Virus record (IMG/VR): IMGVR_UViG_3300042896_000278
Coordinates: 1 to 42,517 of that record
Source of the DNA: a virus
Strand: one strand, 5' to 3'
Length of the DNA stretch: 42,517 nucleotides
Position 1 is the first letter of the stretch. Each line of letters starts with the position of its first letter. The translations under genes were made by a program, and so were the position numbers. The notes under the pieces were generated by a model, which was not told the DNA's origin, did no database searches, and saw only the letters and a list, made by a program, of their open reading frames with translations. Below are positions 1 through 42,517 of the stretch, piece after piece.

Positions 1-41
1 TCATCTAAAAACTACCTTAAACGGTACAAAGGACAAGGAAA

Positions 42-290
42 ATGAAAAAATCTCAATTAAGAAAATTAGTTCGTGAATGTGTTCTCGAAGTAATTAAAGA
101 AGAGGAAGCTGCAACTGATATTCCAAAGGCAGTATCCGATGCTGATTCAGAAATGACTAAATTAGCTAAATTGGTTAAGAAACTCCCGGACGACTTAAAA
201 GCTAAGTTAGCTAAAAAAGTTAAAAATGCTCAAGGAGATGTAAATTCTTATATTGATGATTTAAAATCTGAAAAAGAGGAGGAAAAATAA
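42..290 (+). CDS. Small charged protein with amphipathic N-terminal leader
   Basis: 82 aa, function not recognised. The N-terminus (MKKSQLRKLVRECVLEVIKE) is an amphipathic basic/hydrophobic helix. It is closely similar to the starts of the genes at 539, 7059 and 39805. An (I/L)xE site (VIKE|E) follows, as in T4 capsid-targeting leaders processed by prohead protease. The remainder is Lys/Asp/Glu-rich and probably helical, with two similar LAKLVKKL / LKAKLAKKVK stretches around residues 41-61. The start is supported by an AAGGACAAGGAAA purine stretch just upstream. It is tandem with the gene at 292, one base after its stop. A role as a small head or internal protein is inference from the leader and location. 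Confidence 0.75.
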   Translation: MKKSQLRKLVRECVLEVIKEEEAATDIPKAVSDADSEMTKLAKLVKKLPDDLKAKLAKKVKNAQGDVNSYIDDLKSEKEEEK

Positions 291-291
291 T

Positions 292-522
292 ATGTTTAAA
301 AACTTCATTTCAACTATTAAAAAAGCGTTTTCATTTTTTGATACTCCTAAAATAGAAGAATATCAAGTAGAACATACTTTAGATGCTTTACACGGTATTA
401 AAAAAGAAGAGCCGGTACAAGAAAATTTGGAAGCTGAAAAAACTTTAATTGAAGCTAAATCTAAGCTTAGAGAAAGAAGAAAAGCTCCTAAAAAGATTAA
501 AACTCCTAAAGACGTAGAATAA
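292..522 (+). CDS. Small basic hypothetical protein
   Basis: 76 aa, not recognised. It starts one base after the preceding stop. The GAGGAGG just upstream is one of the few clear Shine-Dalgarno-like sequences in the window. The N-terminus (MFKNFISTIKKAFSFF) is an amphipathic helix with aromatic residues. The C-terminal third is very basic (RERRKAPKKIKTPK), suggesting nucleic-acid or acidic-protein contact. No signal peptide, cysteine motif or catalytic motif is visible. It is probably cotranscribed with the genes at 42 and 539. Confidence 0.6.
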   Translation: MFKNFISTIKKAFSFFDTPKIEEYQVEHTLDALHGIKKEEPVQENLEAEKTLIEAKSKLRERRKAPKKIKTPKDVE

Positions 523-538
523 CCTTTTAATAAAAAAA

Positions 539-832
539 ATGAAAAAATCAGAATTAAAAAAACTTCTAAGAGAAGAAATACGTAAAGTATTAAAAGAAAT
601 GAAAATGCCTAAATCAGGGCAAAAATTAGATGATTATGATTTAACGGATAATGGTTATATCAAAGAAGATGACATGGATAGTTGGTTAGAGTTATTTACC
701 GATGAGACGTGGAATGTATCTAAATATGTGAAATTAGCTAATAATTGGTTAAAATCAAACGGATATAAATGGCAAGTTAAAAGTTGCTCATCTACCGATG
801 ACGGCGAAACCATTACTTGGACAATCGCGTAA
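539..832 (+). CDS. Small protein with capsid-targeting-like leader
   Basis: 97 aa. The leader MKKSELKKLLREEIRKVLKE matches the leader of the gene at 42, and a possible (I/L)xE cut (VLKE|M) follows. The remainder (about residues 25-97) is acidic and aromatic, with three Trp in short motifs (DSWLELF, ETWNV, NNWLKSNGYKW) and a compact beta-like end (VKSCSSTDDGETITWTIA), so it looks like a small folded domain. The function is unknown. It is the last gene of the first unit and is followed by a strong hairpin terminator at 852. The leader sharing suggests a common fate such as packaging into the prohead; that is inference. Confidence 0.7.
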   Translation: MKKSELKKLLREEIRKVLKEMKMPKSGQKLDDYDLTDNGYIKEDDMDSWLELFTDETWNVSKYVKLANNWLKSNGYKWQVKSCSSTDDGETITWTIA

Positions 833-851
833 AATAAACCACTTAAAAACT

Positions 852-884
852 AAATAGGCACCCTAAAAAGTGCCTATTTTTATA
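852..884 (+). terminator. Rho-independent terminator
   Basis: A 10-bp perfect stem (852-861 with 870-879, core AATAGGCAC/GTGCCTATT) has an 8-nt loop and a T-rich tail. It closes the unit of three small genes. Confidence 0.85.
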
Positions 885-890
885 TCAATA

Positions 891-906
891 TATTTATAAA
901 TATAAA
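891..906 (+). promoter_or_regulatory. Candidate late promoter (TATTTAT box)
   Basis: TATTTATAAATATAAA lies directly after the terminator at 852 and 20 nt before the ATG at 918. This copy also contains an exact T4 late-promoter octamer, TATAAATA (895-902). Confidence 0.6.
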
Positions 907-917
907 CTTTTAAAAAG

Positions 918-2633
918 ATGATTAATTCAGAATTACTAGATACTATATTATTAGAATGGTCTTACCGATTAAAAGATGGTATTCCAGATGTTAATGATGC
1001 ATCAAAGGTTAAGATATTGAATGAAGTATTAATCGAATTTAACTTACCTACTTTAGAGTCTTTATTGTTGGAAGATAAAACGGCTGAAGAATCGGAAGGT
1101 ATGACAATTTATTTTAGTGGATTGACAGCTGATCAATTGAAATTGGTAGATGAGTCATTGATATCTAAAAAACCTAAAATAAAACTTCCTACTACAGGAT
1201 TATTAGTTCCAATTGATATTACTTATTATGGTAACGCAGCAACTCCGGTTAAAGATTTAATCAAAAAATTTAATACTAGCAAACAATTAGATGAAAAAAT
1301 AATATCTAGATTTGCTAATTCAGTATCAATGGCTAAATATATACATTCTACTATTAATACTTCCGGAAATGTAATTTGCGATCGAGGGACCTTTTTCAAA
1401 ACTGTAAAAGATCGAGCACATGATATAGGAAAAACAGCTGATATTGGAGATTTGAGATCCGATAAATGGTGCCCAGCAGATATTTTTATTTACGCTGGAG
1501 GAGGGCCACCGGATTTATCTGAGAGTGATATCAATGAAATAACATTTATTAACGTTAACGTAGAAGATTCTACTTGCTTGAATGAATTGTTTGTAGAATC
1601 GTTTACGCCACCACCTTCAAAGAAAATATTAGGCATATCACTGAAAGAAGCATTAGCTCAAGGAGGAAAAGCTAAATCATTTACGTCTACATTGGAACGG
1701 AAAGATTTCCCACCTGACGTAGCTAAACTCACTGATGAACAAAATTTTGCAAAAAATATATCTTTTTATTTAGATTTTGTACTAAATAAATTCGATTCAA
1801 ATAATGATTCCGATAGAGCTAGTACATTTTTATATGCGGCCGCTGCTCGAGATGAGATAAATAAATCAAAAAAAGCATCCGCGGCTTTAAACAAAATAGC
1901 TATTGATTTAGAATCTTATATAAATACTAACTTAGGAAAATCAAATATATCGGGTAAGCAGGCCAAAGATTTATATAAACAAAATCCTAAAAAAATAAAA
2001 GTTCCTAATACATTAGCATCTAACGTTCAAACGTATTATGAATCTGCACTAGACGATGCATACGACTTTTATATTAGTGCTAGAGAAAATTTATTTGCTG
2101 AATTAGAAAGCACGGGTAATTATGATTTAGATTCACGCACAACACCTATTGCTAAATCAGATGTACAAGTACCGCCTTTAGAAAAAGACGACGCCCCGAC
2201 TATACAATCACTACTAAAAAAAGGCGGATGTTATCAAGTAGCACAGGAATTAATTTTAGGACTGAGCTTAGAAGAATTCGGAATACCTGAACTATACAGT
2301 AACATATCTAAAGATACTAATGCGTTTGTTGCATTAACTGCTTTTGCTATTGGATATGCAGGTATTTCTCCTACATTTTTTAAATTGAACGGTACGAGCT
2401 CTGTACCAGGCATAGGTAAAAAAGAAAAGTTCGAAGGATCCGGGATTCTAACTCTGCCTGAAGATTCCGTGATTAAAATAATAGATACTCCTACATATAA
2501 AGGGTTCCGAGCTGTATTTACTGTAGACGTTAATGTCGACGGTAAAACTGAAAAAACGTATGAAATATCTTTAACTTTTAGATATTCTGAAATAACAATT
2601 AGCATTGAGAGCGCTGCTCCTAAAGAAAAATAA
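918..2633 (+). CDS. 571-aa protein of unknown function, possible nuclease-like core
   Basis: The function is unknown. The N-terminus (about residues 1-52, with LLLEWSYRLKDGIPD at 10-24) is a leader-like module I recall from other uncultured aquatic T4-like phage proteins, ending LLLE|D. Residues about 182-255 contain DKWCPADIFIY, LNELF and ILGISLKEALAQGGKAKSF. The PAD...SLK spacing is reminiscent of PD-(D/E)xK nuclease-fold proteins, but the usual acidic residue before x-K is Ser, so activity is doubtful. Residues 260-400 are helical. The C-terminal part is beta-rich from about residue 490 (SGILTLPEDSVIKII). It lies between a terminator/promoter pair and the terminase gene, so a DNA-packaging or head-linked job is possible. 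Confidence 0.75.
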   Translation: MINSELLDTILLEWSYRLKDGIPDVNDASKVKILNEVLIEFNLPTLESLLLEDKTAEESEGMTIYFSGLTADQLKLVDESLISKKPKIKLPTTGLLVPIDITYYGNAATPVKDLIKKFNTSKQLDEKIISRFANSVSMAKYIHSTINTSGNVICDRGTFFKTVKDRAHDIGKTADIGDLRSDKWCPADIFIYAGGGPPDLSESDINEITFINVNVEDSTCLNELFVESFTPPPSKKILGISLKEALAQGGKAKSFTSTLERKDFPPDVAKLTDEQNFAKNISFYLDFVLNKFDSNNDSDRASTFLYAAAARDEINKSKKASAALNKIAIDLESYINTNLGKSNISGKQAKDLYKQNPKKIKVPNTLASNVQTYYESALDDAYDFYISARENLFAELESTGNYDLDSRTTPIAKSDVQVPPLEKDDAPTIQSLLKKGGCYQVAQELILGLSLEEFGIPELYSNISKDTNAFVALTAFAIGYAGISPTFFKLNGTSSVPGIGKKEKFEGSGILTLPEDSVIKIIDTPTYKGFRAVFTVDVNVDGKTEKTYEISLTFRYSEITISIESAAPKEK

Positions 2634-2636
2634 AAT

Positions 2637-4229
2637 ATGTCAACTCAGTTACGTGAAATAATCAAAGAAGAATACAAAAAGTGTGCCGCATCTCCGGTAT
2701 ACTTTATGAAAAAGTATTGTTACATTCAACACCCAACACGTGGTAAACTACTTTTTAATCTATATCCATTCCAAGAAAAAACATTAGAGCAATTTGATTT
2801 ACATGATTATAATATCATTCTTAAATCGAGACAATTAGGTATATCTACATTGACTGCTGGATATGCGTTATGGCTAATGTTATTTAAGGCCGATACAAAC
2901 GTATTGGTAATTGCTACTAAACAAGATGTAGCTAAAAACTTGGTAACCAAAGTTAGGGTAATGTATGATAACTTACCTTCTTGGTTACGAGGTAATGAAA
3001 GACCGACAGCAAATAATAAATTAAGTCTTGAATTAGAAAACGGTTCTAAGATTAAAGCAGTATCCTCAGCAGCTGACTCCGGTCGTTCCGAGGCATTGTC
3101 TCTTTTGATTATTGATGAGGTTGCGTTTATTGATGATAATAAAGTAGTTCCAATTTGGGCATCATCTCAACAGACGTTAGCAACTGGAGGTAAAGCAATC
3201 CTCCTTTCTACTCCTAATGGCACTGGTAACTTTTTCCATAAGACGTGGATAGACTCAGAAGCAGGTACTAACAAATTTAATACTATTAGATTGCCGTGGA
3301 CAGTACATCCGGATAGAGATTTAAATTGGAGAAAGGAACAAGATGAACTATTGGGACCTAGACTTGCAGCACAAGAATGTGATTGTGATTTTTCAACATC
3401 AGGAAACACTGTTATTCCTATTGATGCTATCGATTGGTATGAACAAACCTACGGTAGAGATCCTATAGAAAAAAGAGGTATAGACGGAAATTTCTGGGTT
3501 TGGGAATCTGCAGATTACTCTAAAAACTATATAGTATCTTGCGACGTTGCACGTGGCGACAGTACTGACAATTCCACTATTCAAGTATTTGAAACCACTA
3601 CTTTAGGACAGGTTGCCGAATATAAAGGACAATTAGGTACTAAAGATTTCGGTAATATGGCAGTAGCCATTGCCACCGAATACAATGATGCATTATTAGT
3701 AATTGAAAATGCTAATATTGGATGGGCAGCAATTCAACCTGCTATTGATAGAGGATATAAAAATCTTTATTATTCACATAAATCAGAAGATGTATTAAAT
3801 GATCCTTTAAAACATTTGAAACGTGGATTTGATTTACGCGATACTGCTGATATGGTTGCCGGATTTACCACTTCTACTAAAATACGTCCTATGATGATTA
3901 GTAAAGTAGAATTGTATATCCGAGAAAAAGGATTGATAATTAGAAGTAGGCGCACGTTAGATGAGTTACGCGTTTTTATTTGGAAAAACGGTAAACCTCA
4001 AGCACAATCCGGATATAATGATGACTTGGTAATGTCATTGTGTATTGGAGTGTGGGTACGTGATACTGCTTTACAATTGAGACAAATGGGATTGGAATTA
4101 AATAAGTCAATGTTAAATTCATTCACCAGAGTTGGAGGAGTATATAGTCATCAAAACGGTACTCAATCAGATCCATGGAAATGGAAAGTGGACGGTAAAG
4201 ATGAAAGTCTTGATTGGTTAATCCGATAA
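2637..4229 (+). CDS. gp17: Terminase large subunit (gp17-like)
   Basis: 530 aa. This is the DNA-packaging motor ATPase plus headful nuclease that docks on the portal. Residues 63-71 are the Walker A (KSRQLGIST, the variant usual in this family). LLIIDE at 156-161 is Walker B with catalytic Glu161, and STPNGTG at 191-197 is the coupling motif III. The RNase H-like nuclease acidic residues are visible as SCDVARGDS (Asp303), VIENAN (Glu357) and YNDD (Asp462/463). T4 gp17 is 610 aa, so this is somewhat short but has both domains. It begins 3 nt after the preceding stop. The portal gene follows after a candidate promoter. No small terminase is recognisable in the window. Confidence 0.96.
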   Translation: MSTQLREIIKEEYKKCAASPVYFMKKYCYIQHPTRGKLLFNLYPFQEKTLEQFDLHDYNIILKSRQLGISTLTAGYALWLMLFKADTNVLVIATKQDVAKNLVTKVRVMYDNLPSWLRGNERPTANNKLSLELENGSKIKAVSSAADSGRSEALSLLIIDEVAFIDDNKVVPIWASSQQTLATGGKAILLSTPNGTGNFFHKTWIDSEAGTNKFNTIRLPWTVHPDRDLNWRKEQDELLGPRLAAQECDCDFSTSGNTVIPIDAIDWYEQTYGRDPIEKRGIDGNFWVWESADYSKNYIVSCDVARGDSTDNSTIQVFETTTLGQVAEYKGQLGTKDFGNMAVAIATEYNDALLVIENANIGWAAIQPAIDRGYKNLYYSHKSEDVLNDPLKHLKRGFDLRDTADMVAGFTTSTKIRPMMISKVELYIREKGLIIRSRRTLDELRVFIWKNGKPQAQSGYNDDLVMSLCIGVWVRDTALQLRQMGLELNKSMLNSFTRVGGVYSHQNGTQSDPWKWKVDGKDESLDWLIR

Positions 4230-4233
4230 TCTA

Positions 4234-4249
4234 TATTTATAATAAAATA
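4234..4249 (+). promoter_or_regulatory. Candidate late promoter (TATTTAT box)
   Basis: TATTTATAATAAAATA lies in the 27-nt gap between terminase and portal, 16 nt before the portal ATG. Confidence 0.55.
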
Positions 4250-4256
4250 ACATATA

Positions 4257-6146
4257 ATGGCTGATCAAACTTTATTTAAAAGGTTAAAACGATTATTTTC
4301 TACTGATGTCATCATACGAAATGTAGGCGGTAACCAGATAAAAGTAGCTGATACCAATAGAATACAATCTATGGGTAATTTAGCTACCAATAATTTAATA
4401 GACAGATATACAAAACTATATAATACTAGAGTTCCAGTTTCCGGGTTTGCACCCGGAGAAGCTACTATGATTTACCGTAAAGAATTATTTACGGATTATG
4501 AAGCAATGGAAACTGATAGTATTATTGCTTCATATTTAGATATAGTAGCAGATGAATCAACGGTCCGTGATGAGTTTGGTGATACGTTGACTATTAGAAG
4601 TGATAATCCTAAAATAGCAAAAATATTACATAACCTATTTTATGATATATTAAATATTGAATTTAATATGTGGCCATGGGTTAGAAATTTAGCTAAATAT
4701 GGCGATTTCTTTTTACGTTTAAAATTAGTTGAAAAATTCGGTGTAATAGGAGTGGATCCGATTACAGCATTTCAAATGATTCGAGAAGAAGGTATCGATC
4801 CTAATAATGGCGATTATGTTAGATTTAAATGGGATCCTTCTGCAATGGGTAGTAGGCAATTTGTAAGTCATACTAGTCAGCAAGAAATTTATGAAAATTA
4901 CGAGATAGCACATTTTAGATTGTTATCCGATACTAACTTTTTACCGTACGGTAAATCGATGTTAGAACCGGCTCGTAAAGTGTGGAAACAATTAACATTG
5001 ATGGAAGACGCAATGTTAATTCATCGAGTAATGCGGTCACCTGAAAAACGAGTTTTTAAGATTGATGTTGGAAATATACCTCCGCACGAAGTGGATGCGT
5101 ATATGCAAAAAATAATTAACAATACTAAAAAAATTCCATATGTAGACCCGGTTACTGGAGATTATAATCTTAAGTTTAATATGATGAATATGACTGAAGA
5201 TTTTTATGTGCCGGTAAGAGGTGGTGAAAGTGGTACTTCTATTGATACTACAAAAGGATTAGATTATGATGGTATTACCGATGTAGAATATCTTAAGAAT
5301 AGAATGTTAGCCGCTTTACGTGTACCTAAAGCATTTTTAAATTATGAAGAAGGGGTATCCGGTAAAGCTACATTAGCAGCAGAAGACATTAGATTTTCAA
5401 GAACCATTGAAAGATTACAACGTATCGTAATATCAGAATTATATAAAATTGCTATTGTGCATTTATATGTACAAGGATTCGAAGATGCAGAATTATTAGA
5501 TTTTGAAATTTCAATGACAGCTCCTTCTACTATATATGAAAGAGAAAAAATTGAATTGTGGCAATCAAAAGTCAATCTAGCTAAAGATATGATAGAAAAC
5601 GGATTAGCTTCTAAAGAATGGCTCTATAAAAATATCTTTAATATGTCAGAAGATGCTTTAGCAGAACAAAACGAGAAAATACTTGATGATGCTAGATACA
5701 TTTATAGACGTGAACAGATTAAATCCGAAGGTAATGATCCTATAAAAACGGGTAAGTCATTCGGCACTGCTCATGATATCGCATCTATGTATAAAGGAGA
5801 TGGTGGCATACCCGATGAATACAATGAAAAAATTCCTAAAAAGGGAGAAAATGATGTTAAATCCTCTGTTACTTCAGGACCAAAATTAGGTAGACCTGAA
5901 AAACATAGTACTTATGGCACACATTCGCACCCTTTGGGATATGATCCTATAGGTGCTAAAGAAGTTAATAAAGTAACAAAAAGAATATCAGATGGGGTAG
6001 TAAAAAAGATGGTTAAAAACATTAATAGAAACATTAAAACTAAAAGCGTTTTAACTGAATCTATACAAACTCTTCCATCAAGTTCTAATGATTCTAAGCA
6101 AGAAAGTAACTTATTAAACGAAAATAATATTATTGATTTAGATTAA
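4257..6146 (+). CDS. gp20: Portal protein (gp20-like)
   Basis: 629 aa. It forms the dodecameric portal vertex that nucleates the prohead and docks terminase and neck. It is recognised by family-like segments: YRKELFTDYEAMETDSIIAS (about residues 78-97), the WPWVRNLAKYGDFFL block, the DAMLIHRVMRSPEKRVFKID block (about 259-278), and MLAALRVPKAFLNYEEGVSG before a helical C-terminal half. T4 gp20 is 524 aa. The extra length is a polar C-terminal tail (about residues 500-629) containing GRPEKHSTYGTHSHPLGYD and a Ser/Asn-rich end. It directly follows terminase and precedes prohead genes, as usual for T4-like head modules. Confidence 0.95.
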   Translation: MADQTLFKRLKRLFSTDVIIRNVGGNQIKVADTNRIQSMGNLATNNLIDRYTKLYNTRVPVSGFAPGEATMIYRKELFTDYEAMETDSIIASYLDIVADESTVRDEFGDTLTIRSDNPKIAKILHNLFYDILNIEFNMWPWVRNLAKYGDFFLRLKLVEKFGVIGVDPITAFQMIREEGIDPNNGDYVRFKWDPSAMGSRQFVSHTSQQEIYENYEIAHFRLLSDTNFLPYGKSMLEPARKVWKQLTLMEDAMLIHRVMRSPEKRVFKIDVGNIPPHEVDAYMQKIINNTKKIPYVDPVTGDYNLKFNMMNMTEDFYVPVRGGESGTSIDTTKGLDYDGITDVEYLKNRMLAALRVPKAFLNYEEGVSGKATLAAEDIRFSRTIERLQRIVISELYKIAIVHLYVQGFEDAELLDFEISMTAPSTIYEREKIELWQSKVNLAKDMIENGLASKEWLYKNIFNMSEDALAEQNEKILDDARYIYRREQIKSEGNDPIKTGKSFGTAHDIASMYKGDGGIPDEYNEKIPKKGENDVKSSVTSGPKLGRPEKHSTYGTHSHPLGYDPIGAKEVNKVTKRISDGVVKKMVKNINRNIKTKSVLTESIQTLPSSSNDSKQESNLLNENNIIDLD

Positions 6147-6170
6147 GTATATATAATTAAAAATTTGGTA

Positions 6171-6186
6171 TATTTATTATAGATTA
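6171..6186 (+). promoter_or_regulatory. Candidate late promoter (TATTTAT box)
   Basis: GGTATATTTATTATAGATTA lies in the gap after the portal gene, 28 nt before the ATG at 6206. Confidence 0.5.
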
Positions 6187-6205
6187 GATATGTTTGTATC
6201 TTTAT

Positions 6206-7057
6206 ATGAAAAAAATTAAGCACAGTAAAATAAAAAATACAGGAATCCTGTTTGAGTTATTGTCTACGCAGATAACCTCGGACATGATTAACAATAAAAA
6301 ATCACCTGCTATCGATATTCTTAAGGAATATTTTAAGAAAGGTACAAACTTAAATAAAGAATTATCGTTATATCAAACTTTACTTAAAGAAAAGTTTTCT
6401 AATGAAGACAGGGCTAACCGCTTAATAGACGAAGTACTTAAACTTAATAGAGAAATCAATAAAAGCTTACTAAAAAAAGAAAAATATAATTTAATACGGG
6501 AAATTAAAGCGCATTATGCGTTAGAAGATTTTGTTAAAAATAAAATCAATAACTACAAAGTATATGCGTCGGTATATAAATTGTTAGAAAATAAAGATTT
6601 TACTTTTAGTCCTTCCGAAATAGTCACTTCCAGATTTACTTTAGTAGAGTTTATTACTTCTAAACCATCCGACGGTAAAACAGTAAGATCACATATTGTA
6701 GAAGAATTTTCTAAACATGATACTGAAGTTAGAAAACTAGCATATAAAATTATTATTGATAAGTTTAATCAAAAATACCAAAAGTTAGGTATACGTGAAA
6801 AAACTTTATTGCGTGAATATATTAATACTATTTCGGATTCACCTAAAATGAAGGAATATATTAATACTGAATTGTTGAATTCAAAAAAAGCAATAATTAA
6901 ATTAAACAAATCGGTTTCAGATTCAGCAGTCAAAATTAAATTAAACGAAGTTTCTAATATTATTGATTCTATAGTTTCTAAAAAGAAATTCGATGAATCT
7001 ACTTTATTAACTGTACTTCATATCTATAAATTAGAAAACGAGTTAAAAACTTTATAA
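6206..7057 (+). CDS. Conserved head-region protein, unknown function
   Basis: 283 aa from the ATG at 6206. An upstream in-frame TTG at 6194 would add only YLY-like residues and is less likely. The N-terminus (KIKHSKIKNTGILFELLSTQ) is a pattern I recall in proteins lying between portal and prohead protease in aquatic T4-like phages. The protein is almost entirely helical and Lys/Glu-rich, with long amphipathic segments throughout (for example EYINTISDSPKMKEYINTEL). No enzyme motif is visible. The gene ends one base before the gene at 7059. The location suggests a prohead core or portal-associated structural role, which I cannot show from sequence. Confidence 0.8.
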   Translation: MKKIKHSKIKNTGILFELLSTQITSDMINNKKSPAIDILKEYFKKGTNLNKELSLYQTLLKEKFSNEDRANRLIDEVLKLNREINKSLLKKEKYNLIREIKAHYALEDFVKNKINNYKVYASVYKLLENKDFTFSPSEIVTSRFTLVEFITSKPSDGKTVRSHIVEEFSKHDTEVRKLAYKIIIDKFNQKYQKLGIREKTLLREYINTISDSPKMKEYINTELLNSKKAIIKLNKSVSDSAVKIKLNEVSNIIDSIVSKKKFDESTLLTVLHIYKLENELKTL

Positions 7058-7058
7058 A

Positions 7059-7667
7059 ATGAAAACTTCCGAATTAAGAGAAATAATTAGAAACTTTATT
7101 CATACGGAAATTAAACGGATGAAAGAAGCATCAACAACTGCTGGAGTACCTGGATACCTAACTCCTAAAGCATTTTCAAAAGATCCGGATGATAAATCGA
7201 ATAGAGGTACTGAAATCGCAAAAAAGTTTGGATATAGCAACGCAAAAGAAACTCATAAAAACTTTAAAGAGATTTGGGAAGCCAATCCTTTAAATGAAAT
7301 TACTTATAAGGAGTATAAGAAAGCTCCTGGTATGAGTTCTAAGCATAAATTAAACAATGCTATTAAAGAGTGTAACCGTGCTTTATTTGAAATTGAAAGA
7401 TATCTTAAACAAAATAAAAAATTAAGAGAAGAAGAGGGCCTTGGATTAAATGAATATTGGAAATCGACTGCTGTTAAACTAGTTAAAATGAATGAAAGAT
7501 TAAAGAGTTTGCAGAAAGAAATTAAAAAGTTCGGATTAAAGGAGATTTTAAATCAAATTCAAGAAGATGAAAAGGCTAAAAAGGATTTTGATGGTGACGG
7601 CAAAGTAGAATCGCCTGAACAAGAGTATAAAGGATCAAAGGATAAAGCCATTAAAAAAAATAAATAA
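7059..7667 (+). CDS. Prohead-module protein with targeting-like leader and EF-hand-like loop
   Basis: 202 aa. The leader MKTSELREIIRNFIHTEIKR is related to those at 42, 539 and 39805, and is followed by MKE|AS. The segment STTAGVPGYLTPKAFS (about residues 25-40) is a motif I recall from small T4-like head proteins. The middle is helical (residues 95-170). Near the C-terminus, DFDGDGKVESPEQE is a canonical DxDxDG...E calcium-loop pattern as in EF-hand and dockerin families; whether it binds calcium here is untested. The tail is Lys-rich. The stop overlaps the ATG of the prohead protease (TAATG), implying translational coupling. Confidence 0.75.
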   Translation: MKTSELREIIRNFIHTEIKRMKEASTTAGVPGYLTPKAFSKDPDDKSNRGTEIAKKFGYSNAKETHKNFKEIWEANPLNEITYKEYKKAPGMSSKHKLNNAIKECNRALFEIERYLKQNKKLREEEGLGLNEYWKSTAVKLVKMNERLKSLQKEIKKFGLKEILNQIQEDEKAKKDFDGDGKVESPEQEYKGSKDKAIKKNK

Positions 7668-8281
7668 TGAAACAAATAATTGTAGATTATATCCCATTTA
7701 AGGTTACTCCGCAACAAATTAATGAGTCTTTAAAAGAAAACAACGGAAGAGTCATTGTAAAAGGAGTATTACAAAGAGCGGAATCTAAAAACCAAAATGG
7801 AAGGGTTTACCCCAAGCCTATCTTGGAAAGGGAAATTAAAAAATATTCTTCTACTAATATAGCACAGCGTAGAGCCTTAGGAGAATTAGACCATCCGGAT
7901 AGTTCGGTAGTTAACTTAAATAATGTATCTCACAATATATTAGAAGTTCATTGGTCCGGTGATGATGTAATCGGCACTGTAGAAGTATTAAATACTCCTG
8001 CAGGCAAAATATTAAAAGAATTATTTGAGGCTGGTATTACTTTAGGAATCTCTTCTAGGGGTATGGGTAGTGTTAAAAACCTAGGTGAGAACACCGTAGA
8101 AGTCCAAGATGATTTCGAATTAATTGCATGGGACTTTGTATCTAATCCAAGTACACAAGGTGCTTTCATGAATCCTGTGAATGAATCATTATCCCTAATG
8201 GATATGATGTACACCAATAAATATGATAAAGTAAATAAGATTATAACCGATATTATCATATCACAGAATACTAAATTTTAA
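7667..8281 (+). CDS. gp21: Prohead core serine protease (gp21-like)
   Basis: 204 aa. This is the maturation protease that cleaves scaffold, capsid protein and internal proteins inside the prohead. Family features: RVIVKGVLQRAESKNQNGRVYP near residues 28-49, GELDHPD with the catalytic His76, and GISSRGMGSV with the catalytic Ser at 129/130, in the order expected for the herpesvirus-like protease fold of T4 gp21. The length is close to T4 gp21 (212 aa). Its own INESLKE|N segment near residues 18-24 could be a self-processing site. The start overlaps the preceding stop by one base. Substrate sites of (I/L)xE type are visible in several neighbours. Confidence 0.94.
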   Translation: MKQIIVDYIPFKVTPQQINESLKENNGRVIVKGVLQRAESKNQNGRVYPKPILEREIKKYSSTNIAQRRALGELDHPDSSVVNLNNVSHNILEVHWSGDDVIGTVEVLNTPAGKILKELFEAGITLGISSRGMGSVKNLGENTVEVQDDFELIAWDFVSNPSTQGAFMNPVNESLSLMDMMYTNKYDKVNKIITDIIISQNTKF

Positions 8282-8282
8282 T

Positions 8283-8627
8283 ATGAAACTCATTAATTTA
8301 TTAAAAGAAGCTAAAGCTGTAAAGGAAGGAGCTAGTAAAAATCCTAGAGTAAATAAATTTTTGGAAACTCTTAGAAATGCTCCCGGAACATTTGTTATGA
8401 ATGAGTTATCGAAATTTGTAGACGATGGTATGCTATCTAAAGAAATAGAAAAAATTTATTCTAAGGCTGATAAGAGCGCAGCTAAATTAATCGAGGATCA
8501 TATTACGGATATGGAACAAGCTCAAGTAGAAGAAAAACTTACTAAATTAGAGACCATTAAAAAGAAAGCATCGGATATTCAGGATTCATTGACTTTAGAA
8601 ACCAAAAAAAGCAAAAAGAAAAAATAA
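8283..8627 (+). CDS. Small charged prohead-module protein
   Basis: 114 aa, function not recognised. The first residues (MKLINLLKE|A) are remarkably like a T4 capsid-targeting sequence (short leader ending in (I/L)xE before Ala). The rest is helical and rich in Lys/Glu, ending in a poly-basic tail (ETKKSKKKK). Gene position between protease and scaffold and the leader suggest an internal or prohead-core protein; this is inference. It starts one base after the protease stop and ends one base before the next ATG, so it belongs to the same polycistronic unit. Confidence 0.7.
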   Translation: MKLINLLKEAKAVKEGASKNPRVNKFLETLRNAPGTFVMNELSKFVDDGMLSKEIEKIYSKADKSAAKLIEDHITDMEQAQVEEKLTKLETIKKKASDIQDSLTLETKKSKKKK

Positions 8628-8628
8628 T

Positions 8629-9555
8629 ATGAAAAAGATTTTTTTAAACGAACAATCTATTAGATTCCAAAAATTAGCTAACTTAATTACTGAATCTGAA
8701 TATTTGTCTTTACTTGAAGATGATGCTGCAGACCAAAAGGTTAAAGATATTTTGGGAGCTAGCTATCCTGAATTCGTACAAAAATTAGGAGATAACATTA
8801 AAGATCCTAAGTTTGTAGCTGCTATTGAAAAATTTTCAAAAGAAAATCCAGTACAGACATCAGATAAAAATGTTCCAGTTACGGAATTGCAGCCTACACA
8901 AAATGAAATTGATGTTAATAAATCGTTGATTTATCCTTTAACCAATCCAAAATCTGCTTCTGAGTTATTAAAGGGTGGAGATGTGGCCATTGCAAGAAAA
9001 AAGATAGTAACTGCAGGTGGTGGTAAGTTTATCATCGACGGTCACCATAGATGGTCTCAAGCATATGTTATAAATCCTGAAATTTCAATAGCGGCATTGG
9101 ATATTACTAATATTGATGATGGTATTGATGGTTTAAAAGCAACACAAATGGGTATTGCCGCTTCCATTAAAAAAGTTCCCACCGCTAGTGTAAAGGGGTC
9201 TAACTTACTTAAGATGGGTGAGAATGAGTTAAAAGCATATGTTAAAGATACTATCACTAAAGAAGTGATGAAAGAATTTGTGAAAGCAGGAAAAGTTAAA
9301 GTTAATAGCAATAAAGATGCTGATAATTTAAGTGATAAAAATTTAAATCAAGTTGCTAATTATATTTGGAATAATGTCAAGAAAATGCAAGGTAGTAATA
9401 AACCTGTGGACGGAGCTCCTAAAAGAGATATTATGCCTCAAACTGACGATGCTCCTAAGTGGAAAGACAAAGCTCCTGCATTAGAGTCATATAAAAAAAT
9501 AGATGGTTTATTAGCAGAATTAGTTAAAAAGAGCACTATTAAAAACAAAAAATAA
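8629..9555 (+). CDS. ParB-like-domain protein in the prohead module
   Basis: 308 aa. The N-terminus holds RFQKLANLITE|S, another (I/L)xE leader. Residues about 105-160 look like a ParB/Srx-type domain: an approach strand (VNKSLIYPLTNPK), then KIVTAGGGKFIIDGHHRW with the GHHRW signature of that superfamily. The family includes DNA-partition, nuclease and nucleotide-hydrolysing members, so the reaction here is not assignable. The C-terminal half is helical, ending with a Pro/Asp/Lys linker (PQTDDAPKWKDKAP). It lies between protease and scaffold genes, so it may be packaged or act on DNA in the head; inference. The stop overlaps the next ATG by one base. Confidence 0.75.
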   Translation: MKKIFLNEQSIRFQKLANLITESEYLSLLEDDAADQKVKDILGASYPEFVQKLGDNIKDPKFVAAIEKFSKENPVQTSDKNVPVTELQPTQNEIDVNKSLIYPLTNPKSASELLKGGDVAIARKKIVTAGGGKFIIDGHHRWSQAYVINPEISIAALDITNIDDGIDGLKATQMGIAASIKKVPTASVKGSNLLKMGENELKAYVKDTITKEVMKEFVKAGKVKVNSNKDADNLSDKNLNQVANYIWNNVKKMQGSNKPVDGAPKRDIMPQTDDAPKWKDKAPALESYKKIDGLLAELVKKSTIKNKK

Positions 9556-10130
9556 TGCCGTATTCATATAAAAAAGTCGGAGATAAATACTGCGTCTATA
9601 AAAAAGACAGCGGTGCTAAAGTAGGATGTACTTCTGGAAACAAAGAAGCTTTAAAAAAATATTTAGCTGCTTTGCATATTCACGGTGAAAGTATATCTGA
9701 AGCCGATATTATGGATCCTAAAGAAAAAGAAGCTACTAAATCTGCTATACAAAAAGATATTGAAGCTAAAAAATTGGCATTAAAAAACGCAGAAGATAAA
9801 CTAAAGAATTTAAAAGAATTTAGTTTAGCTAAATATGTAAAAAGTATTTTAGAGGCAGATGATGAAGCCGCAACCACAGGAGAAGATCCGGAAGAAGCTC
9901 CAGATACTCCAGCTCCCGCGGATGATGCACAATCAGACAAAGATACTGAAAAAAAATCTTCTAAACAAGATTCTTTAGACGTAAAATTTAATATGGCAAA
10001 AGTAAAAAAATATAACAATTATCCTGTGATTGACAACACCGGTACTGTTACCGGCGTATCTAAAAACGGATTAATGGTTAAGGTAGGAGACAATATTATT
10101 TTAGTAAATTTTGAAGATTTATTGGACTAA
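9555..10130 (+). CDS. Prohead-region protein with Cys-containing N-domain and acidic linker
   Basis: 191 aa, not assigned to a named family. Three parts are visible. First, an N-terminal small domain (residues 1-45) with CVYKKDSGAKVGCTSGNK and YLAALHIH, a segment I recall from other aquatic phage proteins. Second, a helical Lys/Ala region ending SILE|A and an acidic Pro/Ala/Asp linker (about 105-140). Third, a C-terminal beta-rich domain (YPVIDNTGTVTGVSKNGLMV...). Two possible gp21-type sites are present (SISE|A and SILE|A). The linker fits a protein cut during head maturation. It is the last gene before the terminator at 10151. Confidence 0.7.
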   Translation: MPYSYKKVGDKYCVYKKDSGAKVGCTSGNKEALKKYLAALHIHGESISEADIMDPKEKEATKSAIQKDIEAKKLALKNAEDKLKNLKEFSLAKYVKSILEADDEAATTGEDPEEAPDTPAPADDAQSDKDTEKKSSKQDSLDVKFNMAKVKKYNNYPVIDNTGTVTGVSKNGLMVKVGDNIILVNFEDLLD

Positions 10131-10150
10131 TTAAAACCAATATTTTGTAT

Positions 10151-10176
10151 AAGGCCCTTCTTTAGGGCCTTTTTTA
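10151..10176 (+). terminator. Rho-independent terminator
   Basis: An 8-bp perfect stem AAGGCCCT/AGGGCCTT (10151-10158 with 10164-10171) has a 5-nt loop and a T-run. It separates the protease unit from the scaffold/capsid unit. Confidence 0.88.
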
Positions 10177-10197
10177 CATACTTTCAATTATTTGGTA

Positions 10198-10214
10198 TAT
10201 TTATAGTAAATACA
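10198..10214 (+). promoter_or_regulatory. Candidate late promoter (TATTTAT box) of scaffold/capsid unit
   Basis: GGTATATTTATAGTAAATA follows the terminator. It is 111 nt from the scaffold ATG, the longest leader in the window. That leader holds a 7-bp hairpin (TATAGTT/AACTATA at 10272-10291) and a weak ACCC/GGGT hairpin near 10220-10236. Confidence 0.55.
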
Positions 10215-10315
10215 TTATTACCCCCTCGTAGCGGGTCTTATAGATATAATGTAATTATTTTTAACGACTATTATAGTTTCCAATAACTATATTTCCAAAA
10301 AACTTAAAAAAAATT

Positions 10316-11197
10316 ATGGACAAACTCTTAAAAGAGGCTATTGCCGATGCTAAAGCTGTACGTGAAACTGCTTTAGCAAATGCGAGACTTGCTTTAGAAG
10401 AAGCATTCGCACCAAAATTGCAGTCTATGTTAACTGCTAAAATTAATGAAGAAGAAGATGAAATGGAAGATGAAGAAGAAACTACTGATGAAGTAATGTA
10501 CGAAAAAGAAGATGCTGAAACCGAAGAAGAAATGGATGAAGCTAAGGGAGAAGGTGAAGAAGAAACCGAAGATGAAATGGATGAAACTTTAGATTTAGAT
10601 TCTATTATTGCTGAATTAGAAAATGAAGCTAAAGGTGAAGATGAAGAAGCAAAAGAAGAAGAAATGGACGAAGCTAAAGATTCAGATGATGACGAAGAAG
10701 TTGATCTTGCAGAATTATTATCCGTATTAGAAGGCGAAGACGAAGATGAATCCGAAGAAAAAATGGATGAAGCAAAAGACGAAGAAGAAGAAAAAGAGAA
10801 AATGGATGAAATCCGCAGACTCCGTGCTGAATTACGTGAGTATCGTCAAGCAGTAACTTTCTTAAAAGATAAGATCAATGAAATTAATCTTTTAAATGCT
10901 AAATTACTTTATACTAATAAATTATTTAAGAACAATTCTTTGACAGAGTCTCAGAAAGTTAAAATTCTTGAATCATTAGATAGAACTAAATCAGTTCGTG
11001 AAGTTAAATTAGTATATTCCACTTTGGCTGAATCTTTAAATGAACTTAAAGGCTCTACTAAGAAAAAAATTACTGAGTCCTTAGGATTTGCTTCTAAAAA
11101 GAGTGGTAGTACCAACAAAACTATTTTAGAAGAAGGATCTACATTAGCCTCTAGATTCCAAACTTTGGCTAATATTAATGTTAAAAAGAATAAATAA
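10316..11197 (+). CDS. gp22: Prohead scaffold protein (gp22-like)
   Basis: 293 aa. It forms the assembly core inside the prohead and is degraded by gp21. It is directly upstream of the capsid gene. Its N-terminus is MDKLLKE|AIADAKAV, with an (I/L)xE cut. An extremely acidic stretch spans residues about 45-165, with repeated EEEMDEAKD-type units (xMDEAK occurs about five times), followed by a coiled-coil region (RRLRAELREYRQAVTFLKDK) and a helical C-terminal third. T4 gp22 is 269 aa and also acidic and helical. The start has the A-rich leader (TTAAAAAAAATT) and no Shine-Dalgarno, typical of the strongly expressed genes here. Confidence 0.9.
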   Translation: MDKLLKEAIADAKAVRETALANARLALEEAFAPKLQSMLTAKINEEEDEMEDEEETTDEVMYEKEDAETEEEMDEAKGEGEEETEDEMDETLDLDSIIAELENEAKGEDEEAKEEEMDEAKDSDDDEEVDLAELLSVLEGEDEDESEEKMDEAKDEEEEKEKMDEIRRLRAELREYRQAVTFLKDKINEINLLNAKLLYTNKLFKNNSLTESQKVKILESLDRTKSVREVKLVYSTLAESLNELKGSTKKKITESLGFASKKSGSTNKTILEEGSTLASRFQTLANINVKKNK

Positions 11198-11229
11198 GTT
11201 AAACCGTTTAAACACAACATAAAAAAATT

Positions 11230-12888
11230 ATGTCACAAAATTCAATTCAAGCATTAATGAGTCAGAATACTGATTATCTCGTAATGCAAAATCAAACCAA
11301 ACCGCTTATTAATAAGTGGAAAAAGTCTGGCCTCTTAGAAGGTTTAGATACTAGTTATGATGTAGCAGGCATGGCCGTGCTATTAGAAAACCAAGCTAAG
11401 CGTCTTATTGCTGAGGCTACCACTACTGGTACTTCAACCAATTCTGAAGCTTGGTCTGGCGTAGCTCTTCCTTTAGTACGTCGTATTTTCGGTGAAATCG
11501 CTGCTAAAGATTTCGTTAGCGTTCAACCGATGAACCTCCCTTCAGGTCTTGTGTTCTTCCTTGATTTTAAATATTCAGGAACTGGTGCTCAGCCTGGATT
11601 TGCTGCTAATTCATCACTCTTTGGAGGTAGTGGTAATTTATTTGGTCGTACCGACGTTAATGCCGTTACTGGTCAACCAACTAACGGTCTCTACGGTGCA
11701 GGTCGTTTTGGATTTACTAGCAATGAAACTTCTAGTTTAGTTAGATCCGTACTCACCGGGTCTGTAAGTCAGGCTGATGTTAATTACGATTCTAGAACGT
11801 ATACGTACACCGGCTCTTATAAGACATACATCGTTCCTACTTCATCTTTGAGTGGTATTGATTTAGAAGCTTTGCGTGCTATCGTTCCTCAGACATCCGG
11901 TGCTTTAGCTGTAAACGGATTTTTACCTGAATTTACTAAAATTACTGGTAGTAACATTATGTTAGTAGTGTCTGCTTCCGGTTACATTTCTGGATCTGGG
12001 TTGACTGACGGTTTAAAAATCAATTACTTAGTTACTCCGACTCAAGATTCCCGCGGTGATTTCGAAGATTTGAAACAGCCTTGGAACTCTGCCGGTACTA
12101 ACAGTGGTGATATTAATACATCTCCGAATATTATTCCGCAAGTAGAATTGCAGATGAAGTCAGAAGCTATTATTGCTAAGACTAAAAAGTTAAAAGCACA
12201 ATGGACTCCTGAAATGGCGCAAGACTTAAACGCGTATCACTCCATCGATGCTGAAGCTGAATTAACATCAATGCTTTCCGAGTATATTTCTATGGAAATT
12301 GATCTCGAAATACTTGATATGTTAATTATTAATGCTTTAACTACCGATAAATGGTCTGCAATTAATAACCGTTATTGGACCGGCACCGCATGGGAAGGTA
12401 CTGGAGCTTCTGGTGGTTTAGGATTTTATAACCAGCAAGGCACTTGGTTTGCTACTCTCGGCACTAAGATGCGTAAGATTAGCAACAAGATTCACCAATT
12501 AACTATGCGCGGTGGTGCTAATTTCGTAGTAGTATCTCCTGATGTTGCAACTATCCTTGATTCTATTCCCGGATATGCTGCTTCTGATCGTGGTGAGAAG
12601 ATGAAATTCGCAATGGGTGTACAGAAAGTAGGATCGATGGCTAGTCAGTATGATGTATATGTTAACCCATACATGACTGAAAACCTTATCCTTTTAGGAT
12701 TCCGTGGATCTCAGTTCCTTGAGACTGGTGCTGTATATGCTCCATATATTCCGTTGATGATGACACCACTTGTATATGATCCGAATACATATACTCCTAA
12801 CCGTGGAGTTATGACTCGATATGCAAAGAAAATGTTGCGTCCGGAATTCTTTGGTCTTATTCAAGTTGAGGGTCTCGGTACTCTTTAA
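11230..12888 (+). CDS. gp23: Major capsid protein (gp23-like)
   Basis: 552 aa, close to T4 gp23 (521 aa). It has an HK97-fold lattice role. The N-terminal delta region shows LLENQAKRLIAE|ATTTG (cut predicted after Glu62), matching the T4 gp23 maturation site at Glu65/Ala66. Then SEAWSGVALPLVRRIFGEI and FVSVQPMNLPSGLVFFLDFK are strong family segments. Later, RKISNKIHQLTMRGGANFVV and the C-terminal YDPNTYTPNRGVMTRYAKK are also family-like. Codon choice is richer in C/G third positions than in the fibre genes, consistent with high expression. It follows scaffold by 32 nt, is preceded by an A-rich leader, and is followed by a strong terminator. Confidence 0.97.
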   Translation: MSQNSIQALMSQNTDYLVMQNQTKPLINKWKKSGLLEGLDTSYDVAGMAVLLENQAKRLIAEATTTGTSTNSEAWSGVALPLVRRIFGEIAAKDFVSVQPMNLPSGLVFFLDFKYSGTGAQPGFAANSSLFGGSGNLFGRTDVNAVTGQPTNGLYGAGRFGFTSNETSSLVRSVLTGSVSQADVNYDSRTYTYTGSYKTYIVPTSSLSGIDLEALRAIVPQTSGALAVNGFLPEFTKITGSNIMLVVSASGYISGSGLTDGLKINYLVTPTQDSRGDFEDLKQPWNSAGTNSGDINTSPNIIPQVELQMKSEAIIAKTKKLKAQWTPEMAQDLNAYHSIDAEAELTSMLSEYISMEIDLEILDMLIINALTTDKWSAINNRYWTGTAWEGTGASGGLGFYNQQGTWFATLGTKMRKISNKIHQLTMRGGANFVVVSPDVATILDSIPGYAASDRGEKMKFAMGVQKVGSMASQYDVYVNPYMTENLILLGFRGSQFLETGAVYAPYIPLMMTPLVYDPNTYTPNRGVMTRYAKKMLRPEFFGLIQVEGLGTL

Positions 12889-12910
12889 AATTTTAATCTT
12901 TTTTCTTAAG

Positions 12911-12940
12911 AAAGCGGGTAGTAATACCCGCTTTTCTTTT
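12911..12940 (+). terminator. Rho-independent terminator after capsid gene
   Basis: A 10-bp perfect stem AAAGCGGGTA/TACCCGCTTT (12911-12920 with 12925-12934) has a GTAA tetraloop and a T-rich tail. It shares an 18-nt segment with the terminator behind the sheath gene. Confidence 0.92.
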
Positions 12941-13078
12941 TATAGATACGTTTATTAATATAGACGTCGATCCTAATATTAGGTATGAAATATTTAAAAT
13001 ATGATAGAATTTGGGATTTGGGTAATATTAAATTTGAATTGTGTTTATAAACTTTTAATTTTTTCTTTTTTTACTTCA

Positions 13079-13094
13079 TATTTATTGATATATG
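13079..13094 (+). promoter_or_regulatory. Candidate late promoter (TATTTAT box)
   Basis: TATTTATTGATATATG is 11 nt upstream of the ATG at 13097. It lies inside the 5' part of a longer open frame and therefore argues for the downstream start. Confidence 0.5.
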
Positions 13095-13096
13095 GA

Positions 13097-13333
13097 ATGA
13101 AAATGATAATGATAGATAAATGCTTTGGTGGAAATTGTCCTCTTAAGCATTCGTGTAAAAGATATACGGATCCTAAGGTAAGTTCCGTACAAAATATTTT
13201 GTATCCCCCATATTTTATTAATACAGAATTTTCCTGCGACCGTTATTGGGGCGATCCTACTAATATTATTATTTTCAATTTAGAAATGTATTTTAATAAT
13301 CAAGAAAAAATCAATACAAATAATGCATACTAA
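13097..13333 (+). CDS. Small Cys-rich protein
   Basis: 78 aa from ATG 13097 (alternatives at 13103 and 13109). The open frame continues upstream to 13001 but would add an unlikely hydrophobic stretch overlapping the promoter box. Visible features are KCFGGNCPLKHSCKRY and FSCDRYWG, giving four cysteines in a C-x5-C-x5-C ... C layout suitable for a zinc or disulfide knuckle. PPYF lies between them. I recall similar small C-P-L-K...C-R-Y proteins in aquatic phages, with no known role. It is followed, with an 11-nt overlap, by a tiny membrane peptide frame. Confidence 0.6.
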   Translation: MKMIMIDKCFGGNCPLKHSCKRYTDPKVSSVQNILYPPYFINTEFSCDRYWGDPTNIIIFNLEMYFNNQEKINTNNAY

Positions 13334-13394
13334 AATCAAACAAATCATATCATTGCTTCTTTGTTTATTGACCTGGGCCTTAGTAGTTTTATAA
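13323..13394 (+). CDS. Tiny single-pass membrane peptide
   Basis: 23 aa. It begins MHTKIKQ, a basic head, and continues as a hydrophobic helix of 15-16 residues (IISLLLCLLTWALVVL). It has no other domain. It overlaps the end of the Cys-rich gene by 11 nt (ATG inside its last codons), which suggests coupled translation. It could be a small membrane effector (for example holin-like), a leader peptide, or a chance frame. There is no homology evidence, only composition and overlap. Confidence 0.35.
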   Translation: MHTKIKQIISLLLCLLTWALVVL

Positions 13395-13407
13395 TTTCTA
13401 CTTAAGG

Positions 13408-13422
13408 TATTTATAATAAAAT
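13408..13422 (+). promoter_or_regulatory. Candidate late promoter (TATTTAT box) of phoH
   Basis: GGTATTTATAATAAAATTG is 12 nt from the phoH ATG. That implies a leader of only a few nucleotides if this is a -10 element. Confidence 0.55.
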
Positions 13423-13426
13423 TGTT

Positions 13427-14113
13427 ATGGACAATAACGTAAACACGCAGAAGTTTCAAGATAAGAAGAAACCTAAAAATCCTATTAAGTTTAATATCGT
13501 ATTAAATGAGGAACAGAAGGATGCCAAGAAACATATTTTAGATAATACTATAACCATTTTAAAAGGAATGGCAGGAAGTGGTAAATCTATGGTGGCAGCA
13601 CAGGTTGCATTAGATTTACTATTTAAAAAAGAAATAGAAAAAATAGTTATTACTAGGCCTACCGTTACTTCTGGAGAAGACGTAGGATTTTTACCTGGAG
13701 GTATTGATGATAAACTAGCTCCTTTTACTGCACCTGTATATGATAACATGTATAGGATTTATAACAAAGAAAAAATAGATAAATGTTTACAAGAAGGATT
13801 AATTGAAGTAATTCCTTTAGCATTTATGAGAGGTAGAAATTTATCTAATTGTTGCGTTATAGTGGATGAAGCACAAAATATCACACATAGGCAAATGGAA
13901 TTGCTTTTGGGTAGATTGTGTAATGGTAGTAAAATGATAATTTGTGGTGATATTGCTCAAATTGATTTAAAAGATAAAAAAAGTTCTGGGTTTGACTTTA
14001 TATGTAAACACTTAAAAGATGTACCTGGGTTTGAAGTATATACATTAAAAACAAATCACAGACATCCCATAGTTGAAAATATAGTTACTATATACCAAGA
14101 ATATAGAGATTAA
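13427..14113 (+). CDS. phoH: PhoH-like P-loop ATPase
   Basis: 228 aa. This is the PhoH-family nucleotide-binding protein common in marine phages; it hydrolyses ATP in characterised homologues and its role in phage is unsettled (RNA metabolism or phosphate stress are proposed). Visible motifs are ILKGMAGSGKS (Walker A, residues 44-54), ITRPTVTSGEDVGFLPG, CCVIVDEAQN (Walker B), the MIICGDIAQID motif, and KTNHRHPIVENI near the C-terminus. The length matches the single-domain phage type. It sits between the capsid gene and accessory head genes behind its own promoter box, so it should be expressed late with the virion genes. Confidence 0.95.
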   Translation: MDNNVNTQKFQDKKKPKNPIKFNIVLNEEQKDAKKHILDNTITILKGMAGSGKSMVAAQVALDLLFKKEIEKIVITRPTVTSGEDVGFLPGGIDDKLAPFTAPVYDNMYRIYNKEKIDKCLQEGLIEVIPLAFMRGRNLSNCCVIVDEAQNITHRQMELLLGRLCNGSKMIICGDIAQIDLKDKKSSGFDFICKHLKDVPGFEVYTLKTNHRHPIVENIVTIYQEYRD

Positions 14114-14162
14114 TTAATTCTTGAGCTTGTATGAATCTAGAATTGTAGTAATTAATCTTTTA
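14107..14162 (+). terminator. Possible terminator after phoH
   Basis: A 10-bp inverted repeat AGATTAATTA/TAATTAATCT (14107-14116 with 14149-14158) encloses a second ATTCT/AGAAT pair and ends in TTTT. It is AT-only and long-looped, so it would be weaker than the others; it overlaps the phoH stop. Confidence 0.4.
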
Positions 14163-14165
14163 ACA

Positions 14166-14181
14166 TATTTATATAAAAATA
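14166..14181 (+). promoter_or_regulatory. Candidate late promoter (TATTTAT box)
   Basis: TATTTATATAAAAATA lies 24 nt before the ATG at 14197. Confidence 0.5.
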
Positions 14182-14196
14182 CCGTAGATTAAACCA

Positions 14197-14514
14197 ATGC
14201 TAGAAATAACCATTTGTGACGAAGCTGCTATTATTTTGTTAGAAGACATAAAAGCAGGAAAATATATGTTGGAAGAGGCGGAATATAGAGGTAGAAAAGT
14301 ACCTTTGGGAAAGCCTATGCGTGGTGATACAAAAAAATTCAAAGTGTATGTTAAGAACCCAAAGGGAAATGTAGTTAAAGTTAACTTTGGTGATCCTAAT
14401 ATGAGGATTAAAAAATCAAATCCAGCAAGGCGTAGATCTTTTAGAGCCAGGCATAGATGCCATTCACCAGGGCCTCGTTGGAAAGCAAGATATTGGAGTT
14501 GTAGAAAATGGTAA
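14197..14514 (+). CDS. Conserved basic protein with His/Cys C-terminus
   Basis: 105 aa. Segments EYRGRKVPLGKPMRGDTKK and NPKGNVVKVNFGDPNMRIKK are highly typical of a small protein I recall from many aquatic T4-like phages. The C-terminus is very basic with RARHRCHSPGPRWKARYWSC, where His and Cys residues could coordinate zinc. No enzymatic residues are evident. The start fits the promoter box at 14166. The stop overlaps the next gene by 7 nt (ATGGTAA), so the two are coupled. It may be a nucleic-acid-binding virion protein; function not known. Confidence 0.75.
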   Translation: MLEITICDEAAIILLEDIKAGKYMLEEAEYRGRKVPLGKPMRGDTKKFKVYVKNPKGNVVKVNFGDPNMRIKKSNPARRRSFRARHRCHSPGPRWKARYWSCRKW

Positions 14515-15335
14515 ATTCGCAAATTGAAAATATTTTAAATGAAATTTTAGATGAAGACCTTAGAAAGTGGCTTAAACAACGATGGGTTGACATATCTAGA
14601 AAAAAGAAAGGTGGGGGGCATCCTCCTTGTGGATCTTCAGCAGGAAGTAAATCTAGAAAAGGAGGTAAGCGTGCCTACCCAAAATGCGTACCAGCTTCAA
14701 AAGCATCTTCAATGAGTAAAAAAGAAAAAGCTTCTGCGGTTAGAAGGAAAAGATCTAAATATAAAGGATCCGGAACTCCACCTAAAAAGGCTATACACGT
14801 TAAAACTAAAACCAACGAAGGAAAAAAAGATGCTTGTTATAATAAAGTAAAATCTAGATATAAAGTATGGCCTTCTGCATATGGCTCTTTAGCTTTGAGT
14901 AAATGTAGAAAAGTCGGTGCCGCCAATTGGGGCAATAAATCAAATGAAACTAAAAATGACCTAGACATGGAAAAGGAAAAATTAAAAGAACTCATTAAAA
15001 TGATGGTTATACAAGAAATGGGATATCCTGAACTTGATTATGAACCGGAAGAAGAAATGGATTATGATGATTCCGCAGATTGGGATTATGATGATTATTT
15101 TCCAGAAGAAGATGATGATTGCGGATGCGATCATGATGAAGAAGATGAAGAAAATGAAGATGATCATGAAGGCTCTATGGCAAAATCAGATTTAGATTCT
15201 ATTGCTGCAATGGCAGCTGAAATTAATAGTATGGTAGGTGTAGATGATGAATTAGAAGGTTGGGTACAGGCTAAAATTACTTTAGCAGCTGATTATATTG
15301 AAGCTGTACATAGATATTTAAAACACGAATATTAA
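14508..15335 (+). CDS. Three-module protein: basic Cys/Gly domain, Cys domain, helical acidic tail
   Basis: 275 aa. Residues about 20-90 (KWLKQRWVDISRKKKGGGH, PPCG, YPKCVPASKASS) form a basic domain I recall in other phages. Residues about 105-143 (KKDACYNKVKSRYKVWPSAY, KCRKVGAANWG) form a second basic Cys-containing module. Residues about 150-175 hold a leader-like helix (EKLKELIKMMVIQE). Residues 180-225 are strongly acidic with CGC. Residues 228-275 (LEGWVQAKITLAADYIEAVH) form a helical end module seen at the end of other phage proteins. These look like separable units fused in one chain. No catalytic function is evident; DNA or capsid binding is plausible from the charge. Confidence 0.75.
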   Translation: MVNSQIENILNEILDEDLRKWLKQRWVDISRKKKGGGHPPCGSSAGSKSRKGGKRAYPKCVPASKASSMSKKEKASAVRRKRSKYKGSGTPPKKAIHVKTKTNEGKKDACYNKVKSRYKVWPSAYGSLALSKCRKVGAANWGNKSNETKNDLDMEKEKLKELIKMMVIQEMGYPELDYEPEEEMDYDDSADWDYDDYFPEEDDDCGCDHDEEDEENEDDHEGSMAKSDLDSIAAMAAEINSMVGVDDELEGWVQAKITLAADYIEAVHRYLKHEY

Positions 15336-15344
15336 AAATACATT

Positions 15345-16010
15345 ATGGCACATTTAATAGCTAACGTGCCTTCGGTTTTATGTTATATTCGAAAAGAGTT
15401 TTTATATAATTTTGAAAAGGATACTAACGGCAAGCTCAAAGGACTTGGAGAATTTGAAGAATGTTATTGGGTTTCTATAAAATCTATAAAAAGTAGAGCT
15501 CTATATTTCGAATCATTTATAACTAAATACGGGGCAGTATACGATAAATTACCTTTATCTGCGTATGTTTGGAAAACGGACATAAAAGAATCGGAACAGC
15601 TTCCTTTAGATTATTTACAAATTTGGGATTGCTTCTCATATAACATTACTATTTTAGAAAAAGATTTTTTAAAAAATATGACCTGTAAAGTATTGATGAA
15701 AGATAAAAAACATCAATCAGGTACTTATATGTTTACTATTGATTCATATCATGAAGATCCTAATATAGTCAATACTACTTTATCTGAAACTCCTAATGAA
15801 CATAAATCGTTTAATATAATTAAATTGGATAATGGGCAATTTGCCGCACAGCCTAACAATAGAATAATTTATCATAATGCAAGTTTTACTCCGCATCAAA
15901 CGGAAATGCCTTATTTTAAATTGAGCACTAAAGTATGGACTTGCGAAAATTCCGATAAATGGACCGCAGCAGACGATTCTAATTATTTTTATCAGTTCAC
16001 TCAGAAGTAA
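15345..16010 (+). CDS. Conserved T4-like phage protein of unknown function
   Basis: 221 aa. It is recognised as a family widespread in marine T4-like phages by CYIRKEFLYNFEKDTNG, the KSRALYFESFITKYGAVYDK region with YDKLPLSAYVWKT, LDYLQIWDCFSYNITILEK, EHKSFNIIKLDNGQFAAQP and NNRIIYH. The sequence is mixed alpha/beta with many aromatic residues, like a compact globular domain. No nuclease, protease or nucleotide-binding motif is evident to me. It starts 9 nt after the preceding gene and closes the accessory unit before the fibre cassette. A virion or assembly role is inferred only from position. Confidence 0.85.
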   Translation: MAHLIANVPSVLCYIRKEFLYNFEKDTNGKLKGLGEFEECYWVSIKSIKSRALYFESFITKYGAVYDKLPLSAYVWKTDIKESEQLPLDYLQIWDCFSYNITILEKDFLKNMTCKVLMKDKKHQSGTYMFTIDSYHEDPNIVNTTLSETPNEHKSFNIIKLDNGQFAAQPNNRIIYHNASFTPHQTEMPYFKLSTKVWTCENSDKWTAADDSNYFYQFTQK

Positions 16011-16035
16011 TCTTTTTTAGTATTTTTATTTTAGA

Positions 16036-16051
16036 TATTTATAATAAAAGT
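16036..16051 (+). promoter_or_regulatory. Candidate late promoter (TATTTAT box) of first fibre
   Basis: GATATTTATAATAAAAG lies 17 nt before the GTG start at 16060. Confidence 0.55.
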
Positions 16052-16059
16052 ACTGCACC

Positions 16060-19000
16060 GTGGCAATAAATAATTTAGCTGGTAGATATTTACAAGATTC
16101 TTATAAATTTGTAACACAAAACTCGCAATCAGCTGTAAGTCCCGATATTTGGGATCTTGCGGATGGTGAAGCAGTACCTATTACATGGATTAATGCAACG
16201 GCTTCTTGGGCAGCGACTGCTACATTTGCTTTAAATGCCGGTGGCACCCCCGGCCCTCCTAGTTGGTCTATACAATTTAATTCTGCAAGTACATTTGCAG
16301 GCAGCAACAATTTTATTTATTCTGGTAGTGCTCTTTATTACACAGGTTCTTTTTACGTAAGCGGGGCTATTTCAGCATCCTTTGGACCTAATACAGTCGG
16401 GTTTTTTGGCACGGCATCTTGGGCAGTAAGTTCAAGCCAAGCAATTAGTGCATCGTATAGTGTATCTGCATCGTTTGCTACGAGTGCAAGTTATAGCTTG
16501 TCTGCCTCGTTTGCTACTACAGCAAGCTATGTTACAACATTAAGAGCCGCAGATCCAAATAAATCAATTCAATTTAATAGTAATGGATTGTTAAGTGGTT
16601 CAAGTAATTTTACTTTTGATAGTTCTAGTAATAAACTAGTATTAAGTGGTTCATCTGATATAGTAATATCTGGATCTGATGCTGGGTTGCAAATATTCGG
16701 CGTTGGAGGATTACGGTCAATATTAACTGGTGTTCCTTTTTTACCTAGTAATATTGGTTCAGCTTGGAGACAAACGCAAAATGTTTTTGTACCATCAGGA
16801 AGTTATGGACAAATATGGTCTTTAATTACTGCGCAAGGTTCCTTACCTGCTATCTTTATATACAATATTACAAGTAGTAATGGTGATTTACAATTTAAAG
16901 GTAGTATAGGAGGATCACCAGGCAATGGCGGTAAATATAAAGGTTATGGTATATATGCCTCTAACTTAGATAAATTATTAGTCGGTAGTGCTTCTCCATC
17001 CGATTTAATATATGCTTTCTCAGCGTCAGTTATAAATAATGAACCAAATGGGTTTACAGCATCATTAGGAAGTGCTCAAGAATTAGCATTAATATCATAT
17101 TCTAGTTCTATGAGACTTAATGGTGGAACAGGTGAAGGGATACAACCCGATTCATTTGGCTACGCTTGGTATCCTAATCCAATTACATATGCTCCTAGCG
17201 CATCAATAAATTATTATACTATTTGTGGCCCAGTTACTAGTTCAAATGGCCGTACGCTATCACCACACACGGGTATTAATTCTCCTTTAAGTGCATCAAT
17301 ATATGCATTATCTGCTAGTAATCAGCCTATATCAGGTGCAGCTAATTTATATCCGGTAGGATTTTTAATGAGTACATTTGATAGTAATACCCCATCAAAC
17401 GAACTTTTTGTTGATCTAACCCCAGCATTAACTTCTTCTTTTAACGTACCATTAAGTAAAATATTCAACGGATCATTTGTCGGAAATACATTAAACGCAA
17501 CGTATGCTGAAACTATATGTGGAGCATATAACCCAGATCTAAATACAATATACATTGCAACTAGATTTGCTTCGAATGAAATAGGAATTGTTGAATTAAA
17601 TAATAATGTTACTCCCCCAACAATTGTTAGTGTAGTAACTAGTAGCGGAATATATTCAAATTTTGAATCGCAATTAGTTTATAATTCATTAAATAAAGAT
17701 TTAATAATACTAAACACGTTCGGGCCTCCCAGTAACCCCACAACTACGTATAAAATTATAGATGCCTCTACCACATCTTTAACTACAACAAATTTTACAA
17801 CACCAAAAGCTACAATTTCAGTATTAGGTTATAATAGTATTAGTTCTAGAACATTACCAATATCAAATAGTTTTTATGGAGTTAGTACAGTTAGAGGAGG
17901 GTCGGCACCGTTAATCACGCCCGCTAGTAGTAGTATTTATTATGCTTATAAAATAGAATCAGGATCCGGAGGGTATGTAACCTCATCACAACAGATAGCA
18001 GTTTCATATGAAGATCCTCAACAAGGTTCATATTGGTTATTTGAACCAACGTATGCAAGTGGATCAAATATAAATAAAATAATAGCCGCAGATAGAAGTA
18101 ATATCGGTCCTATAGGAAACTCAAGTACATATCCAGAAAACCTTACAACAACCTTTGCTCGAGCAGGATATGTTTATGCTATTGATACAGCTAGTTTAAC
18201 AACTAGTAGTTTTTATACACCATATACTTTAATAGATGCTAATGGTCCAAATAACTTAGTAGAGTTTAGATCAAAGACCGGATCATTATTATCATATGTA
18301 GATCCCGACGGTAAATTTATAGGTACTGCAAGTTTAGCGAATAGCTATTTAACTTCTAGTTTATCAATTTACAGCGGAAGTGCTACTCCAATTTTAATGA
18401 CCCCATCAGCTTCATCCATTTGGTTTAAAGGATCGGCAGTTACAGCTTCTATAGTTGGTACGGCGGTTACTATATCAATTGATGGTGGCGGAGGATCCAG
18501 TGGGCCAGAATCCGACCCAATATTCGTAGCAAAATCAGCTTCATTAGCAACAACAGGTTCCAATACTTTTATTGGAAATCAAACTATAACCGGATGGGTA
18601 AGTGCATCAGCAGGATTTACCGGTTCATTATTTGGTACTGCAAGTCGAGCAATTAGTGCATTAACTGCAAGTTTTGTAGCTGTATCAACTACTAACACAA
18701 ATGAAACGCATTATTTACATTTTGGTAATTTAGCATCTGGCGTGGATAATGTTGAGGTAGATACAAATTTAACATACAATCCGGGTACAAATAGGTTAGC
18801 CTTAGGACCCGGATCAACGCAAAGTTTCGCTGATACATCCAGGTTTGACATGGATTCAAGCTGCACTATGACATTGGGTAAAAGTAATGTTTTGCGGGTA
18901 GGTGATACCGCCGATGTAAATCGCGGACAAGTCTTTATATCTGGTAGTACCAATTTATACAGAAGCGGATCAACTATATTATCCGTATCCGGGTCGTTCG

Positions 19001-19683
19001 GATCTATAATGGAAGTAACGGACGCACTTAAACAAAATATATTTCAAGTTGATAGTGGCAGTAATACTTTATTGGCTGTAACTACTGCAGCTCCAGGAGG
19101 CGTCTCTTTATCCGGAAGCATAAAACTTTTTGGATTAACTAATCCAACAAAAACTAACGTATTAACATATGATACCTCCACAGGCGAAGTTTTTTATACT
19201 GCATCATCAGCAGTAGGCGGTGGAGGTAGTGCAACTCCAGGAGGTGCTAACACTACAATTCAATTTAATGATAGCAGCGTATTTAGCGGGTCGGCGAACT
19301 ATACATTTACAAAAGCATCTAATTTAGTTCAGTTAACTGGCTCGTTTGTTGTTTCCGGCTCAACACCAATGCAGGTTATCGGAACCTCGGTGGTTACTGG
19401 ATCGCTTGGGGTTACAGGATCCATACTACTTAATGGATCGCCTATATCACAACCTAAAGCAGGGTCTGGATCAGCAGCTTCGTTTAGCGGAACGCCTTTA
19501 ACGTCTTCTATATCATTCGGAACTGCTTTTAGTAACAATAATTATGCAGTAACAGTTACAGGTGAAGATGCTCGAAGCTGGACGCTGCAGTCTAAAACGT
19601 CAGCTAGTTTCACTATTAATTCTAATTCATCAGTAGCATTAACAGGTCCGGTTTATTGGATTGCTACGCCTTTTAATTCGTAA
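16060..19683 (+). CDS. Large tail-fibre-like protein with SASY repeats
   Basis: 1207 aa, GTG start. The GTG is supported because the encoded NNLAGRYLQDSYK aligns with DNLTGQFISSTYRK at the start of the gene at 26607. Residues about 110-165 are low-complexity GTASWAVSSSQAISASY / SASFATSASYS repeats typical of trimeric fibre shafts. A module beginning (S/T)IQFN and ending in LSGS-like strands occurs three times (nt about 16267, 16561, 19253). The middle (about residues 200-760) is a large beta-rich region that could be receptor-binding. The last about 75 residues (GEDARSWTLQSKTSASFTIN) match a common fibre-tip domain. It probably contacts the host surface. Confidence 0.85.
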   Translation: MAINNLAGRYLQDSYKFVTQNSQSAVSPDIWDLADGEAVPITWINATASWAATATFALNAGGTPGPPSWSIQFNSASTFAGSNNFIYSGSALYYTGSFYVSGAISASFGPNTVGFFGTASWAVSSSQAISASYSVSASFATSASYSLSASFATTASYVTTLRAADPNKSIQFNSNGLLSGSSNFTFDSSSNKLVLSGSSDIVISGSDAGLQIFGVGGLRSILTGVPFLPSNIGSAWRQTQNVFVPSGSYGQIWSLITAQGSLPAIFIYNITSSNGDLQFKGSIGGSPGNGGKYKGYGIYASNLDKLLVGSASPSDLIYAFSASVINNEPNGFTASLGSAQELALISYSSSMRLNGGTGEGIQPDSFGYAWYPNPITYAPSASINYYTICGPVTSSNGRTLSPHTGINSPLSASIYALSASNQPISGAANLYPVGFLMSTFDSNTPSNELFVDLTPALTSSFNVPLSKIFNGSFVGNTLNATYAETICGAYNPDLNTIYIATRFASNEIGIVELNNNVTPPTIVSVVTSSGIYSNFESQLVYNSLNKDLIILNTFGPPSNPTTTYKIIDASTTSLTTTNFTTPKATISVLGYNSISSRTLPISNSFYGVSTVRGGSAPLITPASSSIYYAYKIESGSGGYVTSSQQIAVSYEDPQQGSYWLFEPTYASGSNINKIIAADRSNIGPIGNSSTYPENLTTTFARAGYVYAIDTASLTTSSFYTPYTLIDANGPNNLVEFRSKTGSLLSYVDPDGKFIGTASLANSYLTSSLSIYSGSATPILMTPSASSIWFKGSAVTASIVGTAVTISIDGGGGSSGPESDPIFVAKSASLATTGSNTFIGNQTITGWVSASAGFTGSLFGTASRAISALTASFVAVSTTNTNETHYLHFGNLASGVDNVEVDTNLTYNPGTNRLALGPGSTQSFADTSRFDMDSSCTMTLGKSNVLRVGDTADVNRGQVFISGSTNLYRSGSTILSVSGSFGSIMEVTDALKQNIFQVDSGSNTLLAVTTAAPGGVSLSGSIKLFGLTNPTKTNVLTYDTSTGEVFYTASSAVGGGGSATPGGANTTIQFNDSSVFSGSANYTFTKASNLVQLTGSFVVSGSTPMQVIGTSVVTGSLGVTGSILLNGSPISQPKAGSGSAASFSGTPLTSSISFGTAFSNNNYAVTVTGEDARSWTLQSKTSASFTINSNSSVALTGPVYWIATPFNS

Positions 19684-19689
19684 TTCATT

Positions 19690-20157
19690 ATGGCAGTAAT
19701 AATCACAGGTTATGTAGATGCGATAAGATTGGAATCACCATCCGTTATTATTAAAAATAATGGATTTACAAGAATTGCACTACCGACCGTTGTTGACTAT
19801 AGGATTAACGTTTATGGTAGATATTATAGCGTACAGCCTCCGGCGTTGCGATTCATCGATGTTAGTTTAGATAATATAACTTACACTACTTCAGCCAAAA
19901 TAAATGTCAGGGAACTCGACGATCCTACATATGATCTATTGTTTACATTCACGGGCCCGTATACAGATATTTGGGTAAGACCTACCGATAATACGTTTGA
20001 CGTAATGTTAGGGGATACGAAATCGCAAACTCCTGATACCGATCCATATAACGACTATCCATACAACTACAGTACCCCATATCAATATTCTATACATAAT
20101 GGAGTTCCTATTAGTGGTAATGTTGATTTATATTTCCAGATATCCAGTGCCCCATAA
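19690..20157 (+). CDS. Fibre-cassette protein, unknown
   Basis: 155 aa, not recognised. It begins six bases after the large fibre gene (MAVIITGYVDAIRLESPSVI) and seems almost entirely beta-strand, with a Tyr/Pro/Asp-rich loop near residues 115-135 (PDTDPYNDYPYNYSTPY). There is no signal peptide and no catalytic motif. Position and composition suggest a small baseplate/fibre-associated or receptor-contact protein. The stop is followed by a promoter box and the mini-gene at 20189. Confidence 0.65.
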   Translation: MAVIITGYVDAIRLESPSVIIKNNGFTRIALPTVVDYRINVYGRYYSVQPPALRFIDVSLDNITYTTSAKINVRELDDPTYDLLFTFTGPYTDIWVRPTDNTFDVMLGDTKSQTPDTDPYNDYPYNYSTPYQYSIHNGVPISGNVDLYFQISSAP

Positions 20158-20173
20158 AAACACAAAAACATAA

Positions 20174-20188
20174 TATTTATAAAAAGAA
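20174..20188 (+). promoter_or_regulatory. Candidate late promoter (TATTTAT box)
   Basis: TATTTATAAAAAGAA lies 8 nt before the mini-ORF ATG at 20189, and about 104 nt before the fibre ATG at 20284. Confidence 0.5.
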
Positions 20189-20269
20189 ATGGAAATAACA
20201 ATTGGTAATGTAACATTAAATGGTAGTATTGTATTAGATACATTCACAATCACATACGATAATACTTAA
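20189..20269 (+). CDS. Mini-ORF between fibre genes
   Basis: 26 aa: it starts MEITIGNVTLNGSIVLD and ends TFTITYDNT. The alternating pattern reads as beta-strands, like a detached fibre fragment. It follows a promoter box at a spacing used by real genes and ends 14 nt before the next fibre ATG. It could be a real small structural peptide, an uncoupled leader ORF, or a remnant of a longer protein. Confidence 0.35.
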   Translation: MEITIGNVTLNGSIVLDTFTITYDNT

Positions 20270-20283
20270 TAAAAATAATTAAT

Positions 20284-22305
20284 ATGCCAATATTCTATAT
20301 AGACTCAGGCAGTTTTAATAATTTGCAAGTAACTGGTAGCTTACTAGTAACGGGTGAAATATTTGGTACCTCGAGTTTGGCAACTACAAGTAGTCATGCT
20401 TTAACAGCATCATTTGCTCCAAATTATGTTTTAACCAGTGCAACGAGTTCGTTTATACAAAATAATCAAACTAGTTCTTTTTACACAGGATCTTTTACTG
20501 GTTCATTTACAGGAAGTCTACAAGGTACCTCAAGTTGGGCAACCAACGCTATATCATCATCAAGACCAATAGCTGTAACTGGATCAACTATATATTCAAC
20601 AGCACCGTTATCAACAGCAACCCCTAGTACTGATAATAATATATTTTTAGGTGATGGCGCTGGTAATAATGCATCAGGCTCTTCATATTCAAACTTTATA
20701 GGTTACAATGCTGGTCTTAATGCTACTAACGCAGGCGGTTCTAACTTTTTAGGTCGAGGTGCTGGTTATGGTGCAACAAATGCCAACGATTCTAACTTTT
20801 TAGGTTATAACGCTGGTTTAGATGCTACTGACGCAAACATTTCTAACTTTTTAGGTTATAGAGCTGGTTATGCTGCAACAAACGCATTTGGTTCTAACTT
20901 TTTAGGTTATAGTGCCGGTGATGGTGCAACTAATGCATACGAATCAAACTTTATAGGCCCAAGTGCTGGTGCGTCTGCAACTAATGCCAACGATTCTAAC
21001 TTTATAGGCCTAAGTGCTGGTGCATCTGCAACTAATGCCAACAATTCTAACTTTTTAGGTTTATATGTCGGTACCGGAGCAACAAATGCAAACAATTCAA
21101 ACTTTTTAGGTTTCTATGCCGGCAACGCAGCAACTGATGCATACGAATCAAACTTTATAGGTTTATCTGCCGGCTACGAGGCATTGAACGCCAACAATTC
21201 TAACTTTTTAGGTAGTAGTGTCGGTGTGTCTGCAACTAATGCCAACAATTCTAACTTTTTAGGAAAGAACGCTGGTTTTAATGCTACTAACGCAGGCAAT
21301 TCTAACTTTTTAGGTAATAATGCTGGTAGTGATGCAACAGAGGCAAATACATCAAACTTTTTAGGTCCAAATGCTGGAAATGGTGCAGTGAGTGCATCTT
21401 ATTCTACATTAATTGGATATCAAGCAGGATACACACCAACAGCCGGTACTAGTGTCAAAAGCAATAATATTATAATAGGTACAAATATTACTTTGCCTAC
21501 CAATACTCAAGACTCAATCAATTTAGGTGCAATTATATTTGCAACTGGTTCATATAGTACACTTGCCGGAAATCCATTTTCCGGATCAATGTCCAATGGT
21601 AGGGTTGGTATTAATAAAGTAACCCCATCATACACTTTAGATGTATCTGGATCTGGAAATTATAGTAATGGATTAAACGTAACTGGCTCATTAAGGACTT
21701 CAGGATCTATAGAAGCAACTGTAGGATTAGGTGTAGAAAATTATAAATCACCTAATAGATGGGCATTATTATCAACGACGGGATGTCCTTCTGTAACAGG
21801 ACAATCTCTTACCTCAGGATCAGCAAATAGTATAACAACAATATTGGTACCTTTTATAACTAATAAAACTATTACTGTATCATCAATGTCATTTGAATCT
21901 ACAACTACCCCATCACCTTCTACTGCTTCTGTAGGAATATATGCAGCTGATCAAGTAACTTGTAGACCTACAACATTAATCACTTCCATGAGTAATATTC
22001 CTATACCATCAAATAGCGTTTACTCAGGATCATTAACAACCGGGCCAGTAACTCTATCTCCAGGTTTATATTATACAGCTTTTCAGCATAGCGGTAGCGC
22101 AACTATAACATTTCGAAGCATACCAACAGCAAATACTATGAATATTATAGGATTAACTACTCCCGGAAATTCAACTGTACCTAACTATTATGCTGGTGTT
22201 AGAGCAGGTGGACCGGCATCATTACCTGCTTCAACATCATCATTCAGCACAATGAATCCTTTAGGCGGACTTAACCCTCCATGTATATGGATGTTAATTA
22301 GCTAA
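20284..22305 (+). CDS. Fibre protein with 17-residue SNFLG...AG...AT repeats
   Basis: 673 aa. The N-terminal region (IDSGSFNNLQVTGSLLVTG, then SLATTSSHALTASFAPNYVL and TGSFTGSFTGSLQGTSSWA) is the shared shaft type. Residues about 136-373 are 14 consecutive 17-residue units (SNFLGxxAGxxATNAxx) plus degenerate units at each end, resembling a YadA-head-like beta-roll that would trimerise. After this comes VGINKVTPSYTLDVSGSGNY, typical of the hinge before fibre tips. The C-terminal about 190 residues are a beta-rich tip of unknown specificity. Repeats and shared shafts make this gene prone to recombination. Confidence 0.85.
   Translation: MPIFYIDSGSFNNLQVTGSLLVTGEIFGTSSLATTSSHALTASFAPNYVLTSATSSFIQNNQTSSFYTGSFTGSFTGSLQGTSSWATNAISSSRPIAVTGSTIYSTAPLSTATPSTDNNIFLGDGAGNNASGSSYSNFIGYNAGLNATNAGGSNFLGRGAGYGATNANDSNFLGYNAGLDATDANISNFLGYRAGYAATNAFGSNFLGYSAGDGATNAYESNFIGPSAGASATNANDSNFIGLSAGASATNANNSNFLGLYVGTGATNANNSNFLGFYAGNAATDAYESNFIGLSAGYEALNANNSNFLGSSVGVSATNANNSNFLGKNAGFNATNAGNSNFLGNNAGSDATEANTSNFLGPNAGNGAVSASYSTLIGYQAGYTPTAGTSVKSNNIIIGTNITLPTNTQDSINLGAIIFATGSYSTLAGNPFSGSMSNGRVGINKVTPSYTLDVSGSGNYSNGLNVTGSLRTSGSIEATVGLGVENYKSPNRWALLSTTGCPSVTGQSLTSGSANSITTILVPFITNKTITVSSMSFESTTTPSPSTASVGIYAADQVTCRPTTLITSMSNIPIPSNSVYSGSLTTGPVTLSPGLYYTAFQHSGSATITFRSIPTANTMNIIGLTTPGNSTVPNYYAGVRAGGPASLPASTSSFSTMNPLGGLNPPCIWMLIS
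20689..21402 (+). repeat. 14 tandem 51-bp coding repeats
   Basis: Fourteen units of exactly 51 bp encode S-N-F-(L/I)-G-x-x-(A/V)-G-x-x-A-x-x-A-x-x. Variation concentrates at x positions (RG, YN, YR, YS, PS, LS and so on), as expected for a solenoid with a conserved core and exposed variable sites. Degenerate units flank both ends (20638-20688 and 21403-21453). Confidence 0.92.
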
Positions 22306-22366
22306 TACCGGATACAATTAATTGTTTTTTGCGGTCAATTAAATTGCCCCAAACTTAAATTTAGGA

Positions 22367-22382
22367 TATTTATTATAAATAT
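22367..22382 (+). promoter_or_regulatory. Candidate late promoter (TATTTAT box) of neck module
   Basis: GGATATTTATTATAAATATC lies 15 nt before the ATG at 22389; this copy is almost palindromic. The rest of the 83-nt gap holds a weak CAATTAATTG / CAATTAAATTG repeat and no clear terminator. Confidence 0.5.
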
Positions 22383-22388
22383 CATTAC

Positions 22389-22811
22389 ATGGCCGATCTA
22401 ACAATATACATAAATGAGAAAATTACTTTAGATGGTACTGAAAGGGGAGTATTAACTACTCAAACTATAACAGGTATTAATAATATTGATAATAGAATAA
22501 TGACCTGTCCTAGCGGATCAACCACTACTATTTTTACAGTATCGGATACTCCAACATCTGCAGGGTCATTTGCTACGAGTAGCATTCAATATGCTAGAGT
22601 AACTAATAAGTCAATAGTTCCGATACAATTATCTATAGCATCTAGTAATCAGAATTTTTGGTTTACTGTAAACACGGGTAATTCGTTTTTAGTATCTACT
22701 AAAGCATCGGGTAGTAACTCAACAGATTTTATATTACCGAATATTACAAATGTTAGTATAACACCTTCTGGATCATCTGCAACGATTGAATACTTTATAG
22801 CGACAACATAA
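22389..22811 (+). CDS. Small beta-rich structural protein (decoration-like)
   Basis: 140 aa. It begins MADLTIYINEKITLDGTERG and continues with ITGINNIDNRIMTCPSGSTT and YARVTNKSIVPIQLSI. I recall this as a family of small virion proteins in aquatic phages (GIN...R...CP then YxRVTN), with no experimental function known to me. It is all beta, with no signal peptide. It is first in the neck/tail-completion unit behind its own promoter box. A surface decoration or baseplate role is a guess. Confidence 0.65.
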   Translation: MADLTIYINEKITLDGTERGVLTTQTITGINNIDNRIMTCPSGSTTTIFTVSDTPTSAGSFATSSIQYARVTNKSIVPIQLSIASSNQNFWFTVNTGNSFLVSTKASGSNSTDFILPNITNVSITPSGSSATIEYFIATT

Positions 22812-22822
22812 TATAAAAATAC

Positions 22823-23962
22823 ATGAATATTCCTATATACCCTGGCTCATCATCATTCCAACCTGGAGATACTCCGTTCGGTCTTTATGATTATGATAAT
22901 CAGTTTCAAACTGATGCCGATAAAGTAGTTACGTTTTGTGCTAGAAGATTGGGATATCCTATCATGGATGTAGAACTACAAGATGTAAATTTTTACGCTT
23001 GCTTTGAGGAAGCCGTTACAGAGTATACAACCCAGGTAAATCAATTTAATATTAGAGATCATCTCTTAAGTTTGAGGGGCAACAGTGTATCCTCAGACGT
23101 TTCTCAGCGTGTTATTTCTAATAATCTAGGAGCTATAATTGATATAGCTGAAAACTATGGAACCGAGGCGGGCAGCGGGGGTAAAATACCATATCGTACC
23201 GGTAGCATTCAGGTTAAAGCCGATCAACAAACGTATAATTTACAATCGTTAATAGGCGATCAATTACATAACGGTCAAACTATTGAAATTAAAAAGGTAT
23301 TTCATGAAGGCCCTCCTGCGATAATTAGATATTTTGATCCGTTCGTAGGTACCGGTATGGGCACGCAGCAATTATTGGATTCATTCGGATGGGGCAATTA
23401 CACTCCGGCAGTAAATTTTATTATGATGCCTATATATGCAGATTTGCTCAGACTTCAAGCAATTGAAATGAATGACCAGATAAGAAAATCTGCATACTCA
23501 TTTGATTTAATAGGTAATGAATTAAGAATATTTCCTATACCCAGGCAAGACTACACTATGTGGTTGCATTATATAGTAAAAAATGATAGAAATAATGTAT
23601 TACAGAGTGCGTCCGGTTCAATGTCAGATTATTCAAATGTTAGTTATAACAATATACAATATTCTAAAATTAATGATATAGGAAAACATTGGATTAGGGA
23701 ATATGCTGCGGCGTGTTGCAAAGAAGTATTGGGCAATGTAAGAAATAAATACTCTACAATACCAGCGCCCGGTGCTGAAGTAACTCTTAACGGTGCTGAT
23801 TTAATTTCACAGGCGCAAGCTGAAAAAGAAAAATTAATAACTCAATTAAGAGAAAATTTAGAACAACTATCTAGAAAAACTTTAATGGCTAATGAGCAAG
23901 AGATAGCCGCATCTTTGCAAAATACTATTAAAAACGTACCTCTTAAAATCTACATTGGATAA
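22823..23962 (+). CDS. gp13: Neck protein, gp13-like
   Basis: 379 aa. It is probably a head-completion/neck protein between portal and tail. The assignment rests on family-like segments: FQTDADKVVTFCARRLGYPI and MDVELQDVNFYACFEEAV (about residues 30-68), TEYTTQVNQFNIRDHLLSL, and a region with FDLIGNELRIFPIPR followed by WLHYIVK. The C-terminal helical end (QAEKEKLITQLRENLEQLSR) is coiled-coil-like. T4 gp13 is 309 aa. The next gene overlaps its stop (TAATG) and is gp14-like, the expected partner. The exact gp13/gp14 equivalence is less certain than membership in the neck module. Confidence 0.65.
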   Translation: MNIPIYPGSSSFQPGDTPFGLYDYDNQFQTDADKVVTFCARRLGYPIMDVELQDVNFYACFEEAVTEYTTQVNQFNIRDHLLSLRGNSVSSDVSQRVISNNLGAIIDIAENYGTEAGSGGKIPYRTGSIQVKADQQTYNLQSLIGDQLHNGQTIEIKKVFHEGPPAIIRYFDPFVGTGMGTQQLLDSFGWGNYTPAVNFIMMPIYADLLRLQAIEMNDQIRKSAYSFDLIGNELRIFPIPRQDYTMWLHYIVKNDRNNVLQSASGSMSDYSNVSYNNIQYSKINDIGKHWIREYAAACCKEVLGNVRNKYSTIPAPGAEVTLNGADLISQAQAEKEKLITQLRENLEQLSRKTLMANEQEIAASLQNTIKNVPLKIYIG

Positions 23963-24465
23963 TGGCTTTATTTGGCTCCGCTCGCGATATTAGTATGTTT
24001 AGACATATCAATAAAGAATTGATAAATGATATCATACAAACAGAAGTAGATTTATATGAGTTAAATTTAAGTGAAACCAAATCCAATATCTATGGAGAAA
24101 GTTCAAGCAAGAAATCGTACTATGCACCTGTAAGACTTGCTGCTCTAATATCTAGAGATCCTAACGTAGACGTATCTAGTGAAATGGGCATGGATTCAGA
24201 ACAGTCTGTTATTTTTGGATTTTTACGTGATGGTACTTTAGATGAGCTTAAATTGGTTCCTGAAATAGGTGATATTATAGCATGGGATGAAAGGTATTGG
24301 GAAATCGATGCTATTGAAATTAATCAATACGTTATGGGTAGAAATAATTTAACTAATAAAACTATAGGCACTGAATTTGGCGCTAATTGGAGTTATTTAT
24401 GTAAAACGCATTTAACTAGAAGAGATAAAATTAATCTTGAAGAGATTAGATTTGGGGGCAAATAA
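23962..24465 (+). CDS. gp14: Neck protein, gp14-like
   Basis: 167 aa. It is probably a head-tail connection (neck) component. MALFGSARDISMFRHINKEL with ETKSNIYGESSSKKSYYAP and a later PEIGDIIAWDERYWEID region is typical of a protein I recall as neck/head-closure in aquatic T4-like phages. T4 gp14 is longer (256 aa), so identity with gp14 is inferred from order. The gene overlaps the gp13-like stop by one base and is followed directly by the metallopeptidase gene. It is beta-rich and compact with no catalytic motif. Confidence 0.6.
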   Translation: MALFGSARDISMFRHINKELINDIIQTEVDLYELNLSETKSNIYGESSSKKSYYAPVRLAALISRDPNVDVSSEMGMDSEQSVIFGFLRDGTLDELKLVPEIGDIIAWDERYWEIDAIEINQYVMGRNNLTNKTIGTEFGANWSYLCKTHLTRRDKINLEEIRFGGK

Positions 24466-24855
24466 ATGGAATTTGATAATAATTTATTTAAAGAATATGT
24501 AGTTAATATCATAAAGCATTATGAAAATAGTGGTATTAATATACGGCCTTTTCCAAAAGTATCATTAATACGTAACATACAAAACGCCACTAATCCTTTA
24601 GGAAGAACCGGATATTATGATTGGCAAAATAAACATATTGTATTGTATATTAGTGATAGGCATATAAAAGATATATTAAGAACGTTTTGCCATGAATTAA
24701 TACATCATAACCAATGCTGCGAAAATGGGGAATTGGATGTCGATACTACGAATGTAAACGATTCATCGTATTTAAGTGGTTTAGAAGGAGAAGCGTATTT
24801 AAAAGGCAATATGCTGTTTAGAAGTTGGGAAGATAATTTTAAACGTGATCAATAA
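24466..24855 (+). CDS. Putative zinc metallopeptidase (HExxH)
   Basis: 129 aa. FCHELIHHNQ (about residues 81-90) supplies HExxH, with His83, Glu84 and His87 as zinc/catalytic residues. LEGEAYLKGN (about 106-115) provides a downstream acidic residue in the gluzincin position. The N-terminal part has a beta-hairpin (PKVSLIRNIQNA, KHIVLYIS). The short length is typical of minimal zincins. It starts immediately after the gp14-like stop and overlaps the next start by one base, so it is embedded in the neck operon. It could process a neck or tail protein, or cut host surface material; neither is shown. Confidence 0.75.
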   Translation: MEFDNNLFKEYVVNIIKHYENSGINIRPFPKVSLIRNIQNATNPLGRTGYYDWQNKHIVLYISDRHIKDILRTFCHELIHHNQCCENGELDVDTTNVNDSSYLSGLEGEAYLKGNMLFRSWEDNFKRDQ

Positions 24856-25706
24856 TGGAACAAAGACCCCGTAAACCTAAAACTCAATATGAAATCTCTA
24901 CCGGTAAAGAAAATCCGGTAAATAGAGCTTTACAGGTTAGAAGAGATAATGATAATGTAAAAGATTATAGGGTTAAGTTAGAAGATATTGATACGGCGAT
25001 TATCTATTATTTAGATAACGTGATACTACCCAATGTAACCGAAAATGGTTCTGTCTATAAAATACCTGTAATTTACGGTTCTCCGGAAAGATGGAAATCC
25101 ACTCAAGAAGACGGATATTATAAAGACAGAACAGGTAAAATACAAGTACCGTTAATAATGCTACGCAGAAACGGTATGGTCAAAAATAGAACTTTAGGAA
25201 ATAAAATTGATGCTAATTATCCTCAGTTGTATCAAACATTTACTAAACAATGGAGTAAAAAAAATAGATATTCCGGCTTTTCAATATTAAATAATTATAG
25301 TCCTGTTCGAGAACAGTATAATGTAATAATACCTGATTATGTAGATATAACATATGAGTTTATAGTGTGGACAGACTTTATGGATCAAATGAATAATATT
25401 GTAGAAGCAATAAATTATTCGGAAGGGTCATATTGGGGCATGCCAGAAAAGTTTAAATTTAGAACAAAAATAGACGATTTCAGTAGCATAACAGATTTAA
25501 CAGACGGTACTGATAGAATGGTGCGCACTACATTTAATTTAACTTTATATGGTTATATAATTTCGGATACTCTAAATAAACAAATAGCACAACAAAATAG
25601 AAAAGCGTATACTAATTTTACGGTAAAATTCGGTCAAGAGATACAAGGGTCCACCGATATTGGATATTCCAATGGAGTCGATCAAGATCCTGAATTACCA
25701 CGTTAA
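24855..25706 (+). CDS. gp15: Tail-completion/sheath-stabiliser protein, gp15-like
   Basis: 283 aa. It probably caps the tail and stabilises the sheath. Family-like features are DIDTAIIYYLDNVILPNVTE, NGSVYKIPVIYGSPERWK, DRTGKIQVPLIMLRRNGM, then NYSPVREQYNVIIPDYVDIT with EFIVWTDFMDQMNNIVEAIN, and a late RMVRTTFNLTLYGYII block. T4 gp15 is 272 aa, very similar in length. Gene order after gp13- and gp14-like proteins supports the call. It starts within the metallopeptidase stop (TAATG). Confidence 0.7.
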   Translation: MEQRPRKPKTQYEISTGKENPVNRALQVRRDNDNVKDYRVKLEDIDTAIIYYLDNVILPNVTENGSVYKIPVIYGSPERWKSTQEDGYYKDRTGKIQVPLIMLRRNGMVKNRTLGNKIDANYPQLYQTFTKQWSKKNRYSGFSILNNYSPVREQYNVIIPDYVDITYEFIVWTDFMDQMNNIVEAINYSEGSYWGMPEKFKFRTKIDDFSSITDLTDGTDRMVRTTFNLTLYGYIISDTLNKQIAQQNRKAYTNFTVKFGQEIQGSTDIGYSNGVDQDPELPR

Positions 25707-25732
25707 ATTGTATTGTATGATATATATTTTAT

Positions 25733-26047
25733 ATGAGTACAATAAAAAAATTTTTAGAATGGGATCAAACTGAATATCAAATACAATGGGATAATAATCC
25801 GTATGTTTGGGAAGATGTAGCCGTATTGATAGAAGTATTAGATCAAATAGGGGCTGCCGGCCCAGTTGAAGCATATAAAAAATTAGATAAAAGGAAAAAG
25901 AAACGATTAATAACCCTAATTGCTAATGTCAGAGGTGAAGAATTTAAAGAAGAAAAATATATTCAAGAGGATATAGATGTAATTATTAAAGATATTGAAA
26001 TAGTAACCAAAGAGGTATTAGGAATAGAAATAAAAATAAACAAATAA
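25733..26047 (+). CDS. Small tail-module protein
   Basis: 104 aa. The N-terminus (MSTIKKFLEWDQTEYQIQW) followed by NNPYVWEDVAVLIEVLDQIG is a pattern I recall next to neck/tail-completion genes in aquatic T4-like phages. The rest is helical and charged (KKLDKRKKKRLITLIANVRG). There is no enzyme motif. The upstream gap has an AT-rich TATATATTTTATATG that resembles the promoter box only loosely. It ends one base before the gene at 26049. The function is unknown; a chaperone or tail-assembly role is possible. Confidence 0.65.
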   Translation: MSTIKKFLEWDQTEYQIQWDNNPYVWEDVAVLIEVLDQIGAAGPVEAYKKLDKRKKKRLITLIANVRGEEFKEEKYIQEDIDVIIKDIEIVTKEVLGIEIKINK

Positions 26048-26048
26048 T

Positions 26049-26594
26049 ATGTATACATTTTACACCGATAAGACCGAATTATTTGAATGTAATATCCAAT
26101 TACAAGGAGCTAAAATTTCTGATTCTAAAGCTAGGTTGATTTTAGAATCAGATGATTATAATTTAATTTTTTACGGATCAGTGGATAAAAATGGAAAATG
26201 TACTATTCCGGTTAAGAAATTAAAATCTGTTTTATCGGAAAATACTTCCGGCAATGTTAAATTAGAAGTAATAGCTGAAGATACTTATTTTGAACCGTGG
26301 AAAGATACGTTTACGGTAGAAACCAATAAAAAAGTAACTGTAGAAGTAAAATCTAATACTACTAAACCCAATATAACTGAAAGCGCAACTAAAGTGCAAG
26401 TAACAGTTAAAAATAATATATCCCCAATTACTGAAGAAGTTTTAAAGTTATTTAAGAAAAAGAACGTTACTCTTTTCAATTTAACTGAAAATAAACAGTT
26501 ATTAAGTACTGTAGGCATCGCGATTTCTAAAAAATATAAATTGTCCGATAACGAAATTAAAACTTTAATTGGAAATGTGATACAAAAATTATAA
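26049..26594 (+). CDS. Conserved tail-module protein
   Basis: 181 aa. Family-like segments are MYTFYTDKTELFECNIQL, SKARLILESDDYNLIFYGSV, GKCTIPVKKLK and KLEVIAEDTYFEPWKDTF, which I recall from marine T4-like phages without a firm role. Residues 1-100 look like two beta-sandwich halves. A Thr/Lys linker (about 100-130) leads to a helical C-terminal domain (ITEEVLKLFKKKNVTLF). Two-domain architecture with a flexible linker fits a protein connecting parts of the tail. It is the last gene of the neck unit before the second fibre cassette. Confidence 0.7.
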   Translation: MYTFYTDKTELFECNIQLQGAKISDSKARLILESDDYNLIFYGSVDKNGKCTIPVKKLKSVLSENTSGNVKLEVIAEDTYFEPWKDTFTVETNKKVTVEVKSNTTKPNITESATKVQVTVKNNISPITEEVLKLFKKKNVTLFNLTENKQLLSTVGIAISKKYKLSDNEIKTLIGNVIQKL

Positions 26595-26606
26595 ATTGGT
26601 TCTTAG

Positions 26607-28718
26607 ATGGCAAACGATAATTTAACAGGCCAATTTATAAGTAGTACCTATAGAAAGCTACTACATCTATCAGATAACGGCAATTATATTACAGATGGTA
26701 CTGGATCAATAGTCACTTTACCTAGTGCTAACACATCCTCACTTTTAACTACTGCTTCTGTAAATTTAAATACTATTACATTTACTAAAGGTGATGGAAG
26801 TACATTTCCTATAACTGTAGATACCGGGTCTGGAGGGAGTGGTACTCCTACTTTCCCATATACTGGAAGCGCAATTATATCAGGTAGCTTAACTATAACA
26901 GGAAGTTTAGATGCTCCATCTATTACAGGTTCATTATTAGGAACTGCAAGTTGGGCTTATAGTTCAAGCCAGGCTATAACAGCTTCATATGCTTTAAATG
27001 GTGGGGTAACACAATTACTAGCAGGACCAAATATTACTTTATCACCAACAACTGGTTTAGGTCAAGTAACAATTAGTTCAACTGGAGGTGGAGGAGGTGG
27101 ATTTAATACTGCAACTGGTTCATATGGTAGTTTTTATGATACTACTACTCAAACAAATCCTGTTGCTAACATTCCTCGTTCAATGTCTCTCAACACAACA
27201 GACATTTCAAACGGTGTATCAATATCAGGATCAACAAGTCCATTCAATACATACATCAAGACAGAAAATGCAGGTGTATACAATATTCAATTTTCTGCTC
27301 AAGTAGAAAAAACAGATAGTGGAACTGATGAAATAGTAATTTGGCTTAGAAAAAATGGTATTAATTTAACTGATACTGCTACTACTATTACTTTAGTTGG
27401 GAACTCTACTAAAGTAGTAGCAGCTTGGAACTGGTTTGTAACCTCAGCAGCTAATGATTATTATCAAATTATATGGATATCAGCTGATACAGGTATGAGA
27501 TTGCTAGCAGAAACAATCTCAGCAACACATCCTGGTATTCCTTCTGTAATAGTAACAGCAAATAGAGTAGATCAATTTTTAAGTAATACAGGTTCATTTA
27601 GTGGATCATTTACAGGTAATTTAATTGGTACAGCAAGTTGGGCAAATAATGCCGTAACAGCATCATATGTTACTGCATCAAATGTTTATGGACCATATGG
27701 TTCAAATAGTGTATTAAGTTCAAGTTATGCTTTGTCTAGTTCCTATGCTGTATCATCAAGTAGAGCATTAACTTCTAGTTTTGCTTTAACTGCCTCATAT
27801 ACACCAAATGCTCTAGTAACAGCATCTGTATCCTTAAATACAATTACATTCACAAAAGGAAATGGAACTACTTTTCCAATAACAGTTGATGCTAATATAG
27901 GACCAGGAGTACAAGACACATTAGCTACATGGGATACAACTACTACTATAGGAAGTAGTAACATAACACGCTTAACATCAACTAATGCTACTAATGAAGC
28001 AATAGTAGAAAGTAATTTATATGAAGTTAATTCCGATGGTATTAAAATACTCAAAAAATCTGAACTTAACGATGCTGCTTTATCATCATCTATCAATTCC
28101 AACATATTTGTAAACAATATATCCCCTGCTAGCAACTTTATTGAAATAGATCCTGGGACTTATAAAGGTATAAAATATATAGATTTATATCAATACAATA
28201 AAAAGAATATAGGAGGGTGTTATGGAGCAATATTGGATTTTAATTTAATGTTAGGATTTAGTTCTATAGCAGATATAGGAGACCAAGATATGTACATATA
28301 TGATTCAGGAAGTTACCCAGCTGACAATGATCCTAAATATGTAGAAACTGGTCGAATATATTTATCTTGGTTAGGATCTGATTATAATACAGGAGGAGCG
28401 GAGGGTGTTGATAGAAATGTAACATACTTAACCATGAATAGAACTATAACAAATGCTGTTACATATGAATGGGATGATGTTAGTTCTACAGGTACGCCAT
28501 CAGCTACATCATTAGCGGCTTCTGAAGAAGGAGTAGTAGCACCATATAGAGCTCCTATCCTAAGAAATGCCGACGGTGGATACCAGTTTGGATACAAACT
28601 AGTAAATGATCCTGGTAATTCTTTATGGTATGTTGAAGTGGCACTATTTAATGATTCGGAGTATACTTTAAGAATAACTCACACAACAAAAATACTAAAT
28701 TTATTTACAAGCTCATAA
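26607..28718 (+). CDS. Tail-fibre protein with duplicated modules
   Basis: 703 aa. The N-terminus (DNLTGQFISSTYRKLLHLSD) is paralogous to the start of the gene at 16060. It probably marks an attachment domain. A module LNTITFTKGDGSTFPITVD occurs near residues 50-70 and again near 410-430 (GNGTTFPITVD). Shaft repeats (GTASWAYSSSQAITASY, then SSYALSSSYAVSSSRALTSS) separate a central jelly-roll-like domain (about 185-325, with ENAGVYNIQFSAQVEK) typical of C1q/TNF-like fibre heads. The C-terminal about 200 residues (SNFIEIDPGTYKGIKYIDLY) form another beta tip. It is followed after one base by a second fibre gene. Confidence 0.85.
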   Translation: MANDNLTGQFISSTYRKLLHLSDNGNYITDGTGSIVTLPSANTSSLLTTASVNLNTITFTKGDGSTFPITVDTGSGGSGTPTFPYTGSAIISGSLTITGSLDAPSITGSLLGTASWAYSSSQAITASYALNGGVTQLLAGPNITLSPTTGLGQVTISSTGGGGGGFNTATGSYGSFYDTTTQTNPVANIPRSMSLNTTDISNGVSISGSTSPFNTYIKTENAGVYNIQFSAQVEKTDSGTDEIVIWLRKNGINLTDTATTITLVGNSTKVVAAWNWFVTSAANDYYQIIWISADTGMRLLAETISATHPGIPSVIVTANRVDQFLSNTGSFSGSFTGNLIGTASWANNAVTASYVTASNVYGPYGSNSVLSSSYALSSSYAVSSSRALTSSFALTASYTPNALVTASVSLNTITFTKGNGTTFPITVDANIGPGVQDTLATWDTTTTIGSSNITRLTSTNATNEAIVESNLYEVNSDGIKILKKSELNDAALSSSINSNIFVNNISPASNFIEIDPGTYKGIKYIDLYQYNKKNIGGCYGAILDFNLMLGFSSIADIGDQDMYIYDSGSYPADNDPKYVETGRIYLSWLGSDYNTGGAEGVDRNVTYLTMNRTITNAVTYEWDDVSSTGTPSATSLAASEEGVVAPYRAPILRNADGGYQFGYKLVNDPGNSLWYVEVALFNDSEYTLRITHTTKILNLFTSS

Positions 28719-28719
28719 T

Positions 28720-29670
28720 ATGAAACATATTTCTCCTGGTATAATAGTCTCAAAAATAGTTTCTCCGTCATCAAGTGTAGATATAAATAGTGCACTAGTT
28801 GTATCAGGCACAGCTCATTTTTTAGGTGATGTAATATTTGCTAAACCCAATTTCACTTCATCATGGGCAGTATCAAGTAGTCAAGCATTGACTGCGTCTT
28901 TTGCACCAAATTACGTTTTAAATTCTTCTACTAGCTCATTCGTTTTAAATTCTCAAACATCATCGTTTGTGTTAAATTTACAAACGAGTTCAATGTTAGC
29001 GCCATATGTACTAAATGCTCAAACTAGTTCATTTGCAACAACGGGTTCAAATAATTTTAATGGTAACCAAACAATAACAGGCTCTCTTATTCAAGGATTA
29101 GAAGGGAATATAGCAACAGGAGAACACTCACATGCTGAAGGAAGTATTACTAAGGCAATAGGAAACTACTCACATGCTGAAGGAGATAATACCCAAGCAA
29201 AAGGAGACTACTCACACGCTGAAGGACAGGAAACAATAGCATCAGGATCTTATTCACATGCAGAGGGTTGGAATACGATAGCATTAGCCAATCACCAACA
29301 CGTGCAGGGTCAATGGAATGCTACATCATCCATACCCGCAGCTTTTATCGTAGGCAATGGAACAGATGATGGTAACAGATCAAACCTAATATATGCTCAT
29401 GATTCTGTAGTTGAAATAACAGGATCAATATCATCAACATTAGGATTTACAGGTTCTTTATTAGGAACGGCTACATTTGCCTCAACAGCATCATACATTA
29501 CCGCTTCAAATGTTATAGGTACAGTATTTAGTTCATCATATTCACTAACAGCATCATACATAGACCCAACCTTTATTTCAGCATCAGCAGCCGCAGCAGG
29601 ATTTGGATCGGGAGGTGGAGGCGGAGTTTCACCTTCATTAGCAATAGCATACGCAATAGCATTGGGTTAA
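28720..29670 (+). CDS. Fibre protein with SHAEG repeats
   Basis: 316 aa. A short N-terminal segment (KHISPGIIVSKIVSPSSS) leads into shaft repeats with NSSTSSFVLNSQTSSFVL. Residues about 130-195 contain four-five units of (S/H)HAEGxxTxAxGxYS (SHAEGSITKAIGNYS, SHAEGDNTQAKGDYS, SHAEGQETIASGSYS, SHAEGWNTIALANHQ). These are the YadA/Hep_Hag-like head repeats that in other phages precede an intramolecular chaperone. Here only the short sequence VQGQWNATSSIPAAFIVGNG remains and then a shaft, so a complete Peptidase_G2-like cleavage domain is not visible. The end is a Gly-rich/hydrophobic tail (GSGGGGGVSPSLAIAYAIA). Confidence 0.8.
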   Translation: MKHISPGIIVSKIVSPSSSVDINSALVVSGTAHFLGDVIFAKPNFTSSWAVSSSQALTASFAPNYVLNSSTSSFVLNSQTSSFVLNLQTSSMLAPYVLNAQTSSFATTGSNNFNGNQTITGSLIQGLEGNIATGEHSHAEGSITKAIGNYSHAEGDNTQAKGDYSHAEGQETIASGSYSHAEGWNTIALANHQHVQGQWNATSSIPAAFIVGNGTDDGNRSNLIYAHDSVVEITGSISSTLGFTGSLLGTATFASTASYITASNVIGTVFSSSYSLTASYIDPTFISASAAAAGFGSGGGGGVSPSLAIAYAIALG

Positions 29671-29683
29671 TTAACTTTATATA

Positions 29684-29698
29684 TATTTATATTAAATG
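29684..29698 (+). promoter_or_regulatory. Candidate late promoter (TATTTAT box), leaderless spacing
   Basis: TATATATTTATATTAAATG: only 5 nt separate TATTTAT from the ATG at 29696, so a -10-type box would start the transcript at about the start codon. Confidence 0.5.
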
Positions 29699-30259
29699 AA
29701 AGTACTATTCCAAGATTATACGTTTAACGCATCAGCGAAAACCATTACATTTAATACGACTGATACAGTTCGTTTAGAAAATGTTCTGTTGATTACTAAT
29801 GTAACAGATAATATTATTATTTACAATTTTGCAGATCCTACTTTAGGTGGTACTATAAGTAATAATGTATTAACATTAACTTATAATACTGCTACAATGT
29901 CTAATACAGATTCTTTACAAATTTATTTAGATTTGTACGGAACGCCGGCAACAGAAGAAACACTAACTATATTAAAAGATCAAAATGATTTATTACGAAG
30001 AATTATACAAGTAGTAAATCCATTAGCAACACAAGATTCTCAACAAAGACAGAGGGTAGTAGTTGATGCGGCACCTACTACTACTGTTACAGGTACAGTT
30101 ACATCTAATATAGGTACTGGTACTTTATCAGCAGTAACAACAGTATCAACAGTAACAAACGTATCACAATTTGGAGGTGTAGACTCGAGATTTCAATTTA
30201 CAGATGCTGCCCGTTTAACGTACGCGCAAGGAATTAGAAGAAACTTACAATTTAGTTAA
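29696..30259 (+). CDS. Baseplate/fibre-associated beta protein, unknown
   Basis: 187 aa. The N-terminal half (KVLFQDYTFNASAKTITFN, VRLENVLLITNVTDNIIIYN) is beta-rich. A helical link follows (EETLTILKDQNDLLRRIIQV), then a Thr/Val-rich low-complexity segment (TTTVTGTVTSNIG) and DAARLTYAQGIRRNLQFS. I recall similar small proteins preceding large adhesins in aquatic phages; no established role. It is followed after two bases by the 1258-aa adhesin, suggesting they act together, for example as its connector. Confidence 0.7.
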   Translation: MKVLFQDYTFNASAKTITFNTTDTVRLENVLLITNVTDNIIIYNFADPTLGGTISNNVLTLTYNTATMSNTDSLQIYLDLYGTPATEETLTILKDQNDLLRRIIQVVNPLATQDSQQRQRVVVDAAPTTTVTGTVTSNIGTGTLSAVTTVSTVTNVSQFGGVDSRFQFTDAARLTYAQGIRRNLQFS

Positions 30260-30261
30260 TT

Positions 30262-33200
30262 ATGGCTTTAACAAATAACTTAAAAACACAAGTAGATTTA
30301 CCAGTATGGGAATGGATGCGATTCAATCCAATCGGCAATACTACTGCTACAACGGCCTTAACAACCCACCCCTCGGGTAATCATAGATATTTATACTACT
30401 ATGAAAATACAAACAATGCTCTTTGGAAATACGATACGTATTCGGATACTTGGTTTCAATTAAGTAACAGCAACGCCACGGCCGCTTCTATTGTAGCCGT
30501 TAAGTATTCACAGGCTGAGGGATATAGAGGTCAAGTTATAAGTGCAACCTCAAATACATTACAAATACCTTCATTAGGAAATCAAAAGTTAAATAACTAT
30601 CAAATAAAAATTGTATCCGGAAAAGGTGCTGGACAGATCAGAACAATAACAGCAACTTCACAAGAAGTAATACATGATTTCGGAATAGCAACTTCTGCCA
30701 CTGCCAATGCTATAACAGATTCCACTAAACGATATAAACAAAATCAATGGGTAGGATATTCTCTTAGATTGACCTTTGGTACCGGTATTAACCAATTTAG
30801 AGATGTACTATATAATACTGAAAATGCACTAACCATTTTTGATACTAACTATGAAGGTAGAGCTTTTCTTTCCACTCCTTTCTCTTCAGCCGCACCATAT
30901 GCAACCCCAGCAGCAAATACCGGGTTTGTAATAGCATCTCAGAATATAACACTCGACACTCCATGGACTACAGTACCGGATACGTCTTCTAAATTTATAA
31001 TTTTATCTGGAGGCATATGGTTTTTAACTGGCGGTACCAACTTCTTGTGGTATTATTACGATATACTATCGGATCGGTGGGTACAAAAACTATCACCGGC
31101 ATCAAATACTCTATTAACGGGTAACTTAACGACCGATGCAGCTATAGTAGCTACTAATGATTTAGTAGGATATTATTCAACAGGATCATACGTTACAGGA
31201 ACTTCTCAATCTATTGACACCGGATCACTAACACCGGACGATTGGATTGGATATACTCTTAGAATTATTGAAGGATCTGGTAGTGGTCAAGAGAGGAGGA
31301 TAGTATCCAATACATCAGGTAGCTATGTGCTATCGAGCAAGTGGAATACAATGCCGGTTAGTGGCAGTAGTGTGTATGGTATAACTGCTGAAAATGGAAT
31401 TTTCTTTAATGGAGCAGGTAACGCTAGAATGGTAAAGTATTTTCCTAACGAATCGCTATGGGTTCAATCTAATAAAATTGATGATGGATATGTAGCAGAT
31501 TTTGCTTTTACAAACACTAGCGAATCCAAAGATTCATACAACATATCCAGTTTATCTGTTACGGGTACAGCAACGGGAATAACAGGCATTAATCCTACTC
31601 CTACTAATGGAGGTACTGGATATCTAGTAGGAGATATATTAACCGTTGGTGGTGGAGGATCTAATGGCCGAGTATATGTTGAATCAGTGTCTTCCACCGG
31701 CGCCGCATTATCAATCTCTTTATATTCCTGCGGTGCTAGCTATAGTATAGGTACCGGAATCGCAACAACAGGAGGCACTGGAACTGGCTGTACTATTGCT
31801 GTAACTAGTTTGGCTTTTATTAATCCGGTTACTACGACAATAAACAACAATTTAAAGCTTGGAGATGCTTTTGTAATCAAAGGTGGATATCGACCTGAAC
31901 ATGTATTTTTTACTGGCAGCGTTATAGGCCTTCGTGCAGCGAATCAAATAGAAATCTTGGCTACGGGCTCCTCCTCTGCACAAGGTAGATACTCCCAAGC
32001 TTCTGGATTATTAGTAGATACAACAAAAAACTGGACTCCCGGAGCATACTCTGGCAAACTACTATGCTTGCAAACTAGCGGATTGACAGGCACTATGACA
32101 TGGAGGCGTATCATAGGAAATACCACAAACACAATATCGTTCTTAGCAGGTACTACCCCAGGAGCATCAACTAGATATACTATATCAGACCTAGAAGCTT
32201 TTGGAGCGGATACGCATTTTTTATTGGACTCGAAATTGACGTATGGATATCCCACTAGCACTACTACTTCATCTATAACAGATATTACTAAGGATTGGAA
32301 TTATCTAAGTACAACTGGTAGTATATTTTATAACTACAAGATTAGTCTCGCAAATAATTCGGGAAGCTACGCGGAAAATATCATTGTAGGAAGTACTGGG
32401 AACACATTAAATATTGGTAGAACTATTGCTTTAGGGGCAGGTACAAATACAATAGCGTATTCCGATTTTCAAGGCTCCAGTTCACTATGGACGGGGCTAG
32501 GTACGGGTATATTTTCAATTCAAGGAAATGGAGGCTGTTGGAATGGTACTAGGTTTGTTGTAGGCGGATCCGGATCGGCTAACACTTTAGCATGGTCAAA
32601 TGACGGAGTTACCTGGAATGGCTTAGGATTGACTGTGCACGGCACAGCTTGTAATAGTGTAGTTTGGAATGGTGTTAGACATGTATCTGTTGGAAGGGGT
32701 ACTAATACAGTTGCTTGGTCATATGACGGAGTAACGTGGACCGGCATGGGAACTGCAACCCCTTTCCCTACAACTGAAGGTTTCGGTGCAGCATGGAACG
32801 GTACTACTTGGGTAATAGTAGGCCAGGGTACAAATACACTAATGTATGCTCCTGATGATTACTTAAACTTTACCGGAGGAGTGAATCGAGGGACTACTGG
32901 TACATCGGTGTTTTCACAAGTAGGAAGAGGCGTATGCTGGGCCGGGACTCAGTTTATAGCAGTAGGATCTGGATCTAATACATTCGCAACATCCTCTAAT
33001 GGTGTAACATGGGGAGGAGGAGGAACCTCAGCCTTTGGTACGTCCGGCATTGGATATGGAGTAACTTGGAACGGTAATGTAGCAGTTATGGTAGGCTCGG
33101 GATCAGCTCCAATCTATTATTCAACTGATAGTGGCTCAACATGGACAGCAGCTACAACGCCTCAGATATCGATTGGATATGGAGTAAGTTGGAACGGTAC

Positions 33201-34038
33201 TAATTTTGTAGCTGTCGGATCCGGATCTGGAGGAAACCTTACTGCGTTTTCAGCTAATGGTATTGCTTGGACAGGAAGTAGTTCAGGATCATTTACTACG
33301 GCAGCATATGGTGCATTATCATCTACACCTTATAATTCAGTAGTGCCGAGTATAGGCGTAGTTCCGACGGTAAATACTAGATACAAAATACATGATAGCT
33401 ACGGAAGTGTGACTTCAGGTACTACTTCTACATTAGTCGATGCAAATAAAAGATGGAGGACTAATCAGTGGGCCAATAAACGGGTTGTAATAACTAGCGG
33501 AACTGGTCAAATACAGGAGGCTACAATAGCATCGAACACTGCAAATACATTAACGTTTTCTGCAGTAATAACAACCAGCCCAGATACTACTTCTACGTAT
33601 ACTATTTTAGGAAGAACAGGTACTACAAGTACAGGTATTACGGCTCAATGGAATTGGGGCTCCTCAACGGATAAAGGAGATTTTATAATTACACATAGGG
33701 GTGGCGGACTTCACTTTTGGGAAGTGTATGATAATAAAACGAATAGATGGAGACCTTTGGATTTCATTCAAGGTGCTCGTGAAGGATTGACCACAGGGAC
33801 TATGTATGCATATGATGGAGCGGATAGAATATATTTTCAAAGAGATTCGACAGGTAGGATAGTGTATTATGATTTAAATTTAGACATTATTATACCAATT
33901 GGCACAATACCATATGGTATGTCCACTGCTGTATTGGGAAATAGAATGGAAATTGTTCAAACAGCTGATGGTCTAAAATACCTATATATAATGAGACATT
34001 CGTCAAACGAAATGTGGAGAACTTTAATATATTATTAA
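30262..34038 (+). CDS. 1258-aa adhesin-like protein with propeller repeats
   Basis: The N-terminal part (VDLPVWEWMRFNPIGNTTAT) and the C-terminal part (HFWEVYDNKTNRWRPLDF) share kelch-like aromatic motifs with other segments (ENTNNALWKYDTYSDTWFQL, YYYDILSDRWVQKLSP). Between residues about 725 and 1015 there are six tandem WNG...VGxG...S-x-DGVTW units (AWSNDGVTWNG, AWSYDGVTWTG, YYSTDSGSTW with an Asp-box pattern), suggesting a six-bladed beta-propeller. Several SGxGxGQxRxI modules (GKGAGQIRTI, GSGSGQERRI, TSGTGQIQEATI) precede and follow it. No catalytic residues are assigned. It probably binds a host glycan or protein at the baseplate or fibre tip. Confidence 0.8.
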   Translation: MALTNNLKTQVDLPVWEWMRFNPIGNTTATTALTTHPSGNHRYLYYYENTNNALWKYDTYSDTWFQLSNSNATAASIVAVKYSQAEGYRGQVISATSNTLQIPSLGNQKLNNYQIKIVSGKGAGQIRTITATSQEVIHDFGIATSATANAITDSTKRYKQNQWVGYSLRLTFGTGINQFRDVLYNTENALTIFDTNYEGRAFLSTPFSSAAPYATPAANTGFVIASQNITLDTPWTTVPDTSSKFIILSGGIWFLTGGTNFLWYYYDILSDRWVQKLSPASNTLLTGNLTTDAAIVATNDLVGYYSTGSYVTGTSQSIDTGSLTPDDWIGYTLRIIEGSGSGQERRIVSNTSGSYVLSSKWNTMPVSGSSVYGITAENGIFFNGAGNARMVKYFPNESLWVQSNKIDDGYVADFAFTNTSESKDSYNISSLSVTGTATGITGINPTPTNGGTGYLVGDILTVGGGGSNGRVYVESVSSTGAALSISLYSCGASYSIGTGIATTGGTGTGCTIAVTSLAFINPVTTTINNNLKLGDAFVIKGGYRPEHVFFTGSVIGLRAANQIEILATGSSSAQGRYSQASGLLVDTTKNWTPGAYSGKLLCLQTSGLTGTMTWRRIIGNTTNTISFLAGTTPGASTRYTISDLEAFGADTHFLLDSKLTYGYPTSTTTSSITDITKDWNYLSTTGSIFYNYKISLANNSGSYAENIIVGSTGNTLNIGRTIALGAGTNTIAYSDFQGSSSLWTGLGTGIFSIQGNGGCWNGTRFVVGGSGSANTLAWSNDGVTWNGLGLTVHGTACNSVVWNGVRHVSVGRGTNTVAWSYDGVTWTGMGTATPFPTTEGFGAAWNGTTWVIVGQGTNTLMYAPDDYLNFTGGVNRGTTGTSVFSQVGRGVCWAGTQFIAVGSGSNTFATSSNGVTWGGGGTSAFGTSGIGYGVTWNGNVAVMVGSGSAPIYYSTDSGSTWTAATTPQISIGYGVSWNGTNFVAVGSGSGGNLTAFSANGIAWTGSSSGSFTTAAYGALSSTPYNSVVPSIGVVPTVNTRYKIHDSYGSVTSGTTSTLVDANKRWRTNQWANKRVVITSGTGQIQEATIASNTANTLTFSAVITTSPDTTSTYTILGRTGTTSTGITAQWNWGSSTDKGDFIITHRGGGLHFWEVYDNKTNRWRPLDFIQGAREGLTTGTMYAYDGADRIYFQRDSTGRIVYYDLNLDIIIPIGTIPYGMSTAVLGNRMEIVQTADGLKYLYIMRHSSNEMWRTLIYY
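32440..33309 (+). repeat. Six propeller-type coding repeats
   Basis: Six units of roughly 40-50 codons each carry a WNG (or WAG) strand, a V-G-x-G-x strand, and a (D/N)GVTW-like Asp-box turn. The third unit is divergent (YAPDDYLNFTGG) and carries extra residues. A partial strand before the first unit (AYSDFQGSSSLWTGLG) could close the ring. Confidence 0.65.
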
Positions 34039-34041
34039 GAT

Positions 34042-34203
34042 ATGAAAATAGAAGAGATTATTTTTATTTTAGAAAATAAAATTAAAAATTTAGAACAGCA
34101 AAAGAATGTAGCTGTAATGGCCGGCGATTTAGAAATGGTTACTGTAATAGACATACAAATTGTAGAAACACAAATCACTTTAGATACGTTAAAAAATACT
34201 TAA
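34042..34203 (+). CDS. Small helical protein (53 aa)
   Basis: 53 aa: MKIEEIIFILENKIKNLEQQ, then AVMAGDLEMVTVIDIQIVET and QITLDTLKNT. The pattern (leading helix, GDLE, ETQITLDTL) is one I recall as a conserved small protein near tail genes of aquatic phages, so it is likely real despite its size. It is helical hairpin-like, with no catalytic residues. It starts three nt after the adhesin stop. It may be a small assembly factor; unknown. Confidence 0.65.
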   Translation: MKIEEIIFILENKIKNLEQQKNVAVMAGDLEMVTVIDIQIVETQITLDTLKNT

Positions 34204-34228
34204 TATTTGTTATTAAAAGGAAATTTTA

Positions 34229-34384
34229 ATGGCAGCCGGTAAATATTCGTTTATTATTGAACAAGGAGCGACTTTAAATTTTGAAGTTCAATATAAAGAT
34301 TCTGCAAGTACAACGATAAACTTATCGGGATATTCTGGAAAAATGCAAATACGTTCAGGATTTGCATTAACTAACCTACATTAA
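34229..34384 (+). CDS. Short, possibly truncated beta protein (51 aa)
   Basis: It begins AAGKYSFIIEQGATLNFEVQ and continues with YKDSASTTINLSGYSGKMQI. This is the start of what I recall as a longer phage structural family (about 100 or more residues) that continues after MQIR with further strands. Here it stops after RSGFALTNLH. It is preceded by AAAAGGAAATTTTA, a Shine-Dalgarno-like purine run. It may be a shortened but functional protein or a decayed gene; the other two frames downstream show no obvious continuation before the promoter box at 34411. Confidence 0.5.
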   Translation: MAAGKYSFIIEQGATLNFEVQYKDSASTTINLSGYSGKMQIRSGFALTNLH

Positions 34385-34410
34385 ATTTAAGATATTTCTT
34401 CGGATCAATA

Positions 34411-34426
34411 TATTTATTTTAAAAAG
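34411..34426 (+). promoter_or_regulatory. Candidate late promoter (TATTTAT box)
   Basis: CAATATATTTATTTTAAAA lies 11 nt before the ATG at 34429. Confidence 0.5.
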
Positions 34427-34428
34427 TT

Positions 34429-34683
34429 ATGGCAGAAATTATAAAATTTACTGAAGATGAATTATCTACTCTTAGGTCAATTCAAATTGAATATCAACAA
34501 ATAATTTATCGTTTGGGTCAGTTAGAAGTAGAAAAGAAACTTTTAGATAAAAAAAGTTTAGAATTAAACACTTTATATAATGAAATATTATCTAAAGAAA
34601 CGGAATTGGTATCCCAATTAAATACTAAATATGGTACCGGGACTTTAGATTTAGAAAGCGGTACTTTTACTCCTCTTGAATAG
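34429..34683 (+). CDS. Coiled-coil small protein
   Basis: 84 aa. It begins MAEIIKFTEDELSTLRSIQI, continues as a predicted coiled coil (YRLGQLEVEKKLLDKKSLEL, then KETELVSQLNTKYG), and ends GTLDLESGTFTPLE. The ending (YGxGTLDxxxGxFTP) is one I recall from a small family located near sheath genes in aquatic T4-like phages. No enzymatic motif is visible. It uses TAG as stop, rare here. It is preceded by a promoter box and followed by a second promoter for the sheath. Confidence 0.75.
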   Translation: MAEIIKFTEDELSTLRSIQIEYQQIIYRLGQLEVEKKLLDKKSLELNTLYNEILSKETELVSQLNTKYGTGTLDLESGTFTPLE

Positions 34684-34703
34684 GGTTTGAAATTTTTTCT
34701 ACA

Positions 34704-34718
34704 TATTTATATTAAGAT
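34704..34718 (+). promoter_or_regulatory. Candidate late promoter (TATTTAT box) of sheath gene
   Basis: ACATATTTATATTAAGATA lies 43 nt before the sheath ATG. The leader ends in AAATCTTAAAAAAT, A-rich without Shine-Dalgarno. Confidence 0.5.
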
Positions 34719-34753
34719 ATAAAATCATTTAAACTTATTAAATCTTAAAAAAT

Positions 34754-37120
34754 ATGGCAGAAAAAATAGTATCGCCTGGAGTCTTTACTCAAGAAAAGGA
34801 TTTATCCTTTCTCCCAACTGGCGTTGGTCAAATCGGGGCAGCCTTAATCGGTCCCACAATGAAAGGTCCTGCATTCAGGCCTACTGTAGTAACATCTTAT
34901 CAAGACTTTATTGATAAATTCGGAGATTTAGATTCTAGCACGTATTTACCGTATGCAGCTAAATCATATTTAAAAAGTGCTGGTACTGCTACTATCATTC
35001 GAATAATGGGTTCAGAGCCATGGAGTCAACCAGGCGCACTCAATATTATTGAATCCGCATCAAAAAATATATTAGCAACACTCCTTCCGGTAAATCCGTC
35101 CGGAGGAGAAGTTATTGCATTTTCAGGCAGTGTTATATCTGCTTCCGGCTTCACTTTAACTAGTTCATATGGCACACTTGCAGCATCATTTAATACTACT
35201 AGTGCAAATTATATCGGCACTTTATTTAGTACCTCCCCATTAAATACCGGATCCGGATTAACAGGAAATTATTATTTATATAGATTTTTTCCTGAGGCAG
35301 GACATCTAGCAGCATCAGGAGGACTAAATGTTGCTTCTAGTTCGTTTACGATGTCATTCGCCGGTACTAATGCGTCTTTCCAAAACGCTAAAACTCCATG
35401 GATCACATCACAATTATCTAGCGGTACGTCTACTAATTTGTTTAAAGTAGGTAGAATTTCAGACGGTACCGAAGGTAACTATGATGTAAAAGTTACTATC
35501 GAAGATATTAGAAAATCCGGCACCGTTCCCGGAACTGCATATCCTAGATTTAATATCTTTGTAAGAAGAGTCGGCGGATATTTAGGTTCATCTGATACTG
35601 ACACTAAACCCGAAGTATTAGAATCCTTCTTAGACTTGACTACCGATCCTTTTTCAGAAAATTATATTTTAAAAAGGGTTGGGGACATGTATTCTACAGT
35701 AGATTCTTCTGGTAGAGTTACTATGAACGGAGACTATCCTAATAAGAGTAAATACATTTATATAATTCCTGTCGACGGTTTTGATACATTACCTGCAGGT
35801 TTATATCCTTTCGGATTTAAAATTCCTAATACTACTGTAGCTACCGGATCTAGTGGTGAAGTAGCTTTCAGAAGCGGTTCATATGTAACATTACAAGGTA
35901 CTTCGACTACATATGATAATAGATATTTATTCGGATTTAATTTCTATAGTGCTGATGCTAAACAATTATTATATTCTATACCAAACAGTGTAGTAGGCGT
36001 TACTGCCAATGTAGCCGGCGGGGTAGACTTCAACTTAGATAGGATGTTTAGTCACCCTAGTTCGTCTAACGTTTCCGGTATCAATGGAACTACGTTCCCG
36101 GCCGGTACTAGTTTGTCTTCATCAAACGCTCCTGTAGAAATGTTGAAGTTTGCTGTACCCTTGCAAGGAGGTCACGATGGATTGCCGTATAATAAAAAGA
36201 AAAATGTAGGCGCTAATATTACTGATACCAACGTATTTGGATTTGATTGCTCAACAGCAAATAGTTCTGGATCGATATCATATATTACAGCTTTAAATAT
36301 TTTGAGTAATGCAGATGAATATGATATTAATGCAATAGTAACCCCAGGTATTATTAGCTCTAAGCATTCTTCTATTACCGATAAAGCAATTCAAATCTGT
36401 GAGAATAGAGGAGATGCTTTCTACATCATGGATACCGTTGGTATTTCCGATAACATTTCTCAGGCAATAGCTAATGTAAGTAATTTTGATACCAATTATG
36501 CAGCGACTTATTATCCTTGGGTTAAAGTACAAGACTCTGTATCTAAGAAGTTGTTATGGGTACCGCCATCCGTTGTGGTTCCTGGCGTATTTGCTCAGAA
36601 TGATAAATTATCATATGAATGGTTCGCTCCTGCAGGTTTAAATAGAGGTGGTATTTCAGAAGCTACTCAAGTATATTTTAGATTAACTCAGGCTGATAGA
36701 GATCAATTGTATTTAAATCGTATCAATCCTATTGCATCGTTCCCGAATATCGGAGTATGCGTTTGGGGTCAAAAGACATTGCAAGCTAAAGCGTCTGCAC
36801 TTGACCGTATTAATGTTCGTAGGTTGTTAATCGCTACCAAGAAATTTATTGCTTCTGCAACTAAATATTTGGTATTCGAACAGAACACTACTCAAACTAG
36901 AAACCGTTTCTTGAATATTGTTAATCCGTATTTAGATTCAGTTAAGCAGCGTCAAGGTCTCTATGCGTTCAAAGCTGTAATGGATGATACTAATAATACT
37001 CCAGATTTAATCGATCGTAATATTATGTATGGTCAGTTGTTTTTACAACCGACTAAGACTGCTGAATTTATCATTATTGATTTTAATATTCAGGCAACTG
37101 GGGCTTCGTTCTCAGCATAA
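34754..37120 (+). CDS. gp18: Tail sheath protein (gp18-like)
   Basis: 788 aa. This is the contractile sheath subunit. The N-terminus (KIVSPGVFTQEKDLSFLPTG, GQIGAALIGPTMKGPAFRPT, SYQDFIDKFG) and C-terminus (QNTTQTRNRFLNIVNPYLDS, QRQGLYAFKAVMDDTNNTPD, NIMYGQLFLQPTKTAEFI) are textbook sheath segments that form the contractile core. The middle (about residues 90-470) contains the variable outer domains, probably longer than in T4 gp18 (659 aa). C/G-richer codon choice matches the capsid gene and suggests strong expression. It is followed by a terminator nearly identical in its right arm to that behind the capsid gene. Confidence 0.96.
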   Translation: MAEKIVSPGVFTQEKDLSFLPTGVGQIGAALIGPTMKGPAFRPTVVTSYQDFIDKFGDLDSSTYLPYAAKSYLKSAGTATIIRIMGSEPWSQPGALNIIESASKNILATLLPVNPSGGEVIAFSGSVISASGFTLTSSYGTLAASFNTTSANYIGTLFSTSPLNTGSGLTGNYYLYRFFPEAGHLAASGGLNVASSSFTMSFAGTNASFQNAKTPWITSQLSSGTSTNLFKVGRISDGTEGNYDVKVTIEDIRKSGTVPGTAYPRFNIFVRRVGGYLGSSDTDTKPEVLESFLDLTTDPFSENYILKRVGDMYSTVDSSGRVTMNGDYPNKSKYIYIIPVDGFDTLPAGLYPFGFKIPNTTVATGSSGEVAFRSGSYVTLQGTSTTYDNRYLFGFNFYSADAKQLLYSIPNSVVGVTANVAGGVDFNLDRMFSHPSSSNVSGINGTTFPAGTSLSSSNAPVEMLKFAVPLQGGHDGLPYNKKKNVGANITDTNVFGFDCSTANSSGSISYITALNILSNADEYDINAIVTPGIISSKHSSITDKAIQICENRGDAFYIMDTVGISDNISQAIANVSNFDTNYAATYYPWVKVQDSVSKKLLWVPPSVVVPGVFAQNDKLSYEWFAPAGLNRGGISEATQVYFRLTQADRDQLYLNRINPIASFPNIGVCVWGQKTLQAKASALDRINVRRLLIATKKFIASATKYLVFEQNTTQTRNRFLNIVNPYLDSVKQRQGLYAFKAVMDDTNNTPDLIDRNIMYGQLFLQPTKTAEFIIIDFNIQATGASFSA

Positions 37121-37144
37121 AATAAAGTTAGTGTATAAGAAGAG

Positions 37145-37177
37145 AAGAGCGGGGTCATACCCGCTTTTCTTTTTTTA
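37145..37177 (+). terminator. Rho-independent terminator after sheath gene
   Basis: A stem AAGAGCGGG/CCCGCTTTT (37145-37153 with 37160-37168, one G-T pair) has a 6-nt loop and a long T-run. It contains the same ATACCCGCTTTTCTTTTT as the capsid terminator. Confidence 0.9.
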
Positions 37178-37182
37178 TAAAA

Positions 37183-37197
37183 TATTTATAATAGATG
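37183..37197 (+). promoter_or_regulatory. Candidate late promoter (TATTTAT box), leaderless spacing
   Basis: AAATATTTATAATAGATG: 5 nt separate TATTTAT from the ATG of the HAD gene (37195). A transcript start 6-7 nt after the box would fall on or inside the start codon. Confidence 0.5.
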
Positions 37198-37725
37198 ATA
37201 CGATTACTTGATTTATTAGAAGATGCCGGAAGAACGATACATATATACGATTTCGATGATACATTGGTAGATACGAATACTAGTATAAATGTAATAGATT
37301 CTGAAGGCAACTTGAAAAAGTTGTCTAGTGGCGAATTTGCTACATATACTTTAAAACCCGGAGAAAAATATGATTTTACTGAGTTTGATAAGATAATAAA
37401 AGATTCAAAACCCATACTTCGTAATCTTTTACAGATAAAAAAGTCGGCATCTAATCCTAATATTAAAACCACTATATTAACTGCTAGAAGAGTGGCATAT
37501 CCTATAATGCGCCATTTAAAAGAAAAATATAAATTAGACGTATACGTGGTTGGGGTAGGCGGAGCAAATCCAGAATTAAAAGCAGATTGGATAGAAAATC
37601 AAGTAAAAAAAGGTTATAAAAATATTAAATTCATGGATGACTCTGAAAAAAATTTACTAGCAGTTAAGAATAGATTATCTAAATACGAAGGATTAAATTT
37701 AGATTTAATCGATGCTAAAAAATAA
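37195..37725 (+). CDS. HAD-superfamily phosphatase-like protein with leader
   Basis: 176 aa. It has all four HAD motifs: IYDFDDTLVDT (residues about 17-27; nucleophile Asp and general acid Asp), ILTARR (motif II Thr), KADWIE (motif III Lys, about 131-136), and FMDDSEKN (motif IV, about 148-155). It is probably an active Mg-dependent phosphatase on a small phosphoester; the substrate is unknown (polynucleotide 3'-phosphatase and nucleotidase are options). The first 12 residues (MIRLLDLLE|DAG) resemble the (I/L)xE targeting leaders, leaving the fold start intact if cut. It lies between the sheath and tube genes, where HAD enzymes are not expected in T4. Confidence 0.85.
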   Translation: MIRLLDLLEDAGRTIHIYDFDDTLVDTNTSINVIDSEGNLKKLSSGEFATYTLKPGEKYDFTEFDKIIKDSKPILRNLLQIKKSASNPNIKTTILTARRVAYPIMRHLKEKYKLDVYVVGVGGANPELKADWIENQVKKGYKNIKFMDDSEKNLLAVKNRLSKYEGLNLDLIDAKK

Positions 37726-37740
37726 AACAATTAATCGGTA

Positions 37741-37756
37741 TATTTATTAATATAAC
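37741..37756 (+). promoter_or_regulatory. Candidate late promoter (TATTTAT box) of tube gene
   Basis: CGGTATATTTATTAATATAAC lies 42 nt before the tube ATG. Confidence 0.55.
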
Positions 37757-37789
37757 TAAATTATTTAAACTATTTAAATCAATAAAAAT

Positions 37790-38278
37790 ATGGCAACATT
37801 AATTCCAGATTCCGATATATTCTTTACCAGTTTCGAACCCAAGGTACAGAATAGATTCATCATGTATATGAATGGGTTACCTTCTTATATTATTAAGAAA
37901 ATTAACCGTCCGCAAATTGATTTCGGTGATATTGATATGCATCATATCAACGTAATTAGAAAACTTAAAGGTAAAGCAAATTGGGGAGATTTCTCAATGA
38001 CGCTTTATGATCCGATTGTACCTTCCGGTGCTCAAGCAGTAATGGAATGGATTAGAACTTCTCACGAATCAATTACCGGTCGTGATGGATACGCTGATTT
38101 CTATAAAAGAGACTTGCAATTTGAAGTATTAGGACCTGTAGGTGATATCGTAGAAGAATGGTTACTTAAAGGAGCTTATATCAAATCTGCACAGTTTGGA
38201 GATATGGATTGGGCATCTGACCAACCTGTAGAAATTTCCGTTACAATGCGTATTGATTATGCTGTGCTTAATTTTTAA
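37790..38278 (+). CDS. gp19: Tail tube protein (gp19-like)
   Basis: 162 aa, almost the T4 gp19 length (163 aa). It polymerises into the inner tail tube on the tape-measure scaffold. Diagnostic segments are FFTSFEPKVQNRFIMYMNGL, PSYIIKKINRPQIDFGDIDM, KGKANWGDFSMTLYDPIVPS, GRDGYADFYKRDLQFEVLGP and EEWLLKGAYIKSAQFGDMDW. It has a single tube domain without extra insertions. The A-rich leader (AATCAATAAAAAT) lacks Shine-Dalgarno. It is followed 6 nt later by an 84-aa gene in the same unit. Confidence 0.96.
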   Translation: MATLIPDSDIFFTSFEPKVQNRFIMYMNGLPSYIIKKINRPQIDFGDIDMHHINVIRKLKGKANWGDFSMTLYDPIVPSGAQAVMEWIRTSHESITGRDGYADFYKRDLQFEVLGPVGDIVEEWLLKGAYIKSAQFGDMDWASDQPVEISVTMRIDYAVLNF

Positions 38279-38284
38279 TAAACC

Positions 38285-38539
38285 ATGAAAACCGCGGAAG
38301 AAATTACACGAGAACAATTAGCATTCGCTCCTGATGTATTTAAAGGATATTCAAATCCTTTTAATGCTAGAGTACCTAATGAAATTAATAAAAACATTAG
38401 GCAGGATTATAATGCTCGTATGATATCATTTGCAAAAGATATAAATAAAGATATTCCTGATGTAGTACAGTCTCCGCAGAGAAGTACTCAAGGCTCAGGA
38501 CCTATTGAAGGTACTAGTATGTCAGTTACTGTTGGGTGA
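38285..38539 (+). CDS. Small tail-region protein, unknown
   Basis: 84 aa, function not recognised. It begins MKTAEEITREQLAFAPDVFK, followed by NPFNARVPNEINKNIRQDYN, a polar helix, and a Gly/Ser-rich end (RSTQGSGPIEGTSMSVTVG) that looks disordered. It uses TGA, the only one among the genes accepted here. It is cotranscribed with the tube gene and followed by a strong terminator. It may be a small baseplate or tail-initiation partner; no evidence beyond place. Confidence 0.6.
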   Translation: MKTAEEITREQLAFAPDVFKGYSNPFNARVPNEINKNIRQDYNARMISFAKDINKDIPDVVQSPQRSTQGSGPIEGTSMSVTVG

Positions 38540-38561
38540 TTTTAGTTCTTTTCTTTCAGTT

Positions 38562-38590
38562 AGCCCTCCGGAAACGGGGGGCTTTTTTAT
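38562..38590 (+). terminator. Rho-independent terminator
   Basis: A 9-bp GC-rich stem AGCCCTCCG/CGGGGGGCT (38562-38570 with 38575-38583, one T-G pair) has a GAAA tetraloop and TTTTTT. Confidence 0.93.
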
Positions 38591-38594
38591 TTTA

Positions 38595-38611
38595 GGTATA
38601 TATATTAATAA
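38595..38611 (+). promoter_or_regulatory. Variant of the late promoter box
   Basis: GGTATATATATTAATAAAT keeps the flank and downstream TAATA of other boxes but has TATATAT instead of TATTTAT. It is 24 nt before the ATG at 38635. Confidence 0.4.
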
Positions 38612-38634
38612 ATTAAAATCAAATATTTAAAGTT

Positions 38635-39519
38635 ATGACAACAGTTTCAGACTCTTATCCTAAAAACCAATCTTTATCAGACGACGAATTAAAAGAAGTA
38701 TTAAAGGCTAAATATTCTGCCGGTAACACTAAAACTGAATTCGAGAATCCTGATGACACTTCTAAATTTCATACTGAGGTAGTACATTTACCGTCTAAAG
38801 GGTTGTTATACCCCGAAAGTAACCCGTTAAGCTCGGGACAGATTCATATGAAATATATGACTGCTAAAGAAGAAGACATTCTTACATCGCAGAATTTGAT
38901 TAAATCTGGGGTAGTAATAGATAAGTTATTACAGTCATTAATCGTATCTAAAATTAATTACAATGATTTATTGGTAGGCGATAAAAATGCTCTTTTAGTT
39001 GCTGCTAGGATTTTAGCTTATGGTAAAGATTATGAAGTAGAAATTACATGTCCCAAATGCGGAGAAAAATCTACACATGTAGTTGATTTATCTACTTTTG
39101 AAGATAAAGAACCTAAAGAAGGTACGTATACTAAAGGTGCTAATGAATTTTGGTTTGAATTGCCGGCATCTAAAAGAAAAGTATCTTTTAAATGTTTAAC
39201 TTCAGCAGATGAAAAAGGAATTGAAGCTGAATTAAAAGGTCTTAAAAAGTTAACTAAAATTACTGGTATTGATTCTGAAATGACTACTCGTTTAAAGTAT
39301 TTAATTACTTCAGTAGATGGTGAATCCGATATTACTGTTATTAGAAAGTTTGTAGATACGGAATTGCTTTCTAGAGATTCTTTTGCTTTGCGTAAGTATA
39401 TACAAGATGTAAGTCCGGATATTAAAATGGAATTCATGTTTGAATGTCCGAGTTGTGGTCACGAAGTATTAGACATGGCTATGCCCATGACGGTGTCCTT
39501 TTTTTGGCCTAGGGCCTAA
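38635..39519 (+). CDS. gp26: gp26/T4_baseplate-family protein; predicted tail-assembly chaperone (short form)
   Basis: 294 aa in zero frame. Family-like features are EVVHLPSKGLLYP, MKYMTAKEEDILTSQNLIKS, LVGDKNALLVAARILAYGKD and two Cys pairs, CPKCG (139-143) and CPSCG (271-275), likely binding one zinc. The end, AMPMTVSFFWPRA, carries the FFWP ending I recall in relatives. T4 gp26 is 208 aa and is described as a baseplate hub component. FFW is encoded by a seven-T run followed by a perfect hairpin, and a slip there would extend the protein into the next ORF (39554). Position between tube and tape measure equals lambda gpG. Confidence 0.85.
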   Translation: MTTVSDSYPKNQSLSDDELKEVLKAKYSAGNTKTEFENPDDTSKFHTEVVHLPSKGLLYPESNPLSSGQIHMKYMTAKEEDILTSQNLIKSGVVIDKLLQSLIVSKINYNDLLVGDKNALLVAARILAYGKDYEVEITCPKCGEKSTHVVDLSTFEDKEPKEGTYTKGANEFWFELPASKRKVSFKCLTSADEKGIEAELKGLKKLTKITGIDSEMTTRLKYLITSVDGESDITVIRKFVDTELLSRDSFALRKYIQDVSPDIKMEFMFECPSCGHEVLDMAMPMTVSFFWPRA

Positions 39520-39530
39520 TTATAGGCCCT
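39499..39530 (+). other. Candidate programmed ribosomal frameshift site
   Basis: Seven T (39499-39505) lie in zero frame as TTT TTT TGG. After a 5-nt spacer comes a perfect 8-bp hairpin AGGGCCTA-ATTA-TAGGCCCT (39511-39530) covering the zero-frame stop (39517-39519). In the +1/-2 frame the reading is open from 39491 (a stop lies at 39488) through G-L-G-P-N-Y into the ORF at 39554. A -1 slip reaches TAG within two codons. No T-run follows the hairpin, so it is not a + strand terminator. The fused product would be about 371 aa. Confidence 0.6.
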
Positions 39531-39553
39531 TTCGGAATAGCCAAATATTCGAT

Positions 39554-39751
39554 ATGATATATTATGGCCATGGCGGATTTACATTCGGTGATTTGTATAC
39601 GATGCCAGTTTATCTACGAAATTTCTATTATAGAAAAATGGTAGATGTAAAAGAAAAAGAAAAGGAAGCTGCTGAACAAGCCAATAAACAACCAGCTCCC
39701 AGCAGTAAAAAAATACATAGGCCGGGAGTAACTAGAACTCCTAGTAGATAA
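39554..39751 (+). CDS. Downstream frame of tail-chaperone pair (GT-like extension)
   Basis: 65 aa from ATG 39554, but the frame is open from 39491. The ATG has no convincing ribosome-binding context. MIYYGHGGFTFGDLYTMPVY continuing LRNFYYRKM is a motif set I recall as a small protein always next to the gp26-like gene. The rest is a Lys/Glu helix and a basic Pro/Arg end (KKIHRPGVTRTPSR). Its position after a slippery site, with a terminator just behind, makes it most likely the C-terminal part of a frameshifted chaperone; separate initiation is the alternative. Confidence 0.75.
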   Translation: MIYYGHGGFTFGDLYTMPVYLRNFYYRKMVDVKEKEKEAAEQANKQPAPSSKKIHRPGVTRTPSR

Positions 39752-39775
39752 TGGGTCTTCGGACCCATTTTTCTT
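39750..39775 (+). terminator. Rho-independent terminator with TTCG loop
   Basis: An 8-bp perfect stem AATGGGTC/GACCCATT (39750-39757 with 39762-39769) has a TTCG tetraloop and a T-run. It overlaps the stop codon of the ORF at 39554, so both frames of the chaperone end here. Confidence 0.93.
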
Positions 39776-39779
39776 TTAT

Positions 39780-39796
39780 GAAATAATTATAATAAA
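39780..39796 (+). promoter_or_regulatory. Variant of the late promoter box
   Basis: GAAATAATTATAATAAACC lies 10-12 nt before the ATG at 39805, in the place where the box is found for other genes. Confidence 0.35.
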
Positions 39797-39804
39797 CCAT
39801 TGAT

Positions 39805-40071
39805 ATGAAAGATACAGATAAATTACGTCTACTTATACGAGAAGAAATTAAAAAAGAAATTAATGAAGGCGCAGCAGGTGCTATCATAGGATATTTAGCA
39901 GGCGTATTGGCTGATTTATTTTTAAAAAATAAAAACGGTAAATCAACTAAAAAATCCGCGGAAACTTTAGAAAAAGAATATGCAGAAAGATTAGAAAAAA
40001 AATATCAATCAGATCCTAAATTTAGAGAAATGGTAGATGCAATACAAGCAGGTAGAAGATATAAAGTATAA
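39805..40071 (+). CDS. Small protein: targeting-like leader plus Gly/Ala hydrophobic segment
   Basis: 88 aa. The leader (KDTDKLRLLIREEIKKEINE) ends with INE|G, a perfect T4-type prohead cleavage motif. Immediately afterwards comes GAAGAIIGYLAGVLADLFL (about residues 22-40), a glycine-zipper-like hydrophobic segment. A charged helix follows (SAETLEKEYAERLEKKYQSD). It directly precedes the tape-measure gene, 21 nt away. After processing, the new N-terminus would be a Gly/Ala-rich membrane-active-looking segment. The function is unknown; virion-internal or membrane-inserting roles are inference. Confidence 0.7.
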   Translation: MKDTDKLRLLIREEIKKEINEGAAGAIIGYLAGVLADLFLKNKNGKSTKKSAETLEKEYAERLEKKYQSDPKFREMVDAIQAGRRYKV

Positions 40072-40092
40072 ACTGGGTTTATAGTATTTAAA

Positions 40093-42517
40093 ATGGATAG
40101 AACTCGGGAATTAACTAAGAAATTAGAAGAGGCAAAACAAGAAGTTAACAGGCTTAATACGCTTCTTGGTGTAACGGGAGATGTAACTAGAGATGTTGCT
40201 TTAGGAGTCGCAGATTTAAATACTAGATATTACGATTCTAAAAACAATATTTCGGATATTGTTTCTCTTACATCTGAATTAAAATCTTTAGGTTCTAGTA
40301 TATTTAAATTAAATAGACTTGATTTATCAGTTCTCCAGCAACAAAATGAAAGTACCGAAAATCAAAATAATGCTTTAAACGATGCAGTTGCTAAAATATT
40401 ACAAAAAGTCAAGTTTTCTAATGATGATAAAGATATAACCAACCAAATAAATGAATCATTACTTACTAATAACACGATTCAAAAACTAATTACAAAAGAA
40501 GCGGAAAAGGCGTATACTATTCGAGAACAAGAAAAAGACGCATCTAAAAAAGCTTCCGAATCTTTAAATAATGATATAAACAATTTAGAGAAAGAAATAA
40601 GCATATTAGAAGACCGTAGTAAGTATGAAAACGAAATTAGCAAAAAAAGCGAGATAAATAATGTAATTGCCACTAAAACCGCGGAAATAGAAGAAAAACG
40701 AGCGGAATTAAATAAAATACGAGATTTATATACTAAGAGCGAATTGGATAAAAATGTTTCTATCGCAGATTTAGAAAACGAAATCAAAAAAAGTGTTGAA
40801 AATACTGTTAGTGAGTCAGTTAAAATTGTCAATGAATATTCAAAATATAATGATTTATTAGAGACTATACAAGATTCACAAATCGCTACCGGGGATATTT
40901 TATCCAGAGATGCGGCCGCTCGTGCTAAAATTTCTTTAGAAGAATATAAAACTAAAAATAAATTTGAAGATAAATCTAAAGAATTTATAGATTTAAAATT
41001 CCAAGAATTTAAACTTGGTACGACGATAACTGAACTGGAGAAAGATCGAGGTGTACTTGTTGAAAAACTAAAAAATGCTACTGAAGAAGAGAGCGCGTCT
41101 CTTGAAAAGCAATTAGCTTTTGTTGATAATCTTTTAGGTTCTTCACAACTTCAATTAAATGTTGCTAAAGAAAACGTAATCAATTTAGAAAGAGTAGAAG
41201 AATTAGAAAAGAAAATTTCTGAGGAAAAGAAAAAACAAAATATTGAAGAAGAAGTTAAAAAATCCTTAACCGAAAAAATAACTTCTCTTTTAGGAGACCA
41301 AGGTGAAGAAATATCAAGCATCGGTAAAGCTATTAAAGATTCAATGACTAGTCCATTAGCATTGGTGGGAGCTTTAATAGGCCATGCTTTAGAAGAATAT
41401 ATGAAACTCGGTAGAGAAAGCCGAAAATTTTTAGATGATTCTAAATTAACCGTAAAACAAAGTGAGCATGCATTACATTATGCACACGATTTATCCTTAG
41501 AATATCGTGCCCAGGGTGTAGAAATGTCTGAAGTATTAGAATCTACTAATGCTTTGGTGGGTGTGTACGGGTCAATAAATCGAGTTTCTGACACGGCAGT
41601 TGAAAAAGCTACATTATTAGGAAAAGCATTTGGTATATCTGCAGATAATGCTGCTAAGACGATGTATCAAATACAAGCGTCTACAGGCGCGAGTGCTGAG
41701 ACTGCCGGTAATATAGCCGCTTTAGGTGCTCAATTTGCTGAAGCAGCTGGCGTTGCTCCTGATTTAGTAATGCAAGACATTGCCGGATCGTCTGAACAAA
41801 TAGCCACCTATTTTAAAGGCACTCCTCAAGATTTACTACGAACTGCCGTTGAAGCTAGACGACTAGGTTTAGATATAGGAAAAGTAGCAGATATTTCTAA
41901 AACTCTTTTAGATTTTGAATCTTCTATTGAAGATCAAATGACTGCTTCTGTTTTATTAGGTAGAGAAATTAATTTAGACAAAGCTAGAGAACTTGCTATG
42001 CAAGGAAAAATAGAAGAAGCCGCTAAAGAAACTTTAGGTCAAATAGGAAGTTTGGCAGATTTCAATAAAATGAACGCAGTACAAAAAGAAGCTATTGCTA
42101 AAGCAGCAGGTCTTACTGTTGCTGAATTACAACAATCGTTGGAAAAGCAAGATGCTATCAATAATATGACTGCAGAACAGCGCGCTGAGTATGAAAAGAA
42201 TTTACAACTATTAGGTGAAGGTAATGAATCAGCTGCTGATAGATTATTAAAAGAGCAACGTAATCAATTAACTCAAGAAAAGATAGCAGACGCGGTGTCT
42301 AAGATAGCTGATATATTCGCCAATGTTATTTTACCTGTATTAGATCCGATATTTAGTCTCATATCCGGTATTTTTGGTATGATTGAACCTATATTGCCTT
42401 ATTTAAAGACCGGGTTACAACTTTTCTTAGGATGGAAAGCAGTAACTTTCTTAATAAATACACAATTCTTTAAGACTCGAGGATTGTTAGGCACTTTATT
42501 TGCCCCTATTCAAGCAG
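40093..42517 (+). CDS. Tape-measure protein, 3' end outside window
   Basis: At least 808 codons are visible, open to the window end. It sets tail length and is released into the cell envelope at ejection. The start MDRTRELTKKLEEAKQEVNR is 21 nt after the previous stop. Residues about 1-410 are almost continuous coiled coil (for example NNDINNLEKEISILEDRSKY). Residues about 415-690 form an Ala/Gly-rich helical region with GKAFGISADNAAKTMYQIQA, typical of tape-measure cores. Near residues 735-800, IADIFANVILPVLDPIFSLI and GIFGMIEPILPYLKTGLQLF are hydrophobic, membrane-compatible segments, as expected. Confidence 0.92.
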   Translation, partial: MDRTRELTKKLEEAKQEVNRLNTLLGVTGDVTRDVALGVADLNTRYYDSKNNISDIVSLTSELKSLGSSIFKLNRLDLSVLQQQNESTENQNNALNDAVAKILQKVKFSNDDKDITNQINESLLTNNTIQKLITKEAEKAYTIREQEKDASKKASESLNNDINNLEKEISILEDRSKYENEISKKSEINNVIATKTAEIEEKRAELNKIRDLYTKSELDKNVSIADLENEIKKSVENTVSESVKIVNEYSKYNDLLETIQDSQIATGDILSRDAAARAKISLEEYKTKNKFEDKSKEFIDLKFQEFKLGTTITELEKDRGVLVEKLKNATEEESASLEKQLAFVDNLLGSSQLQLNVAKENVINLERVEELEKKISEEKKKQNIEEEVKKSLTEKITSLLGDQGEEISSIGKAIKDSMTSPLALVGALIGHALEEYMKLGRESRKFLDDSKLTVKQSEHALHYAHDLSLEYRAQGVEMSEVLESTNALVGVYGSINRVSDTAVEKATLLGKAFGISADNAAKTMYQIQASTGASAETAGNIAALGAQFAEAAGVAPDLVMQDIAGSSEQIATYFKGTPQDLLRTAVEARRLGLDIGKVADISKTLLDFESSIEDQMTASVLLGREINLDKARELAMQGKIEEAAKETLGQIGSLADFNKMNAVQKEAIAKAAGLTVAELQQSLEKQDAINNMTAEQRAEYEKNLQLLGEGNESAADRLLKEQRNQLTQEKIADAVSKIADIFANVILPVLDPIFSLISGIFGMIEPILPYLKTGLQLFLGWKAVTFLINTQFFKTRGLLGTLFAPIQA

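Follow-up and report, generated by a model that had tools for sequence, protein, structure and literature searches.

Comparative evidence for a programmed frameshift joining a gp26-like gene to the next reading frame in a T4-like phage lineage

We analysed a 42,517-nucleotide stretch of viral DNA (the window; IMG/VR record IMGVR_UViG_3300042896_000278), in which a gp26-like gene lies between a tail tube gene and a probable tape measure gene. A run of seven T, a stem-loop and a second open frame overlap the 3′ end of the gp26-like gene. The features of the locus are the following:

37790–38278, + strand: upstream neighbour, a tail tube gene (matches phrog_4542, tail tube protein, at E 1.9e-24).
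38635–39519, + strand: gp26-like short form (TAC-N), 294 aa (PF12322, phrog_150, AlphaFold2 model, structural matches).
39491–39751, + strand: +1/−2 frame, open from before the slip site to the TAC-C stop (direct reading; open in 238 of 238 relatives).
39499–39505, + strand: putatively slippery seven-T run in the codons TTT TTT TGG (39499–39507) (direct reading, zero-frame phase, kept in relatives).
39506–39751, + strand: domain TAC-C in the shifted frame, 81 aa beyond the slip (conserved motif, helical fold, codon periodicity).
39511–39530, + strand: stem-loop over the zero-frame stop, GGGCCTA (39512–39518) with TAGGCCC (39523–39529), loop ATTA (covariation).
39554–39751, + strand: ORF from ATG, as bounded in the initial annotation (ATG at codon 16 in 15 of 229 complete relatives).
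40093–42517, + strand: probable tape measure gene, downstream, extending past the window end (position equivalent in immuto and LIS04).

The gp26-like protein belongs to the gp26 family (PF12322, T4_baseplate), which it matches over residues 65–291 at 58.9 bits (E 7.4e-16), above the curated Pfam cut-off of 24.5, and it also matches phrog_150 (E 4.7e-18). For structure prediction the fusion was folded as two separate parts, gp26 and TAC-C. The AlphaFold2 model of the gp26 part (pLDDT 89.8) retrieved gp26-type baseplate hub proteins from many phages in a fold search, the best being that of SP-15 (E 2.1e-20). The same model found no significant match in a PDB fold search, in which the HK97 tail assembly chaperone gp13 (2OB9) came second (E 1.6, probability 0.30).

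Flavobacterium phage immuto has the same order, tube, gp26, TAC-C, tape measure, and Bacillus SP-15, Listeria LIS04 and Microcystis Mel-JY01 have an equivalent one. For the probable tape measure gene, Pfam and PHROG gave no family match, and the gene adjoining TAC-C in immuto and LIS04 is annotated as tail tape measure protein. The initial annotation had located the pair, as in lambda G/GT, between the tube and tape measure genes, a placement supported by the tube match and by the gene order of relatives; two overlapping frames lie between these genes, as at a G/GT-type locus. Nearby, a polynucleotide-kinase/HAD-like gene (37195–37725; phrog_415, E 5.9e-6) separates the sheath and tube genes, and an 88-aa ORF (39805–40071) comes after TAC-C and before the probable tape measure gene, where Mel-JY01 also has a small hypothetical gene. 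The tail genes at 37770–40095 have A-rich leaders without Shine-Dalgarno sequences, as in phages of Bacteroidota, and the closest isolate relatives of the window phage infect Flavobacterium.

The gp26-like ORF ends TCC TTT TTT TGG CCT AGG GCC TAA. Direct reading bore out the seven-T run first noticed in the FFWP codons (39499–39505), the 5-nt spacer after it (39506–39510) and the +1/−2 frame open from 39491 into the ORF at 39554. This frame is preceded by TGA at 39488–39490 and ends at a stop at 39749–39751; read from GGC at 39506, it begins GLGPNYRPFRNSQIFDMIYYGHGGFTFGDLYTMPVYLRNFYYRKM. A long form (TAC-NC) made of gp26 residues 1–290 and TAC-C would have about 371 aa after a +1 shift or 372 aa after a −2 shift. 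Over the zero-frame stop lies a perfect 8-bp hairpin, AGGGCCTA-ATTA-TAGGCCCT, in which 39511–39518 pairs with 39523–39530 and the 5′ arm extends into the TAA at 39517–39519. Terminator-like hairpins with T runs were seen by eye after the neighbouring genes, at 38556–38590 and 39752–39780; the hairpin at 39511 has no T run after it. The sequence TTTTTTTGG occurs twice in the window against 1.45 expected, so the bare T-run is not rare and the question became whether relatives keep it; the run is significant because of the comparative evidence that follows.

Scanning viral contigs with three gp26 queries yielded 240 loci, some contigs appearing under two queries; the SP-15 and RM378 gp26 queries returned only SP-15 and RM378 themselves. 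We kept the loci, those from named phages included, in which the 3′ end of gp26 is complete and carries the conserved Trp codon; in all 238 of them the +1/−2 frame is open across the slip site and the stop. The downstream domain is complete at 229 loci, every one of which reaches a conserved domain of 62–86 codons. Within 180 nt, stops occur in the zero frame at 229 of these 229 loci, in the −1 frame at 215 and in the +1/−2 frame at none. Codon periodicity switches frame in step (159 distinct sequences): variation peaks upstream at the third position of zero-frame codons (1.75 bits) and, after the stop, at the third position of the shifted frame (1.46 versus 1.10 and 0.65). The comparison of relatives that the initial annotation had proposed found the overlapping frame open throughout, the slip site family-wide and the hairpin in one group only, and it confirmed that the observation of slip site and open frame is real and far beyond chance.

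The codons at the slip site are constrained beyond what the protein needs. Slip-site sequences among the 238 relatives are TTTTTTTGGCC (179), TTTCTTTGGCC (51), CTTTTTTGGCC (4), TTTTTCTGGCC (2) and TTTTTTTGGAA (2), in keeping with the suggestion that the T-run might be shared by the family. In raw counts that ignore shared ancestry, the first codon of the pair at 174 distinct loci is TTT 171 times, CTT 3 times and never TTC, and the second is TTT 138 times, CTT 34 times and TTC twice. The TTT:TTC ratios are thus 171:0 and 138:2 at the slip site versus 1314:430 (75% TTT) in the remainder of gp26, where other conserved Phe columns have 57–85% TTT. The initial annotation held that the FFWP motif forces the T-run; this does not stand, since the protein permits TTC, which is almost never used, and a large Phe-Leu-Trp subgroup has TTT CTT TGG. 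There the Leu codon is CTT at 34 of 34 loci versus 137 of 657 (21%) elsewhere. Shine-Dalgarno-like stimulators, sought upstream of the slip site, are present at only 17 of 238 loci. At the level of sequence, selection on both the slip site and the open shifted frame is evident.

The shifted frame encodes a recognizable protein domain. Across 54–56 diverse sequences TAC-C conserves GLxPxYRxxxHxQIFDLxYxGxGGFTxxDVYNMPVxLRxFY, and it is modelled as a small helical domain (pLDDT 84.6). It resembles the shifted domains of the SP-15 group (SP-15, LIS04, GXN1; HHalign E 2.8e-9) and of huge phages (profile comparison, E 3.8e-7) and, weakly, the C-terminus of T4 gp51 (profile comparison, E 0.039). Searches of TAC-C against Pfam and PHROG gave nothing usable and its fold search no match, the fusion profile found no match in a PDB sequence search, and the whole-fusion profile gave no meaningful alignment with T4 gp51.

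The stem has a narrower distribution. In the 76 distinct sequences with the stop 12 nt after TGG, at least 6 of the 7 stem pairs form in 35, and 1 to 5 in the remaining 41. The perfect 8-bp hairpin described initially is present in the window and clade-limited, with a conserved core of 7 pairs to which the window phage adds the outermost A-T pair (39511–39530). For covariation we aligned 40 sequences, 35 with the stem and 5 without, a choice of rows that leans toward the stem; 91.9% of cells pair, and two-sided changes affect 5 of the 7 pairs in 26 cells, giving variants such as GGGCCTA/TAGGCCC, GCCTCTA/TAGAGGC and GGGCTTA/TAAGCCC. The covariation score is 0.377 versus 0.200 for shuffles and at most 0.119 for slid partners; despite the choice of rows, the compensating changes do not follow from it alone. 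We regard the stem as a putative clade-specific stimulator and not a family feature.

Other explanations of the locus were weighed against this evidence. The downstream ORF might be a separate gene, with translation beginning at a start of its own, or reinitiating once gp26 has terminated, and no frameshift; the window has an ATG at 39554, and window genes generally have no Shine-Dalgarno sequence, so its absence here is not counter-evidence. However, only 15 of 229 relatives have ATG at that position, and protein-level conservation in the shifted frame starts right after the slip site, upstream of ATG 39554. At 10 distinct loci, moreover, the shifted ORF has no ATG, GTG or TTG from its 5′ stop through codon 45 after the slip, so the conserved domain there could not start at a common start codon. 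A separate gene would also leave the T-run constraint and the covarying stem unexplained; we consider it improbable, and the ORF at 39554–39751 is probably a fragment of TAC-C. Runs of seven T can promote slippage of RNA polymerase, and with such a run at 179 of 238 sites the fusion could arise in transcription and not on the ribosome. Against this, 51 loci have TTTCTTTGG and further relatives TTCTTTCG or TTTTTTCA, runs too short for this mechanism, and a downstream stem overlapping the stop is what ribosomal frameshift sites typically show; transcriptional slippage too has little chance of being the explanation.

Less credible still is a reading that takes the hairpin for a transcription terminator or an inverted repeat due to chance and regards the T-run as a by-product of the FFW motif in AT-rich DNA. 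The hairpin is indeed G+C-rich and 41 of 76 distinct sequences pair at 5 or fewer of 7 positions, but no U tract follows it, pairing is kept through two-sided changes, and TTC is avoided at the site though it makes up 25% of other Phe codons; we give this reading very little weight. Homopolymer runs are error-prone, and an assembly or sequencing error at the T-run was also considered as the source of the frame break. It is refuted by relatives with an identical break, found in hundreds of independent contigs and in isolate genomes such as SP-15, RM378 and immuto, and we attach practically no probability to it.

Open shifted frames occur in other members of the gp26 family too. The +1/−2 frame is open in immuto (TTT CTT TGG), Mel-JY01 and RM378 (TTT TTT TGG), SP-15 (TTT TTT CAC), LIS04 (TTT TTT AGT), GXN1 (TTC TTT CGT), BRock (CTG TTT CGC) and an uncultured huge phage (TTT CTA TTC). 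At the same gp26 Phe codons the −1 frame is open instead in the huge phages XacN1, Atu_ph07, Pseudomonas 30-3, PHA46 and LR756511 (loci L263, L264, L265, L267 and L088). No GenBank frameshift annotation was present at the loci whose annotation was examined. The shifted-frame domain is unannotated in Streptococcus phage GXN1 (L086, after 3729) and Listeria phage LIS04 (L087, 3703–3932).

The direction of the shift in the main clade is about evenly balanced between +1 and −2, because no single rule fits every site. The sequences TTC TTT C (GXN1) and CTG TTT C (BRock) permit re-pairing only for +1; for TTT TTC T (L061, L062) and TTT TTT A (LIS04), re-pairing is best after −2. If the second tRNA slips once, by −2, the first codon must have T as its third base; this is observed and agrees with TTT TTC TGG. 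If the slip is +1, T must be the last base of the second codon, ahead of TGG; this too is observed, and it agrees with TTC TTT C and CTG TTT C. That both codons are constrained in the main clade would fit a tandem +1 slip or a mixture. We lean slightly towards a history in which the same Phe-Phe pair serves as slip site across the gp26 family and the direction changed in evolution, with −1 in several huge phages (XacN1, Atu_ph07, Pseudomonas 30-3, PHA46), +1/−2 in this clade and the SP-15/RM378 relatives, and the shift replaced in T4 by a duplicated fused gene; a true −2 shift with stem stimulation may apply here.

A programmed frameshift almost certainly joins the gp26-like gene to the next ORF, as initially proposed, given the frame open at all 238 loci and the constraint on the T-run. 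With a slip site that is conserved close to where the short form ends and a second frame open over its stop, the two parts are very likely the TAC-N/TAC-NC (lambda G/GT-type) pair of this T4-like lineage, the chaperone role being suggested by position and homology. As an explanation of the whole locus we strongly favour a gene for a tail assembly chaperone whose short and long forms result from programmed ribosomal frameshifting. Most ribosomes would terminate at 39517–39519 and yield the 294-aa short form; a minority would slip on UUU UUU U, which the stem-loop overlapping the stop would promote in this clade, and would then continue in the +1/−2 frame to add a helical domain of 81 aa. On the model of lambda gpG/gpGT, the tape measure protein would be coated by the short form, and the added domain of the less frequent long form would bring in tube subunits; neither form need be part of the finished particle. 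The shift in cells, its rate and direction, and the chaperone function are what we infer from these comparisons.

The gp26 ‘baseplate hub subunit’ and its ‘hypothetical’ neighbour are thus most likely one gene, which corrects the annotation. A large, mostly uncultured T4-like lineage would make a short and a long chaperone through a frameshift of unusual direction where T4 uses two genes, and the gp26 family would offer a natural series for how frameshift direction changes while the slip site stays.

PF12322, the family that contains the window gp26, is matched along its full model by T4 gp26 as well as by T4 gp51. In gp51 the domain ends at residue 201 and about 48 further C-terminal residues follow, a stretch that fits T4 making the short and long forms from separate genes (26 and 51), whereas the window phage would use one gene and a frameshift; among the selected ORFs scanned in the 42.5-kb window fragment, no second PF12322 gene was met. 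The 2022 abstract of Vladimirov et al. reportedly names genes 26 and 51 as the T4 chaperones, with frameshifting in several other T4-like groups. In long-tailed phages ‘except T4’, G/GT frameshifting is described as widespread, and recorded examples shift by −1, by −2 (Mu) or by +1 (HSTV-2) (PMC5009743). According to passages in two citing papers (PMC12846349, PMC10885494), Vladimirov, Gautam and Davidson (2022; Virology 566:9-15, doi 10.1016/j.virol.2021.11.003) identified the tail assembly chaperones of T4-like phages, which overturns the initial statement that nothing was described for T4-type gp26. By the same kind of passage, some T4-like phages carry a short gene and a longer fused gene in place of frameshifting (PMC10885494), and slippery poly-T signals have already been recognised in the TAC-N genes of T4-like phages, with a −1 shift in contrast to the +1/−2 frame of the window clade (PMC12846349). 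The class of mechanism is, on these citing texts, already known. In the open literature that we searched, where Vladimirov et al. (2022) is represented by citing text, we found no description of the +1/−2 direction in this clade, of a change of direction within the family or of the covarying stem.

The locus shares with lambda gpG/gpGT a short protein and a frameshift-extended one encoded after the tube gene and just before the tape measure gene. Lambda shifts by −1, whereas the window clade has its second domain in the +1/−2 frame, the −1 frame being closed within 180 nt at 215 of 229 loci; sequence similarity is not expected. The tail of phage Mu (−2) and HSTV-2 (+1) show chaperone frameshifting into the same relative frame (PMC5009743), with another protein family and another slip site. 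The Pakpunavirus/Andersonviridae locus has been argued from the same form of comparison and also has a poly-T slip site at the end of TAC-N, but differs in its −1 shift, its GTTTTT motif and its phage families (PMC12846349).
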